DNA from: Bacteroidetes bacterium HGW-Bacteroidetes-7
GTDB lineage: Bacteria > Bacteroidota > Bacteroidia > Bacteroidales > UBA932
Assembly: GCA_002842465.1 (NCBI GenBank)
Contig: PHDA01000007.1
Coordinates: forward strand, 30,770 to 94,769
DNA: 64,000 nucleotides
Direction of reading: 5' to 3'
Shown in pieces: positions 1-64,000 of the stretch. Position numbers and translations under genes: made by a program. The stretch's first letter is position 1; every line of letters begins with the position of its first letter. The notes below the pieces were generated by a model. It was not told the origin of the DNA, made no database searches, and worked only from the letters and a program-made list of their open reading frames with translations.

Positions 1-1
1 T

Positions 2-85
2 GCAGGTGGAAGAATTGTTTATATGGATACAAACAACTCTTTAAACGACTTTTATGTAAGAGAGAGCCAATCTATAAAAGAATAG
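2..85 (+). CDS. 3' end of an upstream CDS truncated by the window edge (...AGGRIVYMDTNNSLNDFYVRESQSIKE*)
   Basis: Open frame from base 2 to TAG at 83-85, immediately upstream of and co-directional with the next gene. Confidence 0.6.
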   Translation, partial: AGGRIVYMDTNNSLNDFYVRESQSIKE

Positions 86-100
86 TTAAAAAACAGGATT

Positions 101-1720
101 ATGAAAATAAATAATAAATATATAATTATCATATCTGCACTCTTTCTTTCACAGTTGTTTGTTTATACCACAGCAACAGCACAGGGGAAGAGAAAGGTGC
201 AGGAGAAGTGCCTTTATCACTTTGACGATCTTCAGAGGAAACAAACTTGGACTGACAGTTATAACGCTGCCGGATTACATTTTATTGACTTCAATAACTC
301 ATCATTTGTAGAGGCATATATGGGTAAAAACGACGGCCCTTTCGTAAAGTATTACGAATCGGACAACAGTTTTAATTTCGGCTTAAGAACAGCCTCTTAT
401 ACAAAGATTAAGAAAACAACGTTCTATGGAAAAATTGACTACAATAATTTCCGTGGTCAGGATATGACATGGAGTGGTCTTATTTATCCGGAAAGATACC
501 TCCTTTCTGTTGCTGACGACAGACCTGCGGAAAAGAGGAAAGAGAGTTACAAATTAACCGGAGGTTTCTCTTCTCCAATTGCTGACAATTTGTTGTTTGG
601 ACTCCAGATTAATTATGAGACTGCAGACCTTGCAAAGATGAAAGACTTAAGACATTCAACAAAGCTTTTGGATTTTGAGGTAACAGGAGGTCTTATATTT
701 AAAACCAGCATGTTCAATTTTGGTGCTAACTACTATTACAGAAAGTTTCATGAAAATGTAAACTTTTCAAAAATTGCCGAAGATGAAGTGCTTTATAACG
801 GGTATTTACTTAAGGGACTTTGGTTTGGAATGAATGACATTTGGAACCAAGATGGACTAAACCTATCAAGGCCTTTTGTAGATGTTATCAAAGGAGGATC
901 TGTTCAGGTTGAGTATGTAAATGACAGCTTCAGGTTCCATAATGAGTTTACATACAAAAGTCAGGAGGGAGTCTCTGGACCGGGTGCAGACAGAGCATAC
1001 ACTCAGTCAGATGCAGTAACTTACGAATACAAAGGTGTTGCTCAATTTGAGACAGACGAAACCAGACACTACCTCAAAGTTAAGACAAATTACACCGAAG
1101 GAACCAGCTACGACAAAATCACCAGTACCGAAAGAATCGGAGGTATTACCGTTGTGTATTATTACGGCCTTAACAAAACATTCGCAAAAAACACTTTTGA
1201 TTTGAATGCTGAATATGAACTTGCACTTGGTAAATTCAAATGCAGTCCTGAATGGAACTTCAAAGCTGGTTACAGCTACTCTTCCGTTGCCGGATTAAGT
1301 TCACTGATAAGCCCTTTCTACTTTAGTCAGGACTATCAGATCACCTCTAGTTATGGTAAGGTAACCAAAAACTTCTTGTTTAAAAGTGGAATGATTGATT
1401 TGTCATTACTAGGTGGATACAGCGTTGGAAGCGGATCTAGACTCACTGAGCACATTGCTCCAGGTGCGTCAGATCAGATTTCCGATGATATTATCCCTTT
1501 TCAACAAGCTGAAATGCTAAACCGTGAGTACGAATTCTTGACCAAAGGTAAGATGTTTGGCGAAGTTGGATTCAGATATTCAAAATTTGTCATGACAAAA
1601 AGAACCGCCGGTTCAATTTATCTTGACACCAAATACTCCTTCACATCGGCGTCAGACCTGAAGTACCACACCGGAGGCAACGCCGGAATTTTCAGCCTGG
1701 CACTAGGTTACTCATTCTAA
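101..1720 (+). CDS. DUF6850-like outer membrane beta-barrel protein
   Basis: ORF with signal peptide, aromatic/alternating beta-barrel-like sequence ending in GYSF. Confidence 0.7.
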   Translation: MKINNKYIIIISALFLSQLFVYTTATAQGKRKVQEKCLYHFDDLQRKQTWTDSYNAAGLHFIDFNNSSFVEAYMGKNDGPFVKYYESDNSFNFGLRTASYTKIKKTTFYGKIDYNNFRGQDMTWSGLIYPERYLLSVADDRPAEKRKESYKLTGGFSSPIADNLLFGLQINYETADLAKMKDLRHSTKLLDFEVTGGLIFKTSMFNFGANYYYRKFHENVNFSKIAEDEVLYNGYLLKGLWFGMNDIWNQDGLNLSRPFVDVIKGGSVQVEYVNDSFRFHNEFTYKSQEGVSGPGADRAYTQSDAVTYEYKGVAQFETDETRHYLKVKTNYTEGTSYDKITSTERIGGITVVYYYGLNKTFAKNTFDLNAEYELALGKFKCSPEWNFKAGYSYSSVAGLSSLISPFYFSQDYQITSSYGKVTKNFLFKSGMIDLSLLGGYSVGSGSRLTEHIAPGASDQISDDIIPFQQAEMLNREYEFLTKGKMFGEVGFRYSKFVMTKRTAGSIYLDTKYSFTSASDLKYHTGGNAGIFSLALGYSF

Positions 1721-1747
1721 AACGACTAACACGCTATATTTCAAAAG

Positions 1748-1780
1748 AGGACGCCCCAGGGTGTCCTCTTTTTTTATTTT
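1748..1780 (+). terminator. Rho-independent terminator after the barrel gene
   Basis: aagaggacgcccc/agggtgtcctctt hairpin followed by a T-rich run. Confidence 0.75.
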
Positions 1781-1816
1781 TTTATACATAATAACTTAAA
1801 TTGCTTTGTGAATTGT

Positions 1817-2031
1817 AAAAAGCTCATCAAAAAGCAACATCTGTTTTTTAGCTAATTTTCTGAAGCGCTTTTCGGAAAAAGGCTGAGGACCGTTCAACGA
1901 CCAAAGGGAGGCGTTCCGCAAGCCCCGAAAAACGCAAAGAAAAAAGCGTTAAGAAAAACTGCGTTGCGCTTGATGAGCTCTTTCAAGCAAAAGCAATGCG
2001 CTTGATGAGCTTTTTCAAGCAAATGCGATAA
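1817..2031. repeat. Unexplained intergenic element with a 32-nt tandem repeat and a distal inverted copy
   Basis: tgcgcttgatgagct(c/t)tttcaagcaaa at 1965 and 1997; aaaaagctcatca at 1817-1829 is the exact reverse complement of 2003-2015. Confidence 0.6.
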
Positions 2032-2037
2032 CAAAAA

Positions 2038-2065
2038 AAGGACACCCAAGGTGTCCTCTTTTGTT
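2038..2065. terminator. Second hairpin terminator (ggacacc caa ggtgtcc tctttt)
   Basis: Same stem core as the 1748 terminator; T-rich tail on + strand. Confidence 0.65.
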
Positions 2066-2089
2066 CTAGTGGTTCGATTACTGTTGTAA

Positions 2090-2114
2090 GTGTCAGCAAA
2101 GGAAAACTTTGGCT
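2090..2114 (+). repeat. 25-nt perfect repeat, copy 1 (gtgtcagcaaaggaaaactttggct)
   Basis: Identical to 11593-11617. Confidence 0.85.
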
Positions 2115-2129
2115 CCCAAAATAAAATCT

Positions 2130-4301
2130 CTAAAAAACGATATTCATTTCGTTGATAAGATGTCCCGCACCGGCGTACTTATCAATAACCCACAACACGT
2201 ATCTGATGTCAACACAAACAGATTTGCAATAGCCCTCAACGTAGTAAACATCACCAGCCATAGACTCACGATTACCGTCAAAGGCAAGACCTATGATTTC
2301 ACCATTGCCGTTCATAACTGCACTTCCTGAGTTACCGCCTGTGATATCGTTATCTGAAAGGAAGTTTATATAAAGCACACCATTTGTGCCCCATCTGCCC
2401 CAATCTCCCTTTTCGAGGGCAGCTTTAAGGTCGGGCTTAATCTTGAATTCATAATCGTTAGGATTTTGCTTTTCAAGAATACCTGTTGAAGTAGTTAAAT
2501 AGTGGTAGTAAACAGCATCTTTAGCCTTAATACCACCTACTTCACCAAAGGTAAGACGCATTGTTGAATTTGCATCGGGATAGATGTTATCGCCCTTTTC
2601 TATCTGCATTTCATACATGGCCCTCACATAATCACCTCTATCCTTTGCCGGGTCAAGATTTGCCACCTTAAGTAAAGAGTCCTCCATTGCATTATACTCT
2701 CTGATTCCGATTGTTTTCGCAACATCAATAATAGGGTCAGAGGTAATGTCACTTATTGTTCTCTTAGAATTAAAGAAATCATTCAGCCTCTCTTTTGAAG
2801 TGATAATGCTATTATCATACACAAAGTCAACAAGTTTGTCGCCGTCACCATTAAATTTTGCAAGAAGGTTGACAAAAGCCTGGTCATAGAAACTAACAGG
2901 AACCTCTTTAAGATAGTATCTGATCATCACCTTAAACAACTCTCTGTCGGCTTCTGGCTCCAGTTCACTTAATGTCTTAAGAGCAATATCCCTGAAATTT
3001 GAAATCTCCTTATCTTCAAGAGTAAACTCCTCTTTTTTGGCTCTGGTTAATGTTGAGACAAGACCCTGAAAGCGTTGGCCAAGACCTATTAGTTCGGCAC
3101 CTCTCACCATAGATTCCCTGAAGTATTCCCTTACCTTGGTAATGTCTGCCTTAATTGCGTAGGCCTTTTTGAGATTGTCAAGAATGTTACCGTATTTATC
3201 TGCTCTCTTTGAGTCAGACATAATCCACTCCTGCAGCAATTTCTCTCTCCCTTCCAGCTCCTCAATTACATTAAAACGATCAACACATAGATTTTCCCAT
3301 TTGGCATAATCGGTGTAGTTGCTAATTCCAAAATACTTATCTGCATATTTTAGTCTGATTTCATCAGATGTATCCATGTATTTTTTCCACACCTCAAGCT
3401 TAGACCTCCTCACTCCGCTAATAACCGGATTAAGAATATCAAACTTCTCTCTGAGTTCAAAAGATGACATATATCTGTTTGTTCTTCCCGGATAACCGAG
3501 AACCATCGTGAAGTCATCCTCTTTTACACCTTTTGCAGATACTGTAAGGAATCTTTTCGCCTCCATTGGAACATTCTCCGCTGAATATTCCGCAGGTTTA
3601 CCGTTTGCAGATGCATAAACCCTATACATTGCAAAGTCTCCTTTGTGCTGAGGCCAGCCCCAATTGTCGGTTTCTCCTCCGAATGAACCTATTGAAACAG
3701 GGGGAGCTCCTACAAGTCTCACATCTGAATAGGTTTCATAAAAATAGAGATAGTATTTTGAACCCCTCCACATTGATGAAAGCCCCTTCTCATAAGGGAC
3801 GTTATCGAATTTCTTTTCGATTATGCCCGAAACTTTGTTCATGAAGAAGAGTCCTCTTGGCCCTGCGGCATCAAGACTGTCTATAATCTTGGTTACCACT
3901 TCGGTTACATCCATAACGCTTCTGAGAAAGGTAACACTTTTACCTTTAATTGGAACCTCGTCGCTCAAGTTCATTGCCCAGAAGCCATCCTCCAAATAGT
4001 TCTTATCCGGAGTACTAAGTGAGTGAATATCACCGTATGCACAGTGATGATTTGTAATCATGAGGCCTTTAGGAGAGATAATGCTTCCGCTGCACATACC
4101 TCCATCTATAGCCACAATTGCGTCAGTAAGGGCACCACCCTCTACATTGTAGATTTCGCCCGGTTTAAGTTTAAGGCCTTTATTTGCCATAAGTTCATAC
4201 AGCTGTTTATCCAGAAGATTTACCAGCCACATGCCCTCATCTGCAAATGATTTTGTTGCTATTAATAAAATAACAAACAAAAGGGTTAATAATTTTTTCA
4301 C
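2130..4301 (-). CDS. S46 family dipeptidyl-peptidase (DPP7-like)
   Basis: Signal peptide, TNHHCAYGDIHSLSTP catalytic His region, GGNSGSAV catalytic Ser region, AFDGN motif. Confidence 0.93.
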   Translation of the reverse strand: MKKLLTLLFVILLIATKSFADEGMWLVNLLDKQLYELMANKGLKLKPGEIYNVEGGALTDAIVAIDGGMCSGSIISPKGLMITNHHCAYGDIHSLSTPDKNYLEDGFWAMNLSDEVPIKGKSVTFLRSVMDVTEVVTKIIDSLDAAGPRGLFFMNKVSGIIEKKFDNVPYEKGLSSMWRGSKYYLYFYETYSDVRLVGAPPVSIGSFGGETDNWGWPQHKGDFAMYRVYASANGKPAEYSAENVPMEAKRFLTVSAKGVKEDDFTMVLGYPGRTNRYMSSFELREKFDILNPVISGVRRSKLEVWKKYMDTSDEIRLKYADKYFGISNYTDYAKWENLCVDRFNVIEELEGREKLLQEWIMSDSKRADKYGNILDNLKKAYAIKADITKVREYFRESMVRGAELIGLGQRFQGLVSTLTRAKKEEFTLEDKEISNFRDIALKTLSELEPEADRELFKVMIRYYLKEVPVSFYDQAFVNLLAKFNGDGDKLVDFVYDNSIITSKERLNDFFNSKRTISDITSDPIIDVAKTIGIREYNAMEDSLLKVANLDPAKDRGDYVRAMYEMQIEKGDNIYPDANSTMRLTFGEVGGIKAKDAVYYHYLTTSTGILEKQNPNDYEFKIKPDLKAALEKGDWGRWGTNGVLYINFLSDNDITGGNSGSAVMNGNGEIIGLAFDGNRESMAGDVYYVEGYCKSVCVDIRYVLWVIDKYAGAGHLINEMNIVF

Positions 4302-4494
4302 GTTAAAGTAGTTTATAATGAGTTAATAAATGGAATCCGAAAGTTACAAAACGAAATGAAAAAGAAATTTGTAATTAAAATTTCCTTAATAAAAAGAGAT
4401 ATTCATTTGCAAAAAAACCTTATTAGTACTATATCTTAAGCAAATTTAACTATTTTTGTGGATACTACTTTTAAAATTTAATTAACCCTTCAAA

Positions 4495-6435
4495 ATGAAA
4501 AACATGAAGAAAAATTGGTTCCGCCATTTAATACAGTGGGGAACACTTCTGGCAATTATCATTATCCTAACGAAGATGTTCGGAAATGAGACTGCCGATC
4601 CGGAGGCATACTGTCCTTTCGGAGGTATCCAGACATTAGCAACCTATCTTGTAGCCGGCTCAATGGCATGCAGCATGACTGCAACACAAATCATGATGGG
4701 TATCGTTCTGGCAATTGGTGTTATTTTATTCAGCAAGCTGTTTTGCGGCTACCTATGTCCTTTGGGCTGGGCAACCGAGCAATTGGCCAAACTGCGTAAA
4801 AAACTAAAAGTTAAAGAGATTGTCATAAACTATGGCACAATTGCAGACAAACTACTGAGACTGCTTAAGTATGTTCTCCTATTCTGGATTTTCTACACGA
4901 CAGTGTCAAGTTCAGAGTTATTCTGCAAAAATTTTGACCCTTATTATGCAGCCGCTACCGGATTCAAAGGAGAACTAACAATGTGGATGGCTGTTCTGGC
5001 CATTGCTGTTTTCATCCTTGGAAACTTCTTCATCAAAATGTTCTGGTGCAAATATCTTTGCCCGCTTGGAGCATTAAGCAACATTTTCAAGTATGCAATT
5101 ACATTTGCTGTACTTGTGGGTATTTTTGCTCTTGTAAACCTAGCAGGACTTGCTGTATCGTGGGTTTATCTTCTGGCTGCCGCTTCAATTATCGGATATC
5201 TTTGGGAGGTTCTTTATCTCGAGGTTAAAGTTTTCCCTCTTTTGAAGGTTGTAAGATCTACAGAGAAGTGTAACGATTGCGGTATTTGTGCTAAAAAATG
5301 CCCTTACGGAATTGATGTTGACAAAGTTGGTGCTGTTAAAAATGTAGATTGCAACCTTTGCGGAGAGTGTATTGCAAGCTGCAACCAGGATGCTCTTACT
5401 TTTGGAGGCAAGAAGAGCTTACGCTGGTTACCTGCTATTCTTACATTTGTTCTCTTTGGAGTAGCCTTTTGGCTGGGAAGTACAATGGAACTTCCAACAA
5501 TTGATGAAAGATGGGGAGATGAAGCTAATCACAGTCAGCTAGAAAAAGCAAGAGTTGAAGGACTTCGTTCTGTTAAGTGCTACGGAAGTTCGATGGCATT
5601 TGCTGCTACTCTTAAGAAAATACCTGGTGTTTATGGAGTTGCAACGTTTGTAAAACATTCAAACGTAGACATCTATTTCAACCCGGCAGAAGTAACCGAA
5701 GAGAAAATACGAGAACTGATTTATATTCCTTCGAAATTTAAAATAGCAACCCCTCCTAAAGATGTTCAAAACATCAAAGTTATAACCATCTTCACAGAAA
5801 AGATGTACGACAGGATGGACCCTAACTATTTGGGTCTTCAGTTTAGGAATACAGGTAAAGGTTATTATGGACTTGAAACAGAATATTCATGCCCATTAAC
5901 AGTAAGACTATACATGGACATGGATGAGCCTGTTGACGAGAAGTTCTTCAAAGAGATGGTTGAGATGAAGGAGCTGGAGATGCTAGTTCACGGTGGAGGT
6001 ACCAATATCGTTAAAGTTGATTTCGAATATATTGGAATATCTGATGTTGTTGATACAATCTCAAGAAGAGAGTTTCTTATTCGCCAGTTTACAACCTTCT
6101 CTGTTCCTTTCAAGAGCAATCAAGAGGAGTGGGCCGGTAAAAACGAAGCTGTCTATGAGCTTGTTTATCCAGATCTTGACAAACCACTAATTACAAGAAA
6201 CTTACCATTTTTATCAAATCATTTGTCACAAATACCGGGCTTTATTTCAATAGAGACCCTGGTTAACGAAAATGACGAATATTGCTTTAGAATTACCTAC
6301 TCAAAAGATGCACTTGATGATGACAAAATCTGGGAGGTTCTAAACAGAAGCAAATGGACTATCAAAAACAGAGAAGGCGTAATGGAAGAGGTTGATCCAA
6401 AATTCTCATTTAAAGAGATGGGAGCTACCAAATAG
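4495..6435 (+). CDS. NapH/CcoG-like polytopic 4Fe-4S membrane protein with C-terminal HMA-like domain
   Basis: CGYLCPLG and CKYLCPLG motifs, CNDCGICAKKCPYGID and CNLCGECIASC clusters, VKCYGSSMAFAATLKKIPGVYGVATF. Confidence 0.85.
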   Translation: MKNMKKNWFRHLIQWGTLLAIIIILTKMFGNETADPEAYCPFGGIQTLATYLVAGSMACSMTATQIMMGIVLAIGVILFSKLFCGYLCPLGWATEQLAKLRKKLKVKEIVINYGTIADKLLRLLKYVLLFWIFYTTVSSSELFCKNFDPYYAAATGFKGELTMWMAVLAIAVFILGNFFIKMFWCKYLCPLGALSNIFKYAITFAVLVGIFALVNLAGLAVSWVYLLAAASIIGYLWEVLYLEVKVFPLLKVVRSTEKCNDCGICAKKCPYGIDVDKVGAVKNVDCNLCGECIASCNQDALTFGGKKSLRWLPAILTFVLFGVAFWLGSTMELPTIDERWGDEANHSQLEKARVEGLRSVKCYGSSMAFAATLKKIPGVYGVATFVKHSNVDIYFNPAEVTEEKIRELIYIPSKFKIATPPKDVQNIKVITIFTEKMYDRMDPNYLGLQFRNTGKGYYGLETEYSCPLTVRLYMDMDEPVDEKFFKEMVEMKELEMLVHGGGTNIVKVDFEYIGISDVVDTISRREFLIRQFTTFSVPFKSNQEEWAGKNEAVYELVYPDLDKPLITRNLPFLSNHLSQIPGFISIETLVNENDEYCFRITYSKDALDDDKIWEVLNRSKWTIKNREGVMEEVDPKFSFKEMGATK

Positions 6436-6479
6436 CGCGTCACTGTCCTTACATTATTATTTACATACAATTAACAGTT

Positions 6480-8648
6480 ATGAAATACATTTCAAAAACT
6501 GTTGCACTCCTTATTCTGCTCTCGATATTCAGTATATCGAGAGCAGATGAGGGGATGTGGCTTATAAATCTCCTTGAAAAAAATCTTGCTAACAAGATGA
6601 AAGAGGCGGGTCTGAAAATTGACCCCAAATTAATATATGATGAAAACGCTGCAACGATTACCGATGCAGTAGTAGCACTCGATTTCGGTTGTACCGGAAG
6701 TATGATATCAAACGAAGGTCTGCTTATAACAAACCACCACTGCGCATACGGAGACATTCACTCCTTGAGCACACCTGAGAAGAACTACCTTGAAGATGGT
6801 TTCTGGGCAATGACCAGAGGTGAAGAAAAGCACATAAAGGGCAAGTCGGTTTTCTTTCTAAGAAAGGTTATCGATGCAACTGATGAGGTTAAGGTTGTTG
6901 CAGACTCCTTAAGATCTCTTGGACAGGGTGCCGGCATGAGGAGAATTTCATCGGTAATTGAGAGAAGGCACAACACAAGAAGCGGAATGGAGACTATGCT
7001 TATGTCTATGTGGAGAGGATCAAAATACTATATTTTCTTTTACGAAGTATATACAGATATCCGCCTTGTAGGAGCACCTCCTGTTTCAATTGCTGCCTAT
7101 GGCGGTGACACAGACAACTGGGAGTGGCCTCAGCACAAAGGAGACTTTGCACTGTACAGAGTTTACGCAAACACAGATGGCAAACCGGCGGCCTATTCAG
7201 AATCTAATGTTCCACTGATACCTAAAAAGATACTTTCAATTTCTACAAAAGGAGTTAAGGAGGGAGATTTTTCAATGGTTATAGGATTCCCCGGCAGAAC
7301 CAACAGATACAACTCCTCTTTTGGAGTTTATGAAAAAGAGAAGGTTTCAAACCCTGTAACTGTAAAGCTAAAGGAGAACAAACTTAGGATAATGAACAGC
7401 TTCATGGAGCAAGATCCTAATACCAGGCTGGTTTATGCAGACCACTACTTTGGCAACAGTAATGTTCAGGAGTACACAGCAGGTGAGGTTTATAACTTCA
7501 GACGTTTTGGCGTTGTTAACATAAACAAACAAAAGGAACAAGAGTTACAGGCCTGGATTGATGCTAATCCTGAAAGAAAAGCAAAGTGGGGCGATCTGCT
7601 CAAAAAACTCGAAGAGAATTACAAAACTCGCGAAAGTCTCACCCGCCAGAAATTTTATTTCAGAGAGACACTCGTGTCAGGTCAGGGATTTGTATACCTA
7701 GGCAACCGTTCTAACTCATTAAGAACTGCTCAGGAGAGAGAGAATGTAGATACATTAAGAGTTGGATCTCCTCACCACCGTACTCTGATAAATAACATTG
7801 AAAGAGGTTATGAAGCAAGCGTTCTTGAGGTAGAGAAAGAGCTGATGAAATACCAGTTGAGAGAATTTTTCGCTAACGTTTCACGTGAATATTGGGGAGA
7901 AAACCTGTCAATGATGTTTGATAAGTTTAATGGTAGTGCAGAAGCAATTACTGAGTATGTTTTTGCAAACTCAATATTGCTTAACCCTGAAAAATTCCGT
8001 GAGGCAGTTAAAAAAGATCAGCCGATTACACTGTTTGTTGACGATCCACTTCCACTACTTACCCGATCTGCAAAAATTACCGAATTCAACCAGGAGGAGA
8101 GTGAATTGATGGGAGGAAATGATATAAATAGCCTGGAAGCACAATACACCAGAGCAATGTACCAGATGAACATGGAAAAGGGAAGAGTTCAATATCCCGA
8201 CGCAAACTCAACAATGCGTTTGACATATGGAACAGTAGGCCCAATCACCCCTTCAGATGGTATTCATTACAGCGCTCAAAGTACCACTCAAGGCTTTTTT
8301 GATAAATACAACCCCGACAGTTATGAATTCAACATCAAACCCGAAGTTTTGGCCCTTTTAAAGGCCGGCGACTGGGGCAGATGGGGACAAAAGGGTAAGA
8401 TGTATGTGAACTTCCTAACCAATAATGATATTACCGGCGGTAACTCAGGAAGCCCTGTGCTAAATGCCAGAGGTGAATTGATAGGTCTTGCTTTCGATGG
8501 AAATAAAGAGTCACTTGCGGGTGATGCTTACTTCCATCCCGAAATGAACAAATGTGTCAATGTAGATATCAGATATGTCCTTTGGGTCATTGAAAAATAC
8601 GCAAAGGCAGACCATCTGATTAAAGAGATGAAATTCTCGACTAAATAA
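6480..8648 (+). CDS. S46 family dipeptidyl-peptidase (DPP7-like), second paralog
   Basis: TNHHCAYGDIHSLSTP, GGNSGSPVLNARGELIGLAFDGN. Confidence 0.93.
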   Translation: MKYISKTVALLILLSIFSISRADEGMWLINLLEKNLANKMKEAGLKIDPKLIYDENAATITDAVVALDFGCTGSMISNEGLLITNHHCAYGDIHSLSTPEKNYLEDGFWAMTRGEEKHIKGKSVFFLRKVIDATDEVKVVADSLRSLGQGAGMRRISSVIERRHNTRSGMETMLMSMWRGSKYYIFFYEVYTDIRLVGAPPVSIAAYGGDTDNWEWPQHKGDFALYRVYANTDGKPAAYSESNVPLIPKKILSISTKGVKEGDFSMVIGFPGRTNRYNSSFGVYEKEKVSNPVTVKLKENKLRIMNSFMEQDPNTRLVYADHYFGNSNVQEYTAGEVYNFRRFGVVNINKQKEQELQAWIDANPERKAKWGDLLKKLEENYKTRESLTRQKFYFRETLVSGQGFVYLGNRSNSLRTAQERENVDTLRVGSPHHRTLINNIERGYEASVLEVEKELMKYQLREFFANVSREYWGENLSMMFDKFNGSAEAITEYVFANSILLNPEKFREAVKKDQPITLFVDDPLPLLTRSAKITEFNQEESELMGGNDINSLEAQYTRAMYQMNMEKGRVQYPDANSTMRLTYGTVGPITPSDGIHYSAQSTTQGFFDKYNPDSYEFNIKPEVLALLKAGDWGRWGQKGKMYVNFLTNNDITGGNSGSPVLNARGELIGLAFDGNKESLAGDAYFHPEMNKCVNVDIRYVLWVIEKYAKADHLIKEMKFSTK

Positions 8649-8657
8649 TCTGAAAAG

Positions 8658-11501
8658 ATGAATAGAATTAAACGATATGCAATTCTGCTGGCGGCAATTA
8701 TTTTTGCCGCCACAGGGTTCGCCCAAAATATAAACTTTAACGAAAAGCTACCTCTTGATCAAAACTTCAAGGTTGGAAAGCTTGAAAACGGAATGACATA
8801 CTACATCCGCAAGGCAGAAAACCCAAAAGGCAAGGCGGAATTTTTTATAGTACACAATGTAGGCTCTCTTCAGGAGAATGACGACCAAAGAGGTCTTGCT
8901 CACTTTCTTGAGCATATGGCTTTCAACGGTACAAAGCACTTCCCGGACAAGAGGCTTCTTGAATACTTCGGCAGCATAGGTGTAAAATTCGGAGCCAACA
9001 TTAATGCCTACACCTCAATGGAGAGAACCGTTTACAACATCTCAGCAGTACCAATAGACCGCTCTGTTGTAATAGACTCAGCCCTTTTGGCACTTCACGA
9101 CTGGTCTCACTATATTTCATGTGAGCCTGAAGAGATTGAAGCAGAGCGTGGCGTAGTACGTGAAGAGTGGCGAAGGGGTGACGACGCCAGAACAAGAATG
9201 ATGAAAGGGATAAGCCGCATGGAGCAGACTGGATCGAGGTTTGCGCAAAGAGATGTTATCGGATTACCCGAAATCATTAACACCTTCTCACGCCAAACCC
9301 TCGTTGACTATTATCACAAATGGTACAGACCTGATCTTCAGGCTGTTGTGATTGTTGGAGATATTGATGTTAACGATATTGAAAAGAGAATTATTGAACG
9401 ATTCTCCCCAATTCCATCTGTCAAAAACGGTGCTGTGAGAGAGAACTATTCTGTTCCTGATAATAAAAAACCAATTGTTGGTTATCATACCGATCCTGAA
9501 ACTAAGGCTCTTTCGGTAAGAATGACAATCAAGATACCTCATCTTACTACTGACGAAAGGTATTCATACAAAGCTCAGTACGACGATCTGACAAAAGCAC
9601 TTTTTCTGGACATGTTCAGAGTCAGAGCTCAGGTTGCTGCCGAGAGTACAGATTCGCTGTTTCGTGCACTGGTACCGGTTTATGGCGGCATAAGCTATGC
9701 CTCAGGCACATTCACAACAACAGCTCTTCCTATTAATAATAAAGGCATCACTAATGCACTTAAGGGTATTTTTATTGAAGTAGAAAGAGCCAGACAACAC
9801 GGATTTGATTCAGAAGAGTTTGCACCTGCTTTAGAAAGAGTTAAAAGACAGCTTGATGCAAACTATAACAGAATTAAAAAACTCAAGAATTCAGATTATG
9901 TTTCATTTGCTGTAGATCACTTCACAAGAGAGTACCCACTTCTAGACATAGATGCAAACTACAAACTCTCAAAAGAGCTAGTAGAGAAAATTACAGTTGA
10001 AGATGTAAACAACAGCCTTGACAGAATTTTAAGTATTGAGAACAGAGTCATAATTTTTGCAGTTCCTGAAAGTGATAAAGAGTACCTCCCAACCGAAGAT
10101 CAGGTGCTTGCACTATTAGACGAAATCAAAGGGACCTCTCTTGACAAATTTATCCCTTTAACCGAAAAGGAGATGGTTATGAAAGCCCTACCGGCTTCAG
10201 GTAAAATAACCAAAGAGAGAACGCTCACATCTAAAGATCTTAACATTGAATATGAAAAGAGTCTTGACTCTACAGTTGAGTGGACTCTTGAAAACGGATC
10301 AAAGGTGATATGGAAAGAGGAGAAGGGCAAAGAGAAGAGTGTAAGGATGCGCGCATTCCGTCCGGGTGGTTATGCTCTGCCTGAAGATTTATCACTTGCC
10401 AGAATAATGGACAGATATATCACTAACTTCCATGTAAACGGATTCAATAAAAATGAGCTTAGCAAATGGGCTTCATCCAAAGGAATCTTGGTTAAACCAT
10501 CTATCTCTATGAGATATAACGAATTTTCCGGTTCATTTGAAACAAAAGAGCCGGAAGAGTTTTTCAAGCTACTCCACATGTACTTTACTCAGGTAGCAGC
10601 AGACGCGAAGGATTTGAATAACACAAAGACACAACTATTAAGGAACATAAGAATCAGTCAGGGAGAGGTTAACACGTTTAAAGATTCGGTAACCAAGCTG
10701 AAATATGACTTTAATCCTTTAACTGTACCTTTCACAGAAGAGTTCGTCAGCAATATTACAGCAGAAAAACTTACTGAACTCTATTACAAACATTTTGGCA
10801 ACCCTGCCGGCTACACCTTTGTGTTTACCGGACCAATGGATGCCATAAAAGGTAAGCCTCTGGTTGAAAAATACATCGCTTCACTTAACGGAGGAAAGTA
10901 CAAAGCTCCTTCGCTTAAGTACAAAGAGTCTGAATTCCGTGAAGGCGAAGTTTCACTCAGATTTAAAGCAAAGGACATGCTCAGCACCAAAGCAAGTGTG
11001 TCGCGAATTTACAGTGGAGAGGTAGATTATTCTCCTGAAAATGGTATGATGGCAAAATTCTTAACCTATATTCTCAGGGATAGATACATGAAGTCTATTC
11101 GCGAAGAGAAGGGAGGAACATACCATGTTGGTGTAACAGGGGAGATGTCTCGATTTCCTGATAATTCGGTCTATTTTTCAGTTGATTTTGACACAGACCC
11201 CGCACTGGTAGACGAACTACTGGAAATTGTTCAGCTTGAGATAGATCAGCTGGTTGCTACAGGCCCAACTCAAAAGGAGATGAGGGAGATTAAACTGTAC
11301 CTCGAAAAGGTATATAACGATCAGATTGAAGAGACCCCATGGTTGTCAATTATTAGCGATGCTCTTCGTCAGATCCCCGACATTGCAACTCCGGCCAAAA
11401 AATTGGTCAGCAAAATGGAGGCCGAAGAGATTCATAAGTTTGCGAAGAGAGTGTTTACTACAGGAAACCGAATGACATTCGTATTCGAACCCGTACTGTA
11501 A
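8658..11501 (+). CDS. M16 family zinc metallopeptidase
   Basis: HFLEHMAFNGTKHF (HxxEH) with downstream Glu-rich region; duplicated M16 architecture. Confidence 0.93.
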   Translation: MNRIKRYAILLAAIIFAATGFAQNINFNEKLPLDQNFKVGKLENGMTYYIRKAENPKGKAEFFIVHNVGSLQENDDQRGLAHFLEHMAFNGTKHFPDKRLLEYFGSIGVKFGANINAYTSMERTVYNISAVPIDRSVVIDSALLALHDWSHYISCEPEEIEAERGVVREEWRRGDDARTRMMKGISRMEQTGSRFAQRDVIGLPEIINTFSRQTLVDYYHKWYRPDLQAVVIVGDIDVNDIEKRIIERFSPIPSVKNGAVRENYSVPDNKKPIVGYHTDPETKALSVRMTIKIPHLTTDERYSYKAQYDDLTKALFLDMFRVRAQVAAESTDSLFRALVPVYGGISYASGTFTTTALPINNKGITNALKGIFIEVERARQHGFDSEEFAPALERVKRQLDANYNRIKKLKNSDYVSFAVDHFTREYPLLDIDANYKLSKELVEKITVEDVNNSLDRILSIENRVIIFAVPESDKEYLPTEDQVLALLDEIKGTSLDKFIPLTEKEMVMKALPASGKITKERTLTSKDLNIEYEKSLDSTVEWTLENGSKVIWKEEKGKEKSVRMRAFRPGGYALPEDLSLARIMDRYITNFHVNGFNKNELSKWASSKGILVKPSISMRYNEFSGSFETKEPEEFFKLLHMYFTQVAADAKDLNNTKTQLLRNIRISQGEVNTFKDSVTKLKYDFNPLTVPFTEEFVSNITAEKLTELYYKHFGNPAGYTFVFTGPMDAIKGKPLVEKYIASLNGGKYKAPSLKYKESEFREGEVSLRFKAKDMLSTKASVSRIYSGEVDYSPENGMMAKFLTYILRDRYMKSIREEKGGTYHVGVTGEMSRFPDNSVYFSVDFDTDPALVDELLEIVQLEIDQLVATGPTQKEMREIKLYLEKVYNDQIEETPWLSIISDALRQIPDIATPAKKLVSKMEAEEIHKFAKRVFTTGNRMTFVFEPVL

Positions 11502-11528
11502 CCTCAAACAAATCGCATATTTTCCAAG

Positions 11529-11567
11529 GACCGACTAGAAAGCAATTTTTAAGTCGGTCTTTTTTTT
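11529..11567 (+). terminator. Rho-independent terminator after M16 gene
   Basis: gaccgact ... agtcggtc followed by a T-run. Confidence 0.8.
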
Positions 11568-11592
11568 ACATTTATGTGTCTAACAGTTATCT

Positions 11593-11617
11593 GTGTCAGC
11601 AAAGGAAAACTTTGGCT
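11593..11617 (+). repeat. 25-nt perfect repeat, copy 2
   Basis: Identical to 2090-2114. Confidence 0.85.
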
Positions 11618-11640
11618 AATGAAATATAAATACTTTGTGT

Positions 11641-11657
11641 TTGGCAGCATCTTTGCA
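11641..11657 (+). promoter_or_regulatory. Candidate sigma-54 (-24/-12) promoter
   Basis: TTGGCAGCATCTTTGCA; GG-N10-GC spacing, close to TTGGCACGNNNNTTGCW. Confidence 0.55.
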
Positions 11658-11695
11658 ATGTATGTAGTCAAAGGTATAAACTAAAATATTCCGTC

Positions 11696-12127
11696 ATGAA
11701 AAAATTGATTTTTAGTCTGATAGCCGTAGCTCTTTTAATAAGCAGTTGCGGACCCGCATTTATAGCCACCGGTCCCGGAAACGACAGAGGCTACGATCGC
11801 AGAGGTTATGATGAAAGAGGTTATGATGAAAGAGGTTATGATAACAGAAGAGACGACAGAAGAGGCTACGACAACAGAAACCCAAGATCTGCAGATGCTT
11901 ATATTCTTCTGGCACAAACCAATCCGCGCCTTAGAAACGTAACAGTACTTATTGACAACAGAGTAAGAGTTAATCTAAACTATGACAACAGAAGCAGATC
12001 TGCCAAAGCAAGACAGATAAGGGTAAAACCGGGAAGGCATAATATTAAGGTTTACTCAAACGGCAGATTCCTTTATGAAAGATGGGTTGTAGCCACACCA
12101 AACCGCACCATAAGGTTCTCTGTCTAA
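11696..12127 (+). CDS. Small lipoprotein with RGYDE/RGYDN repeats
   Basis: Lipobox-like LLISSCG; repeats DRGYDRRGYDERGYDERGYDNRRDDRRGYDNR. Confidence 0.8.
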   Translation: MKKLIFSLIAVALLISSCGPAFIATGPGNDRGYDRRGYDERGYDERGYDNRRDDRRGYDNRNPRSADAYILLAQTNPRLRNVTVLIDNRVRVNLNYDNRSRSAKARQIRVKPGRHNIKVYSNGRFLYERWVVATPNRTIRFSV

Positions 12128-13269
12128 TACCGCCCCGTGGCCCTGATAACAGAAGATAGGCCAAGTGTCAGAACAATAATTATAAACCCGGGTTCAGCGT
12201 ATTGAATTCCGGAAATCCAGAGAATAACAATTAAGGAGAGAAACAGCAAAGATGCAAATGAAAGCACCTTTTCTGTTTTTCTCCACTTTTTTAATGTTGC
12301 AATAGCCAATAAGAGATATATTGGATTACACCAAAGAAGATTATAGTTTGAATACAATTCTCTGTGGTCGGTAATCATAATGAGTCCACTTACAAAAATT
12401 CCAAGAAGACCAATTATTACTAGAAATCCAACCTCCAAAGCTTTATATCTCTTTTTGATCAGAGAATATCCTACTGCAGCAGCTATTAAACCAAGTATAA
12501 AAATTGGAGATAACAGTGTGTTTGTAAAATTTGAGATAAAAGTCTTCTTGTGGGTTACATTATCACTCTTTTCAAGCAGCACCCTGTATTCCGAAACCAA
12601 TGGGATTTCACCATTCCCGGCAACCGTGAGTTCGTTAAACAAGTAGTCTGGTAAAAACATACTTTGGAATACATCTATATCCCTGTCAAGAGTTGACCCG
12701 AGTAAGATGTTAATACCAAACTTTGGCCAACCGTCAATGTATTCATTTATGAGGTCTCTGTTAGTTTTACCGGCGCTTTTTCTAAGAGCTTTTTCATCTT
12801 TCCCTGCAATCTCAAAAATGATATCCCTTAGCTCAGATGTGCAGTTTTTGTAAAGAAAGCTGTACAGATAGTATCTGTTCTCGGGCTTGTACAGATATTC
12901 CAATTTGGAAAGAATTTCTGTAGTTTGGATACTGTCAAGAGAAAGAACCTGCTCTACTACCCCTCTGCCCTCCCACTGATACTGATATATAAAGTCATTC
13001 ATATACTGGATACCCAGCATATATTCAAGTTTACCCCTCATAAACTTGGTGTAAAAATTGGGAGTATTAAAATCAAACAACCCAAAATTGAATACCAGAT
13101 CACTTCCGTTAGACGGGTTGTAAACCCTAAGAGCGCTGTGCCCGAAAGTTGAATAGAGCTCATCCCCGGGAGTACAGGTTAGAAGCGAGATACGCGTGGT
13201 TTCAGTCGCTGATAACTTTCCGGAAAAGAGAATGATGGAAAGAAGAATTATTGAGAGGCGGTGCTTCAT
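12124..13269 (-). CDS. DUF4105 (Lnb N-terminal periplasmic domain) membrane protein
   Basis: LLTCTPGDELYSTFGHSALRVYNP motif, C-terminal TM helices. Confidence 0.85.
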   Translation of the reverse strand: MKHRLSIILLSIILFSGKLSATETTRISLLTCTPGDELYSTFGHSALRVYNPSNGSDLVFNFGLFDFNTPNFYTKFMRGKLEYMLGIQYMNDFIYQYQWEGRGVVEQVLSLDSIQTTEILSKLEYLYKPENRYYLYSFLYKNCTSELRDIIFEIAGKDEKALRKSAGKTNRDLINEYIDGWPKFGINILLGSTLDRDIDVFQSMFLPDYLFNELTVAGNGEIPLVSEYRVLLEKSDNVTHKKTFISNFTNTLLSPIFILGLIAAAVGYSLIKKRYKALEVGFLVIIGLLGIFVSGLIMITDHRELYSNYNLLWCNPIYLLLAIATLKKWRKTEKVLSFASLLFLSLIVILWISGIQYAEPGFIIIVLTLGLSSVIRATGRY

Positions 13270-13298
13270 TGCAGAAATCTAAAAAATTACTTTGATAA

Positions 13299-14885
13299 CT
13301 AATTGTTTTTAAACTGAGGTGCTTTGCGGTGATTGGTCCCCTGCTCATACGAGTAGGCAATCTCTAAAAGTACTGGTTCGCTCCATGCACGGCCAAAGAT
13401 CGAAATTCCAACCGGAAGTCCGTCAATAAAGCCCATCGGAAGAGTAATGTTTGGGTATCCCGAAACTGCAGCGTACGAAGAGCTGCTGATTCTGCCATTA
13501 TCACCGTTAATCAAATCAGTTTTCCACGCAGGTGAACCTGTAGGAGAGATAATTGCATCAAGCTTGTTTTCGTTCATAATCTTGTCTATCCCATCTTCAC
13601 GTGTAAGCTTGAACATTCTTTCAAGGTACTCTTTATATTCCGGGCTATCCAGAGAGCCCTTCTCATTGGCCATGATTAACAGCTCCTGATCAAAATATCT
13701 GAGTTCAACAGGATCTTTTTTATTAAACTCAATTAGCTCTGTAACACTCTTAACCGGAGCATTATCTCCAAGTGATTCAAAATATTTATTAAGCCCGTCC
13801 TTAAATTCAAAAAGCATAACCTGAAACGATGCTGCACTTGCTGCTCCAGGGTATGGGAAGTCCAGTTCTATAACCTCTGCCCCTGCACTTCTCATATATT
13901 CGGCAGCTGCATTAATGAGGGAATCAACACGGTGATGAGCTCTTCCCAACGATTTGATCTTGCCTATTCTCTTTCCTTTGAGCCCATGTAAATTGAGAAA
14001 TTGGGTATAGTCATTATAAAATTTTGCATTGGGGTCAAGTGTTTTTGAATCAAGAGAATCAGGCCCTGTCATGACTCCCAGAGAAATTGCAACATCTTTA
14101 ACTGTTCTGCCCATTGGTCCTGGAGTATCCTGAGTGAATGAAATTGGAATAATGCCGGTTCTGCTTAGCAACCCCACTGTAGGCTTAAAGCCCACCACGC
14201 CATTGTTGTTAGAAGGACACACAATGCTTCCGTTTGTCTCTGTGCCAATAGCTATGACGCAAAGATTTGCAGAGACTGAGGCGCCGGAACCGGAACTTGA
14301 CCCACATGGATTTCTGTCAAGAAAATATGGATTTTTGACCTGCCCTCCAACTCCGCTCCATCCGCTTGAAGAGAAGTTTGATCTGAAATTAGCCCACTCG
14401 CTAAGGTTAGCCTTTGCAATTATAACGGCGCCGGCTTCACGTAACATCTCAACTATTCTGCTGTCTGCAGGTGCAAATGAGTTTTTAAGAATAACTGCTC
14501 CTGCTGTAGTTGGCATACCATCGTGAGTATCAATATTGTCTTTTAAGATTACAGGAATACCATGCATAGGGCCTCTTATCTTGCCCTCCGACAACTCTTT
14601 ATCAAGCTCTTTCGCTATTTTTAGAGCATCCGGATTGACCGTAATTATTGAATTAAGCATCGGCCCGTTTTTATCAATTGTCTCTATTCTTGAAAGATAG
14701 TCTGTTACAATCTGACTAACAGTGAATTTCCCGCTTACATAACCATCATGAAGCTGAGAGATTGTAATCTCTTCAAGGTAAGATGCAGGATATGCTGATT
14801 TAACTTCTACAGTACATGCAGCAAACATAAGTGACATCAATGTCATAAGTACTGCTACCTTGGTAACTATTTTGAAAGTTTTCAT
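13299..14885 (-). CDS. Exported amidase-signature family hydrolase (lipoprotein)
   Basis: GSSSGSGASVSANL...GTETNGSIVCPS amidase signature; lipobox FAAC. Confidence 0.92.
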   Translation of the reverse strand: MKTFKIVTKVAVLMTLMSLMFAACTVEVKSAYPASYLEEITISQLHDGYVSGKFTVSQIVTDYLSRIETIDKNGPMLNSIITVNPDALKIAKELDKELSEGKIRGPMHGIPVILKDNIDTHDGMPTTAGAVILKNSFAPADSRIVEMLREAGAVIIAKANLSEWANFRSNFSSSGWSGVGGQVKNPYFLDRNPCGSSSGSGASVSANLCVIAIGTETNGSIVCPSNNNGVVGFKPTVGLLSRTGIIPISFTQDTPGPMGRTVKDVAISLGVMTGPDSLDSKTLDPNAKFYNDYTQFLNLHGLKGKRIGKIKSLGRAHHRVDSLINAAAEYMRSAGAEVIELDFPYPGAASAASFQVMLFEFKDGLNKYFESLGDNAPVKSVTELIEFNKKDPVELRYFDQELLIMANEKGSLDSPEYKEYLERMFKLTREDGIDKIMNENKLDAIISPTGSPAWKTDLINGDNGRISSSSYAAVSGYPNITLPMGFIDGLPVGISIFGRAWSEPVLLEIAYSYEQGTNHRKAPQFKNN

Positions 14886-14903
14886 AGTATTTGTTTTAAT
14901 ATA

Positions 14904-15467
14904 TTACTTGCCAATGCGCCATCTGCTTAGGAGCGTTTGATTTTTCGGAAAAATGCCTCTCTGTTTTGTTCTGACATCCTCAACCACGAAAAATACATTA
15001 GGGTCAAATTCCGTAAAAATTCGCTCTACCTTTTTCATAAGCTTCCTGTCAACAACTGTCTCAATTACATCAATTTCGCCAAGAGAGCCTGTACCGTGAA
15101 TAAGCGTAGCCCCAAAATTCTGTCTGTTAAGAAGTGATACTAACTCTTTTCCGTTACCCTTTGTATAAACTCTGCAAAGCAGTATTCCAAAGGCGATTTT
15201 TTGCTCTATTAAAATTCCGATGAAATTACCTGAAGCATACCCTGCAGCGTAAGAAAGATAGGCGGTTACATCATTTGCTCTTGAAAAAATCTCCGAAATA
15301 ACTACAATCCAGATAAGAACCTCAAAAAATCCAATTATCGGGGCTATATATTTTTCCCCTTTTGATACAAAGATTATCCTTAATGTGCCAAGTGATACGT
15401 CAATAATTCTTCCAAAGAAGATTACAAAGGGGAGAATGAAGGGGTACTGATCCAGAAAATCAAACAT
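14904..15467 (-). CDS. UPF0316/DUF2179-family membrane protein
   Basis: Conserved GRIIDVSLGTLRIIFVSKGEKYIAPIIGFFEVLIWI. Confidence 0.85.
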   Translation of the reverse strand: MFDFLDQYPFILPFVIFFGRIIDVSLGTLRIIFVSKGEKYIAPIIGFFEVLIWIVVISEIFSRANDVTAYLSYAAGYASGNFIGILIEQKIAFGILLCRVYTKGNGKELVSLLNRQNFGATLIHGTGSLGEIDVIETVVDRKLMKKVERIFTEFDPNVFFVVEDVRTKQRGIFPKNQTLLSRWRIGK

Positions 15468-15497
15468 AATTTTTATATAGATTAAACAGCGTTACAA

Positions 15498-17009
15498 TTA
15501 ATAACCAATCCTTTTAAATGCAGCTCCTAACGAAGCGGCAATATCGCTTGACATAAGCGAATTTTCACCTGTTGTCTCAACGGCAATATCACCGGCAAGT
15601 CCATGAAGAAAGACCCCTGCAAAAGCAGCTACTTTTGAAGAGTATCCCTGTGCCATAAGAGCGAGAATTACACCGGTTAAGACATCTCCACTTCCTGCGG
15701 TTGCCATACCGGGATTCCCTGTTGAATTAAAAAAGATCTCTCCCTCAGGGGTAGTGATAGAGGTATGCGCACCCTTTAAAACAACCACAATGTTATGTTT
15801 AATGGAGAATTCTGACTGTTTAATAACTGCATCATATGAGTTTTCAGTTTCGCCTGCAAGACGTGCAAATTCACCCGGGTGAGGAGTTATGACAGAACCT
15901 TCTGGGATTAGGTTGATGAGATCCCTTTCTGATGCAATAATGTTCAGAGCATCAGCATCAATAATCATTGGCTTTTTACTACTCTTTAACAACTTCCTTA
16001 GTCCATCGACTGTTTCAGGGGATTTGCCTAAACCCGGGCCAACAGCAATAGTATTATAATTTTCAATATTTTCAACGTAGGTAAAGATTGAATCTGACAA
16101 GTCAATCGAACATATTGCCTCAGGTACTGAAATCTGAATAACTTCGTATAACAATTTTGGTATATGAACCGTTAACAGCCCCGCTCCTGATCTCATGGCT
16201 CCTTTTGCCGAAAGAACTGCCGCACCGCCCATACCGTACGAACCGGCAATAAGAAGCGAGTGTCCAAAATTCCCTTTATGCGAAAATTTATCTCTTCGTT
16301 TAATCTCTTTTGCAATAAGCTCCTCTGTCAGCATGAAAAAATTAGTCTCCGTTTTTTCAATTATCTCATTATGCAAACCTATCGGGAGAACCTTCCATTT
16401 ACCAATATAGGGAGCAGCCTCTTTGAAAAACATGCAGAGTTTTGGAAATTCAAAGGTAAGTGTCATGTCTGCCCAAATAATGGCATTTCTCTCCGGATTG
16501 GCATTCTCCTCTGAGAACAGACCGGAGGGCAAATCAATTGATATAACCTTTGCTCCGGAATTGTTAATCCTTTCAATTATCGGACAATAAATTCCCTCTG
16601 CACATCGATTGAGTCCTGTTCCAAAAATACCCTCTATAACAACTGCATCAGATGGAATTTCAGGAATATCTCTATCGACTTCTACCTCTTTGACAAACAC
16701 ACTACCAAATAGATATGTCTCTCCCAAGAGCTCTTTTCTTGGCTCAGATTTAAAAGTCTTGTTTTTTATCAGAAAGAGTTTGCAGTTAAAATCCCGTGCA
16801 GCAAGTATTGATGTAAGAGCAATAGCATCGTTTCCGTTATTCCCCGGCCCGGCAAATATAAATATCTGCTGCTTTTTGTTAATTTCTGTTTTAAGCCATT
16901 CGTAAAGCTTTTTGGCAGCCCTTTTTATGAGGTCTGTTTCACATATAGGTTCATTGATAATTGTATAATTATCAATAATGGAAATTTGTGATGATGTGAA
17001 TATTTTCAT
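15498..17009 (-). CDS. nnrD/nnrE: Bifunctional NAD(P)H-hydrate epimerase / ADP-dependent dehydratase
   Basis: FAGPGNNGNDA epimerase motif; GNPGMATAGSGDVLTGVI dehydratase motif; start revised to MKIFTSSQ at 17009, next to the upstream stop. Confidence 0.92.
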   Translation of the reverse strand: MKIFTSSQISIIDNYTIINEPICETDLIKRAAKKLYEWLKTEINKKQQIFIFAGPGNNGNDAIALTSILAARDFNCKLFLIKNKTFKSEPRKELLGETYLFGSVFVKEVEVDRDIPEIPSDAVVIEGIFGTGLNRCAEGIYCPIIERINNSGAKVISIDLPSGLFSEENANPERNAIIWADMTLTFEFPKLCMFFKEAAPYIGKWKVLPIGLHNEIIEKTETNFFMLTEELIAKEIKRRDKFSHKGNFGHSLLIAGSYGMGGAAVLSAKGAMRSGAGLLTVHIPKLLYEVIQISVPEAICSIDLSDSIFTYVENIENYNTIAVGPGLGKSPETVDGLRKLLKSSKKPMIIDADALNIIASERDLINLIPEGSVITPHPGEFARLAGETENSYDAVIKQSEFSIKHNIVVVLKGAHTSITTPEGEIFFNSTGNPGMATAGSGDVLTGVILALMAQGYSSKVAAFAGVFLHGLAGDIAVETTGENSLMSSDIAASLGAAFKRIGY

Positions 17010-17010
17010 T

Positions 17011-17613
17011 CTATTGTTGTGAGAACCAGTCGTTGTATTCAATGACTATCATCTCAAGGTCTGAAAGTTTGTACTCTTTATTAACAATTCTTTCGGCCAA
17101 TTGAGGGTAGAGGAAGAAATACGCACTCATGTCTCTTCTAAAGTTAATTATTGCAGGAACTTTAAGGACTCCATCCTTTTTCAAAATGTATCTCTCTTTA
17201 TCGGTTGTAAAGGAGTCAGACATGAACTCCTTTTCGTCATAAAACATCTTGTAAAGGGTCACATTACCGTTAACCAATTCAAGAACAAAAAAGTTTTTCC
17301 TCTTGCCCAAAAACAGATCTGAACCCTTTTCGTTTTTCAGGGAAACCATCTTGTAAACCCTGCCGTTGCTCTCAAATTCAAACCATTTTGCATCACCGGG
17401 TCTAATCCTTCTGCTCTTTCCGTTTTCATCAATGTACTTCACGCCCCTCTGGATTAACTTAAAGTTAGGTGTCTTGCTAAACAGATTATATGGAATGTTC
17501 AGCTCTGCATTAATTTTTTGGTTTTGAATAAAAATTGCACCTCTCTCCTTTTTGGCCTCAATAGAAATTGCAGAAAACAGAATTAGTAAGATAACAAGCA
17601 GATTTTTCTTCAT
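17011..17613 (-). CDS. Hypothetical exported protein
   Basis: Signal peptide; conserved context only. Confidence 0.65.
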   Translation of the reverse strand: MKKNLLVILLILFSAISIEAKKERGAIFIQNQKINAELNIPYNLFSKTPNFKLIQRGVKYIDENGKSRRIRPGDAKWFEFESNGRVYKMVSLKNEKGSDLFLGKRKNFFVLELVNGNVTLYKMFYDEKEFMSDSFTTDKERYILKKDGVLKVPAIINFRRDMSAYFFLYPQLAERIVNKEYKLSDLEMIVIEYNDWFSQQ

Positions 17614-17621
17614 AAAGATTA

Positions 17622-17648
17622 AATTTTACAGTCGTGAACTGTAAAATT
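17622..17648. terminator. Perfect 11-bp hairpin (aattttacagt cgtga actgtaaaatt)
   Basis: Between histidine kinase stop and downstream co-oriented gene. Confidence 0.6.
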
Positions 17649-18588
17649 AATCAAAATTCTCCTTTACAGGTATTCTGAAGGTGAATTTTGAACCTAACCC
17701 CTCTTTAGATTCTACTGTTATATTTCCTCCAAGCATCTCGATGTATGCTTTTGAGATTGACAAACCAAGACCTATTCCTTCGTGAGCTCTGGACAGCCTT
17801 ATGTCTGCCTGTACAAATCTCTCAAAAATGTTTTCAATTCTCTCTTCAGGAATTCCAATACCATCATCTTTAACAGAGAATCGGTAGTGCCCTTTTTCCA
17901 ATGAAACTCCAATTTCGATTGTCCCGTCTGCACTGTACTTGATAGCATTCTTTAGCAAATGAGTCAGTACAGAAACAAGCTTCTCTTTATCTGTATAAAC
18001 TTTGCACTTTTCTTTGGGTGCTGTCTCTGAAATTTTAAAAGCTAAGCCCTTCTCATCTGTAATTGGCAAATATACAGAGTGAAGATGTTCAATGAGTTCG
18101 TTAACATCTGTAAGCGTATAGTAAGTGGTTATCTGGCCTGTATCAAGCTTAGAAATTGCAACAATATCATTTATCAGCAAAAGCATTCTCTCCCCACTCT
18201 TTTCGATAATGTCCAGATATTCTTTATGTTGTTCACCAGTTAGTTCGGGGTTTTTAAGCAGTTCTGAAAAGCCCAGAATTGCATTCATTGGCGTCCTTAC
18301 CTCATGGCTGACATTTGCAAGAAAGGCTGTTTTGAGACGATCACTCTCCTTTGCCTTGGCTTCTGCAGCTCTCAACCTTTTGAGGTGCCCTTTTAAAAAC
18401 AGAAAGAACAGAATGCCTGTGAATACTACATAAAACCATCCTTTGTATGTTTGAATTTTCGATAATACCTCTTTGTCATCTGTGAAACCCTCTACAAAAT
18501 AATCCGAGAATAGAATCCACAGACAACCGATTATTAAATAGGCGGCAGTGATACCGTGCTCAAACCTGAATTTTAATATTTTGCCCAT
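17647..18588 (-). CDS. Membrane sensor histidine kinase
   Basis: FLANVSHEVRTPMNAILGFSELL H-box, NAIKYS N-box, DDGIGIP, GIGLGLSI. Confidence 0.93.
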   Translation of the reverse strand: MGKILKFRFEHGITAAYLIIGCLWILFSDYFVEGFTDDKEVLSKIQTYKGWFYVVFTGILFFLFLKGHLKRLRAAEAKAKESDRLKTAFLANVSHEVRTPMNAILGFSELLKNPELTGEQHKEYLDIIEKSGERMLLLINDIVAISKLDTGQITTYYTLTDVNELIEHLHSVYLPITDEKGLAFKISETAPKEKCKVYTDKEKLVSVLTHLLKNAIKYSADGTIEIGVSLEKGHYRFSVKDDGIGIPEERIENIFERFVQADIRLSRAHEGIGLGLSISKAYIEMLGGNITVESKEGLGSKFTFRIPVKENFD

Positions 18589-18715
18589 AAGTTAGGTCAT
18601 TAATTATAGGTACGAAGCTCTTCGGCAACTTTACGCAATTTAATAAAAACAAAGCACATAAATAGTATATTACTCTATAAACAATTGACTGCAATTATGG
18701 TTTATATAATATCTT

Positions 18716-19060
18716 ATGAAGAGTTCAATAGTAATATACGACCAAAATTGTGCAATATGCACAGCTACAGTAGCTTTCCTTAAAAAAAGAGAAGGTCTGA
18801 CAAGTTTGGAATATGTAGCCTATGACACTTACGAAGGTAAAAAGCTTTTAGACCTCTGCTCTCTTGATTTTTCATTAGAACAATACATCGTGTTCATAAA
18901 GGAGCAGAAGGTTTTTGTAAAATCAGGTGCTGTTCTTGAAATTCTCAAAGAGGCAGGAGGTTTGTGGTGCATACTATATATTTTTAAAGTTGTTCCCTCC
19001 CCAATCAGAGATTTTGTATATAACTTTATTGCTAAGAATCGATATAATATAAAAAAATGA
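18716..19060 (+). CDS. DCC1-like thiol-disulfide oxidoreductase family protein (DUF393)
   Basis: YDQNCAICTATVAFLKKRE motif. Confidence 0.88.
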   Translation: MKSSIVIYDQNCAICTATVAFLKKREGLTSLEYVAYDTYEGKKLLDLCSLDFSLEQYIVFIKEQKVFVKSGAVLEILKEAGGLWCILYIFKVVPSPIRDFVYNFIAKNRYNIKK

Positions 19061-19725
19061 ACAGAACGGAGTTGCATAAAATGAGAAAAGAGTATTCTCC
19101 TAACCCTCTTGATATAAAAAATATATCTCCCGATCCTTTTACTCAGTTCGGGCTTTGGTTTACAGAAGCCTGTCAGCAGTTAAATGCAAATCCTTCAGAG
19201 TTATCTGAGGCAAATGCAATGGTTTTAAGTACAGCGACAAAAGATGGGATTCCTTCATCCAGGGTGGTTTTACTTAAGAGTTTCTCTCCTGATGGATTTG
19301 TCTTTTTCACAAACTACAATAGTAGAAAAGGAGAAGAGATATCTGAAAACAATATGGTTTCTCTGCTCTTTTTCTGGCACAATAACATGAGACAATTAAG
19401 AATTGAAGGAGCAGCTGTAAAAATTTCCCAGGCGGAATCTGACCTTTATTTCAACTCCAGACCTCGCGAAAGTCAGGCATCATCAGCGCTTTCATTACAA
19501 AGCAAGAGTCTTGCGAACAAACAAATTTTTGATGACGATATTAAAGAGCTGTTAGAGAGCGGACAAACAATTTATCGTCCCGAAAACTGGGGCGGATATA
19601 TAGTCAATCCACACTATTTTGAATTCTGGCAAGGAGGTCTCAGGCGTTCACATGACCGAATTGCCTATTCAATTAACACAACCAACATTGAAATACAGTG
19701 GGATATTCAAAGGCTGTATCCATAA
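19057..19725 (+). CDS. pdxH: Pyridoxamine 5'-phosphate oxidase
   Basis: SRVVLLKSF..GFVFFTNYNSRKG, FWQGG..RSHDRI, ends RLYP. Confidence 0.92.
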   Translation: MNRTELHKMRKEYSPNPLDIKNISPDPFTQFGLWFTEACQQLNANPSELSEANAMVLSTATKDGIPSSRVVLLKSFSPDGFVFFTNYNSRKGEEISENNMVSLLFFWHNNMRQLRIEGAAVKISQAESDLYFNSRPRESQASSALSLQSKSLANKQIFDDDIKELLESGQTIYRPENWGGYIVNPHYFEFWQGGLRRSHDRIAYSINTTNIEIQWDIQRLYP

Positions 19726-19812
19726 TTAGACCACATTAAGCACTCTCTGAAAATATTCGTACATTTAAATCTGAATTTGATGTATTTTTGAACCCAAATT
19801 CAAATTAAAACA

Positions 19813-21312
19813 GTGTTTTTAAAACCCTTTTTCAATTACCGGATTTTTATCTGGGTCCTCCTCATTCTGGCAATAATGATGGGGGGAGTTTTTCTTGTTA
19901 TAGCCTATTCTTACAAACTTCAAAAAGAGACCGAACGATATATTGAGTGGTCAAGAAGCAGTGTGAGCGAAGCAAAAGAGATGGAGAACGAACTCACCGC
20001 AATCAAAGGACTCACATTCACTCTTTTGGTAAATAAGTCAGGGATATGGATTGACTCTCTTAAGAACAGACAGACAAAATTCATTTATCACCTCGAGAGA
20101 GCCAGAGTAAGGGCAAATACATCTGAGGAGGTTCAGCTCATTGGACAAGTATCTGCACTTTTTTCAAATCACGAACAGAACATTATAAAAGCAGTTTCAT
20201 TTTTTAAAACAGGAGAACTTAGCAAAGCAAATGTTCTGTTGGTCCACTCAGCACAAGAGCTTCTTGTTACAATTCAGCAAAAAAGCAACGAATTCATCTC
20301 CATTAATCAGAATGTTCAGGCACTCCATGAGAGAGTCCTCTCAAGAACCAATACAATAATTTTAAGAATTCTTATTTCCCTTGGAATTGGAGGTATCGTC
20401 ACAGGGTTGCTCCTGAGTTGGCTGATATCACGATTGCTTTTTGGGCCTCTTAATCAATTAATTTTAACAATAAGAAGTGTTTCCGGAGATGAGGTGTTTG
20501 AACAGCTTAAGCTGCATCACGGAGGAGAGTTGGACGAACTGGATAAAAGGATAAGGGTGCTTATCGATAGAATTAACAGGGCAAATTCCGATCTTTCAAA
20601 AAATAAAGAGCTGTTACAATACTCAAATAAATACGCAACCTTGGGTAAAATAGCACCAACTATTGCTCACGAAATAAGAAATCCACTGGCCGCAATTAAG
20701 ATGCTAGTGTACTCAATAAGGGAGGGAAAAGAGGTATCCCAGTCTATCAAGGAGGATCTGGACATAATAACCAGCGAAATTGACAGAATGGAGAACTTTA
20801 CAAAAGATTTTTTAAAATTTGCCAAACCTGCCGACCCGGTATTTACAAAAGTTAACCCTACAGATTCTCTTTCTGAGGTTATCCAGCTATTAAAACCCCG
20901 GATTGAAAAAAACAACATAACCCTTGCCAATAACACACATAAAAACAAATCACTGGTAATGGCTGACTCCGGTCATCTCAAACAGGTCTATATGAATATC
21001 ATCTTAAATGCCGTTGAGGCTATGCCAAACGGAGGAGCACTTTCAATCACCTGTGAAAATGTAAATTTAGAGGAGAAAGGCATTATCAAAGAGTACATTC
21101 AAATCGATTTTGAAGATTCCGGACCAGGTATTCCTGATGCCATAATGAAATCATTGTTTGAACCTTTTATCCGGGGTAGTGATATGGGAGTAGGCCTGGG
21201 TCTCTCAATTTCTCAGGGTATTGCCAACACCCACGGCGGTATAATTAATGCACAAAACAAAGGAGAATCAAAAGGGGCGATTTTTCATTTTTATCTTCCG
21301 TTGATTTACTAA
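19813..21312 (+). CDS. Membrane sensor histidine kinase (GTG start)
   Basis: IAHEIRNPLAAIKML H-box, NAVEAMPNGG, GVGLGLSI; GTG at 19813. Confidence 0.92.
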   Translation: MFLKPFFNYRIFIWVLLILAIMMGGVFLVIAYSYKLQKETERYIEWSRSSVSEAKEMENELTAIKGLTFTLLVNKSGIWIDSLKNRQTKFIYHLERARVRANTSEEVQLIGQVSALFSNHEQNIIKAVSFFKTGELSKANVLLVHSAQELLVTIQQKSNEFISINQNVQALHERVLSRTNTIILRILISLGIGGIVTGLLLSWLISRLLFGPLNQLILTIRSVSGDEVFEQLKLHHGGELDELDKRIRVLIDRINRANSDLSKNKELLQYSNKYATLGKIAPTIAHEIRNPLAAIKMLVYSIREGKEVSQSIKEDLDIITSEIDRMENFTKDFLKFAKPADPVFTKVNPTDSLSEVIQLLKPRIEKNNITLANNTHKNKSLVMADSGHLKQVYMNIILNAVEAMPNGGALSITCENVNLEEKGIIKEYIQIDFEDSGPGIPDAIMKSLFEPFIRGSDMGVGLGLSISQGIANTHGGIINAQNKGESKGAIFHFYLPLIY

Positions 21313-21324
21313 AATATTTTCAAT

Positions 21325-22734
21325 ATGTTCAAGTTGCTGGTTATTGATGACGAACAAAGCGTAAGATACTCTTTTAAGAAACTTCTTAACACAAAAGAGT
21401 ATTCGATATCCGAAGCCTCAAACGCTGAGGAGGCTGTAGCTGCCTTCCGAAAAAACCCTCCTCATCTGGTAATTCTTGACATTGAAATGCCCGGGAAGGA
21501 CGGCATTCAGGTATTAAAAGAGTTAAAGCAGATCTCTCCAAAAACACCTGTTATAATTATAACTGCCTATGGTTCCGGCGACAGAGTAATAAAAGCAATG
21601 AAATACGGCGCATACGAATATATTGAAAAGCCATTTGATATTCCTCACTTTATGAAGGTGGTCGAAGAGGCTTTAAATACTGTAAGTATAAGCATTCCTG
21701 AAACCCCTGACAGCCCGGAAAAGAGAAAACAGATAGCAGCAAAGATTGATGACATTATTATTGGTGAAAGTGTAGCAATAAAGGAGGTCTTCAAACTTAT
21801 TGGTAAAGTAGCAACAAGCGATGCAAGCATTTTGATTACTGGAGAGAGCGGAACCGGGAAAGAGTTAGTAGCAAGGGCTATCCACAAATACAGCGACAGA
21901 GCAGGTAAACCATTCATAGCAATTAACTGTGCAGCAATTCCTGAGGCTCTTTTGGAGAGTGAGCTTTTTGGATATGAAAAGGGATCATTTACCGGTGCGG
22001 ACAGACAAAAAACAGGCAAGTTTGAAGAAGCTCATCAGGGAACACTGTTTCTTGATGAGATAGGTGATATGAGCCTTGCACTTCAGGCAAAAGTCCTACG
22101 AATATTGCAGGAGGGAACATTTGAAAGACTTGGAAGTTCCAAAATCATAAGAGTAAATGCCAGGCTTGTTGCGGCGACAAACAGAAATCTCGAAAATGAC
22201 ATTATAACCAAAACTTTCAGAGAAGATCTATACTACCGTCTTAAAGTTGTCACCATATCACTTCCTCCTTTAAGAATGCGCCGTGAGGACATTCCTCTTC
22301 TTGCAAGACATTTTATAGGTAAACACTCAAAGGAGAATGGCAATAACTTATTAAAACTTCATCCTGACTCAATTCAGCGACTATGCGATTACCCGTGGCC
22401 GGGAAATATTCGGGAATTGGAGAACGTAATAAAGCGAGCCATTATACTTACAAAAGGGTCAGTAATAAGCCCGGAATTGCTTTTTGAAGGAACAGAGATA
22501 CCTGTTTTCTCAAAAACACCTGATACATCATCAAGACTTGGCACATATCTTAATCAGGATATAATATCAAGAGAGGGTGAAATCTTCAAGCTGGCCGGTG
22601 AAGAGTTTGAGAAGGACCTTTTAAAATGGGCTCTCATCAAAACCGGAGGAAATCAGGTAAAAGCGGCAAAAATTCTTGGAATATCAAGAGTTATGCTCCA
22701 TGAAAGAATCGAAAAATATGGGCTAAAGGGTTAA
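21325..22734 (+). CDS. NtrC-type sigma-54-dependent response regulator
   Basis: Receiver (DDEQSVRYS, LDIEMPGKDG), AAA+ GESGTGKE, GAFTGA-type loop (GSFTGADRQKTG), Fis HTH. Confidence 0.95.
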   Translation: MFKLLVIDDEQSVRYSFKKLLNTKEYSISEASNAEEAVAAFRKNPPHLVILDIEMPGKDGIQVLKELKQISPKTPVIIITAYGSGDRVIKAMKYGAYEYIEKPFDIPHFMKVVEEALNTVSISIPETPDSPEKRKQIAAKIDDIIIGESVAIKEVFKLIGKVATSDASILITGESGTGKELVARAIHKYSDRAGKPFIAINCAAIPEALLESELFGYEKGSFTGADRQKTGKFEEAHQGTLFLDEIGDMSLALQAKVLRILQEGTFERLGSSKIIRVNARLVAATNRNLENDIITKTFREDLYYRLKVVTISLPPLRMRREDIPLLARHFIGKHSKENGNNLLKLHPDSIQRLCDYPWPGNIRELENVIKRAIILTKGSVISPELLFEGTEIPVFSKTPDTSSRLGTYLNQDIISREGEIFKLAGEEFEKDLLKWALIKTGGNQVKAAKILGISRVMLHERIEKYGLKG

Positions 22735-22923
22735 AATGTGCAAACTTTGTTTACACCCTGCAAATAATCTGTACACAATATATTTATTATTTTTCACCAA
22801 ATATGCGTAAACGCTTGTATATTTGACACTTATCCTTTTGTCCGTTTTTATTAAAAAAACCTACTTCTATTTAAATAATCTCAATCACCCTTGTAATACT
22901 CTCTTTATCTGTGCTTTATACGG

Positions 22924-22942
22924 TTTGGCACAATAATTGACA
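22924..22942 (+). promoter_or_regulatory. Candidate sigma-54 (-24/-12) promoter
   Basis: TTTGGCACAATAATTGACA; GG-N10-GA; just downstream of a sigma-54 response regulator gene. Confidence 0.6.
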
Positions 22943-23010
22943 TAGGGTATAAGAGTATATTGTCAATTCACGATTTATTTAATAAATACCAAACAAAAAA
23001 ATTAAAAAAA

Positions 23011-23610
23011 ATGAAAAAGATCCTATTACAGATTTTTGCCGTTGTGCTTTTTGCAGCACTGGCCACTAGTTGCGCTAAACCACCACAAACTGAATTAGAT
23101 GCAGCTAAAGCAGCTGTTGAATCAGCAAAAGCAATGGAGACTAACCGCTATCTTGCAGACGAGTTTGTAGCTCTTGAAGATTCATTGAACGCAGCTAATG
23201 TTGCTATCGAGGCACAGAAGTCAAAAATGTTTCTTTCACGCGATTACAAAGCTATCAAAGAAAAACTTACTGTTATTGCTACAGATGTTGAAGCTCTGAA
23301 AGCAAGAACAGAAGAGCGTAAAGCTCAGGTTCGCACAGAGGTTCAGGACACACTTGTTGTTCTTGTTGCTCTAATTGACGAAGATAAAGCTCTTCTTGCA
23401 AAAGCTCCAAAAGGTAAAGAAGGTAAAGAAGCTCTTGAGGCAATTCAAAATGACATCACAGTTCTTGAGGCATCTGTAAACGAAATCAACACACTTATTG
23501 CTAATGGCGACTATATGACAGCTCAGGACAAAACAGCAGCATCTAAAGTTAAAGCCGAAGCTATCAAAGAGGAACTTGCAACAGCAATATCAAAAACAAG
23601 AAGAAGGTAA
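23011..23610 (+). CDS. DUF4398-like Ala/Lys-rich helical lipoprotein
   Basis: MKKILLQIFAVVLFAALATSCAKPP lipobox; helical AKAAVESAKA repeats; start revised from TTG 22960 to ATG 23011. Confidence 0.8.
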   Translation: MKKILLQIFAVVLFAALATSCAKPPQTELDAAKAAVESAKAMETNRYLADEFVALEDSLNAANVAIEAQKSKMFLSRDYKAIKEKLTVIATDVEALKARTEERKAQVRTEVQDTLVVLVALIDEDKALLAKAPKGKEGKEALEAIQNDITVLEASVNEINTLIANGDYMTAQDKTAASKVKAEAIKEELATAISKTRRR

Positions 23611-23659
23611 TTATTGAATTTTTAATTAAATTCACTAATTATATTTGCAATTATTTATT

Positions 23660-23690
23660 AAAGCCCTTAATTAACTTAAGGGCTTTCTTT
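23660..23690 (+). terminator. Terminator or attenuator hairpin
   Basis: aaagcccttaa ttaac ttaagggcttt + cttttt-like tail. Confidence 0.75.
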
Positions 23691-23705
23691 TAAAATAAAC
23701 ACTGT

Positions 23706-24848
23706 ATGGCGGGGAGGAAACAACAAAAGAGGAAAGCAATTCTAAAGTGGACAATTTTCGTAATTATTGCTATTGCATTAACAATTGTAGCAGTTTCGTA
23801 TTTTTCACAGAAACCACCGGTGGATATAATTGAGTCCGCAAGAAAGGCTATTGCTGAGGCAAGAAAGGCAGAGGCAGAAATTTACTCAAAAGAGGAGCTG
23901 GAGTCCGCAGAGATAAAGTGGCAGGAGGCTATGGAGGAGTGGAAAATCAACAACGACAAAAATCCACTCTTCAGAGATTACGAGACGGCTTTTAAATCGG
24001 CTTCAGAAGCAATTACTCTGGCAGAGGCGGCTAAGGTAAAATCTGTTAAGATTAAGGCAGAACTCCACGAATATATTCAAAAAACCATCAAGTCACTTAG
24101 AATCAGCCTTATCTCTATTCAAACTGTAAAAGAGATTCTCCCTCTCAACCACCCGGTAAGAAAAAGAATAACCCCCGTTTTATTAAAACTTGATGAAGCA
24201 GAGTCTGCATACAACAGAGACGATCTTATAACCGCCCGAAAAATAATTGACTCCATAAACACTAGCGTTGAAAAACTTAAAGACCAGACGGCAGATCTGC
24301 TTGATAATTATTTCAAAAGTTATCCTGAATGGGTAAGGCTCAATGAAGAGATGAAACAATGGTCTAAGACGCGTTCAGCGGTTAGCTTGGTTGTTGATAA
24401 ATTTTCCCGAAAATGCATTGTTTACAAGTCAGGGAAAAAAATTCGGGAGTTTGATGTAGAACTTGGGATTAACTGGTTAGGAGATAAAGTGCAAAAGGGA
24501 GATAAAGCCACTCCCGAAGGGAAATACTCAATTACCGTTAAAAAAAGCGGCAGGAATACAATCTACTATAAAGCATTATTGATTAACTTTCCTAATGCAG
24601 ATGACAGAAGGCGTTTTAACCAGCAAAAATCTGCCGGAAATATTGCAAGAAACGCTCATATAGGTAGTGCAATTGAAATCCACGGGGGAGGAGGAAAAGG
24701 GATTGACTGGACTGATGGTTGTGTTGCACTTACCAACAGAGATATGGACAACCTATACGCACTATGCTCTGTAGGAACACCTGTTGCAATTGTAGGCTCA
24801 CTGACTCCTCTTGACAAATTACTTAATAGTACCCAAGAGATAAAATGA
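23706..24848 (+). CDS. L,D-transpeptidase (YkuD) with N-terminal TM and DUF4398-like helical domain
   Basis: IEIHGGGGKGIDWTDGCVALTN catalytic His/Cys region. Confidence 0.88.
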   Translation: MAGRKQQKRKAILKWTIFVIIAIALTIVAVSYFSQKPPVDIIESARKAIAEARKAEAEIYSKEELESAEIKWQEAMEEWKINNDKNPLFRDYETAFKSASEAITLAEAAKVKSVKIKAELHEYIQKTIKSLRISLISIQTVKEILPLNHPVRKRITPVLLKLDEAESAYNRDDLITARKIIDSINTSVEKLKDQTADLLDNYFKSYPEWVRLNEEMKQWSKTRSAVSLVVDKFSRKCIVYKSGKKIREFDVELGINWLGDKVQKGDKATPEGKYSITVKKSGRNTIYYKALLINFPNADDRRRFNQQKSAGNIARNAHIGSAIEIHGGGGKGIDWTDGCVALTNRDMDNLYALCSVGTPVAIVGSLTPLDKLLNSTQEIK

Positions 24849-24857
24849 TTGTTTATT

Positions 24858-25538
24858 ATGAAAAACAATAACTCCAAACTGGCCTTTATACTGGTAACTG
24901 CATTAACATCAGTTGCTACTATACTCTTTTCATTCCAAAAATCTGAGAATCTGAAAGAGTTGTCATACATCTTTTTTAGCTACCCGTCAGTTCCGGGGCA
25001 CTATGTTTCCAAAGACTCCCTGGAGTTAGAAAAACTGTTGAAAAATTCAGAAAGAAGGATAACAACATCGTTGAGAAGATTGGAAAACCTCCTCCCCTAC
25101 GGTCCGTATCTGATAATCAATACTACGCAGAACAAGTTTGTTCTAAGAACCCGTAAAGGAATAATAAGAGAGGGAATCTGCTCAACGGGGAGCTATGTTC
25201 TCCTTGATGCCGGAGATGGAAAACAGTGGATGTTTAAAACACCAAAAGGTATGTTTCCAATATTGGGTAAAATTGTTGATCCAATCTGGATTAAACCAGA
25301 CTGGGCATTTGTTGAGGAGAGCCTTCCAATTCCTCCACGTAACCACCCTGACAGATTGGAGTACGGAACTTTAGGCGATTATGCCCTTACACTAGGAGAT
25401 GGGTATCTTATTCATGGTACTCTTTACCAAAGATTTTTGGGGCTGCCGGTGACTCATGGTTGCGTAAGGCTGGGTGATGAAGACCTTGAGATGGTCTTTA
25501 AAAACCTCAATGTAGGGTCAAGGGTTTACATTTTTTAA
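24858..25538 (+). CDS. L,D-transpeptidase (YkuD), second paralog
   Basis: YLIHGTLYQRFLGLPVTHGCVRLGDEDL; ATG at 24858 preferred. Confidence 0.88.
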   Translation: MKNNNSKLAFILVTALTSVATILFSFQKSENLKELSYIFFSYPSVPGHYVSKDSLELEKLLKNSERRITTSLRRLENLLPYGPYLIINTTQNKFVLRTRKGIIREGICSTGSYVLLDAGDGKQWMFKTPKGMFPILGKIVDPIWIKPDWAFVEESLPIPPRNHPDRLEYGTLGDYALTLGDGYLIHGTLYQRFLGLPVTHGCVRLGDEDLEMVFKNLNVGSRVYIF

Positions 25539-25550
25539 CCGGAAAGTAAA

Positions 25551-26375
25551 ATGAAAAATTTTATTATAAAATTACAGAACAAGATCAACGGGGCCGTAAC
25601 GACTAAAGGCGTTGTGCTTTTTATAACTGTCCAGCTTGCCGTCTTGGTTGGAGCATTTATCCTTTTTGGCATTATTCCGGTAAGCAGCGAGGTAAGTAAA
25701 ATCACCTCTGAATTTGGAATTGAAAGAACCGGCAATCAAAAGCTCCCTCCCGAGAAAATAGTGCTATTAGAGAGAGTCCGAGACAGAGAGCATTATGAAT
25801 CAATCCTTAAGTCCGCCCTTTCACTTTCCAAAACCGACTCAATATCCCTTTTGATTGATCTTAACGATAGTCTTGCGATTCTTTCACTTAAAGGGGTCTC
25901 CCTTTTTCAGTCAAAAATATCTGAAATTGAATTTAACAAAGGTCTTAAAAAATTACCCGTTTACCTAAGAGACAGCCTCTATTCAGGCCCATTTCCGGTA
26001 AAAGACGAGCTTGCAAGCATCGAAAAATTCCCGGTTGTGGTAAAAAAAGCCCCAAAAGATACAACAGAGGCAAGTGCTAACAATGCTGCTCCTGAATTAC
26101 CTATACAGAATGATGTTTTTGTGCTTTTTGCACTTGATAATAATCTGGTCATCGAAATTAACCAAGAGGAACAAGATCTGGCAGGGTCCAAAAGGGCCTA
26201 CAGAGAGTTTAACCGAAACTATTCAAAGTTTTTCAGAGAACATAATTTTGCCCAACTCAAAGATAAAAGTGCCCCATCATATTTATACCGTCTTAAGATT
26301 TTCATCCCCCGAGAAGAGGCCAGATCAATCTACAGAGCACTTCCAATCAAACCTTACGTGTTGGTTAGGTATTAA
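25551..26375 (+). CDS. Hypothetical single-pass envelope protein
   Basis: ORF in tandem with LDT genes; N-terminal TM segment. Confidence 0.7.
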   Translation: MKNFIIKLQNKINGAVTTKGVVLFITVQLAVLVGAFILFGIIPVSSEVSKITSEFGIERTGNQKLPPEKIVLLERVRDREHYESILKSALSLSKTDSISLLIDLNDSLAILSLKGVSLFQSKISEIEFNKGLKKLPVYLRDSLYSGPFPVKDELASIEKFPVVVKKAPKDTTEASANNAAPELPIQNDVFVLFALDNNLVIEINQEEQDLAGSKRAYREFNRNYSKFFREHNFAQLKDKSAPSYLYRLKIFIPREEARSIYRALPIKPYVLVRY

Positions 26376-26443
26376 ATTTTCATCATTATTTAAAAAGTTT
26401 TGCATATATTTGGAAGGGCATATAGCCTTAATTCCAAAACTTT

Positions 26444-27805
26444 ATGAATAAATTTAAAATATTTATTGTTGAGGACGACACTTGGTACGCCAGTTTTTTA
26501 AGTCATTATCTTTCACTGAACAATGAATATGATGTTGAAAAATACACTACCGGAAAAGACTGTCTCAACAATCTGCATAAAAAACCCGCAATCATAACTC
26601 TTGATTTTAGTCTGCCCGATATGACAGGTAAAGAGCTACTCATCAAGATAAAAGAGATTCACCCCGAAATTCCGGTAATCATAATTTCCGGACAAGATGA
26701 CATCACAACGGCCGTTGATTTAATTAAAGAGGGTGCATGTGATTATATTGTTAAAAACGACGAGACAACAAATCGATTGTGGAATACAATCAGACTTCAG
26801 AGAGAAAACATCTCTCTAAAAACTGAAAATGAACGGTTGAAAAAAGAGGTCAGCAAAAAATACGATTTTTCCAAAACTATAATCGGTGAGAGCAAGGAGT
26901 TAAGAAAGGTCTTTGACGTTCTCGAAAAAGCTGCCGACACTCCGGTAAGTGTAACGATTACAGGAGAGACAGGAACCGGGAAGGAGCTGATAGCAAAAGC
27001 TATTCATTTCAGATCAAGTAGAAATGGCAAACCATTTGTTGCTGTTAATATTGGTGCTATTCCAAAAGAACTGGTAGAGAGCGAACTCTTTGGATACGAA
27101 AAAGGGGCCTATACCGGTGCACATACAAGAAAGGCCGGGATATTTGAAGAGGCCTCAGGTGGAACAATCTTTCTTGATGAAATAGCAGAGATGGATCTTA
27201 ATATTCAGAGCAAGTTTTTAAGAGTTATACAGGAAAGAGAGGTTAAGAGGATTGGCGGAAATAGCCTAATAAAGGTTGATGTAAGAATAATTACGGCATC
27301 CCACAAGAATTTAGCAGAAGAGGTTCAAAAGGGAAATTTCCGTACAGATCTATATTACAGAATCATGGGTATTCCAATAAATCTACCTCCTCTTAGAGAG
27401 AGGGGGAAAGATGTTGTTATTCTTGCCAAACATTTTGCTGACACCTACTGCAAAGAGAATAATATTGGAAAAATCTCTTTTACAGAGAATGCAATAACCA
27501 AACTTCTAAACTACTCCTATCCTGGGAATATTAGAGAGCTCAAGTCAACAATTGAACTATCAATAATTCTAAGTGATTCCAATGTTATTGATGCCGGACA
27601 GATTAGTTTTACCCCGGTCGGAAGCAATATTGCCGAACTTAATAAGAATATGACTCTGGATGAACATATGTTTTGTGTAATTAAAAGTTATCTGGATAAA
27701 TACGGAAACAACCTTACAGATGTTGCCAAAAGGCTTGGAATCAGCAGAGCCACAATCTACAGGTACCTGAAGGAGATGAATTTCGGAACATCGGTATCCA
27801 ATTAA
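26444..27805 (+). CDS. NtrC-type sigma-54-dependent response regulator (second)
   Basis: Receiver (VEDDTWY, LDFSLPDMTG), GETGTGKE, GAYTGAHTRKAG, Fis HTH. Confidence 0.95.
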   Translation: MNKFKIFIVEDDTWYASFLSHYLSLNNEYDVEKYTTGKDCLNNLHKKPAIITLDFSLPDMTGKELLIKIKEIHPEIPVIIISGQDDITTAVDLIKEGACDYIVKNDETTNRLWNTIRLQRENISLKTENERLKKEVSKKYDFSKTIIGESKELRKVFDVLEKAADTPVSVTITGETGTGKELIAKAIHFRSSRNGKPFVAVNIGAIPKELVESELFGYEKGAYTGAHTRKAGIFEEASGGTIFLDEIAEMDLNIQSKFLRVIQEREVKRIGGNSLIKVDVRIITASHKNLAEEVQKGNFRTDLYYRIMGIPINLPPLRERGKDVVILAKHFADTYCKENNIGKISFTENAITKLLNYSYPGNIRELKSTIELSIILSDSNVIDAGQISFTPVGSNIAELNKNMTLDEHMFCVIKSYLDKYGNNLTDVAKRLGISRATIYRYLKEMNFGTSVSN

Positions 27806-27823
27806 GCTAACAGGTCTAAAAAA

Positions 27824-27850
27824 AAGAGCCGGTTAAATAAACCGGCTCTT
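27824..27850. terminator. Bidirectional terminator between convergent genes
   Basis: aagagccggtt aaata aaccggctctt. Confidence 0.85.
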
Positions 27851-27872
27851 AGCTAATTTGATGTATATCAAA

Positions 27873-28925
27873 TTAGAATCCTGCAACCGTTGCATGAGCA
27901 ACAACATATACAGCTCCGCTTAATCCTGAAACATTGAATGTATAAGAAGCTCCTGTTAGTGCGCCATTTGTCATTGGATACTGACCAGGTGCCGTTGTAT
28001 AATCTCCGTTTTTCAAAGGTAGCATATCTGTTCCTACGTAAAGATGGGCCTCTTTAAGTGTGTATGGGAAATTTAAATTATAAGTTACCACTGCTGAACT
28101 TCCATTGTAAACAACGTTTAGAACACCTACTAAAGTGCCTTTTGTAATGTCATTTTGACCAGCACCTGCATATATGTTAAAGTTGTAAGTTCCTGAATTC
28201 AAAGGGCCGACTGACCATCCCCAGCGAGCATTCTCATTCAGAATATCTTCAAATGTTGTTGCAAGAGTTGGTGAATATGCAAAAGCAGTCTCAGTTTTTT
28301 CAACCGGAGGTTCACCAACAATAATATCTTGTGATAGCGTGATACCAAAGTATGTTGCCCAGCTGCCTTTTTGTACAATTCTTGGACCGAATCCCCAGGC
28401 TGTTTCATTTTGATACACTGTTCCATTAAGTTTTCTTACAGATGCGTGAGCAGCAACAAAATAGTTTACAGGGTCAGGACCGGGAACATAGCCTATGGCT
28501 GTGAAAGGAATAGTAATTGAGTAAGTTGTTAGGCCTAAAAGGTTGTTTCCCTTGTATGGGAATTGACCAATAACTGGATTCCCGGCCTTGTTTGCAGGCA
28601 TATCTGATAGATTTTTACCGATCCATACGGCTACATCTACAAACTCCCAACCATTTATAAGATTAAATGAAATAACCAATGCGTCCTTGACATTGTCATT
28701 GTTAGTGTCAACATCTGTAAAAGACACCTGTCCTGCGTTAATTGTTTGACCGGCAAACATAGTAACAGAGTTTGTTGTCTGGTTTAAAATTGTAACCGCC
28801 TCCTGTTTCATAAGTAGAGACTCATTGTTTGAACTTACATCTTCAAGAAATGCCTCTTTGTTACATGACATTAAAGTGAGTGCAAAAATTGCTATTATTG
28901 AAAATGCTATATTTCTGTTTTTCAT
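27873..28925 (-). CDS. Hypothetical lipoprotein with a duplicated beta-rich domain
   Basis: Lipobox LMSCNKEA after MKNRNIAFSII; two copies of an '(x)G.QFPY/G.QYPM ... YFVAAHASV/YVVAHATV' block. Confidence 0.7.
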   Translation of the reverse strand: MKNRNIAFSIIAIFALTLMSCNKEAFLEDVSSNNESLLMKQEAVTILNQTTNSVTMFAGQTINAGQVSFTDVDTNNDNVKDALVISFNLINGWEFVDVAVWIGKNLSDMPANKAGNPVIGQFPYKGNNLLGLTTYSITIPFTAIGYVPGPDPVNYFVAAHASVRKLNGTVYQNETAWGFGPRIVQKGSWATYFGITLSQDIIVGEPPVEKTETAFAYSPTLATTFEDILNENARWGWSVGPLNSGTYNFNIYAGAGQNDITKGTLVGVLNVVYNGSSAVVTYNLNFPYTLKEAHLYVGTDMLPLKNGDYTTAPGQYPMTNGALTGASYTFNVSGLSGAVYVVAHATVAGF

Positions 28926-29034
28926 ATGTGGATATTTTAAAATGTTTTTAATTAAATATATCAACATAATACCCAATTATATGCCAAATTCATATAATGC
29001 TGCTATCTAGCGCATTAGAGTTTTATCCAATTAA

Positions 29035-29081
29035 AATACCGTATCAAAATAAGACAAGCTATCTCAATTTGATACGGTATT
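29035..29081. repeat. 14-bp perfect inverted repeat (aataccgtatcaaa / tttgatacggtatt), 19-nt loop
   Basis: Directly read; downstream of the HPt gene. Confidence 0.8.
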
Positions 29082-29100
29082 GTTGGTTTTATGAGCTACT

Positions 29101-29499
29101 CTAAAGTGTGTTCATTTCACTTTTTAATTCCTCACAAAGAACAGGATACCAATGCTTTAAGCTCTCCATCCCCGTTTTTATCTTTTCTGTATCTGTTCCC
29201 ACTGATGAGTGAAGTGTGACAATTTCTGCGGCAACCTGGTCGTTTGCAATAAGCCCTATACTTCCCTTAAGCTTATGAAGCACACCTTTCAACCTTTGAA
29301 GATCGCCAGCCTCGTAGGCGGTAACAGCCTCTTCAAAATATGCAGGGATAGTATCAAAAAATTCTATAACCATCTCTTTTACCGATGGCATATCGCCATC
29401 AAGCATTGTAATAAGTTTATTCAGATTGCAATATTTATTATTCTTTACCATATCTACAAAGTTCAGATTAGAAGAAGTTAAAGTTACAAAATTTCGCAC
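29101..29499 (-). CDS. Stand-alone HPt (histidine phosphotransfer) domain protein
   Basis: LKGVLHKLKGSIGLI HPt motif; true start may be 29451 (MVKNNKYC). Confidence 0.8.
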   Translation of the reverse strand: MRNFVTLTSSNLNFVDMVKNNKYCNLNKLITMLDGDMPSVKEMVIEFFDTIPAYFEEAVTAYEAGDLQRLKGVLHKLKGSIGLIANDQVAAEIVTLHSSVGTDTEKIKTGMESLKHWYPVLCEELKSEMNTL

Positions 29500-29592
29500 A
29501 TATTTTTCAATTCTTGAATTTTCAATTAATTACTTCGTTGAATTTAAGGTTGAAAATTTTATATTTGTAAACCTTCTGTTAAAAATCACTCA

Positions 29593-30588
29593 ATGGAAAT
29601 TGTCTTAAGCGTTTTGCCGGTTATGCTTTTTTTGCTTTTCCTTTTTATGATGGATAGCTTTAAACTGGTTTCCGGGAAAATTGTTCTCGCTTCATTTTTC
29701 TGGGGGATAACATGTGCATTTGTTGCTTATGTTATCAACAGCTTTGCAATAGCTACATTTTCCCATGGTTTACAGGTACATTCAAAATACATAGCTCCTC
29801 TGCTGGAAGAGCTGATAAAGACAGGTTTCGTTATCTATCTCGTATCAGTAAAGAGAGTGGGTTTTACCATTGATGCTGCAATTTATGGCTTTGCAACAGG
29901 GGCCGGTTTTTCTATGGTAGAGAATATCTATTATATGTATACCCTTCCGGATGCCTCATTTCTTGTATGGATTATCAGAGGTTTTGGTACTGCTCTGATG
30001 CATGGCGGTTGTACGGCAATTTTCGCAGTTATTTTTGTAGGAGGTAAAATAAAAGAGAGGGGCTCACTTTTATCTTTTTTAATTGCCCTTATATCTGTTA
30101 CTCTTATACATTCTGCATTTAACCATTTTTATATAAATCCTGTTATTCAAACTCTCGGGATTATAATTCTTCTTCCTCTATTTTTCATAATTGTTTTTCG
30201 ATATAATATAAACCAGCTTGGAGAATGGCTCGAGGTAGAATTCAGCAGCGAGATAGAGATGCTCAGGATGATTAACCGGGGAGAATTATCATCAACAAAA
30301 GCTGGGAAGTATTTTCTCTCCATAAAAGAACAGTTTTCTAAGGAGGTAATTGTTGACATGTATTGTTATCTGAGAATTTATATGGAACTCTCCATCAAAG
30401 CTAAGAGTAATATAATGCTTAAAGAGAGTGGTATTGAAATTGTTAAAGACCCTGAAATATCAGATAAGCTTGCCGAATTTAAGATGTTACGAAAGAGAAT
30501 CGGAAAGGTCGGAGAACTTGTTCTTTCTCCACTGATAAGAATGAATTACAGAAATCTCTGGAAAATTAACCAAAACTTTATACTATGA
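29593..30588 (+). CDS. PrsW-family intramembrane metalloprotease-like protein
   Basis: Polytopic; APLLEELIKTGFV, GFATGAGFSMVENIYYM, GTALMHGGCTAIF, LIHSAFNHF. Confidence 0.85.
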   Translation: MEIVLSVLPVMLFLLFLFMMDSFKLVSGKIVLASFFWGITCAFVAYVINSFAIATFSHGLQVHSKYIAPLLEELIKTGFVIYLVSVKRVGFTIDAAIYGFATGAGFSMVENIYYMYTLPDASFLVWIIRGFGTALMHGGCTAIFAVIFVGGKIKERGSLLSFLIALISVTLIHSAFNHFYINPVIQTLGIIILLPLFFIIVFRYNINQLGEWLEVEFSSEIEMLRMINRGELSSTKAGKYFLSIKEQFSKEVIVDMYCYLRIYMELSIKAKSNIMLKESGIEIVKDPEISDKLAEFKMLRKRIGKVGELVLSPLIRMNYRNLWKINQNFIL

Positions 30589-31664
30589 AAACAAGAACAA
30601 CATTAGCAGTCACTGCTGCTGGTTTTTTTGGCATTATTGCCGGGTTCCTTATCGGGATCTCTGTTGAATATCCACTGGTAAATAATGACTCAATTTCAGG
30701 AACCATAGGCAAGGTAAAAAAATACAGCAATGCTAAGGCAACTGAGGCCGATCTTATGCTTCAAAACGAACTTGCTTCTGACACCCTTCTCCTTAATTCA
30801 ATGAAAAACTACCTGAACTTCTATTATGCAAATGCAATTGATTTAGGTGAAAAAATTGAAATGGTAGTTAATGCATCAAAATCTAATGCGGATTTTAGCA
30901 CTAAATACAGCGAAAATATTGCAGCCATCCAAAGGTATGGTCAATTTATAAATTCAACCCGCACAGACTTGCTTATGATGCTTGCCTTATGCAATGATCC
31001 TCAGAATACAAATGCAGTAATGCTAAAGAACTTTACCGTCCAGGTTAATAATATAGTTACACGTACCAATTATTACAGGAGCAGCGTTATTGACATGATT
31101 AACATTATTGAGAATTACATTAAAGAGAATCCTCAAGAATCGGCTAAAGGACTTGCAAAGGCTCATGACTTGCTCACCTATAATCAGGGCGTCACAGCAG
31201 TTGTAACCAATGATAAAGTATTGTTAAAATACCTGGATAAAAAGAGATTTTTCGTTTCTGATATAGAGTCTGGAGAAGTTGATGCAATAAAAAGCAAAAT
31301 TGAGACAGATAAATTGCAGCTTAAAAGTTTTTGGGACTCAGAAAAACTGGGAATCGGGTTTTATGATTTTGAAAAACTTGGTTTTATGGATATTGAACAG
31401 ATGGGGAAAATAATTGCTTTTGATTCTGAAAAAATTGGAATCACCTTTTTTGATGCAGAAAAACTTGGTTTTTTTGATGTAGAAAAGTTGGGCAGAATAA
31501 TTGCCTTTGACTCTGAAAAACTTGGCATGAGGTCAAACATAAGCTCGGCCGAACTAGGCGGACGACCTTTATTTTTTGATTCTGAAAAGCTGGGTATATT
31601 TTTTGATTCTGAAAAACTAGGGACTGGATTTACCGACTCTGAAAAATTGGGATTAGTTTACTAA
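30585..31664 (+). CDS. Membrane-anchored protein with C-terminal DSEKLG tandem repeats
   Basis: N-terminal TM; about 11 repeats of [FYW]DxEKLGxxF in residues ~250-359; overlaps upstream stop by ATGA. Confidence 0.85.
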   Translation: MKTRTTLAVTAAGFFGIIAGFLIGISVEYPLVNNDSISGTIGKVKKYSNAKATEADLMLQNELASDTLLLNSMKNYLNFYYANAIDLGEKIEMVVNASKSNADFSTKYSENIAAIQRYGQFINSTRTDLLMMLALCNDPQNTNAVMLKNFTVQVNNIVTRTNYYRSSVIDMINIIENYIKENPQESAKGLAKAHDLLTYNQGVTAVVTNDKVLLKYLDKKRFFVSDIESGEVDAIKSKIETDKLQLKSFWDSEKLGIGFYDFEKLGFMDIEQMGKIIAFDSEKIGITFFDAEKLGFFDVEKLGRIIAFDSEKLGMRSNISSAELGGRPLFFDSEKLGIFFDSEKLGTGFTDSEKLGLVY

Positions 31665-31666
31665 AG

Positions 31667-34609
31667 ATGAAAAGACTTCTGTCTATTCTCTCTCTCTCTT
31701 TTCTTATTTTACTCCCCTCCCGGATTAATTCTCAGGAGATAAACAGAGTAAAATCGGGAAATCTTGAGCTTATCTATTTTGGCAAACGCTACAGCTTTCT
31801 GGTGCCCCATGTTGTTTCTACTTATCACAATGCATCAAAGTTCCATTCAAAATTCTGGAACTACAAAGACAACACCACCTATTTGATGCTCAATGATTTT
31901 GAAGACATGGGGCACGGCGGGGCTATTGTTATGCCCTTAAATCAGATACACCTTGGCATATCACCATACAGTTTTGCTTTTAGTATAATTCCTTCTAATG
32001 AGAGGTTTCAATGGCTATTTAACCACGAATTCACACATCTTGTAATGGCCGACAAACCAGATAAAAGAGATCTATTTTTTCGAAAAATTCTGCTGGGCAA
32101 AGTAAGACGTACAGAAGAGTATCCGCTTTCTGCTCTTTGGAGCTATTTTACAACTCCACGGTGGTTCTCACCCAGATGGTATCACGAGGGTATAGCTTGT
32201 TTTCTGGAGACATGGATGTCCGGTGGGATGGGAAGAGCTATGGGCTATTACGATGAGATGTATTTTCGCACTATTGTAAAAGAGGGTCAAAAGATATACT
32301 CATTAGTAGGGTTAGATACCGAGGGGACTACGATAGATTTTCAAGTTGGTGCAAACTCTTATCTGTATGGTACAAGATTTATAACATATCTTGCCTATAA
32401 ATATGGTATAGATAAGCTAAAACAGTTTTATGACAGATCAGAAGGGAGCAAAGCATTCTATGCAACGCAGTTTAAAGCTGTTTACTATAGAGGAACAGAT
32501 GAAATTTGGAATGAATGGATTGAGTGGGAGAATAATTTTCAAAGAGAGAATCTTGAATCTGTACGGAAATATCCGGTTATAGATTTCAACCCTATAACTG
32601 AAAAACCATTGGGGAGTGTTTCAAAACTTGAATATAATCCAACTACCGATAAAATTTATGCATCTGTCAATTATCCGGGGGTCATTTCACAAATTGCTGA
32701 AATTGACAGAAAAACCGGAGAGTCCAGAAAGCTTGCCACTCTTGATTCCCCACAATTATACTACTCCACTCATATTGCCTACAACCCCGTTAAAGAAAAA
32801 CTCTACTTTTCTGAACACAATAGTAAATATCGTTCTCTTGCTGAAGTAGATATAAAAACAGGGAGGAAAAGGATAGTTAAAAAAATGACAAGAACAGGTG
32901 ATATTGCAGTTAATATTATTGATAACAGCATCTGGGGAGTTATGCACGATAACGGATATTCTGTGTTGGTAAAGATTCCTGAGCCCTTTGATAAGGTAAT
33001 ACCAATGTTTACTGCTCCTTTTGGAAGAGCCATTTTTGATATTGACATTTCACACAACGGAGAGCTGTTAAGTGCGACAATGTCGGGTGTAAAGGGAGAG
33101 CAGTCGGTCATACTTTTTGATCTGGCAGATCTGGAGATTGGAAAAACAAATTACAAAACGCTAATTGAGCAAGAAGATGTAACTCTCACTCAGTTCAGGT
33201 TTTCTTCCGACGACCGTTATCTTACAGGAACCTCCTACTTTACCGGGATATCTAATATATGGAGAATCAACCTTGACAATAACGAATTTGAAATGTTGTC
33301 AAATGATGATACAGGACTATTTATGCCGGTTGAACTATCTCCTGATTCACTTATTGTACTTAAGTTTTTCAGGGACGGTATGAAACCCGGAATTATCCCT
33401 TCTAAGGTGATTAACGATGCAAACGCAATAGAATTCCTTGGGAATATGGTACACCGGGACCATCCTGAAGTTGAGGAGTGGTCACTGCCTCCTGCCTCAT
33501 CTGTGAAAAGCCTCCCTCAAACAGGAGAACCACAAAAATACTACCCCATAAAAGAGATGAAGTTAATTAATGGTTATCCTGATATTGCAGGTTTTAAGGA
33601 GACTATCGCTGCAGGATATCGGATGAATTGGAGGGATCCTCTGGGTGTCAGCAATATTGACCTCTTCATGGCACTATCTCCATGGAGCAATTATGAAAAC
33701 AATCAGAAAATTCATTTGTCAGCCGAATGGCATTTGTGGAACTGGATTTTTTCAGCAAACTATAATAAAACACATTTCTATGACCTTTTTGGACCAACAA
33801 AGAGGAGTAGAGCAGGTTACTCCTTTGGTATTGAGTATAAACGCACAAAATCACTCTACTCTCCTTTTAAAACATTTTATAATATAGGGGTCTATACATT
33901 TGGAGATCTTGAGGTTCTCCCGGATTATCAGAACATTACAACACCAATTAAGAATCTTCATATGGCAACAGCGACTTATGGTCTGTCAAAACTAAGGAGA
34001 ACACTGGGAGCTGTAACAGATGAAAAGGGATACTCATGGAAAATAAATGGAACCACTCTGGTTGCTAAAAGTGACTTTTATCCGACTTTTGTCTCTGATC
34101 AAGAGTTTGGATTTCTGATTCCGGGTATAAGGAACAGTAGTTTATGGATAAGAAACAGTCTCGGAGTATCTGTCGGCGAAAGAGAATCCGGCCTCTCTCA
34201 TTTCTATTTTGGCGGATTCAGAAATAACTATGTAGATTGGCAGCCATCTGAACAGTACAGAAGCACTTTGGCATTCCCGGGAGCAGAAATTGACGAACTG
34301 AGCGGGTACAACTATTTAAAGACAATGGCAGAGATTAATCTTCCACCACTTAGGCTTAAGAATGTCGGAACAACTTGGCTATACCCCACTTTTGTAAAGG
34401 GGTCACTATTTGGAACTCACCTTGTGACAGATTTTGACAAATCAATGCATACAAATAATTACTTTAATGCCGGTGTTCAGATAGATTTTCAAGTAGTATT
34501 ATTTTCGTATATAAAAACCACGTGGTCTGCAGGCTATGCTAGGAAATTTGATCCAAATAAAAGATTTTCAGAGCAGTTCATGCTATCTTTAAAATTATTG
34601 GGAGATTAA
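31667..34609 (+). CDS. Secreted HExxH metallopeptidase / beta-propeller / outer-membrane barrel-like protein
   Basis: NHEFTHLV ... YHEGIACFLETW; TolB/WD-like repeats; C-terminal barrel-like tail. Confidence 0.75.
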   Translation: MKRLLSILSLSFLILLPSRINSQEINRVKSGNLELIYFGKRYSFLVPHVVSTYHNASKFHSKFWNYKDNTTYLMLNDFEDMGHGGAIVMPLNQIHLGISPYSFAFSIIPSNERFQWLFNHEFTHLVMADKPDKRDLFFRKILLGKVRRTEEYPLSALWSYFTTPRWFSPRWYHEGIACFLETWMSGGMGRAMGYYDEMYFRTIVKEGQKIYSLVGLDTEGTTIDFQVGANSYLYGTRFITYLAYKYGIDKLKQFYDRSEGSKAFYATQFKAVYYRGTDEIWNEWIEWENNFQRENLESVRKYPVIDFNPITEKPLGSVSKLEYNPTTDKIYASVNYPGVISQIAEIDRKTGESRKLATLDSPQLYYSTHIAYNPVKEKLYFSEHNSKYRSLAEVDIKTGRKRIVKKMTRTGDIAVNIIDNSIWGVMHDNGYSVLVKIPEPFDKVIPMFTAPFGRAIFDIDISHNGELLSATMSGVKGEQSVILFDLADLEIGKTNYKTLIEQEDVTLTQFRFSSDDRYLTGTSYFTGISNIWRINLDNNEFEMLSNDDTGLFMPVELSPDSLIVLKFFRDGMKPGIIPSKVINDANAIEFLGNMVHRDHPEVEEWSLPPASSVKSLPQTGEPQKYYPIKEMKLINGYPDIAGFKETIAAGYRMNWRDPLGVSNIDLFMALSPWSNYENNQKIHLSAEWHLWNWIFSANYNKTHFYDLFGPTKRSRAGYSFGIEYKRTKSLYSPFKTFYNIGVYTFGDLEVLPDYQNITTPIKNLHMATATYGLSKLRRTLGAVTDEKGYSWKINGTTLVAKSDFYPTFVSDQEFGFLIPGIRNSSLWIRNSLGVSVGERESGLSHFYFGGFRNNYVDWQPSEQYRSTLAFPGAEIDELSGYNYLKTMAEINLPPLRLKNVGTTWLYPTFVKGSLFGTHLVTDFDKSMHTNNYFNAGVQIDFQVVLFSYIKTTWSAGYARKFDPNKRFSEQFMLSLKLLGD

Positions 34610-34618
34610 CTTGCATTT

Positions 34619-35428
34619 TTATTGTTCAGAGAGAGCAGCCCCTATTGCTGTGGCAAATTCTGCATCGGGAGGGAATTCAAAACCTACATTGTAGAGTTGT
34701 GAAATTTCTTCCAGTATTTTTCTGCCAATAATATTTTTGCTTCCGTTTCCTGTTATTAAGACAGAATCTGCGTTTCTGCTTCTGGCAGCAAATACAGATA
34801 TAACTCCGATTACCTGATAAACAAGATTTATTATACCCAGGGCAATATCCTCTTTATTGGCTGTATCAAGCATCTTTCCGAAATTTGAGGCTGTAGATTT
34901 ATTGTTCAGAAAGCTGATTCCTGAATCGGAAATATCTTCAATCAACAGATCTACTTTGCTCAAATCACCCAGGTCTGCCAATCTGAGAATATTTTCGAAA
35001 GTTGTAGAGTGGATTAACTCTTTTGAAAGGCCAATAATTGTCCCTCCCCCTATTCCGGTACCTCCCAGGTGGGTTATCTTCTCTCTGGTTGCCTCAATTA
35101 TTGATGTACCTGTACCAATGTTGGAGATGATTACATTCTCCTTTTTTGAAAGGAACATTCCACCTAAGCCAATTGCAGATATTTCATCAATTTTGTGAGT
35201 CTGAATGCCAAATATTTCATCATTAATGCTGACAGCACCGGCTCCGGTAATTATAATTTTTTTTACGCTGGAAATTTTAAGATTACTCTCAATTATCAGC
35301 TTCCCCAACGCCCCGGTAGCAGATGTAACAGCATCAAAAGCCTTTGTTTTGATTGTCTTAATTACCTCACCGTTTTGAACGGCAACTGCCTTGGTTGTGG
35401 TGCTTCCAATGTCAATCCCTATTATCAT
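34619..35428 (-). CDS. coaW: Type II pantothenate kinase
   Basis: GIDIGSTTTKAVA, GTGTSI, GGTGIGGGT; start revised to MIIGIDIG. Confidence 0.88.
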   Translation of the reverse strand: MIIGIDIGSTTTKAVAVQNGEVIKTIKTKAFDAVTSATGALGKLIIESNLKISSVKKIIITGAGAVSINDEIFGIQTHKIDEISAIGLGGMFLSKKENVIISNIGTGTSIIEATREKITHLGGTGIGGGTIIGLSKELIHSTTFENILRLADLGDLSKVDLLIEDISDSGISFLNNKSTASNFGKMLDTANKEDIALGIINLVYQVIGVISVFAARSRNADSVLITGNGSKNIIGRKILEEISQLYNVGFEFPPDAEFATAIGAALSEQ

Positions 35429-35458
35429 CTTGTTTGTTTTTAAGGTTAACAAATATAG

Positions 35459-36325
35459 CTAAACATCGGGATTTGACTTAATATGTACATCTCTTTGAGG
35501 AAATGGAATCTCAATTCCATGCTCCTTGAAAGCCTTAAAAACTGCGTAATAGAGCTCGCTTTTAGGAGTACTTGGCTTGTCGGAATATTCAGAGGTCCAG
35601 ATTTGCATGTTGAAATTAAGACTGCTATCCCCAAATTCATCAAATCTCACATAAGGAGGAGGGTCTTGAAGCACACCTGGATTTGATTTTGCAACTGTTA
35701 ATAAAACCTCCCTTACCTTTTCTGGATCCTCTTTGTATGAAACTCCTAAAGGAAAGCTTATCCTCACACTTCTATTGTTGTGACTCCAGTTTACAACCCT
35801 TTTGTTAATCAGGTCAGAATTGGGAACAATAACGGCAATATTGTCATTTGTAAGAATAGTTGTTGCTCTAGCCGATATATTAACGATATTTCCTGTAAGA
35901 CCATCAACCTCTACCCTGTCCCCCACCTTTACCGGCCTCTCAAAAAGTATTATTATACCACTTATAAAATTATTTGTAATATGCTGAAGACCAAAACCTA
36001 TACCAACACCCAATGCACCTACGAGTATTCCAAGTGCACTAAGGTCAATTCCACTGGTCTGGAAAATTATTACCACTCCAATAATTAACAACAGATATCT
36101 CACAATTGTCGCAATTGACTGACCAACCCCAATATCTATATGATACCTTGGAAATATTCTGTTTGCCATAATACTCTTGATCTTTCCTGAAAGATAGAAT
36201 AGCAGGAAAAAGGAGAAGATGAGCATTATGATTGTTTTAATCATAAACTGGTTCTCACCTAACTGAAAAAGCTCAATATTCCATGTTGCCTTTATCCATT
36301 CGAGAACCCTGTCGTAACTGTTCAT
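35459..36325 (-). CDS. MscS-family mechanosensitive ion channel
   Basis: ALGVGIGFGLQHITNNFISGIIILFERPVKVGDRVEV. Confidence 0.93.
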   Translation of the reverse strand: MNSYDRVLEWIKATWNIELFQLGENQFMIKTIIMLIFSFFLLFYLSGKIKSIMANRIFPRYHIDIGVGQSIATIVRYLLLIIGVVIIFQTSGIDLSALGILVGALGVGIGFGLQHITNNFISGIIILFERPVKVGDRVEVDGLTGNIVNISARATTILTNDNIAVIVPNSDLINKRVVNWSHNNRSVRISFPLGVSYKEDPEKVREVLLTVAKSNPGVLQDPPPYVRFDEFGDSSLNFNMQIWTSEYSDKPSTPKSELYYAVFKAFKEHGIEIPFPQRDVHIKSNPDV

Positions 36326-36395
36326 TGTGTAAAATTTTAATCCCCATTAGGTATGGAGAGAGATAAAGTTAATAAAATACCGGCAAAAAATGGTG

Positions 36396-37919
36396 TTACC
36401 TTCTGGAAACTTTGTACAAATCTGTCCGTCTGTCTTTCAGATTTCTTACGCTTCCAAAGTTGTGTAACTCGGTGAGTAAATCGAGATCTACGTCAGCGAT
36501 CAATATCATCTCTGTGTTGGGTGTAGCTTCCGATTTAACCCCATTTACAGGAAAAGGGAAATCACATGGTGTAAAAACCATTGACTGAGAGTATTGAATG
36601 TCCATATTCTGAACTTTAGGCAGATTACCTACGCTTCCTGTTATTGCCACAAAACACTCATTTTCAATCGCTCTTGCTTGAGCACAGTATCTGACACGTG
36701 CATATGCATTTTGAGTATCTGTAAGGAAAGGAACAAAAAGAATATCCATACCATCATCAGCAAGTAATCTGCTCAACTCCGGAAACTCTACATCATAACA
36801 GATTAAAATTCCTATTTTCCCACAATCTGTATCAAACACCTTAATTTCGTTTCCTCCTTTAAGTCCCCACACTCTATCTTCGTCAGGGGTGACATGAATC
36901 TTTTCGTATCGTTCAACAGATCCATCTCTCTTACACAAATATCCTGTATTATGTAGATTGCCGTCAATGATTTCGGGCATACTGCCGGTAATAATATTAA
37001 TATTATACGAAACAGAGAGTTTTGAAAACTCGGCTACAATGGTTTTTGTATAATCTGCCAGCTTACGAATTGCATCAGGCTCACTAAGCTTATTATATTT
37101 AGCCATTAGGGGGGCGTTGAAAAACTCCGGAAACAGAGCAAAGTCACTTTTATATCCACTCAAAGCGTCAATAAAAAATTCTACCTGCTCCATAAGTTCT
37201 TCGGTGTTGTTGTATGGTCGCATCTGCCACTGAACAAGACCCAGCCTTACAACCTTTTTGTTAATCTGGGTTTTTATGGATTTCATCTCATAATAGATGT
37301 TATCCCACCTTAAAAGAACTGCAAACTCCTTAGAAAATTCATCCCCTTCAAGATAAGCTTTCAGAATTCTTACAGGATAAAAATCATTGGAGAGTTGAAA
37401 ATTAAGAACCGCATCATCAATCTCCTTTGATTTAATTTTCTCAATATATTGTTTTGGTGTTAAAGAATCGGCATATTTATGATATCCTGGTATCCTTCCA
37501 CCAAAGACGATGCCTTTGAGGTTTAGTTTTTCGCACAACTCTTTTCTAAAATCGTACATTCGTCTGCCAAGACGCATACCTCTGAATTCCGGCTTAATGA
37601 AGATATCAACACCATAAAGCATATCTCCTTTTTTATTATGGGTATCAAAGGTGTAGTTTCCGGTTATCTCTCTGTATGTATGTGGGATCTCTACTTTCTG
37701 CTGATCTACAATAATTGAGAGGGCACATCCGGCTATCTGTCCGTTTACCTTTACTACTATCTGTCCTTTAGGAAATATCTCCAGGAGTTTACTTATGTGA
37801 TGCTCTTTCCAGTATGATGCAGGCATCTGTTGGTAAGAGTCAATCATTGCCTCTTTTAGTTCCTGATAATCGTCAATTGTAAGATATAGAATCTCTATAT
37901 TAATGTTTTGTTGTTCCAT
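36396..37919 (-). CDS. GNAT acetyltransferase / carbon-nitrogen hydrolase fusion
   Basis: N-terminal GNAT (KPEFRGMRLGRRMYDFR), C-terminal nitrilase (FPEFFNAP, YEKIHVTPDEDRVW, ICYDVEFPE). Confidence 0.9.
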   Translation of the reverse strand: MEQQNINIEILYLTIDDYQELKEAMIDSYQQMPASYWKEHHISKLLEIFPKGQIVVKVNGQIAGCALSIIVDQQKVEIPHTYREITGNYTFDTHNKKGDMLYGVDIFIKPEFRGMRLGRRMYDFRKELCEKLNLKGIVFGGRIPGYHKYADSLTPKQYIEKIKSKEIDDAVLNFQLSNDFYPVRILKAYLEGDEFSKEFAVLLRWDNIYYEMKSIKTQINKKVVRLGLVQWQMRPYNNTEELMEQVEFFIDALSGYKSDFALFPEFFNAPLMAKYNKLSEPDAIRKLADYTKTIVAEFSKLSVSYNINIITGSMPEIIDGNLHNTGYLCKRDGSVERYEKIHVTPDEDRVWGLKGGNEIKVFDTDCGKIGILICYDVEFPELSRLLADDGMDILFVPFLTDTQNAYARVRYCAQARAIENECFVAITGSVGNLPKVQNMDIQYSQSMVFTPCDFPFPVNGVKSEATPNTEMILIADVDLDLLTELHNFGSVRNLKDRRTDLYKVSRR

Positions 37920-37924
37920 ACTAA

Positions 37925-37983
37925 ATGATAATGAATTATGATAATGAATTATGATTTTGTGTTATGATATTAGACATCATAAA
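37925..37983. repeat. 13-bp tandem repeat (atgataatgaatt x2 plus degenerate copies) ending in a TTATGAT-N7-ATCATAA palindrome
   Basis: Directly read between divergent genes. Confidence 0.75.
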
Positions 37984-38192
37984 AAAACAAATTTAGTCAT
38001 AATAATCTATAAGCCCATTATACCTCCTGGATCTTTTTTACACTATTGCATTTTTAAAGACTACTATGCATTTGCTATTGTATATATTAAAGGCCATAAC
38101 GGCTCCATCATATTTACACTCATGTTGGGAGAATTCAAATTAATTATTATATTAGCCGCCGATAATAAAAGAAATAACTAAAACTAACCGCT

Positions 38193-39728
38193 ATGTTATT
38201 ACACCAGCAATTTGTCCGGAATGCAAAAAAGTATGCCGATAAGTTAGCAATCATTGACAAAACAACAGATAAACGAGTAACATACTCAAGAGCGCTTATA
38301 GGGGCTCTTATTTTAAGCAAAAAATTTAAAAAATATGATCCGGGATTTATAGGAATCATGATACCAACCTCTGCGGGATGCGCACTAGCTACAGTAGGTG
38401 CCCTCATGAGCGGAAGAATTCCTGTTATGATCAACTACTCTACCGGTGCAGAAACTAATGCTATTTATGCTCAGAGTAAATGCAAGTTTAAAACAATTAT
38501 CACTTCAAAAGCTCTGCTCGAAAAAATTAAATGTCCTGTTATTGATGGAATGGTTATGATTGAAGATATCATGGCCGGAGTTACAGCCGGGGATAAAATA
38601 TCTGCTGCACTTCAAACCAAGCTTCCAACAGGCATCCTTCTAAACACTATTCACAAGGGTGACGAAAATGACACAGCGGCTATTCTCTTTACCAGTGGCA
38701 GCGAAAAAGACCCTAAAGCAGTTCAGCTTACTCACAAAAATATCTCTTCAAATATCCAAAACTTCGGAAGTTATGTAAATGTAACAGATAACGATGTTTT
38801 ATTGGCTAATCTTGTTTTCTTTCACGTATTCGGGTTAACAGTTAATCTTTGGGTATCTCTATACTACGGAATGACAATGGTCTCTTATGCAAATCCTCTA
38901 GATTTCCAAACTGTATGCACAATCGCAAGAGATGAGAAACCAACAATCATGGTTGGGACACCAAGCTTTTTCTGGGGCTATTTACACAAATCTGAGCCGG
39001 GAGACTTCAAAACATTGAGAATTATGGTGTCGGGTGCAGACAAATGTCCGGATGCTCTTAGAGAGGGCTTTATGCAGAAGCATGGAGTGACTCTTCTTGA
39101 GGGATACGGTGCCACAGAAACCGCTCCGGTGATCTCTGTAAACTCTTATGAATTCAACAGACCCGGCAGTACCGGCAAGGTTATCCCGGGAGTTGAAGTA
39201 CGGGTCGAAAACTTTGAAACCGGCCTTGAGTGCAAACTTGGTGAGGTTGGAAAGATTCTTGTAAAGGGAGATTCAGTAATGAAAGGATATTACGACGACC
39301 CTGAACTAACTGCCGAAGCTCTGCAAGGAGGTTGGTACAACACAGGAGATATGGGCTTTTTTGATGCTGATAAATACCTTTGGCATGCAGGTCGCTTTAA
39401 GCGTTTTGTAAAAATCGGAGGAGAGATGGTATCTCTTGTGAAGGTTGAGAACACTCTTGAGAAGCACTTACCAATGGGAGTATCGTGTTGCGTTGTTGAT
39501 GTCTCTGATGAAATAAGAGGCTCTTCAATAATAGCAACAGTAACAATTGAGGTTAATAAATCAGAAATCCTTAAAAAAATGGGTGATGACCTTCCAAACA
39601 TTGCTCTTCCTAAACAGTTTCTGGTTATAAAAGAGCTCCCTATGATGAGTTCAGGTAAAATTGACTTCAGAACTGTTACAAAAATCGTTCAGGATATGCT
39701 CAATGAACCGACAATTTCTGAAATTTAA
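38193..39728 (+). CDS. AMP-dependent synthetase/ligase (acyl-CoA/ACP synthetase-like)
   Basis: AAILFTSGSEKDPKAVQLTHKN, EGYGATETAPVIS, GWYNTGDMG. Confidence 0.92.
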   Translation: MLLHQQFVRNAKKYADKLAIIDKTTDKRVTYSRALIGALILSKKFKKYDPGFIGIMIPTSAGCALATVGALMSGRIPVMINYSTGAETNAIYAQSKCKFKTIITSKALLEKIKCPVIDGMVMIEDIMAGVTAGDKISAALQTKLPTGILLNTIHKGDENDTAAILFTSGSEKDPKAVQLTHKNISSNIQNFGSYVNVTDNDVLLANLVFFHVFGLTVNLWVSLYYGMTMVSYANPLDFQTVCTIARDEKPTIMVGTPSFFWGYLHKSEPGDFKTLRIMVSGADKCPDALREGFMQKHGVTLLEGYGATETAPVISVNSYEFNRPGSTGKVIPGVEVRVENFETGLECKLGEVGKILVKGDSVMKGYYDDPELTAEALQGGWYNTGDMGFFDADKYLWHAGRFKRFVKIGGEMVSLVKVENTLEKHLPMGVSCCVVDVSDEIRGSSIIATVTIEVNKSEILKKMGDDLPNIALPKQFLVIKELPMMSSGKIDFRTVTKIVQDMLNEPTISEI

Positions 39729-39753
39729 GTATTAAACAGGCCATAAGAAAGGG

Positions 39754-39785
39754 GGATGATCAGATAGTGCTGATCATCCTCTTTT
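39754..39785 (+). terminator. Rho-independent terminator
   Basis: ggatgatcag atagtg ctgatcatcc tcttttt. Confidence 0.85.
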
Positions 39786-40172
39786 TGCTTTCAAATCGTA
39801 AATTTTTACAATTTTCACAAAAAACATATTTTATTGTAATTCTGAATATCAATTCTTTCCAAAATGCCTACTCCAATTAACTTACAAATCATTTGCAGTG
39901 TAAAATAAAATTACTTACATTGTGTTAAGGTTTAGAGCATAGAAGACAATCAAAGTCACAATATAAATTGCCCCCCCTGACCCCAATTTCGTTTCTTTAT
40001 TTTTTCGTTTAGACAGATTCGCGTAGAGTGGAATCTTTAGCAGTTTAAGCATAAACTGTACTGGTAATGTTTAGCATTGCTTTGTGCTTTTGTATACTGT
40101 TCTGTAACTACATTAAAATTGAATATACACTTTAACCAATTTTACTCTTTTACTTAACTAAATTAAAAAACT

Positions 40173-43100
40173 ATGAAGAAACGAACATTTCTGCTACTGT
40201 GCACTTTGCTGCTTATGGTAAGTTATGCGTTTGCACAGGTTAGGGTTACCGGTGTGGTAACCGATGCTTCTGACGGGTCTCCCATACCGTTTGTAAGCAT
40301 TATTATCAAGGGAACCTCCACCGGAGTAAGTGCCGACGAAAGGGGAGCATATGTATTTGCCAATGTGCCTGCAAATGCTACCCTGGTTTTCTCTTCTGTG
40401 GGTTATCAACCACTGGAAATTGCTGTTGACGGCAGAGGCGTATTAAACGCTGTTATGACTTTAGCAGCAGTTGGTCTGGACGAAATCATGGTTGTTGCAT
40501 ACGGATCCGTAAAAAAAGGGTCATACTCAGGTTCAGCAACCCAGATTAATCAGAACTCCTTTAAAGATGTACCTGTTGTGTCATTTGAGCAGGCAATAGT
40601 AGGAGCTGTACCAGGAGTTCAGATATCACAAAGATCCGGGCAACCCGGTTCACTTCCTGAAATTCGTATCCGAGGTTTTGGATCATTTAACGCAGGTAAT
40701 GAACCTCTTTATGTAATTGACGGAGTTCCTGCAACAAGCGGTGACTACGGTTCCGGAAATATGTTCACAAGTTCGATGAACTTTCTTAACCCCGGAGACA
40801 TCCAGTCAATAACTGTTCTAAAGGATGCTGCCGCCTCTTCGCTTTACGGGTCGCGTGCATCAAACGGTGTAATCCTAATTACCACTAAAAAGGGAAAGGC
40901 CGGTAAAGTTGTCTCTACATTTAAGGGCAATGTAGCCCTTTCGTATTTTGCTTTTGACAACTACCCAATGGTAAGCGAAGCTGATGGAGAGACTCTTACC
41001 AGAGAGGCCTGGACAAACTACGGAACAGACAATCCTGTTTTTTGGCAGTCTTACGGCTCACTCAGCAACTATGTTGAGGCTATGGTAGAGCGGTATTATC
41101 CATCAAGAAAATCAGACCTTATCTATCAGGATTGGGAAAAAGCACTTTTCAGAACCGGTATAACACAAAACTATGAATACAGCATATCAGGGGGAAATGA
41201 TAAATCAAAAGTGTATGCCTCTGTGGCTTATGCCGACGAAAATGGCGTTAACCGTATTCAGTACCTTAACAGAGTTACAGCCAGCATAAACGCCGAGAGT
41301 AAAGTAAGTAAAAAAATTACAATCGGAGGTTCATTCCAGTTTTCAAATCAAAAGCAAAGTGGTCATCAGGACGGACAGGCAAAGGACAATCTTTTCTACC
41401 TTTGGAAAGTTCACCTTACTCCTCGCTGGCCATTTAAATATGCCTCAGATGATTCTTACTGGATGGAGTATTATGATGGTGGCACAAGGGTAAACCCTGT
41501 TCCTCAGTGGCATCTTCAAATAAATGATGCAACTCAAATGAGAGCCCTGCTAAAGGGTTGGGCAGAGGTTCAGCTTACCGATGACATTAAGATTAAAACA
41601 GTATTGGGAGGTGACTACCTTAAATCTCATGACAGATTTGCATGGCTATACGGACATATCAACTTTACAGCTTACGGCAAAGGTTACGCTTCAGACCGTT
41701 TCAGAAACGTTGACAGAATAGTAAGCTCAACAACTGCAAACTATAACAAGTCAATAGATAAACATAATATTGGTGTTATGGTCGGTTGGGAAGCCGAAAA
41801 AGAGGATTTTTTGCTTAGTAGACTTGAAAAAATTGACTTTGCAAACTTCGGTGCAACAGAATCTGCTCTGGCTAACACATTCCGCGCAGGTTTTACATAC
41901 CGCAGTGCGTCAAATCTTCTTTCAGCTATTAGTAACCTTAACTACGACTACGACTCAAGATACTATCTTTCGGGTTCATTCAGAAGAGACGGCTCTTCAA
42001 GGCTTGGAAAAGATAGCAGATGGGGCGATTTCTGGTCGGTTTCAGGTTCATGGAGGCTTAGCAATGAAGCGTTTATGAGAGATATTAACTGGCTGAATGA
42101 GCTTAGAATCAGAGGCTCTTACGGTACAAGCGGTACTCTTCCATCAAACTATTATGGCTATATGGCAGTATTCAGCTACGGAGTTTATGGCAATGAGGGG
42201 GCAGGCTACCCTTCTAATTTAGCAAATGCCGACCTTACATGGGAGAAGAATCGTAACTGGAATATAGGTATAGATGCAAGAATATTTGACAAGATTGACC
42301 TTGTTGCGGAATACTACAGCAAAACAACAGAAGATTTGCTGCTTAATGCATCAGTTCCTTCGACAACAGGTTTCTCTTCGGCATTAACAAATGTTGGCTC
42401 TATGCTTAACAAAGGTCTTGAGTTATCGATTAACTACGACATTATTAAGAAGAACGACATGAGTCTCTCTGTTGGGTTGAACTGGGCTAATCTTCATAAC
42501 GAAATTCTTGCTCTTGCAAATGAAGGAGAACAAATTGTGACAAGACCTCACATCTGGAAGGCAGGTTACTCTTATGTTCAGTATTATACCCGCGAGTATT
42601 ACGGTGCAGACCCTCAGACAGGAGCAGCAATGTATTACTCAAATGCAACAAAACCTGACGGAACAAGGGACAGAACACTGGTTGGAAGAGCTCAGGCTCA
42701 ATCTGTTATTCTTGATGGGATGACAGCTATTCCAAAAGGGTTTGGCGGATTTAACGCCAACTTTTCATGGAAATCACTAACAGCGTCAATGGCCTGGTCA
42801 TATAAATACGGCCATTATGTGTTTGATAACGCAGTAGATGATATAGATGATGATGGTTACAACTCTTATAAAAACACTTCAGAGGATCAGCTAAATCGCT
42901 GGCAAAAGCCAGGTGATGTAACTCAGGTTCCACGCCGTATTGCAGGAAACACCGGAGGCGGATACTATGATTCAAGCCGTGCCCTTAAAAAGGGAGATTA
43001 CCTGAGACTTAAAAACATGACAATCTCCTATAATATTCCTGATAAGGTTAAAAATTCACTCAGAATTTCAAACGCCAGAATATATGTTGCAGGTAATAAC

Positions 43101-43214
43101 CTTCTTACCTTCACCGGATTGAATTTTGATCCTGAAGTACAGGCCAATGGATACTACAACTTTACATTCCCTGCACTCAGGACTATAACCCTGGGTATTG
43201 AGGTATCACTATAA
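40173..43214 (+). CDS. SusC/RagA-family TonB-dependent receptor
   Basis: Carboxypeptidase-regulatory-like N-terminal domain, plug domain IRGFGSFNAGNEPLYVIDGVP, DIQSITVLKDAAASSLYGSRASNGVILITTKKG. Confidence 0.96.
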   Translation: MKKRTFLLLCTLLLMVSYAFAQVRVTGVVTDASDGSPIPFVSIIIKGTSTGVSADERGAYVFANVPANATLVFSSVGYQPLEIAVDGRGVLNAVMTLAAVGLDEIMVVAYGSVKKGSYSGSATQINQNSFKDVPVVSFEQAIVGAVPGVQISQRSGQPGSLPEIRIRGFGSFNAGNEPLYVIDGVPATSGDYGSGNMFTSSMNFLNPGDIQSITVLKDAAASSLYGSRASNGVILITTKKGKAGKVVSTFKGNVALSYFAFDNYPMVSEADGETLTREAWTNYGTDNPVFWQSYGSLSNYVEAMVERYYPSRKSDLIYQDWEKALFRTGITQNYEYSISGGNDKSKVYASVAYADENGVNRIQYLNRVTASINAESKVSKKITIGGSFQFSNQKQSGHQDGQAKDNLFYLWKVHLTPRWPFKYASDDSYWMEYYDGGTRVNPVPQWHLQINDATQMRALLKGWAEVQLTDDIKIKTVLGGDYLKSHDRFAWLYGHINFTAYGKGYASDRFRNVDRIVSSTTANYNKSIDKHNIGVMVGWEAEKEDFLLSRLEKIDFANFGATESALANTFRAGFTYRSASNLLSAISNLNYDYDSRYYLSGSFRRDGSSRLGKDSRWGDFWSVSGSWRLSNEAFMRDINWLNELRIRGSYGTSGTLPSNYYGYMAVFSYGVYGNEGAGYPSNLANADLTWEKNRNWNIGIDARIFDKIDLVAEYYSKTTEDLLLNASVPSTTGFSSALTNVGSMLNKGLELSINYDIIKKNDMSLSVGLNWANLHNEILALANEGEQIVTRPHIWKAGYSYVQYYTREYYGADPQTGAAMYYSNATKPDGTRDRTLVGRAQAQSVILDGMTAIPKGFGGFNANFSWKSLTASMAWSYKYGHYVFDNAVDDIDDDGYNSYKNTSEDQLNRWQKPGDVTQVPRRIAGNTGGGYYDSSRALKKGDYLRLKNMTISYNIPDKVKNSLRISNARIYVAGNNLLTFTGLNFDPEVQANGYYNFTFPALRTITLGIEVSL

Positions 43215-43233
43215 ATAATTAACATCTATTAAT

Positions 43234-44694
43234 ATGAAAAAAATTATACTGAATATTATAGTTGTGTCGGGGTTAATGTTGTCTTTATCGTCATGTGAAG
43301 ATTTCCTCGACACAAAACCTACCAATGTGATAGTGGCCGAAACCGCAATGCTTACCCTGTACGATGCAGGTATAGTTGCAAACGGTCTGTACGAAAACAT
43401 GAAATGGTTCGACTATTACGGTACACAAATGCAGCTTTTTGGAGACCAGAGGGGTGACAACATTCAGCCAAGAACATTGTCGGTTGGTTGGCCTCAGATA
43501 TACACTTTGGGTTACGAAGCTGAAGCTAACACATATTTCTCTACATGGTCAAGGTGCTATGAAACCATTATGCGTTGCAACACTTTACTTGGCAATATTG
43601 ACAAGTTACAAGTCACTAGCACTGCAGATATTGCCAAGAAAAACGATTACAAAGGGCAAGCTTATGCAGTAAGAGCTTTGGTCTATTTTGACCTTGCAAG
43701 ATTGTATGGTTATCCATATGCAAAGGATAATGGAGCATCTTTGGGAGCTGTTCTTATTACAGAAATTACCTCCCCTGCAAACTCAAAAAAACCAAGAAGT
43801 ACTGTTGCTGAAACATATGCACAGGCCCTTGGAGACCTTGAGACAGCTCTTCCTCTGCTTTCCAAAGCAAAGAACACCTATCACTTCAACTATTGGGCAG
43901 CAAAACTATTGCAGGCAAGAATATACCTCTATAAGGGGGAATGGAATAACGCATATACTGCTGCCAAAGAGGTAATTGACCAATCGCCCTATTCTATGGT
44001 ATCAAACGCGGGATATGTTGATTACTGGAAACAAGAGGGTGCAAATGAGACTGTTCTTGAGCTTTTTGTCTCTAATCAGGCGAGGATTGACCTCGATGGT
44101 GGTTATGTTTCAATGTGGCATAACCTATGGCACGGAGCACCATCATCAGGAGCGACACTTATTCCTACAGTCAGCTGGATAAACCTTATTAAATCTGAAC
44201 CTGGCGATGTTCGCGCAAATTTTGTAAGATACGATTCCCAATATGAAATCTCAAAGGCCTGGCTATCGAAGTTCCCGGGTAACGGTGGAACAAACTTCAG
44301 ATTGAATAACCCTCGCATATTGAGAATTACTGAAGCCTATCTGATTGCCGCCGAAGGTGCACTCAAAGGTACAGCAGGAGCATCTGCAGCAAGCACTTAT
44401 CTAAACGCTGTAAGAAAAAGAGCAAACCCTTCTGTTTCTGATGTTGTTGCTACAGACGACCTTATTCAAATTGAAAGAAGGAAGGAGTTTATTGGTGAAG
44501 GTCACAGATTCTTTGACCAGATGCGTCTTGGGAAATCAATTACAAGAGCAGACGGTGACGGCCATAACTTTGCCGTATCAGCCGGATGCCCTGAAACAAT
44601 AACCTGGAGCTACTTTAAAGTTGTTCTTCCAATTTCACACACCGAAAGACAACTTTATCCCGAACTTCAGCAAAACCCTGGTTACACACAGTAA
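43234..44694 (+). CDS. SusD/RagB-family surface nutrient-binding lipoprotein
   Basis: SSCEDFLDTKP lipobox, YAVRALVYFDLARLYGYPY, IERRKEFIGEGHRFFDQMRLGK. Confidence 0.96.
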   Translation: MKKIILNIIVVSGLMLSLSSCEDFLDTKPTNVIVAETAMLTLYDAGIVANGLYENMKWFDYYGTQMQLFGDQRGDNIQPRTLSVGWPQIYTLGYEAEANTYFSTWSRCYETIMRCNTLLGNIDKLQVTSTADIAKKNDYKGQAYAVRALVYFDLARLYGYPYAKDNGASLGAVLITEITSPANSKKPRSTVAETYAQALGDLETALPLLSKAKNTYHFNYWAAKLLQARIYLYKGEWNNAYTAAKEVIDQSPYSMVSNAGYVDYWKQEGANETVLELFVSNQARIDLDGGYVSMWHNLWHGAPSSGATLIPTVSWINLIKSEPGDVRANFVRYDSQYEISKAWLSKFPGNGGTNFRLNNPRILRITEAYLIAAEGALKGTAGASAASTYLNAVRKRANPSVSDVVATDDLIQIERRKEFIGEGHRFFDQMRLGKSITRADGDGHNFAVSAGCPETITWSYFKVVLPISHTERQLYPELQQNPGYTQ

Positions 44695-44722
44695 CCTTTT
44701 TCACGACTAGTTTTTTTGATTC

Positions 44723-44755
44723 GAGAGTGGGTCCGTACCGGCCCGCTCTCTTTTT
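44723..44755 (+). terminator. Terminator after susD
   Basis: gagagtggg ... cccgctctc ttttt. Confidence 0.8.
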
Positions 44756-44825
44756 GTACTTAACCTTACTTTAAAAAGGTTTCTTAAATTTGTGAACAGC
44801 AAACTCATTAACAAATTGCTTTATT

Positions 44826-45506
44826 ATGGAAAAAGTACTGAATTTTCTTAACAACCTAAGATTGAATAACAACAGATCTTGGTTCGAAGAGCATAAAGGT
44901 GAATATAAAGAGGCCCTTGAGATATTTAACTCGTTTACAGAAAAACTCATTACCGGAATAGGTTCGTTTGATCCCTCGGTTAAAAATCTAACAGTCAAAG
45001 ATTGCACCTATCGAATATATCGTGATGTCAGGTTTTCAACAGACAAATCGCCATACAAAACTCATATGGGGGCATTTATCTCTCCAAAAGGTAAGGGCTC
45101 AGGTTATTCCGGGTACTATTTTCATATTGAAGCCAAAGGGTCTGAATATATTGGAGGTCATATCCTAAGTACAGGAATTTACAGGCCGGCTCCGGTTGTG
45201 GTTAAAAATATTCGTGAAGAGATTATGCTCAATGGTAAAGAGTTCCAAAAAACAATTGACATAGCATATGGGTTTAAGCTTGATAGTGGGGATGCGCTAA
45301 AGAGAATCCCTGCAGGGTTCCCGGCAGACAACGAGTACTCTGAATATTTCAAACTCAAAGATTATTTTCTGATGAAATTCGTTGATGACTCTTTTATCTT
45401 GGGAGATAATCTGTTGGAGAGAACAGTTAACGAGTATAAAAAAACACTAGCTTTCAACTCTCTTCTAAACAAAGTGGTTGACTATGCATACGAAGATAAT
45501 TTGTAG
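44826..45506 (+). CDS. DUF2461 domain-containing protein
   Basis: NNNRSWFEEHK, YRIYRDVRFSTDKSPYKTHMGAF. Confidence 0.9.
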   Translation: MEKVLNFLNNLRLNNNRSWFEEHKGEYKEALEIFNSFTEKLITGIGSFDPSVKNLTVKDCTYRIYRDVRFSTDKSPYKTHMGAFISPKGKGSGYSGYYFHIEAKGSEYIGGHILSTGIYRPAPVVVKNIREEIMLNGKEFQKTIDIAYGFKLDSGDALKRIPAGFPADNEYSEYFKLKDYFLMKFVDDSFILGDNLLERTVNEYKKTLAFNSLLNKVVDYAYEDNL

Positions 45507-45516
45507 AAAAACGTAA

Positions 45517-46575
45517 CTACTTGGCAGACTTTTCTTCTCTTGTGTAAACCTGATTCTCCTGTTCGGCAACTCTTATAAAAGTTGTTCTTTTTGACAGCTC
45601 CTTAAGTTGTGATGCACCCACATAAGTACAAGTGCTTCTCACACCTCCTAAAATATCAAGAACAGTCTCTTCTACAGCCCCCCTGTATGGAACCTCAACG
45701 GTTTTACCTTCGCTTGCCCTATACTCAGCTACTCCTCCGGAATGTTTCTTCATTGCTGTTGCAGAGCTCATTCCGTAAAAGAGTTTCATCTTTTGGCCAC
45801 TCTTTTCAATCAATTCTCCTCCGCTTTCATCATGCCCGGCAAGCATACCGCCAAGCATCACAAAGTCGGCTCCGGCTCCAAAGGCCTTAGCCACATCTCC
45901 CGGAGTAGAGCAGCCTCCGTCACTAATTATTTGCCCGCCAAGACCGTGAGCAGCGTCGGCACATTCGATTATCGCAGAGAGCTGAGGGTATCCCACTCCG
46001 GTTTTAACCCTTGTTGTGCATACTGAACCCGGGCCAATACCAACTTTAATAATATCTGCTCCGGAAAGCAATAACTCCTCAACCATCTCTCCCGTTACAA
46101 CATTGCCGGCGATTATTACTTTATCGGAAAATCTCTTTCTGACCTGCTTGACAAAGGCTACAAAGTGCTCTGAATATCCGTTTGCAACGTCAATACAAAT
46201 GAATCTCAGTTGGGGGTTACCTGAAATAATCAAGTTGAGCTTTTCAAAGTCTGACGGGCTTGTTCCGGTACTAATGGCGATGAAATTCTCAACTCCATTT
46301 GGTGCTTCTGCAAGGAACTTGGCCCACTGTTCATTAGTGTAATGTTTATGAATGGCTGTAAACATTTTGTGCTTCATAAGCGCCAGAGCCATTTCAAAGG
46401 TTCCAACCGTGTCCATATTGGCAGCCATAACCGGAATACCGGTCCACTCGCCTTTACTGTGAAGAAGTCTGAATGTCCGTTCAAGTTTTACCTGCGACCT
46501 GCTTTTAAGGGTCGATCTTTTTGGACGAAACATTACATCTTTAAAGCCCAGTTTTATATCGTACTCTATTCTCAT
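45517..46575 (-). CDS. guaC: GMP reductase (IMPDH/GMPR family)
   Basis: [46 protein letters not shown]. Confidence 0.92.
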
Positions 46576-46587
46576 CTTATACTGTAT

Positions 46588-47145
46588 TTAAAAACCAAGT
46601 TCATTTTCAATTGGAGCAAGTGCGGCTATTGCCAAGGTAGCAAATTCGTCAATTGGAATACCTATCTGCTCACACTCCATTATGGCATCTCTGTTTACCG
46701 AAGCGGCAAAAAGTTTCTCTTTCATCCTCTTCACAACTGATTTTGTCTTAACGCTTGATATTTTTTTGTCGGGATATACCAGAGCCACGGCAAAGATCAA
46801 CCCTGTGATAGTCTCTCCTGCAGAAAGTGCATGATGGAAGCGTTTGCTTCTTCTGATATTAGTTGCCTTCTCGTTATGCAGCAAAATTGCCTCTACTGCA
46901 TCTTCGGGCATCTCCTCTTTTCTTAGTAATTCAGCCCCCTCAGGACCGTGGCGCAAAGAGTCCCCTTGGGTGAATTCAACATCAATATCATGCATCAACC
47001 CCGCCATTCCCCACACATTTACATCCTCCCCGAACCGTTCCGCAAGACTCCTCATCACTGCCTCTGAAGCAAGACAATGGGCAATCATTTTGGGATTTTT
47101 AATGTTTTTATTGAGAAGGTCAAGATAATATTCCCTGCTTTTCAT
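46588..47145 (-). CDS. HD-domain phosphohydrolase-like protein
   Basis: HCLASE..., GLMHDIDVE HD motif, LLHNEKA. Confidence 0.85.
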   Translation of the reverse strand: MKSREYYLDLLNKNIKNPKMIAHCLASEAVMRSLAERFGEDVNVWGMAGLMHDIDVEFTQGDSLRHGPEGAELLRKEEMPEDAVEAILLHNEKATNIRRSKRFHHALSAGETITGLIFAVALVYPDKKISSVKTKSVVKRMKEKLFAASVNRDAIMECEQIGIPIDEFATLAIAALAPIENELGF

Positions 47146-47193
47146 AAAATTTAAATTTAACAAGCGAATTTAACAAAAAAGAGGGATAGAAAT

Positions 47194-47976
47194 TTATAAG
47201 CTTAGCTCATTAACCAAATCCCTGACAAATTTTGCCATTGGAACTCCGTCAATAACATCATGATCAAGAAGTATGGTCATGTTTAATACCTCTCTAACCT
47301 CAACCAAGTCGTTAACGACAAGTGGTTTTTTGGTAACTGAACCTATTCCAAAAGAGATTGGATGAATGCTTTTATGTATAAACCAGGCATTTACGTTTCC
47401 GCTCATCCCTAGTGAAGAGACTGCTACATTGCCCATTTTTTCATAGGCAAACTTCGGGTTTATAAGAATATATCTCCATACAGCTCTTCTTAAAAAGCCG
47501 GGTAACATATAATAAAACCTCTCAAAGCGATTTGATTTTTTGTTAAGCACAACCGTTTTTCTCCCCGCATCTACCTTTTTTGCATTTTCAACTTCCAGAG
47601 ATATCTCCTCTGCACTTTTTGAGTCTACGTTCTTAATCAACAGAGGTATAGGCACTTTTGTTCCTTCAATCTCTTTTTCGATAATTGTAGAGATTGTTAC
47701 CGAATTGAAGATGATTATCTCTCTTTTGTTTTTAAGAGAGGCTGCAGATGCAGGATGTTTTTGAATTGCAGTTGCTATACCTTTTAGCAGCCAACCAAAG
47801 AAGGTAATTTTAACCCCATTTGACCTAAGCTCCTTCACTCTTTTACGACTTTCGGTAATATCAACTTCGAGAATAACACTTACGTAATGCTTAAGGTTGC
47901 TTACCGCACATATATCAAATGAGGCTATTCTTGATTGCGGGAATTTGCTAACCGAGTATTTATCACCAGAGGACAT
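47194..47976 (-). CDS. Stand-alone 2-oxoacid dehydrogenase E2/CAT-fold acyltransferase catalytic domain
   Basis: LDHDVIDGVPMAKFVRDL (HxxxDG); no lipoyl domain. Confidence 0.82.
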   Translation of the reverse strand: MSSGDKYSVSKFPQSRIASFDICAVSNLKHYVSVILEVDITESRKRVKELRSNGVKITFFGWLLKGIATAIQKHPASAASLKNKREIIIFNSVTISTIIEKEIEGTKVPIPLLIKNVDSKSAEEISLEVENAKKVDAGRKTVVLNKKSNRFERFYYMLPGFLRRAVWRYILINPKFAYEKMGNVAVSSLGMSGNVNAWFIHKSIHPISFGIGSVTKKPLVVNDLVEVREVLNMTILLDHDVIDGVPMAKFVRDLVNELSL

Positions 47977-47988
47977 ATTGCTAAGTTA

Positions 47989-48759
47989 TTAATTTTCCTT
48001 GTTTTTTGCTGCGGTTGCAAGCTCAATTGTATGTGTCAGCAGCTCGGGTCCTCCAATCCTGCCATGACCCGGGACAACAATAAGCGCACTCTGGTATGAC
48101 TCTTTTAATTTGGAAACAGTCTCTGCCCAATCGGAGATTACCGCATCTGCAATATTACCTAAATTCTTTGAATCTAACGATTTTACAAGGCATCCTCCAA
48201 ATAAAATATTTCTTGATGGAATCCAGATAGTTATGTTGTCAGGAGTGTGTCCGCCTCCAAAATAGTCACATACAATCTTCTCTCCGTTAAAATTAAGTTC
48301 AAGTGATTTGTCGAATGTTACCGATGGCTTCGGTAACCCAAGCTCTATGCACTTAGCTGCTGTTCTTATGTTGGCAACCGATTCAACTTTCAATTCCTGC
48401 AAATGCTTCAATCCACCAAGACAATCATCGTGATAATGTCCTATTAGAAGCATTTTAACATTGGCATTTAAAGAGTCTTTAATAAAATTGACCAGAATTT
48501 CAGTTTTTGCATTGTCCATTGGAGTGTCTATTATAAGAGCCTCTCCGTTTTTAATAAATACAATCCCATTTGATGAGAATCTTCCAAAACTACCCAAGGT
48601 ATCCCAAGTAAGGTGGAGATAAACAGAATCATGAATTTTGTAAAGATGAATATCTTCATTTACAACATACCGGGTTCTCTCCTGAGCAGAAAGCGTGAAT
48701 GTAATGATCAATAAAAAAATATTCAAAAGGGATGTCTGCTTGATTTTTGATAATATCAT
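47989..48759 (-). CDS. Subclass B1 metallo-beta-lactamase-like
   Basis: GHYHDDCLGG (HxHxD), GGGHTPDN, LFGGCLVKSLDSKNLGN, VPGHG - full B1 zinc-ligand set; signal peptide. Confidence 0.88.
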   Translation of the reverse strand: MILSKIKQTSLLNIFLLIITFTLSAQERTRYVVNEDIHLYKIHDSVYLHLTWDTLGSFGRFSSNGIVFIKNGEALIIDTPMDNAKTEILVNFIKDSLNANVKMLLIGHYHDDCLGGLKHLQELKVESVANIRTAAKCIELGLPKPSVTFDKSLELNFNGEKIVCDYFGGGHTPDNITIWIPSRNILFGGCLVKSLDSKNLGNIADAVISDWAETVSKLKESYQSALIVVPGHGRIGGPELLTHTIELATAAKNKEN

Positions 48760-48824
48760 GTGGATTGAAGGATTTTGATTGGTATTATGCAAAATTAAAA
48801 GATTATCTTGACCTGTCAGACAAT

Positions 48825-49955
48825 TTAGTCAAATTGATCTGAAAGCGTGTTTTTGCCATTTAGCACATCCTCTTTTATTATATTTATAACTTTGACCGGC
48901 TCTTCAAAGAGCGGGCTGTGAGCAGAGTTTTCGAATGTATAAAATCCCTTAACCGGGGCAATAAGTTTTTTATAATACTCTTTGCTTAAAGAGATATTTA
49001 CAGTAAGGTCATGAATCCCTGAGAAGAAATAAACAGGTACTTTCACCTCATTTACCTTTAAAGCAAAATCAGTTTCGATAGTCTCCTTATGTATGTTTGT
49101 TTTTGGTAAAAAAGTAATTTTAGATTTCCATATATTGAATTTCTCTTTGAATGTATATGCATTGCACATCCAAACGGGAACAAAAACGCCTGTAAAAATC
49201 GATCTCATATTGTGCATAGTTCCAATTCCCATCTTGTGCATATAATTATCTCTGGCGGGTGATCTGAAAAATGTCAATATCTCTTCTTTACCCCAGGTAA
49301 CAGATGAGTATTTTTGAAGAGTACTCAAGGCCCTTTTATCGCCTGATTCCTGGGCTTTCGAAACCATATATTCATAAGCAATCGTCTCTGATTCAGCTTG
49401 ATTTGTAATCTGAGCCATAGCAATATATGCATGGAAGAGATGAGGGTTTTCAGAAACTGCCTTAAGGGCAAACGGGGTACCTCCGGAATGAGCAAAAATG
49501 TAAATTTTTTCTTTACCAAATCTCTCTCTCAGATAATTTGTTACCTCTATGGCATCTGAGGCAAGTTGTGTATATGTGATGCTCTCTTTAGCAATTTCTG
49601 TATTGAAGGAGAGTCCCCCACCTCGTTGCTCCCAGTAACAAACAGTAAACACATCTTCCAGTCCGGGTTTGTATTTTTCTATCATAAAATAGTTAGAAAA
49701 AGAAGGGCCTCCATGCAGATAAAGCAAAACAGGATTCCCGGTATCCTTACTTTTTATAAACATTCCCTGTTTTACCCCACCAATCTTAATAAAGGTCTTT
49801 TCGGCCAGACTTCCTTCTATGACTTTACCACTATTATCCACAAAAGGCTGAGGTCTCCCTTGACTGTTAATAAAAACAACTGCCAAAGGAAGCAGAAATA
49901 AAAGGATTAATGCCGAAGCTAATATCATTGCCATTCGTTTAAGTTTATTTTTCAT
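48825..49955 (-). CDS. Alpha/beta hydrolase (prolyl aminopeptidase-like fold)
   Basis: YLHGGPSFSNYF, WEQRGGGLS, FAHSGGTPFALKA; start revised to MKNKLKRM. Confidence 0.88.
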   Translation of the reverse strand: MKNKLKRMAMILASALILLFLLPLAVVFINSQGRPQPFVDNSGKVIEGSLAEKTFIKIGGVKQGMFIKSKDTGNPVLLYLHGGPSFSNYFMIEKYKPGLEDVFTVCYWEQRGGGLSFNTEIAKESITYTQLASDAIEVTNYLRERFGKEKIYIFAHSGGTPFALKAVSENPHLFHAYIAMAQITNQAESETIAYEYMVSKAQESGDKRALSTLQKYSSVTWGKEEILTFFRSPARDNYMHKMGIGTMHNMRSIFTGVFVPVWMCNAYTFKEKFNIWKSKITFLPKTNIHKETIETDFALKVNEVKVPVYFFSGIHDLTVNISLSKEYYKKLIAPVKGFYTFENSAHSPLFEEPVKVINIIKEDVLNGKNTLSDQFD

Positions 49956-49956
49956 T

Positions 49957-50514
49957 TTAAGAGAGGTGTTCAATGAGAATTTTTGCTCCAATACCAATTA
50001 AAATAAGGCCTCCGAGCACTTCAATTTTTTTACCGAGTTTTCCGGTCGCGTTTTTTCCTAATAGCATTCCTATCATTGCTGCCATGAATGTTGTAAAGCC
50101 AATAACTGCGAGAGCCAGGTAAATGTCAGTACTTATAAGTGCAAGACTGACTCCTACGACAAGAGCATCTACGCTTGTGGCCAGCCCTAAATAAATAAGT
50201 ACACTCAACATCATCGGATTAATCTTTCTCTCCTGCTCTTTTTTAAATGTATCTGCAATCATCTTGACACCCAACAAAAAGAGAAGCCCGAAAGCAATCC
50301 AGTGATCAAAATCAGACATCAAACGACCTACCTGAACTCCCCCTAACCAACCGATTAATGGCATTAATGTCTGAAAGAAGGCAAGAACAAGTGCTACTTT
50401 AACCCCTTGTAAAAATCTGATTTTATTATTGGTTAGACCTGTTGAGATAGATACTGCAAAAGTGTCAAAAGAGAGGCCTATGGCAATAAGTATAAGTTCA
50501 ATAACTTGAGACAT
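49957..50514 (-). CDS. mntP: MntP-family manganese efflux pump
   Basis: IGLSFDTFAVSISTGL, LGLATSVDALVVGVSLAL. Confidence 0.92.
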   Translation of the reverse strand: MSQVIELILIAIGLSFDTFAVSISTGLTNNKIRFLQGVKVALVLAFFQTLMPLIGWLGGVQVGRLMSDFDHWIAFGLLFLLGVKMIADTFKKEQERKINPMMLSVLIYLGLATSVDALVVGVSLALISTDIYLALAVIGFTTFMAAMIGMLLGKNATGKLGKKIEVLGGLILIGIGAKILIEHLS

Positions 50515-50526
50515 CCTTGAATGGTA

Positions 50527-51492
50527 TCAATTTATAGTTGTTACAGATGCAAATGTTCGTTTAATGCCTTTTTTGTATTTTACGGCAGGGTATCCGAATA
50601 GTACAATCAGCCCCTCTCTGCTTGTGTATTTTATGCCGTACTTTTCTCTGAATATTTTTGCTTTTTTACCATTCTGAATCAAAGGGTGTACGCTTCCAAT
50701 CATGCAAGTCCCAAGTCCCAATGTTTCTGCCGCATACATTGCAACAGTGGCAGCAATAATAGGATCTGCCGGGTCAGTATAGGGTGACCCGTAAAAATAG
50801 ATAGCCAGTGGAGCATCATAGGTAACGAGATTAATATCCTGGTCCATTTTTTTTGTAAAAATTTTGAACATTGGCCTGACAAAATCTTTGAACATTTTAT
50901 CATTTGCCTTGCCCCAAAAAGGTCTCATCAAAGCCAGAAACCATTTGGATACGAACCACTGCATGCTATTGAGAAACTTACAAAAATCGCGGGCAAACCC
51001 ATTTACTGCATCTCTACCCTCCAATACCAAAACATTCACATCTGAGGGAGGTACACCCATTGGGGAATTTGTAGCTGCATCTATTATTTTATCAATTATC
51101 TCACGACTTATCTCTTTATTGGCAAACTCCCTTATGCTTCTTCGGCGTTTAAGTAGTGCTGTGTACTGTTCATAATTTGAGGCGGAGGCCAGTTCAGGTA
51201 TTTCAAAGAGATCTGATTCACTTGTCTCTCTGCCTGAAATGGTAATAGCTCCTATTGGACAAACAGCCATGCAATGACCACAGCCCACACACCCGAAAAC
51301 AGGGTCAGATGTAGTTACAAGTTTTTTATCAACTACAGCAATGCTGAAATCTTTACAAACCTCAACACATTTACCACATACGGTACACTTCTTTTCGTTG
51401 ATGTTGATATTTGCGATCTTTGATGTTCTGGATGTTGGAATTGCCATATGCTTGAATTGTAGTGGAGTTAATTCAATGTGAAATTCGCGCAA
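50527..51492 (-). CDS. Nitroreductase with N-terminal 2x[4Fe-4S] ferredoxin domain
   Basis: CTVCGKCVEVCKD, CVGCGHCMAVCP, RRSIREFANKEI. Confidence 0.93.
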   Translation of the reverse strand: MREFHIELTPLQFKHMAIPTSRTSKIANININEKKCTVCGKCVEVCKDFSIAVVDKKLVTTSDPVFGCVGCGHCMAVCPIGAITISGRETSESDLFEIPELASASNYEQYTALLKRRRSIREFANKEISREIIDKIIDAATNSPMGVPPSDVNVLVLEGRDAVNGFARDFCKFLNSMQWFVSKWFLALMRPFWGKANDKMFKDFVRPMFKIFTKKMDQDINLVTYDAPLAIYFYGSPYTDPADPIIAATVAMYAAETLGLGTCMIGSVHPLIQNGKKAKIFREKYGIKYTSREGLIVLFGYPAVKYKKGIKRTFASVTTIN

Positions 51493-51539
51493 ATGTAGTA
51501 ATATTTAGTTTTGATTTTAAAAAAAGAAAATCATTTTTA

Positions 51540-51547
51540 TATCTTTG
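51540..51547 (+). promoter_or_regulatory. Bacteroidota-type -7 box (TATCTTTG)
   Basis: Matches TAnnTTTG. Confidence 0.5.
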
Positions 51548-51579
51548 CATCGTCTAAAAACTTTGGATGTTAAAATTTA

Positions 51580-51712
51580 ATTCGGATTTGGTGAGGTAAA
51601 TAACCTTTTGGCTTTCTGCTAAAGGTTATCCATTTTTTCTCGGGCATTTTCATGCCTGATTATTTTTTCTTACAAATATTTCAAAACAAATGAACCCATA
51701 GATATTGGGTTA
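51580..51712 (+). ncRNA. Structured 5' leader with three successive hairpins upstream of methyltransferase
   Basis: ataaccttt..aaaggttat; gggca..tgcct; aaccca..tgggtt. Confidence 0.4.
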
Positions 51713-51725
51713 AAAATTTAACATC

Positions 51726-52499
51726 ATGAGTAATCAAAATATTAATGTTCACGACTTTCAATTCAAACTAATTTGTGAATACTTTTCTGCCGCTGAAAGG
51801 CAAGGGCCAGGAAGCCCTGAGACTACAATCAAGGCTGCCGGTTTTATTGACAACCTTAACTCCGGATCAAAAATAGCTGACCTGGGTTGCGGTACAGGCG
51901 GACAGACAATGACTCTTGCCCAACATGTTCCCGGAGAGATTACGGGCATAGATCTGTTTCCTGATTTTATCGACCTCTTTAACAAAAATGCTGTAAACTG
52001 GGGACTTGACAAAAGGGTGAAAGGTATAACAGGATCAATGGATGATCTCCCCTTTAAAGATGAAGAGCTGGATCTGATATGGTCCGAAGGAGCTATTTAT
52101 AACATTGGGTTTGAGAGGGGGTTGAATGAATGGCGCAGATATCTCAAAAAAGGGGGTTACATTGCTGTAAGCGAGGCATCTTGGTTTACTACTGAAAGGC
52201 CTGCAGAGATTGAAACCTTCTGGTTAGATGCATACAATCAGATTGATACTATCCCAAATAAGGTTTTACAGATGCAAGCAGCCGGTTATGTGCCTGTTGC
52301 AACATTTGTAATTCCAGAAAATTGTTGGACAGACCATTTTTACACTCCCCAGATTGAGGCGCAAAAGAATTTTCTCGCTAAATATTCAGGGAATAAGACA
52401 GCTGAAGATCTTATAAGCTACCTCAAACTGGAGGCAGAACTCTATGGCAAATACAAAGAGTACTACGGCTATGTCTTCTATATCGGAAAAAGAATCTGA
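51726..52499 (+). CDS. Class I SAM-dependent methyltransferase
   Basis: [16 protein letters not shown] motif [16 protein letters not shown]. Confidence 0.9.
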
Positions 52500-53305
52500 G
52501 TAGTGTCATTCTCCTTAAGGACAGTTCCATGGTAGGTGAATTTTCCATCTTTACCGGAATTGTTTAACAGGTGCTGAAACAAGTTGTCCGGGGTAAATAT
52601 TATACGACTCACCGTTGTTGTACGATCCTTAATATCTATCCCGACAGCTTTTAAAGTATGATATAATAACTCCGAGCAGAATATAGTCTCATCATCTTCT
52701 GTAATCCAGTCATAGTCATACTCCCTGCCTAAATACTCAAGCCCCTTCTCGATTAAGAGAGCTCTCTGCTCTTTTGCGTCATTAAAAGAAAAGGATGCAA
52801 AGTGAGTCAGATAAGAGACATCTGTCATGTTTGAAAGCTCTTTTAAAGGCCTGACGCTAACTCCGTCAGAGTAACTGTCCAGCACATAAATATCTGAGTC
52901 ATTCATAAGAGAGTCCAATTTACTGAGCAAACTTTCTGATTTGAAGGTAGCATACAGTTGCCTTTTTGTTCCTAAGTAGATTCCTGCATGCATCCACATA
53001 CTAGGAATAAATCCCGATATAAAATAGTTTCTTGTGCGGGTTAGAATTATACTTCCGGGAGTTAATTGGGTTAAGTGCTGTTTAAGATCTTCAAATGAAA
53101 TGTCTATCCCCGTATCTGCCTTTTGTATATCAATTATTGGAATATCTTCCATTTTTATCCTTCCCACCCACTTAATAATTGGCCGTTGTGCAAACATTCT
53201 AATGCTGTCAACTACTCTGACTCGACTCGGAAATAGTAACGAGAATACTATGCTGGCAACAAATGCTGCAAATGCAATCCATATTATTCTCTTGAATATT
53301 CTCAT
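52478..53305 (-). CDS. YiiX/NlpC-P60-like permuted cysteine hydrolase
   Basis: [41 protein letters not shown]. Confidence 0.78.
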
Positions 53306-53370
53306 TTTGGCAATACCATCTTTTACAAATTTAAGTCCCTTTTTACAAAAATCATTGGTTTTTAAAATAA

Positions 53371-53401
53371 AAAAGCTGCGTTAAAATTCAACGCAGCTTT
53401 T
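53371..53401. terminator. Bidirectional-looking hairpin terminator
   Basis: aaaagctgcgtt aaaattc aacgcagctttt. Confidence 0.8.
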
Positions 53402-53426
53402 ATTTGCTTAACTTAAAGTAAGTTTA

Positions 53427-53864
53427 CTACTTCTTCACCTCAATCTTAACAGGAGTTGTGTTTTGCAGATTGTCGCTAACAGGACATCTGTTTTCAATTG
53501 CCTCAGCCCATTTTTCAAGCGTATCTGCATCAGCGTCGCAGTCAGGCTTAATACGAACAACAATTTGCTTATAGCCTGCGCGTTCGTCATAGCTCATACC
53601 AAATAGACGAGCAGGGTTGATATCTCCGCTAAGATCAATTTGAACACCTCTTAATTCGAAATTCATCTCCTTAGCTACAATGTGCGCCATAACATTTAGG
53701 CAACCTGCAAATGCTGCAAGTACATACTCCACAGGATTAGGACCTGTGTCAGTTCCGCCAAGATCTGCCGGTTCGTCAACCACTATTTCAAACTGTCTTG
53801 CCTTAACAATTGTCTTAGCCGGGTTTTCGCTATGTGCTTTAACTCTGAATTTTATATCTGCCAT
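53427..53864 (-). CDS. OsmC-family peroxiredoxin-like protein
   Basis: GPNPVEYVLAAFAGCLNVMAHIVAKE; NRCPVSDNL; start revised to MADIKFRV. Confidence 0.93.
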   Translation of the reverse strand: MADIKFRVKAHSENPAKTIVKARQFEIVVDEPADLGGTDTGPNPVEYVLAAFAGCLNVMAHIVAKEMNFELRGVQIDLSGDINPARLFGMSYDERAGYKQIVVRIKPDCDADADTLEKWAEAIENRCPVSDNLQNTTPVKIEVKK

Positions 53865-53996
53865 AATGATTTGAATAAAAAATGTTATAATTTTTAACAA
53901 AAGTATGGCAGATTATTTGATGAATGAAATAAAATGTAAGGTAGTTTTTAATTAAAAAAGATGTAAAATTGCATTTTTTGGATTATAGGAGTCATT

Positions 53997-54671
53997 ATGA
54001 AAAAGAATACACAAATAAACACCGGCATTAATAGTTGGATGGAGGCTCTGAACGAGAGTGAACGAAACCGTATTTTAAATGCCTCAGAAACTCTCACCTA
54101 CAACAAGGGAGAAACCATCATCAAGCAAGGCACTCTTGCTTCGCAAATTTTGTTTGTTGAGGATGGAATAGCTAAGTTAAATTTTCAAACAGGAGAAAGA
54201 GATACAACTTTTAGCTTTGCTACAAATGGAGATTTTATTGGACTTATGTGCTCATTCGTCAAGAAAAGACTTGAATTCTCTGCAGTTGCAATAACTAATA
54301 CCACTGTAAGAATTATTGACAGAGAGGTGTTTGAAAATCTGATTGAGAATAACGGACAATTTGCTGTTTACGTTGTCAAACTTATGTCAGAACTGACAAA
54401 CGGAGTGGTGCATACCCTCATAACATTAAGTCACAAAAATGTAAATGGGGCAGTTGCCACCCTACTGTTAACTTTATCCAGATTATATGACTCAGGTAAA
54501 CTTCAAATACCATTCACCCGCGATGAAATGGCTGACGCACTTGGGTACTCAAAAGAGAGCATTATTAATACGCTCTCGGCATTTCATCAGGATAAAATAA
54601 TTTCAATCTCAGGAAGAAATCTTGAAATTCTTCAACCCAGCGCTCTTGTATTAATATCTGAAAAGGGGTAA
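53997..54671 (+). CDS. Crp/Fnr family transcriptional regulator
   Basis: cNMP-like N-terminus, C-terminal wHTH (FTRDEMADALGYSKESIINTLSAF). Confidence 0.92.
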   Translation: MKKNTQINTGINSWMEALNESERNRILNASETLTYNKGETIIKQGTLASQILFVEDGIAKLNFQTGERDTTFSFATNGDFIGLMCSFVKKRLEFSAVAITNTTVRIIDREVFENLIENNGQFAVYVVKLMSELTNGVVHTLITLSHKNVNGAVATLLLTLSRLYDSGKLQIPFTRDEMADALGYSKESIINTLSAFHQDKIISISGRNLEILQPSALVLISEKG

Positions 54672-54740
54672 AGCTTTAAATATTTTTTTGCAGCCAGATG
54701 ATATCAAAACTTCTATTATGTTTTGTAATAATGTTTTCGA

Positions 54741-55286
54741 TTAATATTTGACAATAGAAAAGATATTAAAATTAAGCCTATCTATTTTTGTTTTAGTACT
54801 TTTTGGTGCAAAAAATTGAGAATAGCCGGTTTTGTTAGGAGTGATACTCCAGGCATTGTTTGAAAAAAGCGGAATTAAATCAGATAACCCTACTTTAGTT
54901 GAGAATCTAGATTTGAAGAATTGTTTGGACCTTTCTGAATAAAGGTAATTCACATCTCTTGCTACGACTGAATAACCCTTATTATTAATTGTAATGCTAT
55001 CAAGAGCTTTTATATGCTCTCTGCTGTAAATTGAAAAATTTATTATAGCTGAGTCCAAAATTTTATCTAAATATCTGAAAGTTATATCCAACTCAAGGTA
55101 ATTTTTAAAATCATCCTGGAATATAAGTGGTTTTATAAAATATTGTGTTCCCTGGTCGCCCAGAAAAAAAGTTTCAAAAAGTTTTTTATTGGTTTTTACA
55201 GCAGCCGGCCTGACAGTAAAGCAGGATGTTACAATAACTGCAAAAAGTAGTATGCAAAATGATCTGATTAACCAATTTTTTTTCAT
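54741..55286 (-). CDS. Hypothetical lipoprotein
   Basis: FAVIVTSCFT lipobox. Confidence 0.65.
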   Translation of the reverse strand: MKKNWLIRSFCILLFAVIVTSCFTVRPAAVKTNKKLFETFFLGDQGTQYFIKPLIFQDDFKNYLELDITFRYLDKILDSAIINFSIYSREHIKALDSITINNKGYSVVARDVNYLYSERSKQFFKSRFSTKVGLSDLIPLFSNNAWSITPNKTGYSQFFAPKSTKTKIDRLNFNIFSIVKY

Positions 55287-55305
55287 TTCAGTTTTTAGTA
55301 TAAAA

Positions 55306-55340
55306 AAAGCATGGTGATTATTTAATGATCACCATGCTTT
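55306..55340. terminator. 13-bp hairpin between two small lipoprotein genes
   Basis: aaagcatggtgat ... atcaccatgcttt. Confidence 0.8.
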
Positions 55341-55349
55341 GAATGAACC

Positions 55350-55634
55350 TTATTCTCCTGTTACTATTGTTTCATAGGTAACAATAATGTTCAGAACACT
55401 GGTTTTTTTGATGTCAACTGTAGCAATTTTTTTAATACCACCATTTTTGGCAGCAGTTTGGATACTTGCATCTTGGTCAAAAAACAAAACGCCCAGATAA
55501 CCGGTAGCTTTAGATACTCCTACCTTTTGACCTACGGGATTACTTGTTGCGTTAACCGGTAGTGTTAGTGCACAGCTTGAAAGCAATGCTGCCAGCCCCA
55601 AAAGGGCGGCAATCTTTTTAAATTTCTTCAACAT
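55350..55634 (-). CDS. TRL-like small lipoprotein
   Basis: LSSCALTLPVNATSNPVGQKVGVSKATGYLGVLFFDQDASIQTAAKNGGIKKIATVD. Confidence 0.82.
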   Translation of the reverse strand: MLKKFKKIAALLGLAALLSSCALTLPVNATSNPVGQKVGVSKATGYLGVLFFDQDASIQTAAKNGGIKKIATVDIKKTSVLNIIVTYETIVTGE

Positions 55635-55705
55635 GGATTAAGTTATTTTTGGTGATTATATCGACGTTAAAGTTATGGTTTTAAATTGTTTCTACCAAAA
55701 AAAAA

Positions 55706-56458
55706 TCACCTGCCTGATTCGTTAAGTATTTGAGTCCTTTTCTTTATATACTTTAGAACAACATACATCAGAAGAGTCAAAATGGTGCCTGCTATAAGAA
55801 AATAGTTGAAATGAGTATCTTTTTCAATAAGCTCACCTGCAATATCAAACACACAAAATAGCAGGAAAATAGCAGCCAGCCCGTTTTTTTCTTGTTTCAA
55901 TACCTTTTTCCAGCTAAAGGTCAAATCCGATTTAAAAAACTTTGAATATTTTGGAATAAATGCAGGGACTTTTTTTGCCCAATTTAAATATTGTTCTCCA
56001 AACTTGCGACGTAAAAATTGCTCTTCGGCAAACATAATCCTTTCATAATATAACCAGTAAACTAAACAGAAAACAAGAATGAACCAAACATTCCCGGTTA
56101 ACATTGCAAGACCAAACCACATGAAAAAATTACCAAGATATAGCGGGTGCCTTACAATACTATAAATTCCTGATGTGTTTAGCGTTTCTGCAATTTGTTC
56201 TTTGGTATTTCTACCTGAAGTATTTTTGGGAGTGTGCCCAACGGTATAAATACGAATACCCAGCCCAATCAAACTTATAAACAGGCAAAACATTTCATAA
56301 TAGATCTCAAAAGGAGTATCTCTAAGAAAGAAAACTCCTGGATATAATTCTGACCTCAAAATCAAGAAGGTACCAATAACTAATATTATAATGGGAAGCA
56401 GACTACGATATCTAAACAGCCAAATCCCTTCTTCTTCGAACTCTTCAATTAGTGCCAT
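55706..56458 (-). CDS. Isoprenylcysteine/phospholipid methyltransferase-like (ICMT/PEMT) membrane protein
   Basis: GIYSIVRHPLYLGNFFMWFG ... EEQFLRRKFGEQYLNWAKKVPAFIP. Confidence 0.88.
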   Translation of the reverse strand: MALIEEFEEEGIWLFRYRSLLPIIILVIGTFLILRSELYPGVFFLRDTPFEIYYEMFCLFISLIGLGIRIYTVGHTPKNTSGRNTKEQIAETLNTSGIYSIVRHPLYLGNFFMWFGLAMLTGNVWFILVFCLVYWLYYERIMFAEEQFLRRKFGEQYLNWAKKVPAFIPKYSKFFKSDLTFSWKKVLKQEKNGLAAIFLLFCVFDIAGELIEKDTHFNYFLIAGTILTLLMYVVLKYIKKRTQILNESGR

Positions 56459-56514
56459 AACTTTACAGATTTAGAGTGAAGTTATGCAAATTATTTGGAG
56501 AATGTTTATTGTTT

Positions 56515-57573
56515 CTACTTTATACCTTTTCTATGATAGTCTTTAATAATTTTTCCTAAAATTTTATCTCTCTTCTTTTTCTCAGAAACTGATGTTTCAA
56601 AAAAAGATATCTCCTTTTGAATTTTAATATAATTCTCATAAACATCTCTCTCCAGGCTCCCATTTTCAATAGATTCAATCACAGCACATCCGATTTCGTT
56701 AGTGTGTGTACAATTTTTAAATTTGCATTTTTGAGATAGCGTAAAAATCAGATCGAAAGTCATCTCCATTCCGGATTCTTTATCTACTACGCCCACCTCC
56801 CTCATACCTGGATTGTCTATTAGAATCCCTCCATTTTCAAGAAAAATCATCTCCCTGTGACTTGTCGTGTGTTTGCCTTTACCGGTACTTAGGCTGATTG
56901 ATTTGGTGCTCATGAGCTGTTTCCCGTAGAGGTTATTCACTAGTGTAGATTTGCCAACACCCGAAGAGCCCAGTAAGCAGAAGGTTTTACCCTTTTCAAT
57001 CAACCGGCTTAAATCTTCATAACCATCGAGTGTAGTGTTACTTATTGCAAATACATCAACCCCTTTTATCCTTTTTTTGATTAGTTCAATGGTTCTGACT
57101 CCGTAGTCCTTATCAATCAAATCTGTCTTTGTCAAAACAATTACCGGTTTAACTTTGGATGAATTACAAATAGTGAGATATCTTTCAAGACGGTTTATAT
57201 TGAAATCTCTATCAGCGGCTTGAACTAAAAGAGCATAATCGATATTTGCTGCAATCACCTGTATTTCACCAAACTTGTCAATCGCCTGCCTTGAAATCAT
57301 TGATTGTCTGGGAATTATTTTATGAATTATAGAATTCCCGGAATCAAAAACTGTTATTGCTACCCAGTCTCCAACAGTTGGAAAATCTTCACGTCCCTTT
57401 GCCGAGAACCTTAAATTTCCGGTTATTTCTGACTCAAATTCTCCATTTTCAGTTTTTACAATATATCTCTCCTTATGCTCCGCAATTACCCGGCCTATCT
57501 CAAATCCTGAGAGATTATGTTCGCTTACAAGTTGTTTAATTTGTGGATTGTATCCTAACTCTTCTAATTTCAT
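56515..57573 (-). CDS. rsgA: Ribosome small subunit-dependent GTPase A
   Basis: Circularly permuted GTPase: TKTDLID, GSSGVGKSTLVN, DNPGMRE; Cys/His zinc motif. Confidence 0.95.
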   Translation of the reverse strand: MKLEELGYNPQIKQLVSEHNLSGFEIGRVIAEHKERYIVKTENGEFESEITGNLRFSAKGREDFPTVGDWVAITVFDSGNSIIHKIIPRQSMISRQAIDKFGEIQVIAANIDYALLVQAADRDFNINRLERYLTICNSSKVKPVIVLTKTDLIDKDYGVRTIELIKKRIKGVDVFAISNTTLDGYEDLSRLIEKGKTFCLLGSSGVGKSTLVNNLYGKQLMSTKSISLSTGKGKHTTSHREMIFLENGGILIDNPGMREVGVVDKESGMEMTFDLIFTLSQKCKFKNCTHTNEIGCAVIESIENGSLERDVYENYIKIQKEISFFETSVSEKKKRDKILGKIIKDYHRKGIK

Positions 57574-57690
57574 TTGCTGTAATTAAAGTTCGGCAATGTA
57601 TAAAAGTTTCACTCATTGAGAAATAGACTTTATATCTCTGATATTTTGAATTGCAAAGTTAAAATATTACAAAATAAGAAATAAATTAAA

Positions 57691-57722
57691 TTTGGTTTAT
57701 ATTATTAACTTGTTTACATTTG
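57691..57722 (+). promoter_or_regulatory. Bacteroidota-type promoter overlapped by operator copy 1
   Basis: TTTG (57691-57694) - 20 nt - TACATTTG (57715-57722); operator-like tggtttatattattaacttgtttac at 57693-57717. Confidence 0.65.
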
Positions 57723-57762
57723 CATCACGCAACTTTTAGAGTTGCAAATTTTTTGAGCCAAA

Positions 57763-57787
57763 TGGTTTATATTATAAACTTATTTAC
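57763..57787 (+). promoter_or_regulatory. Operator copy 2, containing perfect palindrome GTTTATA-T-TATAAAC
   Basis: 70 bp downstream of near-identical copy 1. Confidence 0.6.
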
Positions 57788-57810
57788 TAATCGAAGTAAC
57801 AATTAAATTT

Positions 57811-58401
57811 ATGGAAGAGAGAAACTTAACTCAAAATGAAAGTCTGGAAATAATCACCAGGATGATTAAAGAGACCAGAAACAATCTCGAAAAAGATGGT
57901 GGCAGCATCTATTTGCTGTGGGGATATGTGTGGCTTTTTGTGTCACTCGCAATCTATTTTTTACTTATGAAAACCGGTGATTACAGGATGCAGTGGCTTT
58001 GGTTTGCCATACCACTGATTGGATATCCGGGAATGATTTATTTGTTAAAAAAAGAGAAGCGGGGAGCAATAACATTCGCAGGAAGAGTGATTGGAAATAT
58101 TTGGATAGTAATCGGTGTTGTTGCAGCATTACTTTCTCTTTATATGTTTATTGACTACAAAGCCTTTCCTATTTTATTCACAATGGCCTTGCTAATTAAT
58201 ACCGGGGTAGCAATGAGTGGTCTGATAATAAAATTTAAACCAATTATTATTGCCGGATTTCTGGGGATATTATTAAGCTTTGTTATACTAATGCTCAATG
58301 GGCTGGATCAGATTTTAATATTTTCCCTCTTTGCAGTAATTATGCTTATCATCCCGGGCCACATACTTAATGCGGCATCAAGGAAAGTAAAAAAAGCTTA
58401 A
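57811..58401 (+). CDS. Hypothetical membrane protein
   Basis: Multiple TM helices; co-directional with the wHTH gene (4-bp gap). Confidence 0.75.
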   Translation: MEERNLTQNESLEIITRMIKETRNNLEKDGGSIYLLWGYVWLFVSLAIYFLLMKTGDYRMQWLWFAIPLIGYPGMIYLLKKEKRGAITFAGRVIGNIWIVIGVVAALLSLYMFIDYKAFPILFTMALLINTGVAMSGLIIKFKPIIIAGFLGILLSFVILMLNGLDQILIFSLFAVIMLIIPGHILNAASRKVKKA

Positions 58402-58405
58402 GGTT

Positions 58406-58696
58406 ATGTTTAAGGATTTAGACCCACTACTTCATTCGCAATTGCGACTGGCAGTGATCTCAATTTTGGTTTCGGTAGAAGAGGCAGATTTTGTTTATCT
58501 GCGTGAAAAAACCGGCTCAACAGGAGGAAATCTTAGCGTTCAACTGGAAAAGCTAAACGAAGCAGGATACATTGAGATAGAAAAGGGATACAGCGGCAAA
58601 CGACCCAGAACCTTATGTCGTATAACGGAAATCGGTCGTAATGCTTTTGAGCAATATGTTGAGGCCTTGAAAAGTTATTTTAAGGCGACAACTTAA
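58406..58696 (+). CDS. Winged-helix transcriptional regulator (MarR/HTH_27-like)
   Basis: LRLAVISILVSVEEADFVYLREKTGSTGGNLSVQLEKLNEAGYIEIEKGYSGKRPRTLCRIT. Confidence 0.9.
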   Translation: MFKDLDPLLHSQLRLAVISILVSVEEADFVYLREKTGSTGGNLSVQLEKLNEAGYIEIEKGYSGKRPRTLCRITEIGRNAFEQYVEALKSYFKATT

Positions 58697-59121
58697 ATTC
58701 TCCCCCATTTTTCCTGGAGGAAATCAATGGTTGATTTTATTATTTGTTTTAGGATATCCTGGTTTATATCTGAGAGTTTTTTGATATAAATGCAGGATTT
58801 CCCCATTTTGAATTTACCAAGTTCGTTTAGTAGTGCTTCCTGTCCGGCACAACCGGAATAGACGTAAAGTGAAATGGCTGCTTTTCGTGGTGAAAACCCA
58901 ATAAGTGGCCAGTCTCCCTCTTGAGTGCTTCTTTCAGACTTGTAATGATAACTCCCAAATCCGATAATTGAATCCCCCCACATTTTTGGTTCATACCCCG
59001 TGAAGTCCTGCATCAAATTCAAAATCTCAAAGCTGTCTGCTCTTTTTTGTTCAGAGTCTGCAAATTTGTTAATGAATTCACTAACATCTGCCATAGTCTG
59101 TTTAGTTTTTAGCTCTGCCAT
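58693..59121 (-). CDS. DUF1801 domain-containing protein
   Basis: GYEPKMWGDSIIGFGSYHYKSERSTQEGDWPLIGFSPRK. Confidence 0.9.
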   Translation of the reverse strand: MAELKTKQTMADVSEFINKFADSEQKRADSFEILNLMQDFTGYEPKMWGDSIIGFGSYHYKSERSTQEGDWPLIGFSPRKAAISLYVYSGCAGQEALLNELGKFKMGKSCIYIKKLSDINQDILKQIIKSTIDFLQEKWGRI

Positions 59122-59122
59122 A

Positions 59123-59521
59123 TCATATTGCTTTTAAAATACCACAATTTATACATGTATCTCTATGAACACAAAGTAATTGTCCGCAATTACTACATTT
59201 CCATTTTCCCTTTTCAAGTTCAACAAACTGTGTTAAGCCTATCTCTTTGATGGTATTTAGGTTCTCAATAAGGCTTACACCATATTTGGTTCTGTATCTT
59301 TTATCAAGATCTTTAATCCGCCTGCATGGAAATTTCAAACAAGCATTGCAGAGCAAAATATGGTTATCTCCCTTTTCAGCACACTGTTTAATACTGCAAA
59401 CTGTACAATGGTAAGGCTTGTTACCTGAATTGTTACACCCGGCACACCTGTTTTTATATCTCTGAAAGCCAATACAGGTATCACAATTTACACCACACGG
59501 TGCTATACTTGCATTATTCAT
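59123..59521 (-). CDS. DUF3795-like cysteine-rich protein
   Basis: APCGVNCDTCIGF ... CAGC ... CTVC ... CNACLKFPC; C-terminal CSNCG zinc-ribbon-like. Confidence 0.82.
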   Translation of the reverse strand: MNNASIAPCGVNCDTCIGFQRYKNRCAGCNNSGNKPYHCTVCSIKQCAEKGDNHILLCNACLKFPCRRIKDLDKRYRTKYGVSLIENLNTIKEIGLTQFVELEKGKWKCSNCGQLLCVHRDTCINCGILKAI

Positions 59522-59524
59522 GGG

Positions 59525-60061
59525 TCACTCTTTTACCTTTGAATATCTGATTTCGTCGTAAATTATATTGTTCTTGCAAATTGACTTTCTGAATATTGCC
59601 TCTTTTTTGAAACCGCACTTTTCGAGAACCCTTTGCGATGCAATGTTGTATTCAAAAACACCTGTATATATTCTAACAATGCCTAAAGCTTTAAATCCCC
59701 AATCTGTTATAAGATCAACAGCTTTTGACATTATTCCCATATTCCAGAATGGTTCTCCAATAAAATATCCAATTTCGGCACTTCTGCGATACACATCTGT
59801 TCCAGGAGTTAAGCTAATGTTCCCGACATATTCTCCTTTAAATTCAATAGCATAAATTGTTTTAGGGTTCTGCTTGTCTATTGCCTCTTTAAACCTTATT
59901 GCATCTTCCAATGCATAGGGGTTTGGAAAAGCATCCCTCAGATTTATAGCTACTTTTGGATTATTAGCATATTTTGCCAATAACTGCAGATCAGAATTCT
60001 CTATCTCTCTTATTACTACCTCCCCATTTGAAGTAATTACTGTTTTAATCTCTGTTTTCAT
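59525..60061 (-). CDS. GNAT N-acetyltransferase (RimJ/RimL-like)
   Basis: AEIGYFIGEPFWNMGIMSKAV ... NIASQRVLEKCGFKKEA. Confidence 0.92.
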   Translation of the reverse strand: MKTEIKTVITSNGEVVIREIENSDLQLLAKYANNPKVAINLRDAFPNPYALEDAIRFKEAIDKQNPKTIYAIEFKGEYVGNISLTPGTDVYRRSAEIGYFIGEPFWNMGIMSKAVDLITDWGFKALGIVRIYTGVFEYNIASQRVLEKCGFKKEAIFRKSICKNNIIYDEIRYSKVKE

Positions 60062-60555
60062 CCCTCATTTAATTTTTTCATCATTGTCATTGATTTGCCA
60101 ACCAATTGAATATCTACAAACCCAAATTTTTTGTACATCTCGTAAGCAAAATTATCAGTATCAACACTAAGTGAAATTTGTATATAACCTTTTGATTCTA
60201 TTAACTTTAGCATCTCTGAAAGCAGATGCTTTCCTATACCCATATTCCTGTATTTATGAGTAACTGACATTGCCAATTCAGGTGTTGAAGAGTCTATAAA
60301 TCCATAACTTCTGTTTTCTTCGGAGAATAATCTGGTCCAGACTGTTCCAACTATTTCATTATCTATTTCTGCTACCAGACAATAGTCTCCCTGCCTTCCA
60401 AAACTTTCATAATACCTCGAAATTTCCGGGAATTTTAATACATCTCTCGAGGGCCTCTCCTCTCCTTCAGGTATAAAGATGGCATCATACATAAAAGATT
60501 CTAGGAGTGGTTTTTCACCATCCTTAATTTCACGGACACAAATATCTAAGCACAT
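60058..60555 (-). CDS. GNAT N-acetyltransferase
   Basis: VTHKYRNMGIGKHLLSEML ... NFAYEMYKKFGF. Confidence 0.9.
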   Translation of the reverse strand: MCLDICVREIKDGEKPLLESFMYDAIFIPEGEERPSRDVLKFPEISRYYESFGRQGDYCLVAEIDNEIVGTVWTRLFSEENRSYGFIDSSTPELAMSVTHKYRNMGIGKHLLSEMLKLIESKGYIQISLSVDTDNFAYEMYKKFGFVDIQLVGKSMTMMKKLNEG

Positions 60556-60563
60556 TTAATATA

Positions 60564-61577
60564 CTATTTTACAGACCTTTTCAGATCATCAATTATCGAA
60601 GAACATATCCAATAAATATCGGTATTTCCGTTTTGCGGAGAGTTATGGAAGTCAAGAAGTGAATGTGCGTTTAGCACACCTAAGGTATTATTTCCCATTT
60701 TAGCTGACATGAAAAATATGAACTTACCATCCGGAGTTACCGATGCAGACCACTCTTTTGGATTCGCAGTGTTGACTTTTGGTCCCATATTAACTGCGGC
60801 GCTCCAATTATCTAAGCTGTCTCTGAATGATATATAGTAATCTGTCCCTCCATAGCTATCCGGCATACCAAAAGCAGGAATAATAATGTAGCTCTCATCC
60901 GGTGCTACAAAAGCATTGTATCGGGCTCTTCCAATATTCACATTTGAGCACAGTTTTTCCGGTTGCTCATATACCCCGTTGCTATAACGTGAACGATAGA
61001 TAAACTCATCTTTGGCAATTGTATCCAAATGTGTAAAGTAAATTGTTCCATCGTATGTTACCGACGGGAAAAACTCCTTGCTATGTGTATTAACTGGGGG
61101 GCCGAGGTTTTGTGGGTTAGTCCATTTACCATCTTCTTTAACAGATACCCAAATATCTTCGTTGCCAACAGACGAAGAATCTACAGGCATAGTTGAGATA
61201 AAAAATAGTTTACTGCCGTCAGGAGATATATGTGGTTCTATATACTTGAAATGTGGGTTGGTACAGTATTCAAAAACTTCAGGAGTGGACCAGACATTGC
61301 CAACTCTCTTAGTATAAAAGATTGTAGTGTATTTAAAGTTACCCACTTCACGACAAAAAAAGATTTCGTTGCCATCTGGAGAGATAGTGAAATCTCTTTC
61401 ATTCATGCCTGAAGAGATGACATTTGGTGCAAACAGAACTGCAGAATCACCAGGTAGTGCTTGACCGAAATAATCGCCTTGAATATTTAAAGCCTTATCT
61501 GACATATTATTGCTTGAAAGACAACCGCTTATTGCACCTACAATTATCAATAAAAAGAGATAGGAGTAATTCTTCAT
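60564..61577 (-). CDS. PD40/TolB-like beta-propeller lipoprotein
   Basis: Lipobox ISGCLSS; repeated FTISPDGNEIFF, HISPDGSKLFFIS, SVTPDGKFIFFMS. Confidence 0.85.
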   Translation of the reverse strand: MKNYSYLFLLIIVGAISGCLSSNNMSDKALNIQGDYFGQALPGDSAVLFAPNVISSGMNERDFTISPDGNEIFFCREVGNFKYTTIFYTKRVGNVWSTPEVFEYCTNPHFKYIEPHISPDGSKLFFISTMPVDSSSVGNEDIWVSVKEDGKWTNPQNLGPPVNTHSKEFFPSVTYDGTIYFTHLDTIAKDEFIYRSRYSNGVYEQPEKLCSNVNIGRARYNAFVAPDESYIIIPAFGMPDSYGGTDYYISFRDSLDNWSAAVNMGPKVNTANPKEWSASVTPDGKFIFFMSAKMGNNTLGVLNAHSLLDFHNSPQNGNTDIYWICSSIIDDLKRSVK

Positions 61578-61927
61578 GGTTGAAATTTTAAAAAATCACC
61601 ATCAATAATTAAAAGCTTAACTCCATTCTCTGTTGAAGAGCGGTGTGAACTTAAATCATCTGTTACAACGTAAGTCATCCCTTTCGTTAACACAGACTTT
61701 CCACCATCTTGCAGTTCGCTCACAAATTCACCCTCAAGGCAATGTACAATGTGCCCTTTGGCACACCAGTGGTCGGCAACATATCCTTTTGAATATTCAA
61801 CCAGCCTTACTCGGAGTCCCTCGAACTGCATAGTCTGCCACCATGCTGTTCCCGACTCACCTTTATGTTCGCTCTTTGGCACATTTGTCCAGTCAATAGT
61901 GGAAAATGGGATGTTTTTTGAATTCAT
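61574..61927 (-). CDS. Small cupin-fold protein (DHCW-motif cupin family)
   Basis: GYVADHWCAKGHIVHCLEGEF. Confidence 0.85.
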   Translation of the reverse strand: MNSKNIPFSTIDWTNVPKSEHKGESGTAWWQTMQFEGLRVRLVEYSKGYVADHWCAKGHIVHCLEGEFVSELQDGGKSVLTKGMTYVVTDDLSSHRSSTENGVKLLIIDGDFLKFQP

Positions 61928-61963
61928 TTCTCTCTATTTTAGAAAATTCGAGAGTAAATATAC

Positions 61964-63601
61964 TCAGATTTTTCGCTCAATCTCCCGCAAATGCTCCATT
62001 CTCTTTTTTTCAAGAAAGCCCTGAATGGTTTCCAAATGCTCTTTTATCTGTCCGTTGCCAAATTCGTAAACTTTTGTTACAAGTCCGTCAAGGAAGTCAC
62101 GGTCGTGTGAGACCACTATCAAAGTTCCGTCAAAAGCAAGTAGTGCCTGCTTGAGAATCTCCTTAGTGCGTATGTCGAGGTGGTTTGTAGGCTCGTCCAG
62201 AATGAGGAGGTTCACTGGCTCAAGCAGCAGCTTAATCATTGCCAGACGGGTTCGCTCACCCCCGGAGAGCACTTTAACCTTCTTGTCAACATCGTCTCTG
62301 CCAAACATAAATGCACCCAGAAGGTCGCGAATTTTTGATCGGATATCGCCTACTGCAATATCGTCAATTGTCTGAAAAACAGTAAGGTTTTCATCGAGCA
62401 AAGATGCCTGGTTCTGAGCAAAATAACCAATCTGAACATTATGCCCAAGCGTGAGTTTGCCATCGTGATCAATCTCCTTCATAATGCATTTTACAAGGGT
62501 GGATTTACCCTCACCATTTCTGCCTACAAAGGCAACCTTGTCACCGCGGTCAATTGTAAGAGAGGCGTTTGAAAAGATGGATTTCTGATCATAGGTTTTG
62601 CCTACCTGATCCATAATAACCGGAAAGTTTCCACTGCGGGGAGCGGGCGGAAACTTGAGCCTCAGGGCAGACGAGTCTATTTCGTCAACCTCAATGATTT
62701 CAAGTTTATCCAGCATCTTTACCCGAGACTGAACCTGAAAAGTCTTTGAATAAGTGCCCTTAAATCTTTCAATAAACTCCTTTGTCTCTGCAATCATTTT
62801 TTGCTGGTCATCAAACTGCCTTTGCTGTTGCTCACGACGCTCCTTACGAAGTTCCAGATAGTGAGAGTAGTTAACTTTATAGTCGTAAATGCGCCCCATG
62901 GTAAGTTCAACAGTTCTGTTGGTTACATTGTCAACAAAAGATTTGTCATGGGAAATTAGTACAACCGCCTTAGCCTGATTTATCAGAAACTCCTCCAACC
63001 ATATAATCGACTCCATATCAAGGTGATTAGTAGGCTCATCCAACAATATAACATCGGGCTTGCGAAGAAGAATCTTTGCCAGCTCAATACGCATACGCCA
63101 ACCTCCGCTCAATTCCGAAGTCTGCCTTCCAAGCTCCTCCCTTTTGAAACCAAGACCCAAAAGAACCTTCTCAACATCCTCTGCAAAGTGAGTAATATCA
63201 ACAGCATAGTACTTTTCGCTAAGTGCAGATAAATCTTCAATAAGTTTGTAATACTCCTCTGAATCATAATCTGTTCTAGCCTCCAGTTGACTGTTGTACT
63301 CAGCAATCTGGGCCTCAATATCATGCAGATGTTTGAAGGCTTGAGAGGCCTCCTCAAAGACAGTACGCCCATCTTCGGTCATTAAATGCTGAGGCAGATA
63401 TGCAATTAACGAATCTTTTGGAGCTGAGATGACACCTCTTGAAGGGGCCCTTTCTCCTGCAAGTATTTTCAGGAGGGTAGATTTACCTGCTCCGTTTTTG
63501 CCCATAAGGGCTATCCTGTCTTTGTCGTTTATTACAAAAGAGATATTTTCAAACAACACCGTACCGCCAAACTCTACACTTAACCCGTCACAAGAGACCA
63601 T
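61964..63601 (-). CDS. ABC-F family ATP-binding protein
   Basis: Two Walker A (GKNGAGKSTL, GRNGEGKSTL), two LSGG, two DEPTNHLD; start revised to MVSCDGL. Confidence 0.95.
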   Translation of the reverse strand: MVSCDGLSVEFGGTVLFENISFVINDKDRIALMGKNGAGKSTLLKILAGERAPSRGVISAPKDSLIAYLPQHLMTEDGRTVFEEASQAFKHLHDIEAQIAEYNSQLEARTDYDSEEYYKLIEDLSALSEKYYAVDITHFAEDVEKVLLGLGFKREELGRQTSELSGGWRMRIELAKILLRKPDVILLDEPTNHLDMESIIWLEEFLINQAKAVVLISHDKSFVDNVTNRTVELTMGRIYDYKVNYSHYLELRKERREQQQRQFDDQQKMIAETKEFIERFKGTYSKTFQVQSRVKMLDKLEIIEVDEIDSSALRLKFPPAPRSGNFPVIMDQVGKTYDQKSIFSNASLTIDRGDKVAFVGRNGEGKSTLVKCIMKEIDHDGKLTLGHNVQIGYFAQNQASLLDENLTVFQTIDDIAVGDIRSKIRDLLGAFMFGRDDVDKKVKVLSGGERTRLAMIKLLLEPVNLLILDEPTNHLDIRTKEILKQALLAFDGTLIVVSHDRDFLDGLVTKVYEFGNGQIKEHLETIQGFLEKKRMEHLREIERKI

Positions 63602-63641
63602 CACTATTTTCCTTTTAAAAATTCGAGGGGGCAAAGATAGG

Positions 63642-64000
63642 TTAAAGTCTTGCCTTTTCTAAATAAGGTAAAGGTGAAACTAATTCAAATTCTTTGGATG
63701 TGTCAAAAAAAAGATTTAATAAATTCAGGTGTTCGCTGCCAATGATCAATAAAATTCTATCCTCCCCCTTATTTGTAATTCTTTGAATATTTCGAAATAT
63801 CCTAAGGTTTCTGTTATACCATCTGCCGCTTTCAAAATCAACACCCGCAAAGTCTCCTTCATTTTCTTCATACTTAAATGGGTGTAACAGATAGGTTGCC
63901 AGCCTCTCTTTTATTCTGTCAGGATTGTTAGCTTCATACAAAGCATCAATAATGTTAGAAATTTTATTATTTGTAACAGGAACATCATAGATAGTGTCTC
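63642..64000 (-). CDS. DUF5694-like protein, 5' end truncated by the window edge
   Basis: Frame stays open upstream of the listed TTG start (DTIYDVPVTNNKISNIIDALYEANNPDRIKERL); ERLATYLLHPFKY...LLIIGSEHL. Confidence 0.65.
   Translation of the reverse strand, partial: DTIYDVPVTNNKISNIIDALYEANNPDRIKERLATYLLHPFKYEENEGDFAGVDFESGRWYNRNLRIFRNIQRITNKGEDRILLIIGSEHLNLLNLFFDTSKEFELVSPLPYLEKARL

Follow-up and report, generated by a model that had tools for sequence, protein, structure and literature searches.

A lineage-variable repeat tail on a GTIG-anchored protein in PrsW-linked gene cassettes of Bacteroidota and other phyla

The tail gene and its neighbors

The window, which is the whole 64,000-nucleotide stretch of DNA analyzed here, contains a trio of closely packed genes encoding a PrsW-family protease, a protein with a repetitive C-terminal tail and a large protein of 980 aa. 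The features of this locus are as follows.

29593–30588, plus strand: PrsW-family intramembrane protease, 331 aa (Pfam PF13367, 7e-18)
30585–31664, plus strand: repeat-tailed membrane-anchored protein, 359 aa, for which orthologues were found
30591–30659, plus strand: predicted N-terminal transmembrane (TM) helix, residues 3–25 (from sequence; modeled as a helix at low confidence)
30675–30764, plus strand: juxtamembrane SGTIGKVKKY element, residues 31–60, conserved more widely than any other part of the family (cross-phylum alignment)
30744–31337, plus strand: predicted helical middle domain, residues 54–251 (AlphaFold pLDDT mostly 66–95)
31332–31661, plus strand: DxEKLG repeat tail, residues 250–359, eleven units (unit count, shuffles, dN/dS 0.13–0.29)
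31335–31421, plus strand: 87-nt super-repeat, copy A (DNA self-comparison and between-species comparison)
31422–31508, plus strand: 87-nt super-repeat, copy B (same comparisons)
31667–34609, plus strand: 980-aa protein, read as zinc protease, β-propeller and outer-membrane barrel (weak Pfam matches of homologues; co-occurrence)
32024–32038, plus strand: HEFTH, the HExxH-type zinc-binding motif of the 980-aa protein (HExTH invariant across 11 homologues, one of them from a Calditrichia record)
32186–32188, plus strand: E174 of the 980-aa protein, invariant in the same 11 homologues

The PrsW gene adjoins the tail gene, overlapping it by 4 nt, and the gene for the 980-aa protein starts 2 nt past its end. 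The motifs of the protease are intact; EE72-73..K76, E110, H137 and H173 are invariant among the PrsW proteins of the cassettes described below. The 980-aa protein is read as a putative outer-membrane barrel carrying a zinc protease and a propeller, from weak Pfam matches among 11 homologues to Peptidase_MA_2 (six), Omp85_2 (four) and PD40 (two); the barrel and propeller assignments come from sub-threshold matches. A PDB profile search with this protein, hereafter the barrel protein, returned no match.

The tail is composed of ten DxE[KQ][LIM]G units, at residues 251, 261, 269, 280, 290, 298, 309, 332, 341 and 351, and a degenerate eleventh, SSAELG, at residue 320. This agrees with an earlier sequence-only reading, which had described about eleven C-terminal units starting at residue 250 (nt 31332). 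By chance such units are scarcely expected (mean 0.003, maximum 1, in 20,000 shuffles of the window protein). The units are spaced 8–11 residues apart with a longer gap near SSAELG, and the tail is thus not a strict tandem array. In the DNA of the gene, a 20-nt core recurs in eight copies with at least 72% identity. Copies A and B are directly adjacent and 77% identical, confirming the proposed 87-nt super-repeat and the duplication it implied. Compared between the window and its nearest relative (L038), A matches A at 84% and B matches B at 90%, whereas A and B within a species are 77–79% identical; the duplication therefore predates the split of the two species. Tandem Repeats Finder, run on the window DNA at score 40, did not report the DxEKLG array, which indicates that the array is old and has diverged at the DNA level.

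The repeat had been placed on a membrane-anchored protein and considered to belong to no established family, and both statements stand, the anchor being an apparent one formed by the predicted N-terminal helix. AlphaFold models the N-terminal hydrophobic segment as a single helix, residues 3–25, at low confidence, while the tail has pLDDT values of 23–46, no strands and no confident fold. Neither the motif nor the rest of the protein had a significant match in Pfam, NCBIfam or PDB sequences, and Foldseek with the full-length model found no PDB match at E ≤ 0.001. Matches of the tail to a calcium sensor and to DUF1118 were at noise level and were dismissed.

The tail protein is present in 10 of the 25 genomes of the window's genus. 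Its full-length orthologues, at 27–45% overall identity, retain degenerate DxExLG units whose number and spacing vary. Against L038 the tail has a dN/dS of 0.29, and against a second relative (L039) one of 0.13, the latter from near-saturated synonymous sites; these values indicate that the tail is under purifying selection and is not drifting freely. The sequence-only reading had held that a named repeat family, or a confidently disordered tail with no conserved motif, would count against novelty. The motif is conserved and no named family was matched, so neither situation was found.

Synonymous divergence from L038 differs along the gene, with pS values of 0.25 in the GTIG module (30675–30809), 0.31 in the tail (31329–31661) and 0.61 in the helical domain. 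Recombination, gene conversion or DNA-level constraint are candidate causes of the lower values in the GTIG module and tail. In another relative (L010, 1474–2397, minus strand, at the end of contig G002:C34), an in-frame junction at a YYTN stretch common to both connects the start of PrsW with the middle of the tail protein; it is either a deletion or an assembly chimera.

A constant anchor with changing tails

Wider searches and a cross-phylum alignment located the TM helix and GTIG..KY module on proteins with other tails. Judged by this alignment, the family is defined by the TM helix and the juxtamembrane GTIG..KY element, not by the type of repeat, and the DSEKLG tail is one version of a lineage-variable repeat tail on an inner-membrane protein. 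Other Bacteroidales tails repeat DQLNLLRG or AQDKLQA, and those of further classes in the window's phylum repeat SPDFSRLMA, KDAAFQELL, RDENLVAAL or AVEDFRNML. The repeat is NKAAILNKLSAE in the Calditrichia record and QVIPALEK in the Gemmatimonadota record, lineage labels of relatives being the record titles of metagenome bins. Autocorrelation gave an exact nine-residue period (z ≥ 17) in 27 family members, some of them closely related to one another, and periods of 8, 12 and 11 residues in L054, L056 and L070, respectively; the window's relatives have an irregular period of 9–10 residues. Matches of the regular tails to Plasmodium HRP, Med31, TPR_END and other Pfam and NCBIfam entries were set aside as artefacts of repeat composition.

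Some cassettes hold two to four tandem tail proteins. Up to four per cassette, with differing tails, were seen in L024, L033, L036 and L037 (G345) and in L040. The tail proteins of L055 and L056 are 97% identical despite record titles of Bacteroidales and Calditrichia, and one of the two contigs is probably mis-binned.

Cassette order, co-occurrence and anti-sigma fusions

The cassette occurs in Bacteroidota and Calditrichota and in a single Gemmatimonadota genome. In profile searches of all loci, the order in most lineages is ECF sigma factor, anti-sigma factor, tail protein and barrel protein. Among 20 longer loci, PrsW is present in 18 and all five components in 15; of the five incomplete loci, three run out where their contig ends and another belongs to the Gemmatimonadota genome. 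In that genome (L069, G722), a cassette-type anti-sigma/ECF pair lies far from a trio of PrsW, barrel and tail genes.

The tail and barrel proteins occur together. Across the order, 19 of 394 genomes encode the tail protein and 18 the barrel protein, every one of the 18 being among the 19 (Fisher 3e-30, a value that is overstated since genomes with shared ancestry were taken as independent; the nesting itself is complete). The same nesting holds for the 25 genomes of the genus, where the barrel protein is found in nine. In the two genomes with the tail protein alone, G276 and G023, it is cut off by a contig end. At the window locus and in its genus, no ECF sigma or anti-sigma gene lies beside the PrsW, tail and barrel genes. 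One cassette anti-sigma factor, used as a query without a positive control, had no match in the 25 genomes of the genus.

Several families from other classes have one open reading frame that matches an anti-sigma profile at its N-terminus and then the TM-GTIG profile, and continues with roughly 18–46 nonapeptides. In these relatives an anti-sigma domain of the ECF type is thus joined in frame to the TM-GTIG-repeat tail. The window protein begins at the TM helix and has no anti-sigma domain. Stand-alone anti-sigma factors of the cassettes carry a similar element: G[TS][IMVFL] occurs shortly past their own TM helix in 26 of 28 distinct proteins, compared to 18% in shuffles. By eye, the triplet is at the expected place in 24 of the 28, with GAM or GTA in the other four. 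The GT[IM] element suggests that a single protease, with PrsW the obvious candidate, uses a common handle, although it leaves common descent unproven.

Candidate roles of the tail

Two systems provide the analogy for a functional model. The anti-sigma factor RsiW of Bacillus subtilis receives its site-1 cut from PrsW (PMC3498285), and in RsgI proteins anti-sigma domains are coupled to the sensing of substrates (PMC12203970). By analogy with both, we favor a model, to which we assign a probability of about 55%, in which the tail is a periplasmic handle within a conserved PrsW-controlled envelope-signaling cassette, ordered as an optional ECF sigma and anti-sigma pair, the TM-GTIG-repeat-tail protein, the barrel protein and PrsW. 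Projecting into the periplasm, the tail would serve as a repetitive rod or handle that engages either an envelope ligand or the outer-membrane protein. Whether PrsW can reach the juxtamembrane GTIG element would depend on whether the tail is occupied or has been cut by the zinc protease. Once PrsW clips the anchor, the sigma factor would be freed in lineages with a fused or neighboring anti-sigma domain. For the window's genus, where the trio has no adjacent sigma or anti-sigma gene, the output may run through a sigma factor encoded elsewhere or through direct control of the outer-membrane protein. In favor of the model are the order and nested co-occurrence of the cassette genes, the anti-sigma fusions, the triplet behind the TM helix of stand-alone anti-sigma factors, purifying selection on the tail, the intact protease motifs of PrsW and the 980-aa protein, and the RsiW cut in B. 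subtilis. Weighing against it are the lack of sigma and anti-sigma genes at the locus in the window's genus, the window tail's lack of a confident fold, and the sub-threshold matches behind the barrel and propeller assignments.

Alternatively, the tail may sense misfolding, its short amphipathic units binding hydrophobic segments that unfolded envelope proteins expose, so that client load would trigger PrsW cleavage. STI1/DP repeats, which bind clients, are the model for such a role. The cassette layout is of the stress-sigma type, and SPDFSRLMA-type tails, which share a short S/N-P-D/E-F..L pattern with these repeats, score above the Pfam STI1-HOP_DP (PF17830) cut-off. However, none of those tails contains a stretch that reaches the cut-off by itself, so the match may be compositional, and the window protein has no PF17830 match at E ≤ 1. 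We regard a misfolding sensor as unlikely, though it merits consideration.

A somewhat smaller chance is given to a passive role, in which the tail would be a rod or spacer that tethers the barrel protein to the inner membrane without signaling. The partner gene stays constant while tail length and repeat type vary, and a regular tail, that of the Calditrichia relative, is modeled as an extended helical solenoid to which each stretch of 12 residues contributes one short helix (pLDDT about 62–87). This model resembles the N-domain of MgtE (Foldseek probability 1.00, E about 0.01–0.03), and the Calditrichia protein (L056) is the only relative to match the corresponding Pfam family, PF03448 (8e-29). 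The other domains of MgtE are all absent, and the DSEKLG tail has no PF03448 match at E ≤ 1. Because the Calditrichia repeat differs from DSEKLG, its helical solenoid leaves the fold of the window tail unsettled. A mere tether would also leave two things unexplained, namely that genes for PrsW, an ECF sigma factor and an anti-sigma factor are constantly linked to it, and that the tail is fused to an anti-sigma domain.

The β-solenoid, self-assembling or surface-ligand tail inferred in the sequence-only reading was not upheld and is now improbable. The window tail is indeed richer in aromatic and β-branched residues and glycine than the regular tails, but its model is strandless and without a confident fold, and the relative's tail is modeled as helical. 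No named β-repeat family was matched: the window protein has no Pfam match to RTX, curlin or pentapeptide repeats at E ≤ 1, and the motifs GGxGxD, Qx(G)xN and A(D/N)LxX are absent on inspection. That the tail is weakly constrained low-complexity sequence with no specific function would suit the varying copy number and spacing and a repeat type unconserved across the family, but is very improbable given the dN/dS values and the units kept in divergent orthologues.

The handle model can be set against known systems. Like the sigmaW-RsiW-PrsW system of B. subtilis (PMC3498285), the cassette has an ECF sigma factor, a membrane anti-sigma factor, PrsW and single-TM substrate candidates. What sets it apart is the repeat tail, often on a protein of its own, and the linked gene for the zinc-protease/propeller/barrel protein. 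The window trio lacks the sigma and anti-sigma genes found in most other lineages and is not classed as a member of the classical PrsW/ECF system. As in RsgI-type anti-sigma factors (PMC12203970), the fused members join an anti-sigma domain through a TM helix to an extracytoplasmic region; in the cassette, this region is a short-repeat tail, the sigma factor belongs to the ECF type, and an outer-membrane-type protein acts as partner, while the window protein has no fused anti-sigma domain at all. PrsW-dependent polymorphic toxins (PMC3482391) also place PrsW beside a repeat-bearing protein, but in the cassette PrsW is a separate gene and sigma and anti-sigma genes are usually present. A toxin reading of the tail protein was rejected because no toxin domain was matched in the window protein in Pfam or NCBIfam.

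Overall, the cassette appears to work like PrsW/ECF signaling, the new parts being the repeat tail and the constant outer-membrane-type partner. A literature search found no description of the cassette or tail, although an existing ECF classification may list such a gene context. Tentatively, the cassettes may form an undescribed class of envelope signaling in at least three phyla, in which a fast-changing short-repeat tail on a conserved GTIG anchor would connect the barrel protein with the inner membrane and control cleavage by PrsW, as a rule of an ECF anti-sigma factor, with some lineages, including the window's, keeping the trio without the sigma factor.

To our knowledge, little work has addressed how, in Bacteroidota and related phyla, events at the outer membrane are relayed to ECF sigma factors, or which proteins PrsW targets outside Firmicutes. 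The five-gene cassette, with its near-perfect co-occurrence, shared juxtamembrane element and natural anti-sigma/tail fusions, supplies a family of candidate PrsW substrates that can be put to the test. With its constant anchor and rapidly changing tail, the family is also a natural series for learning which features a repetitive periplasmic domain needs in order to function.

Two further observations concern small genes. Elsewhere in the window, a small lipoprotein-like open reading frame (11696–12127, plus strand) encodes RGYDE repeats from a perfect 15-nt tandem repeat (11801–11842). Near several cassettes lie small genes that look STAS-like and, in L056, kinase-like from their sequence (L041 and L045 8958–9305; L056, 1295–1985; L061, 2905–3192).
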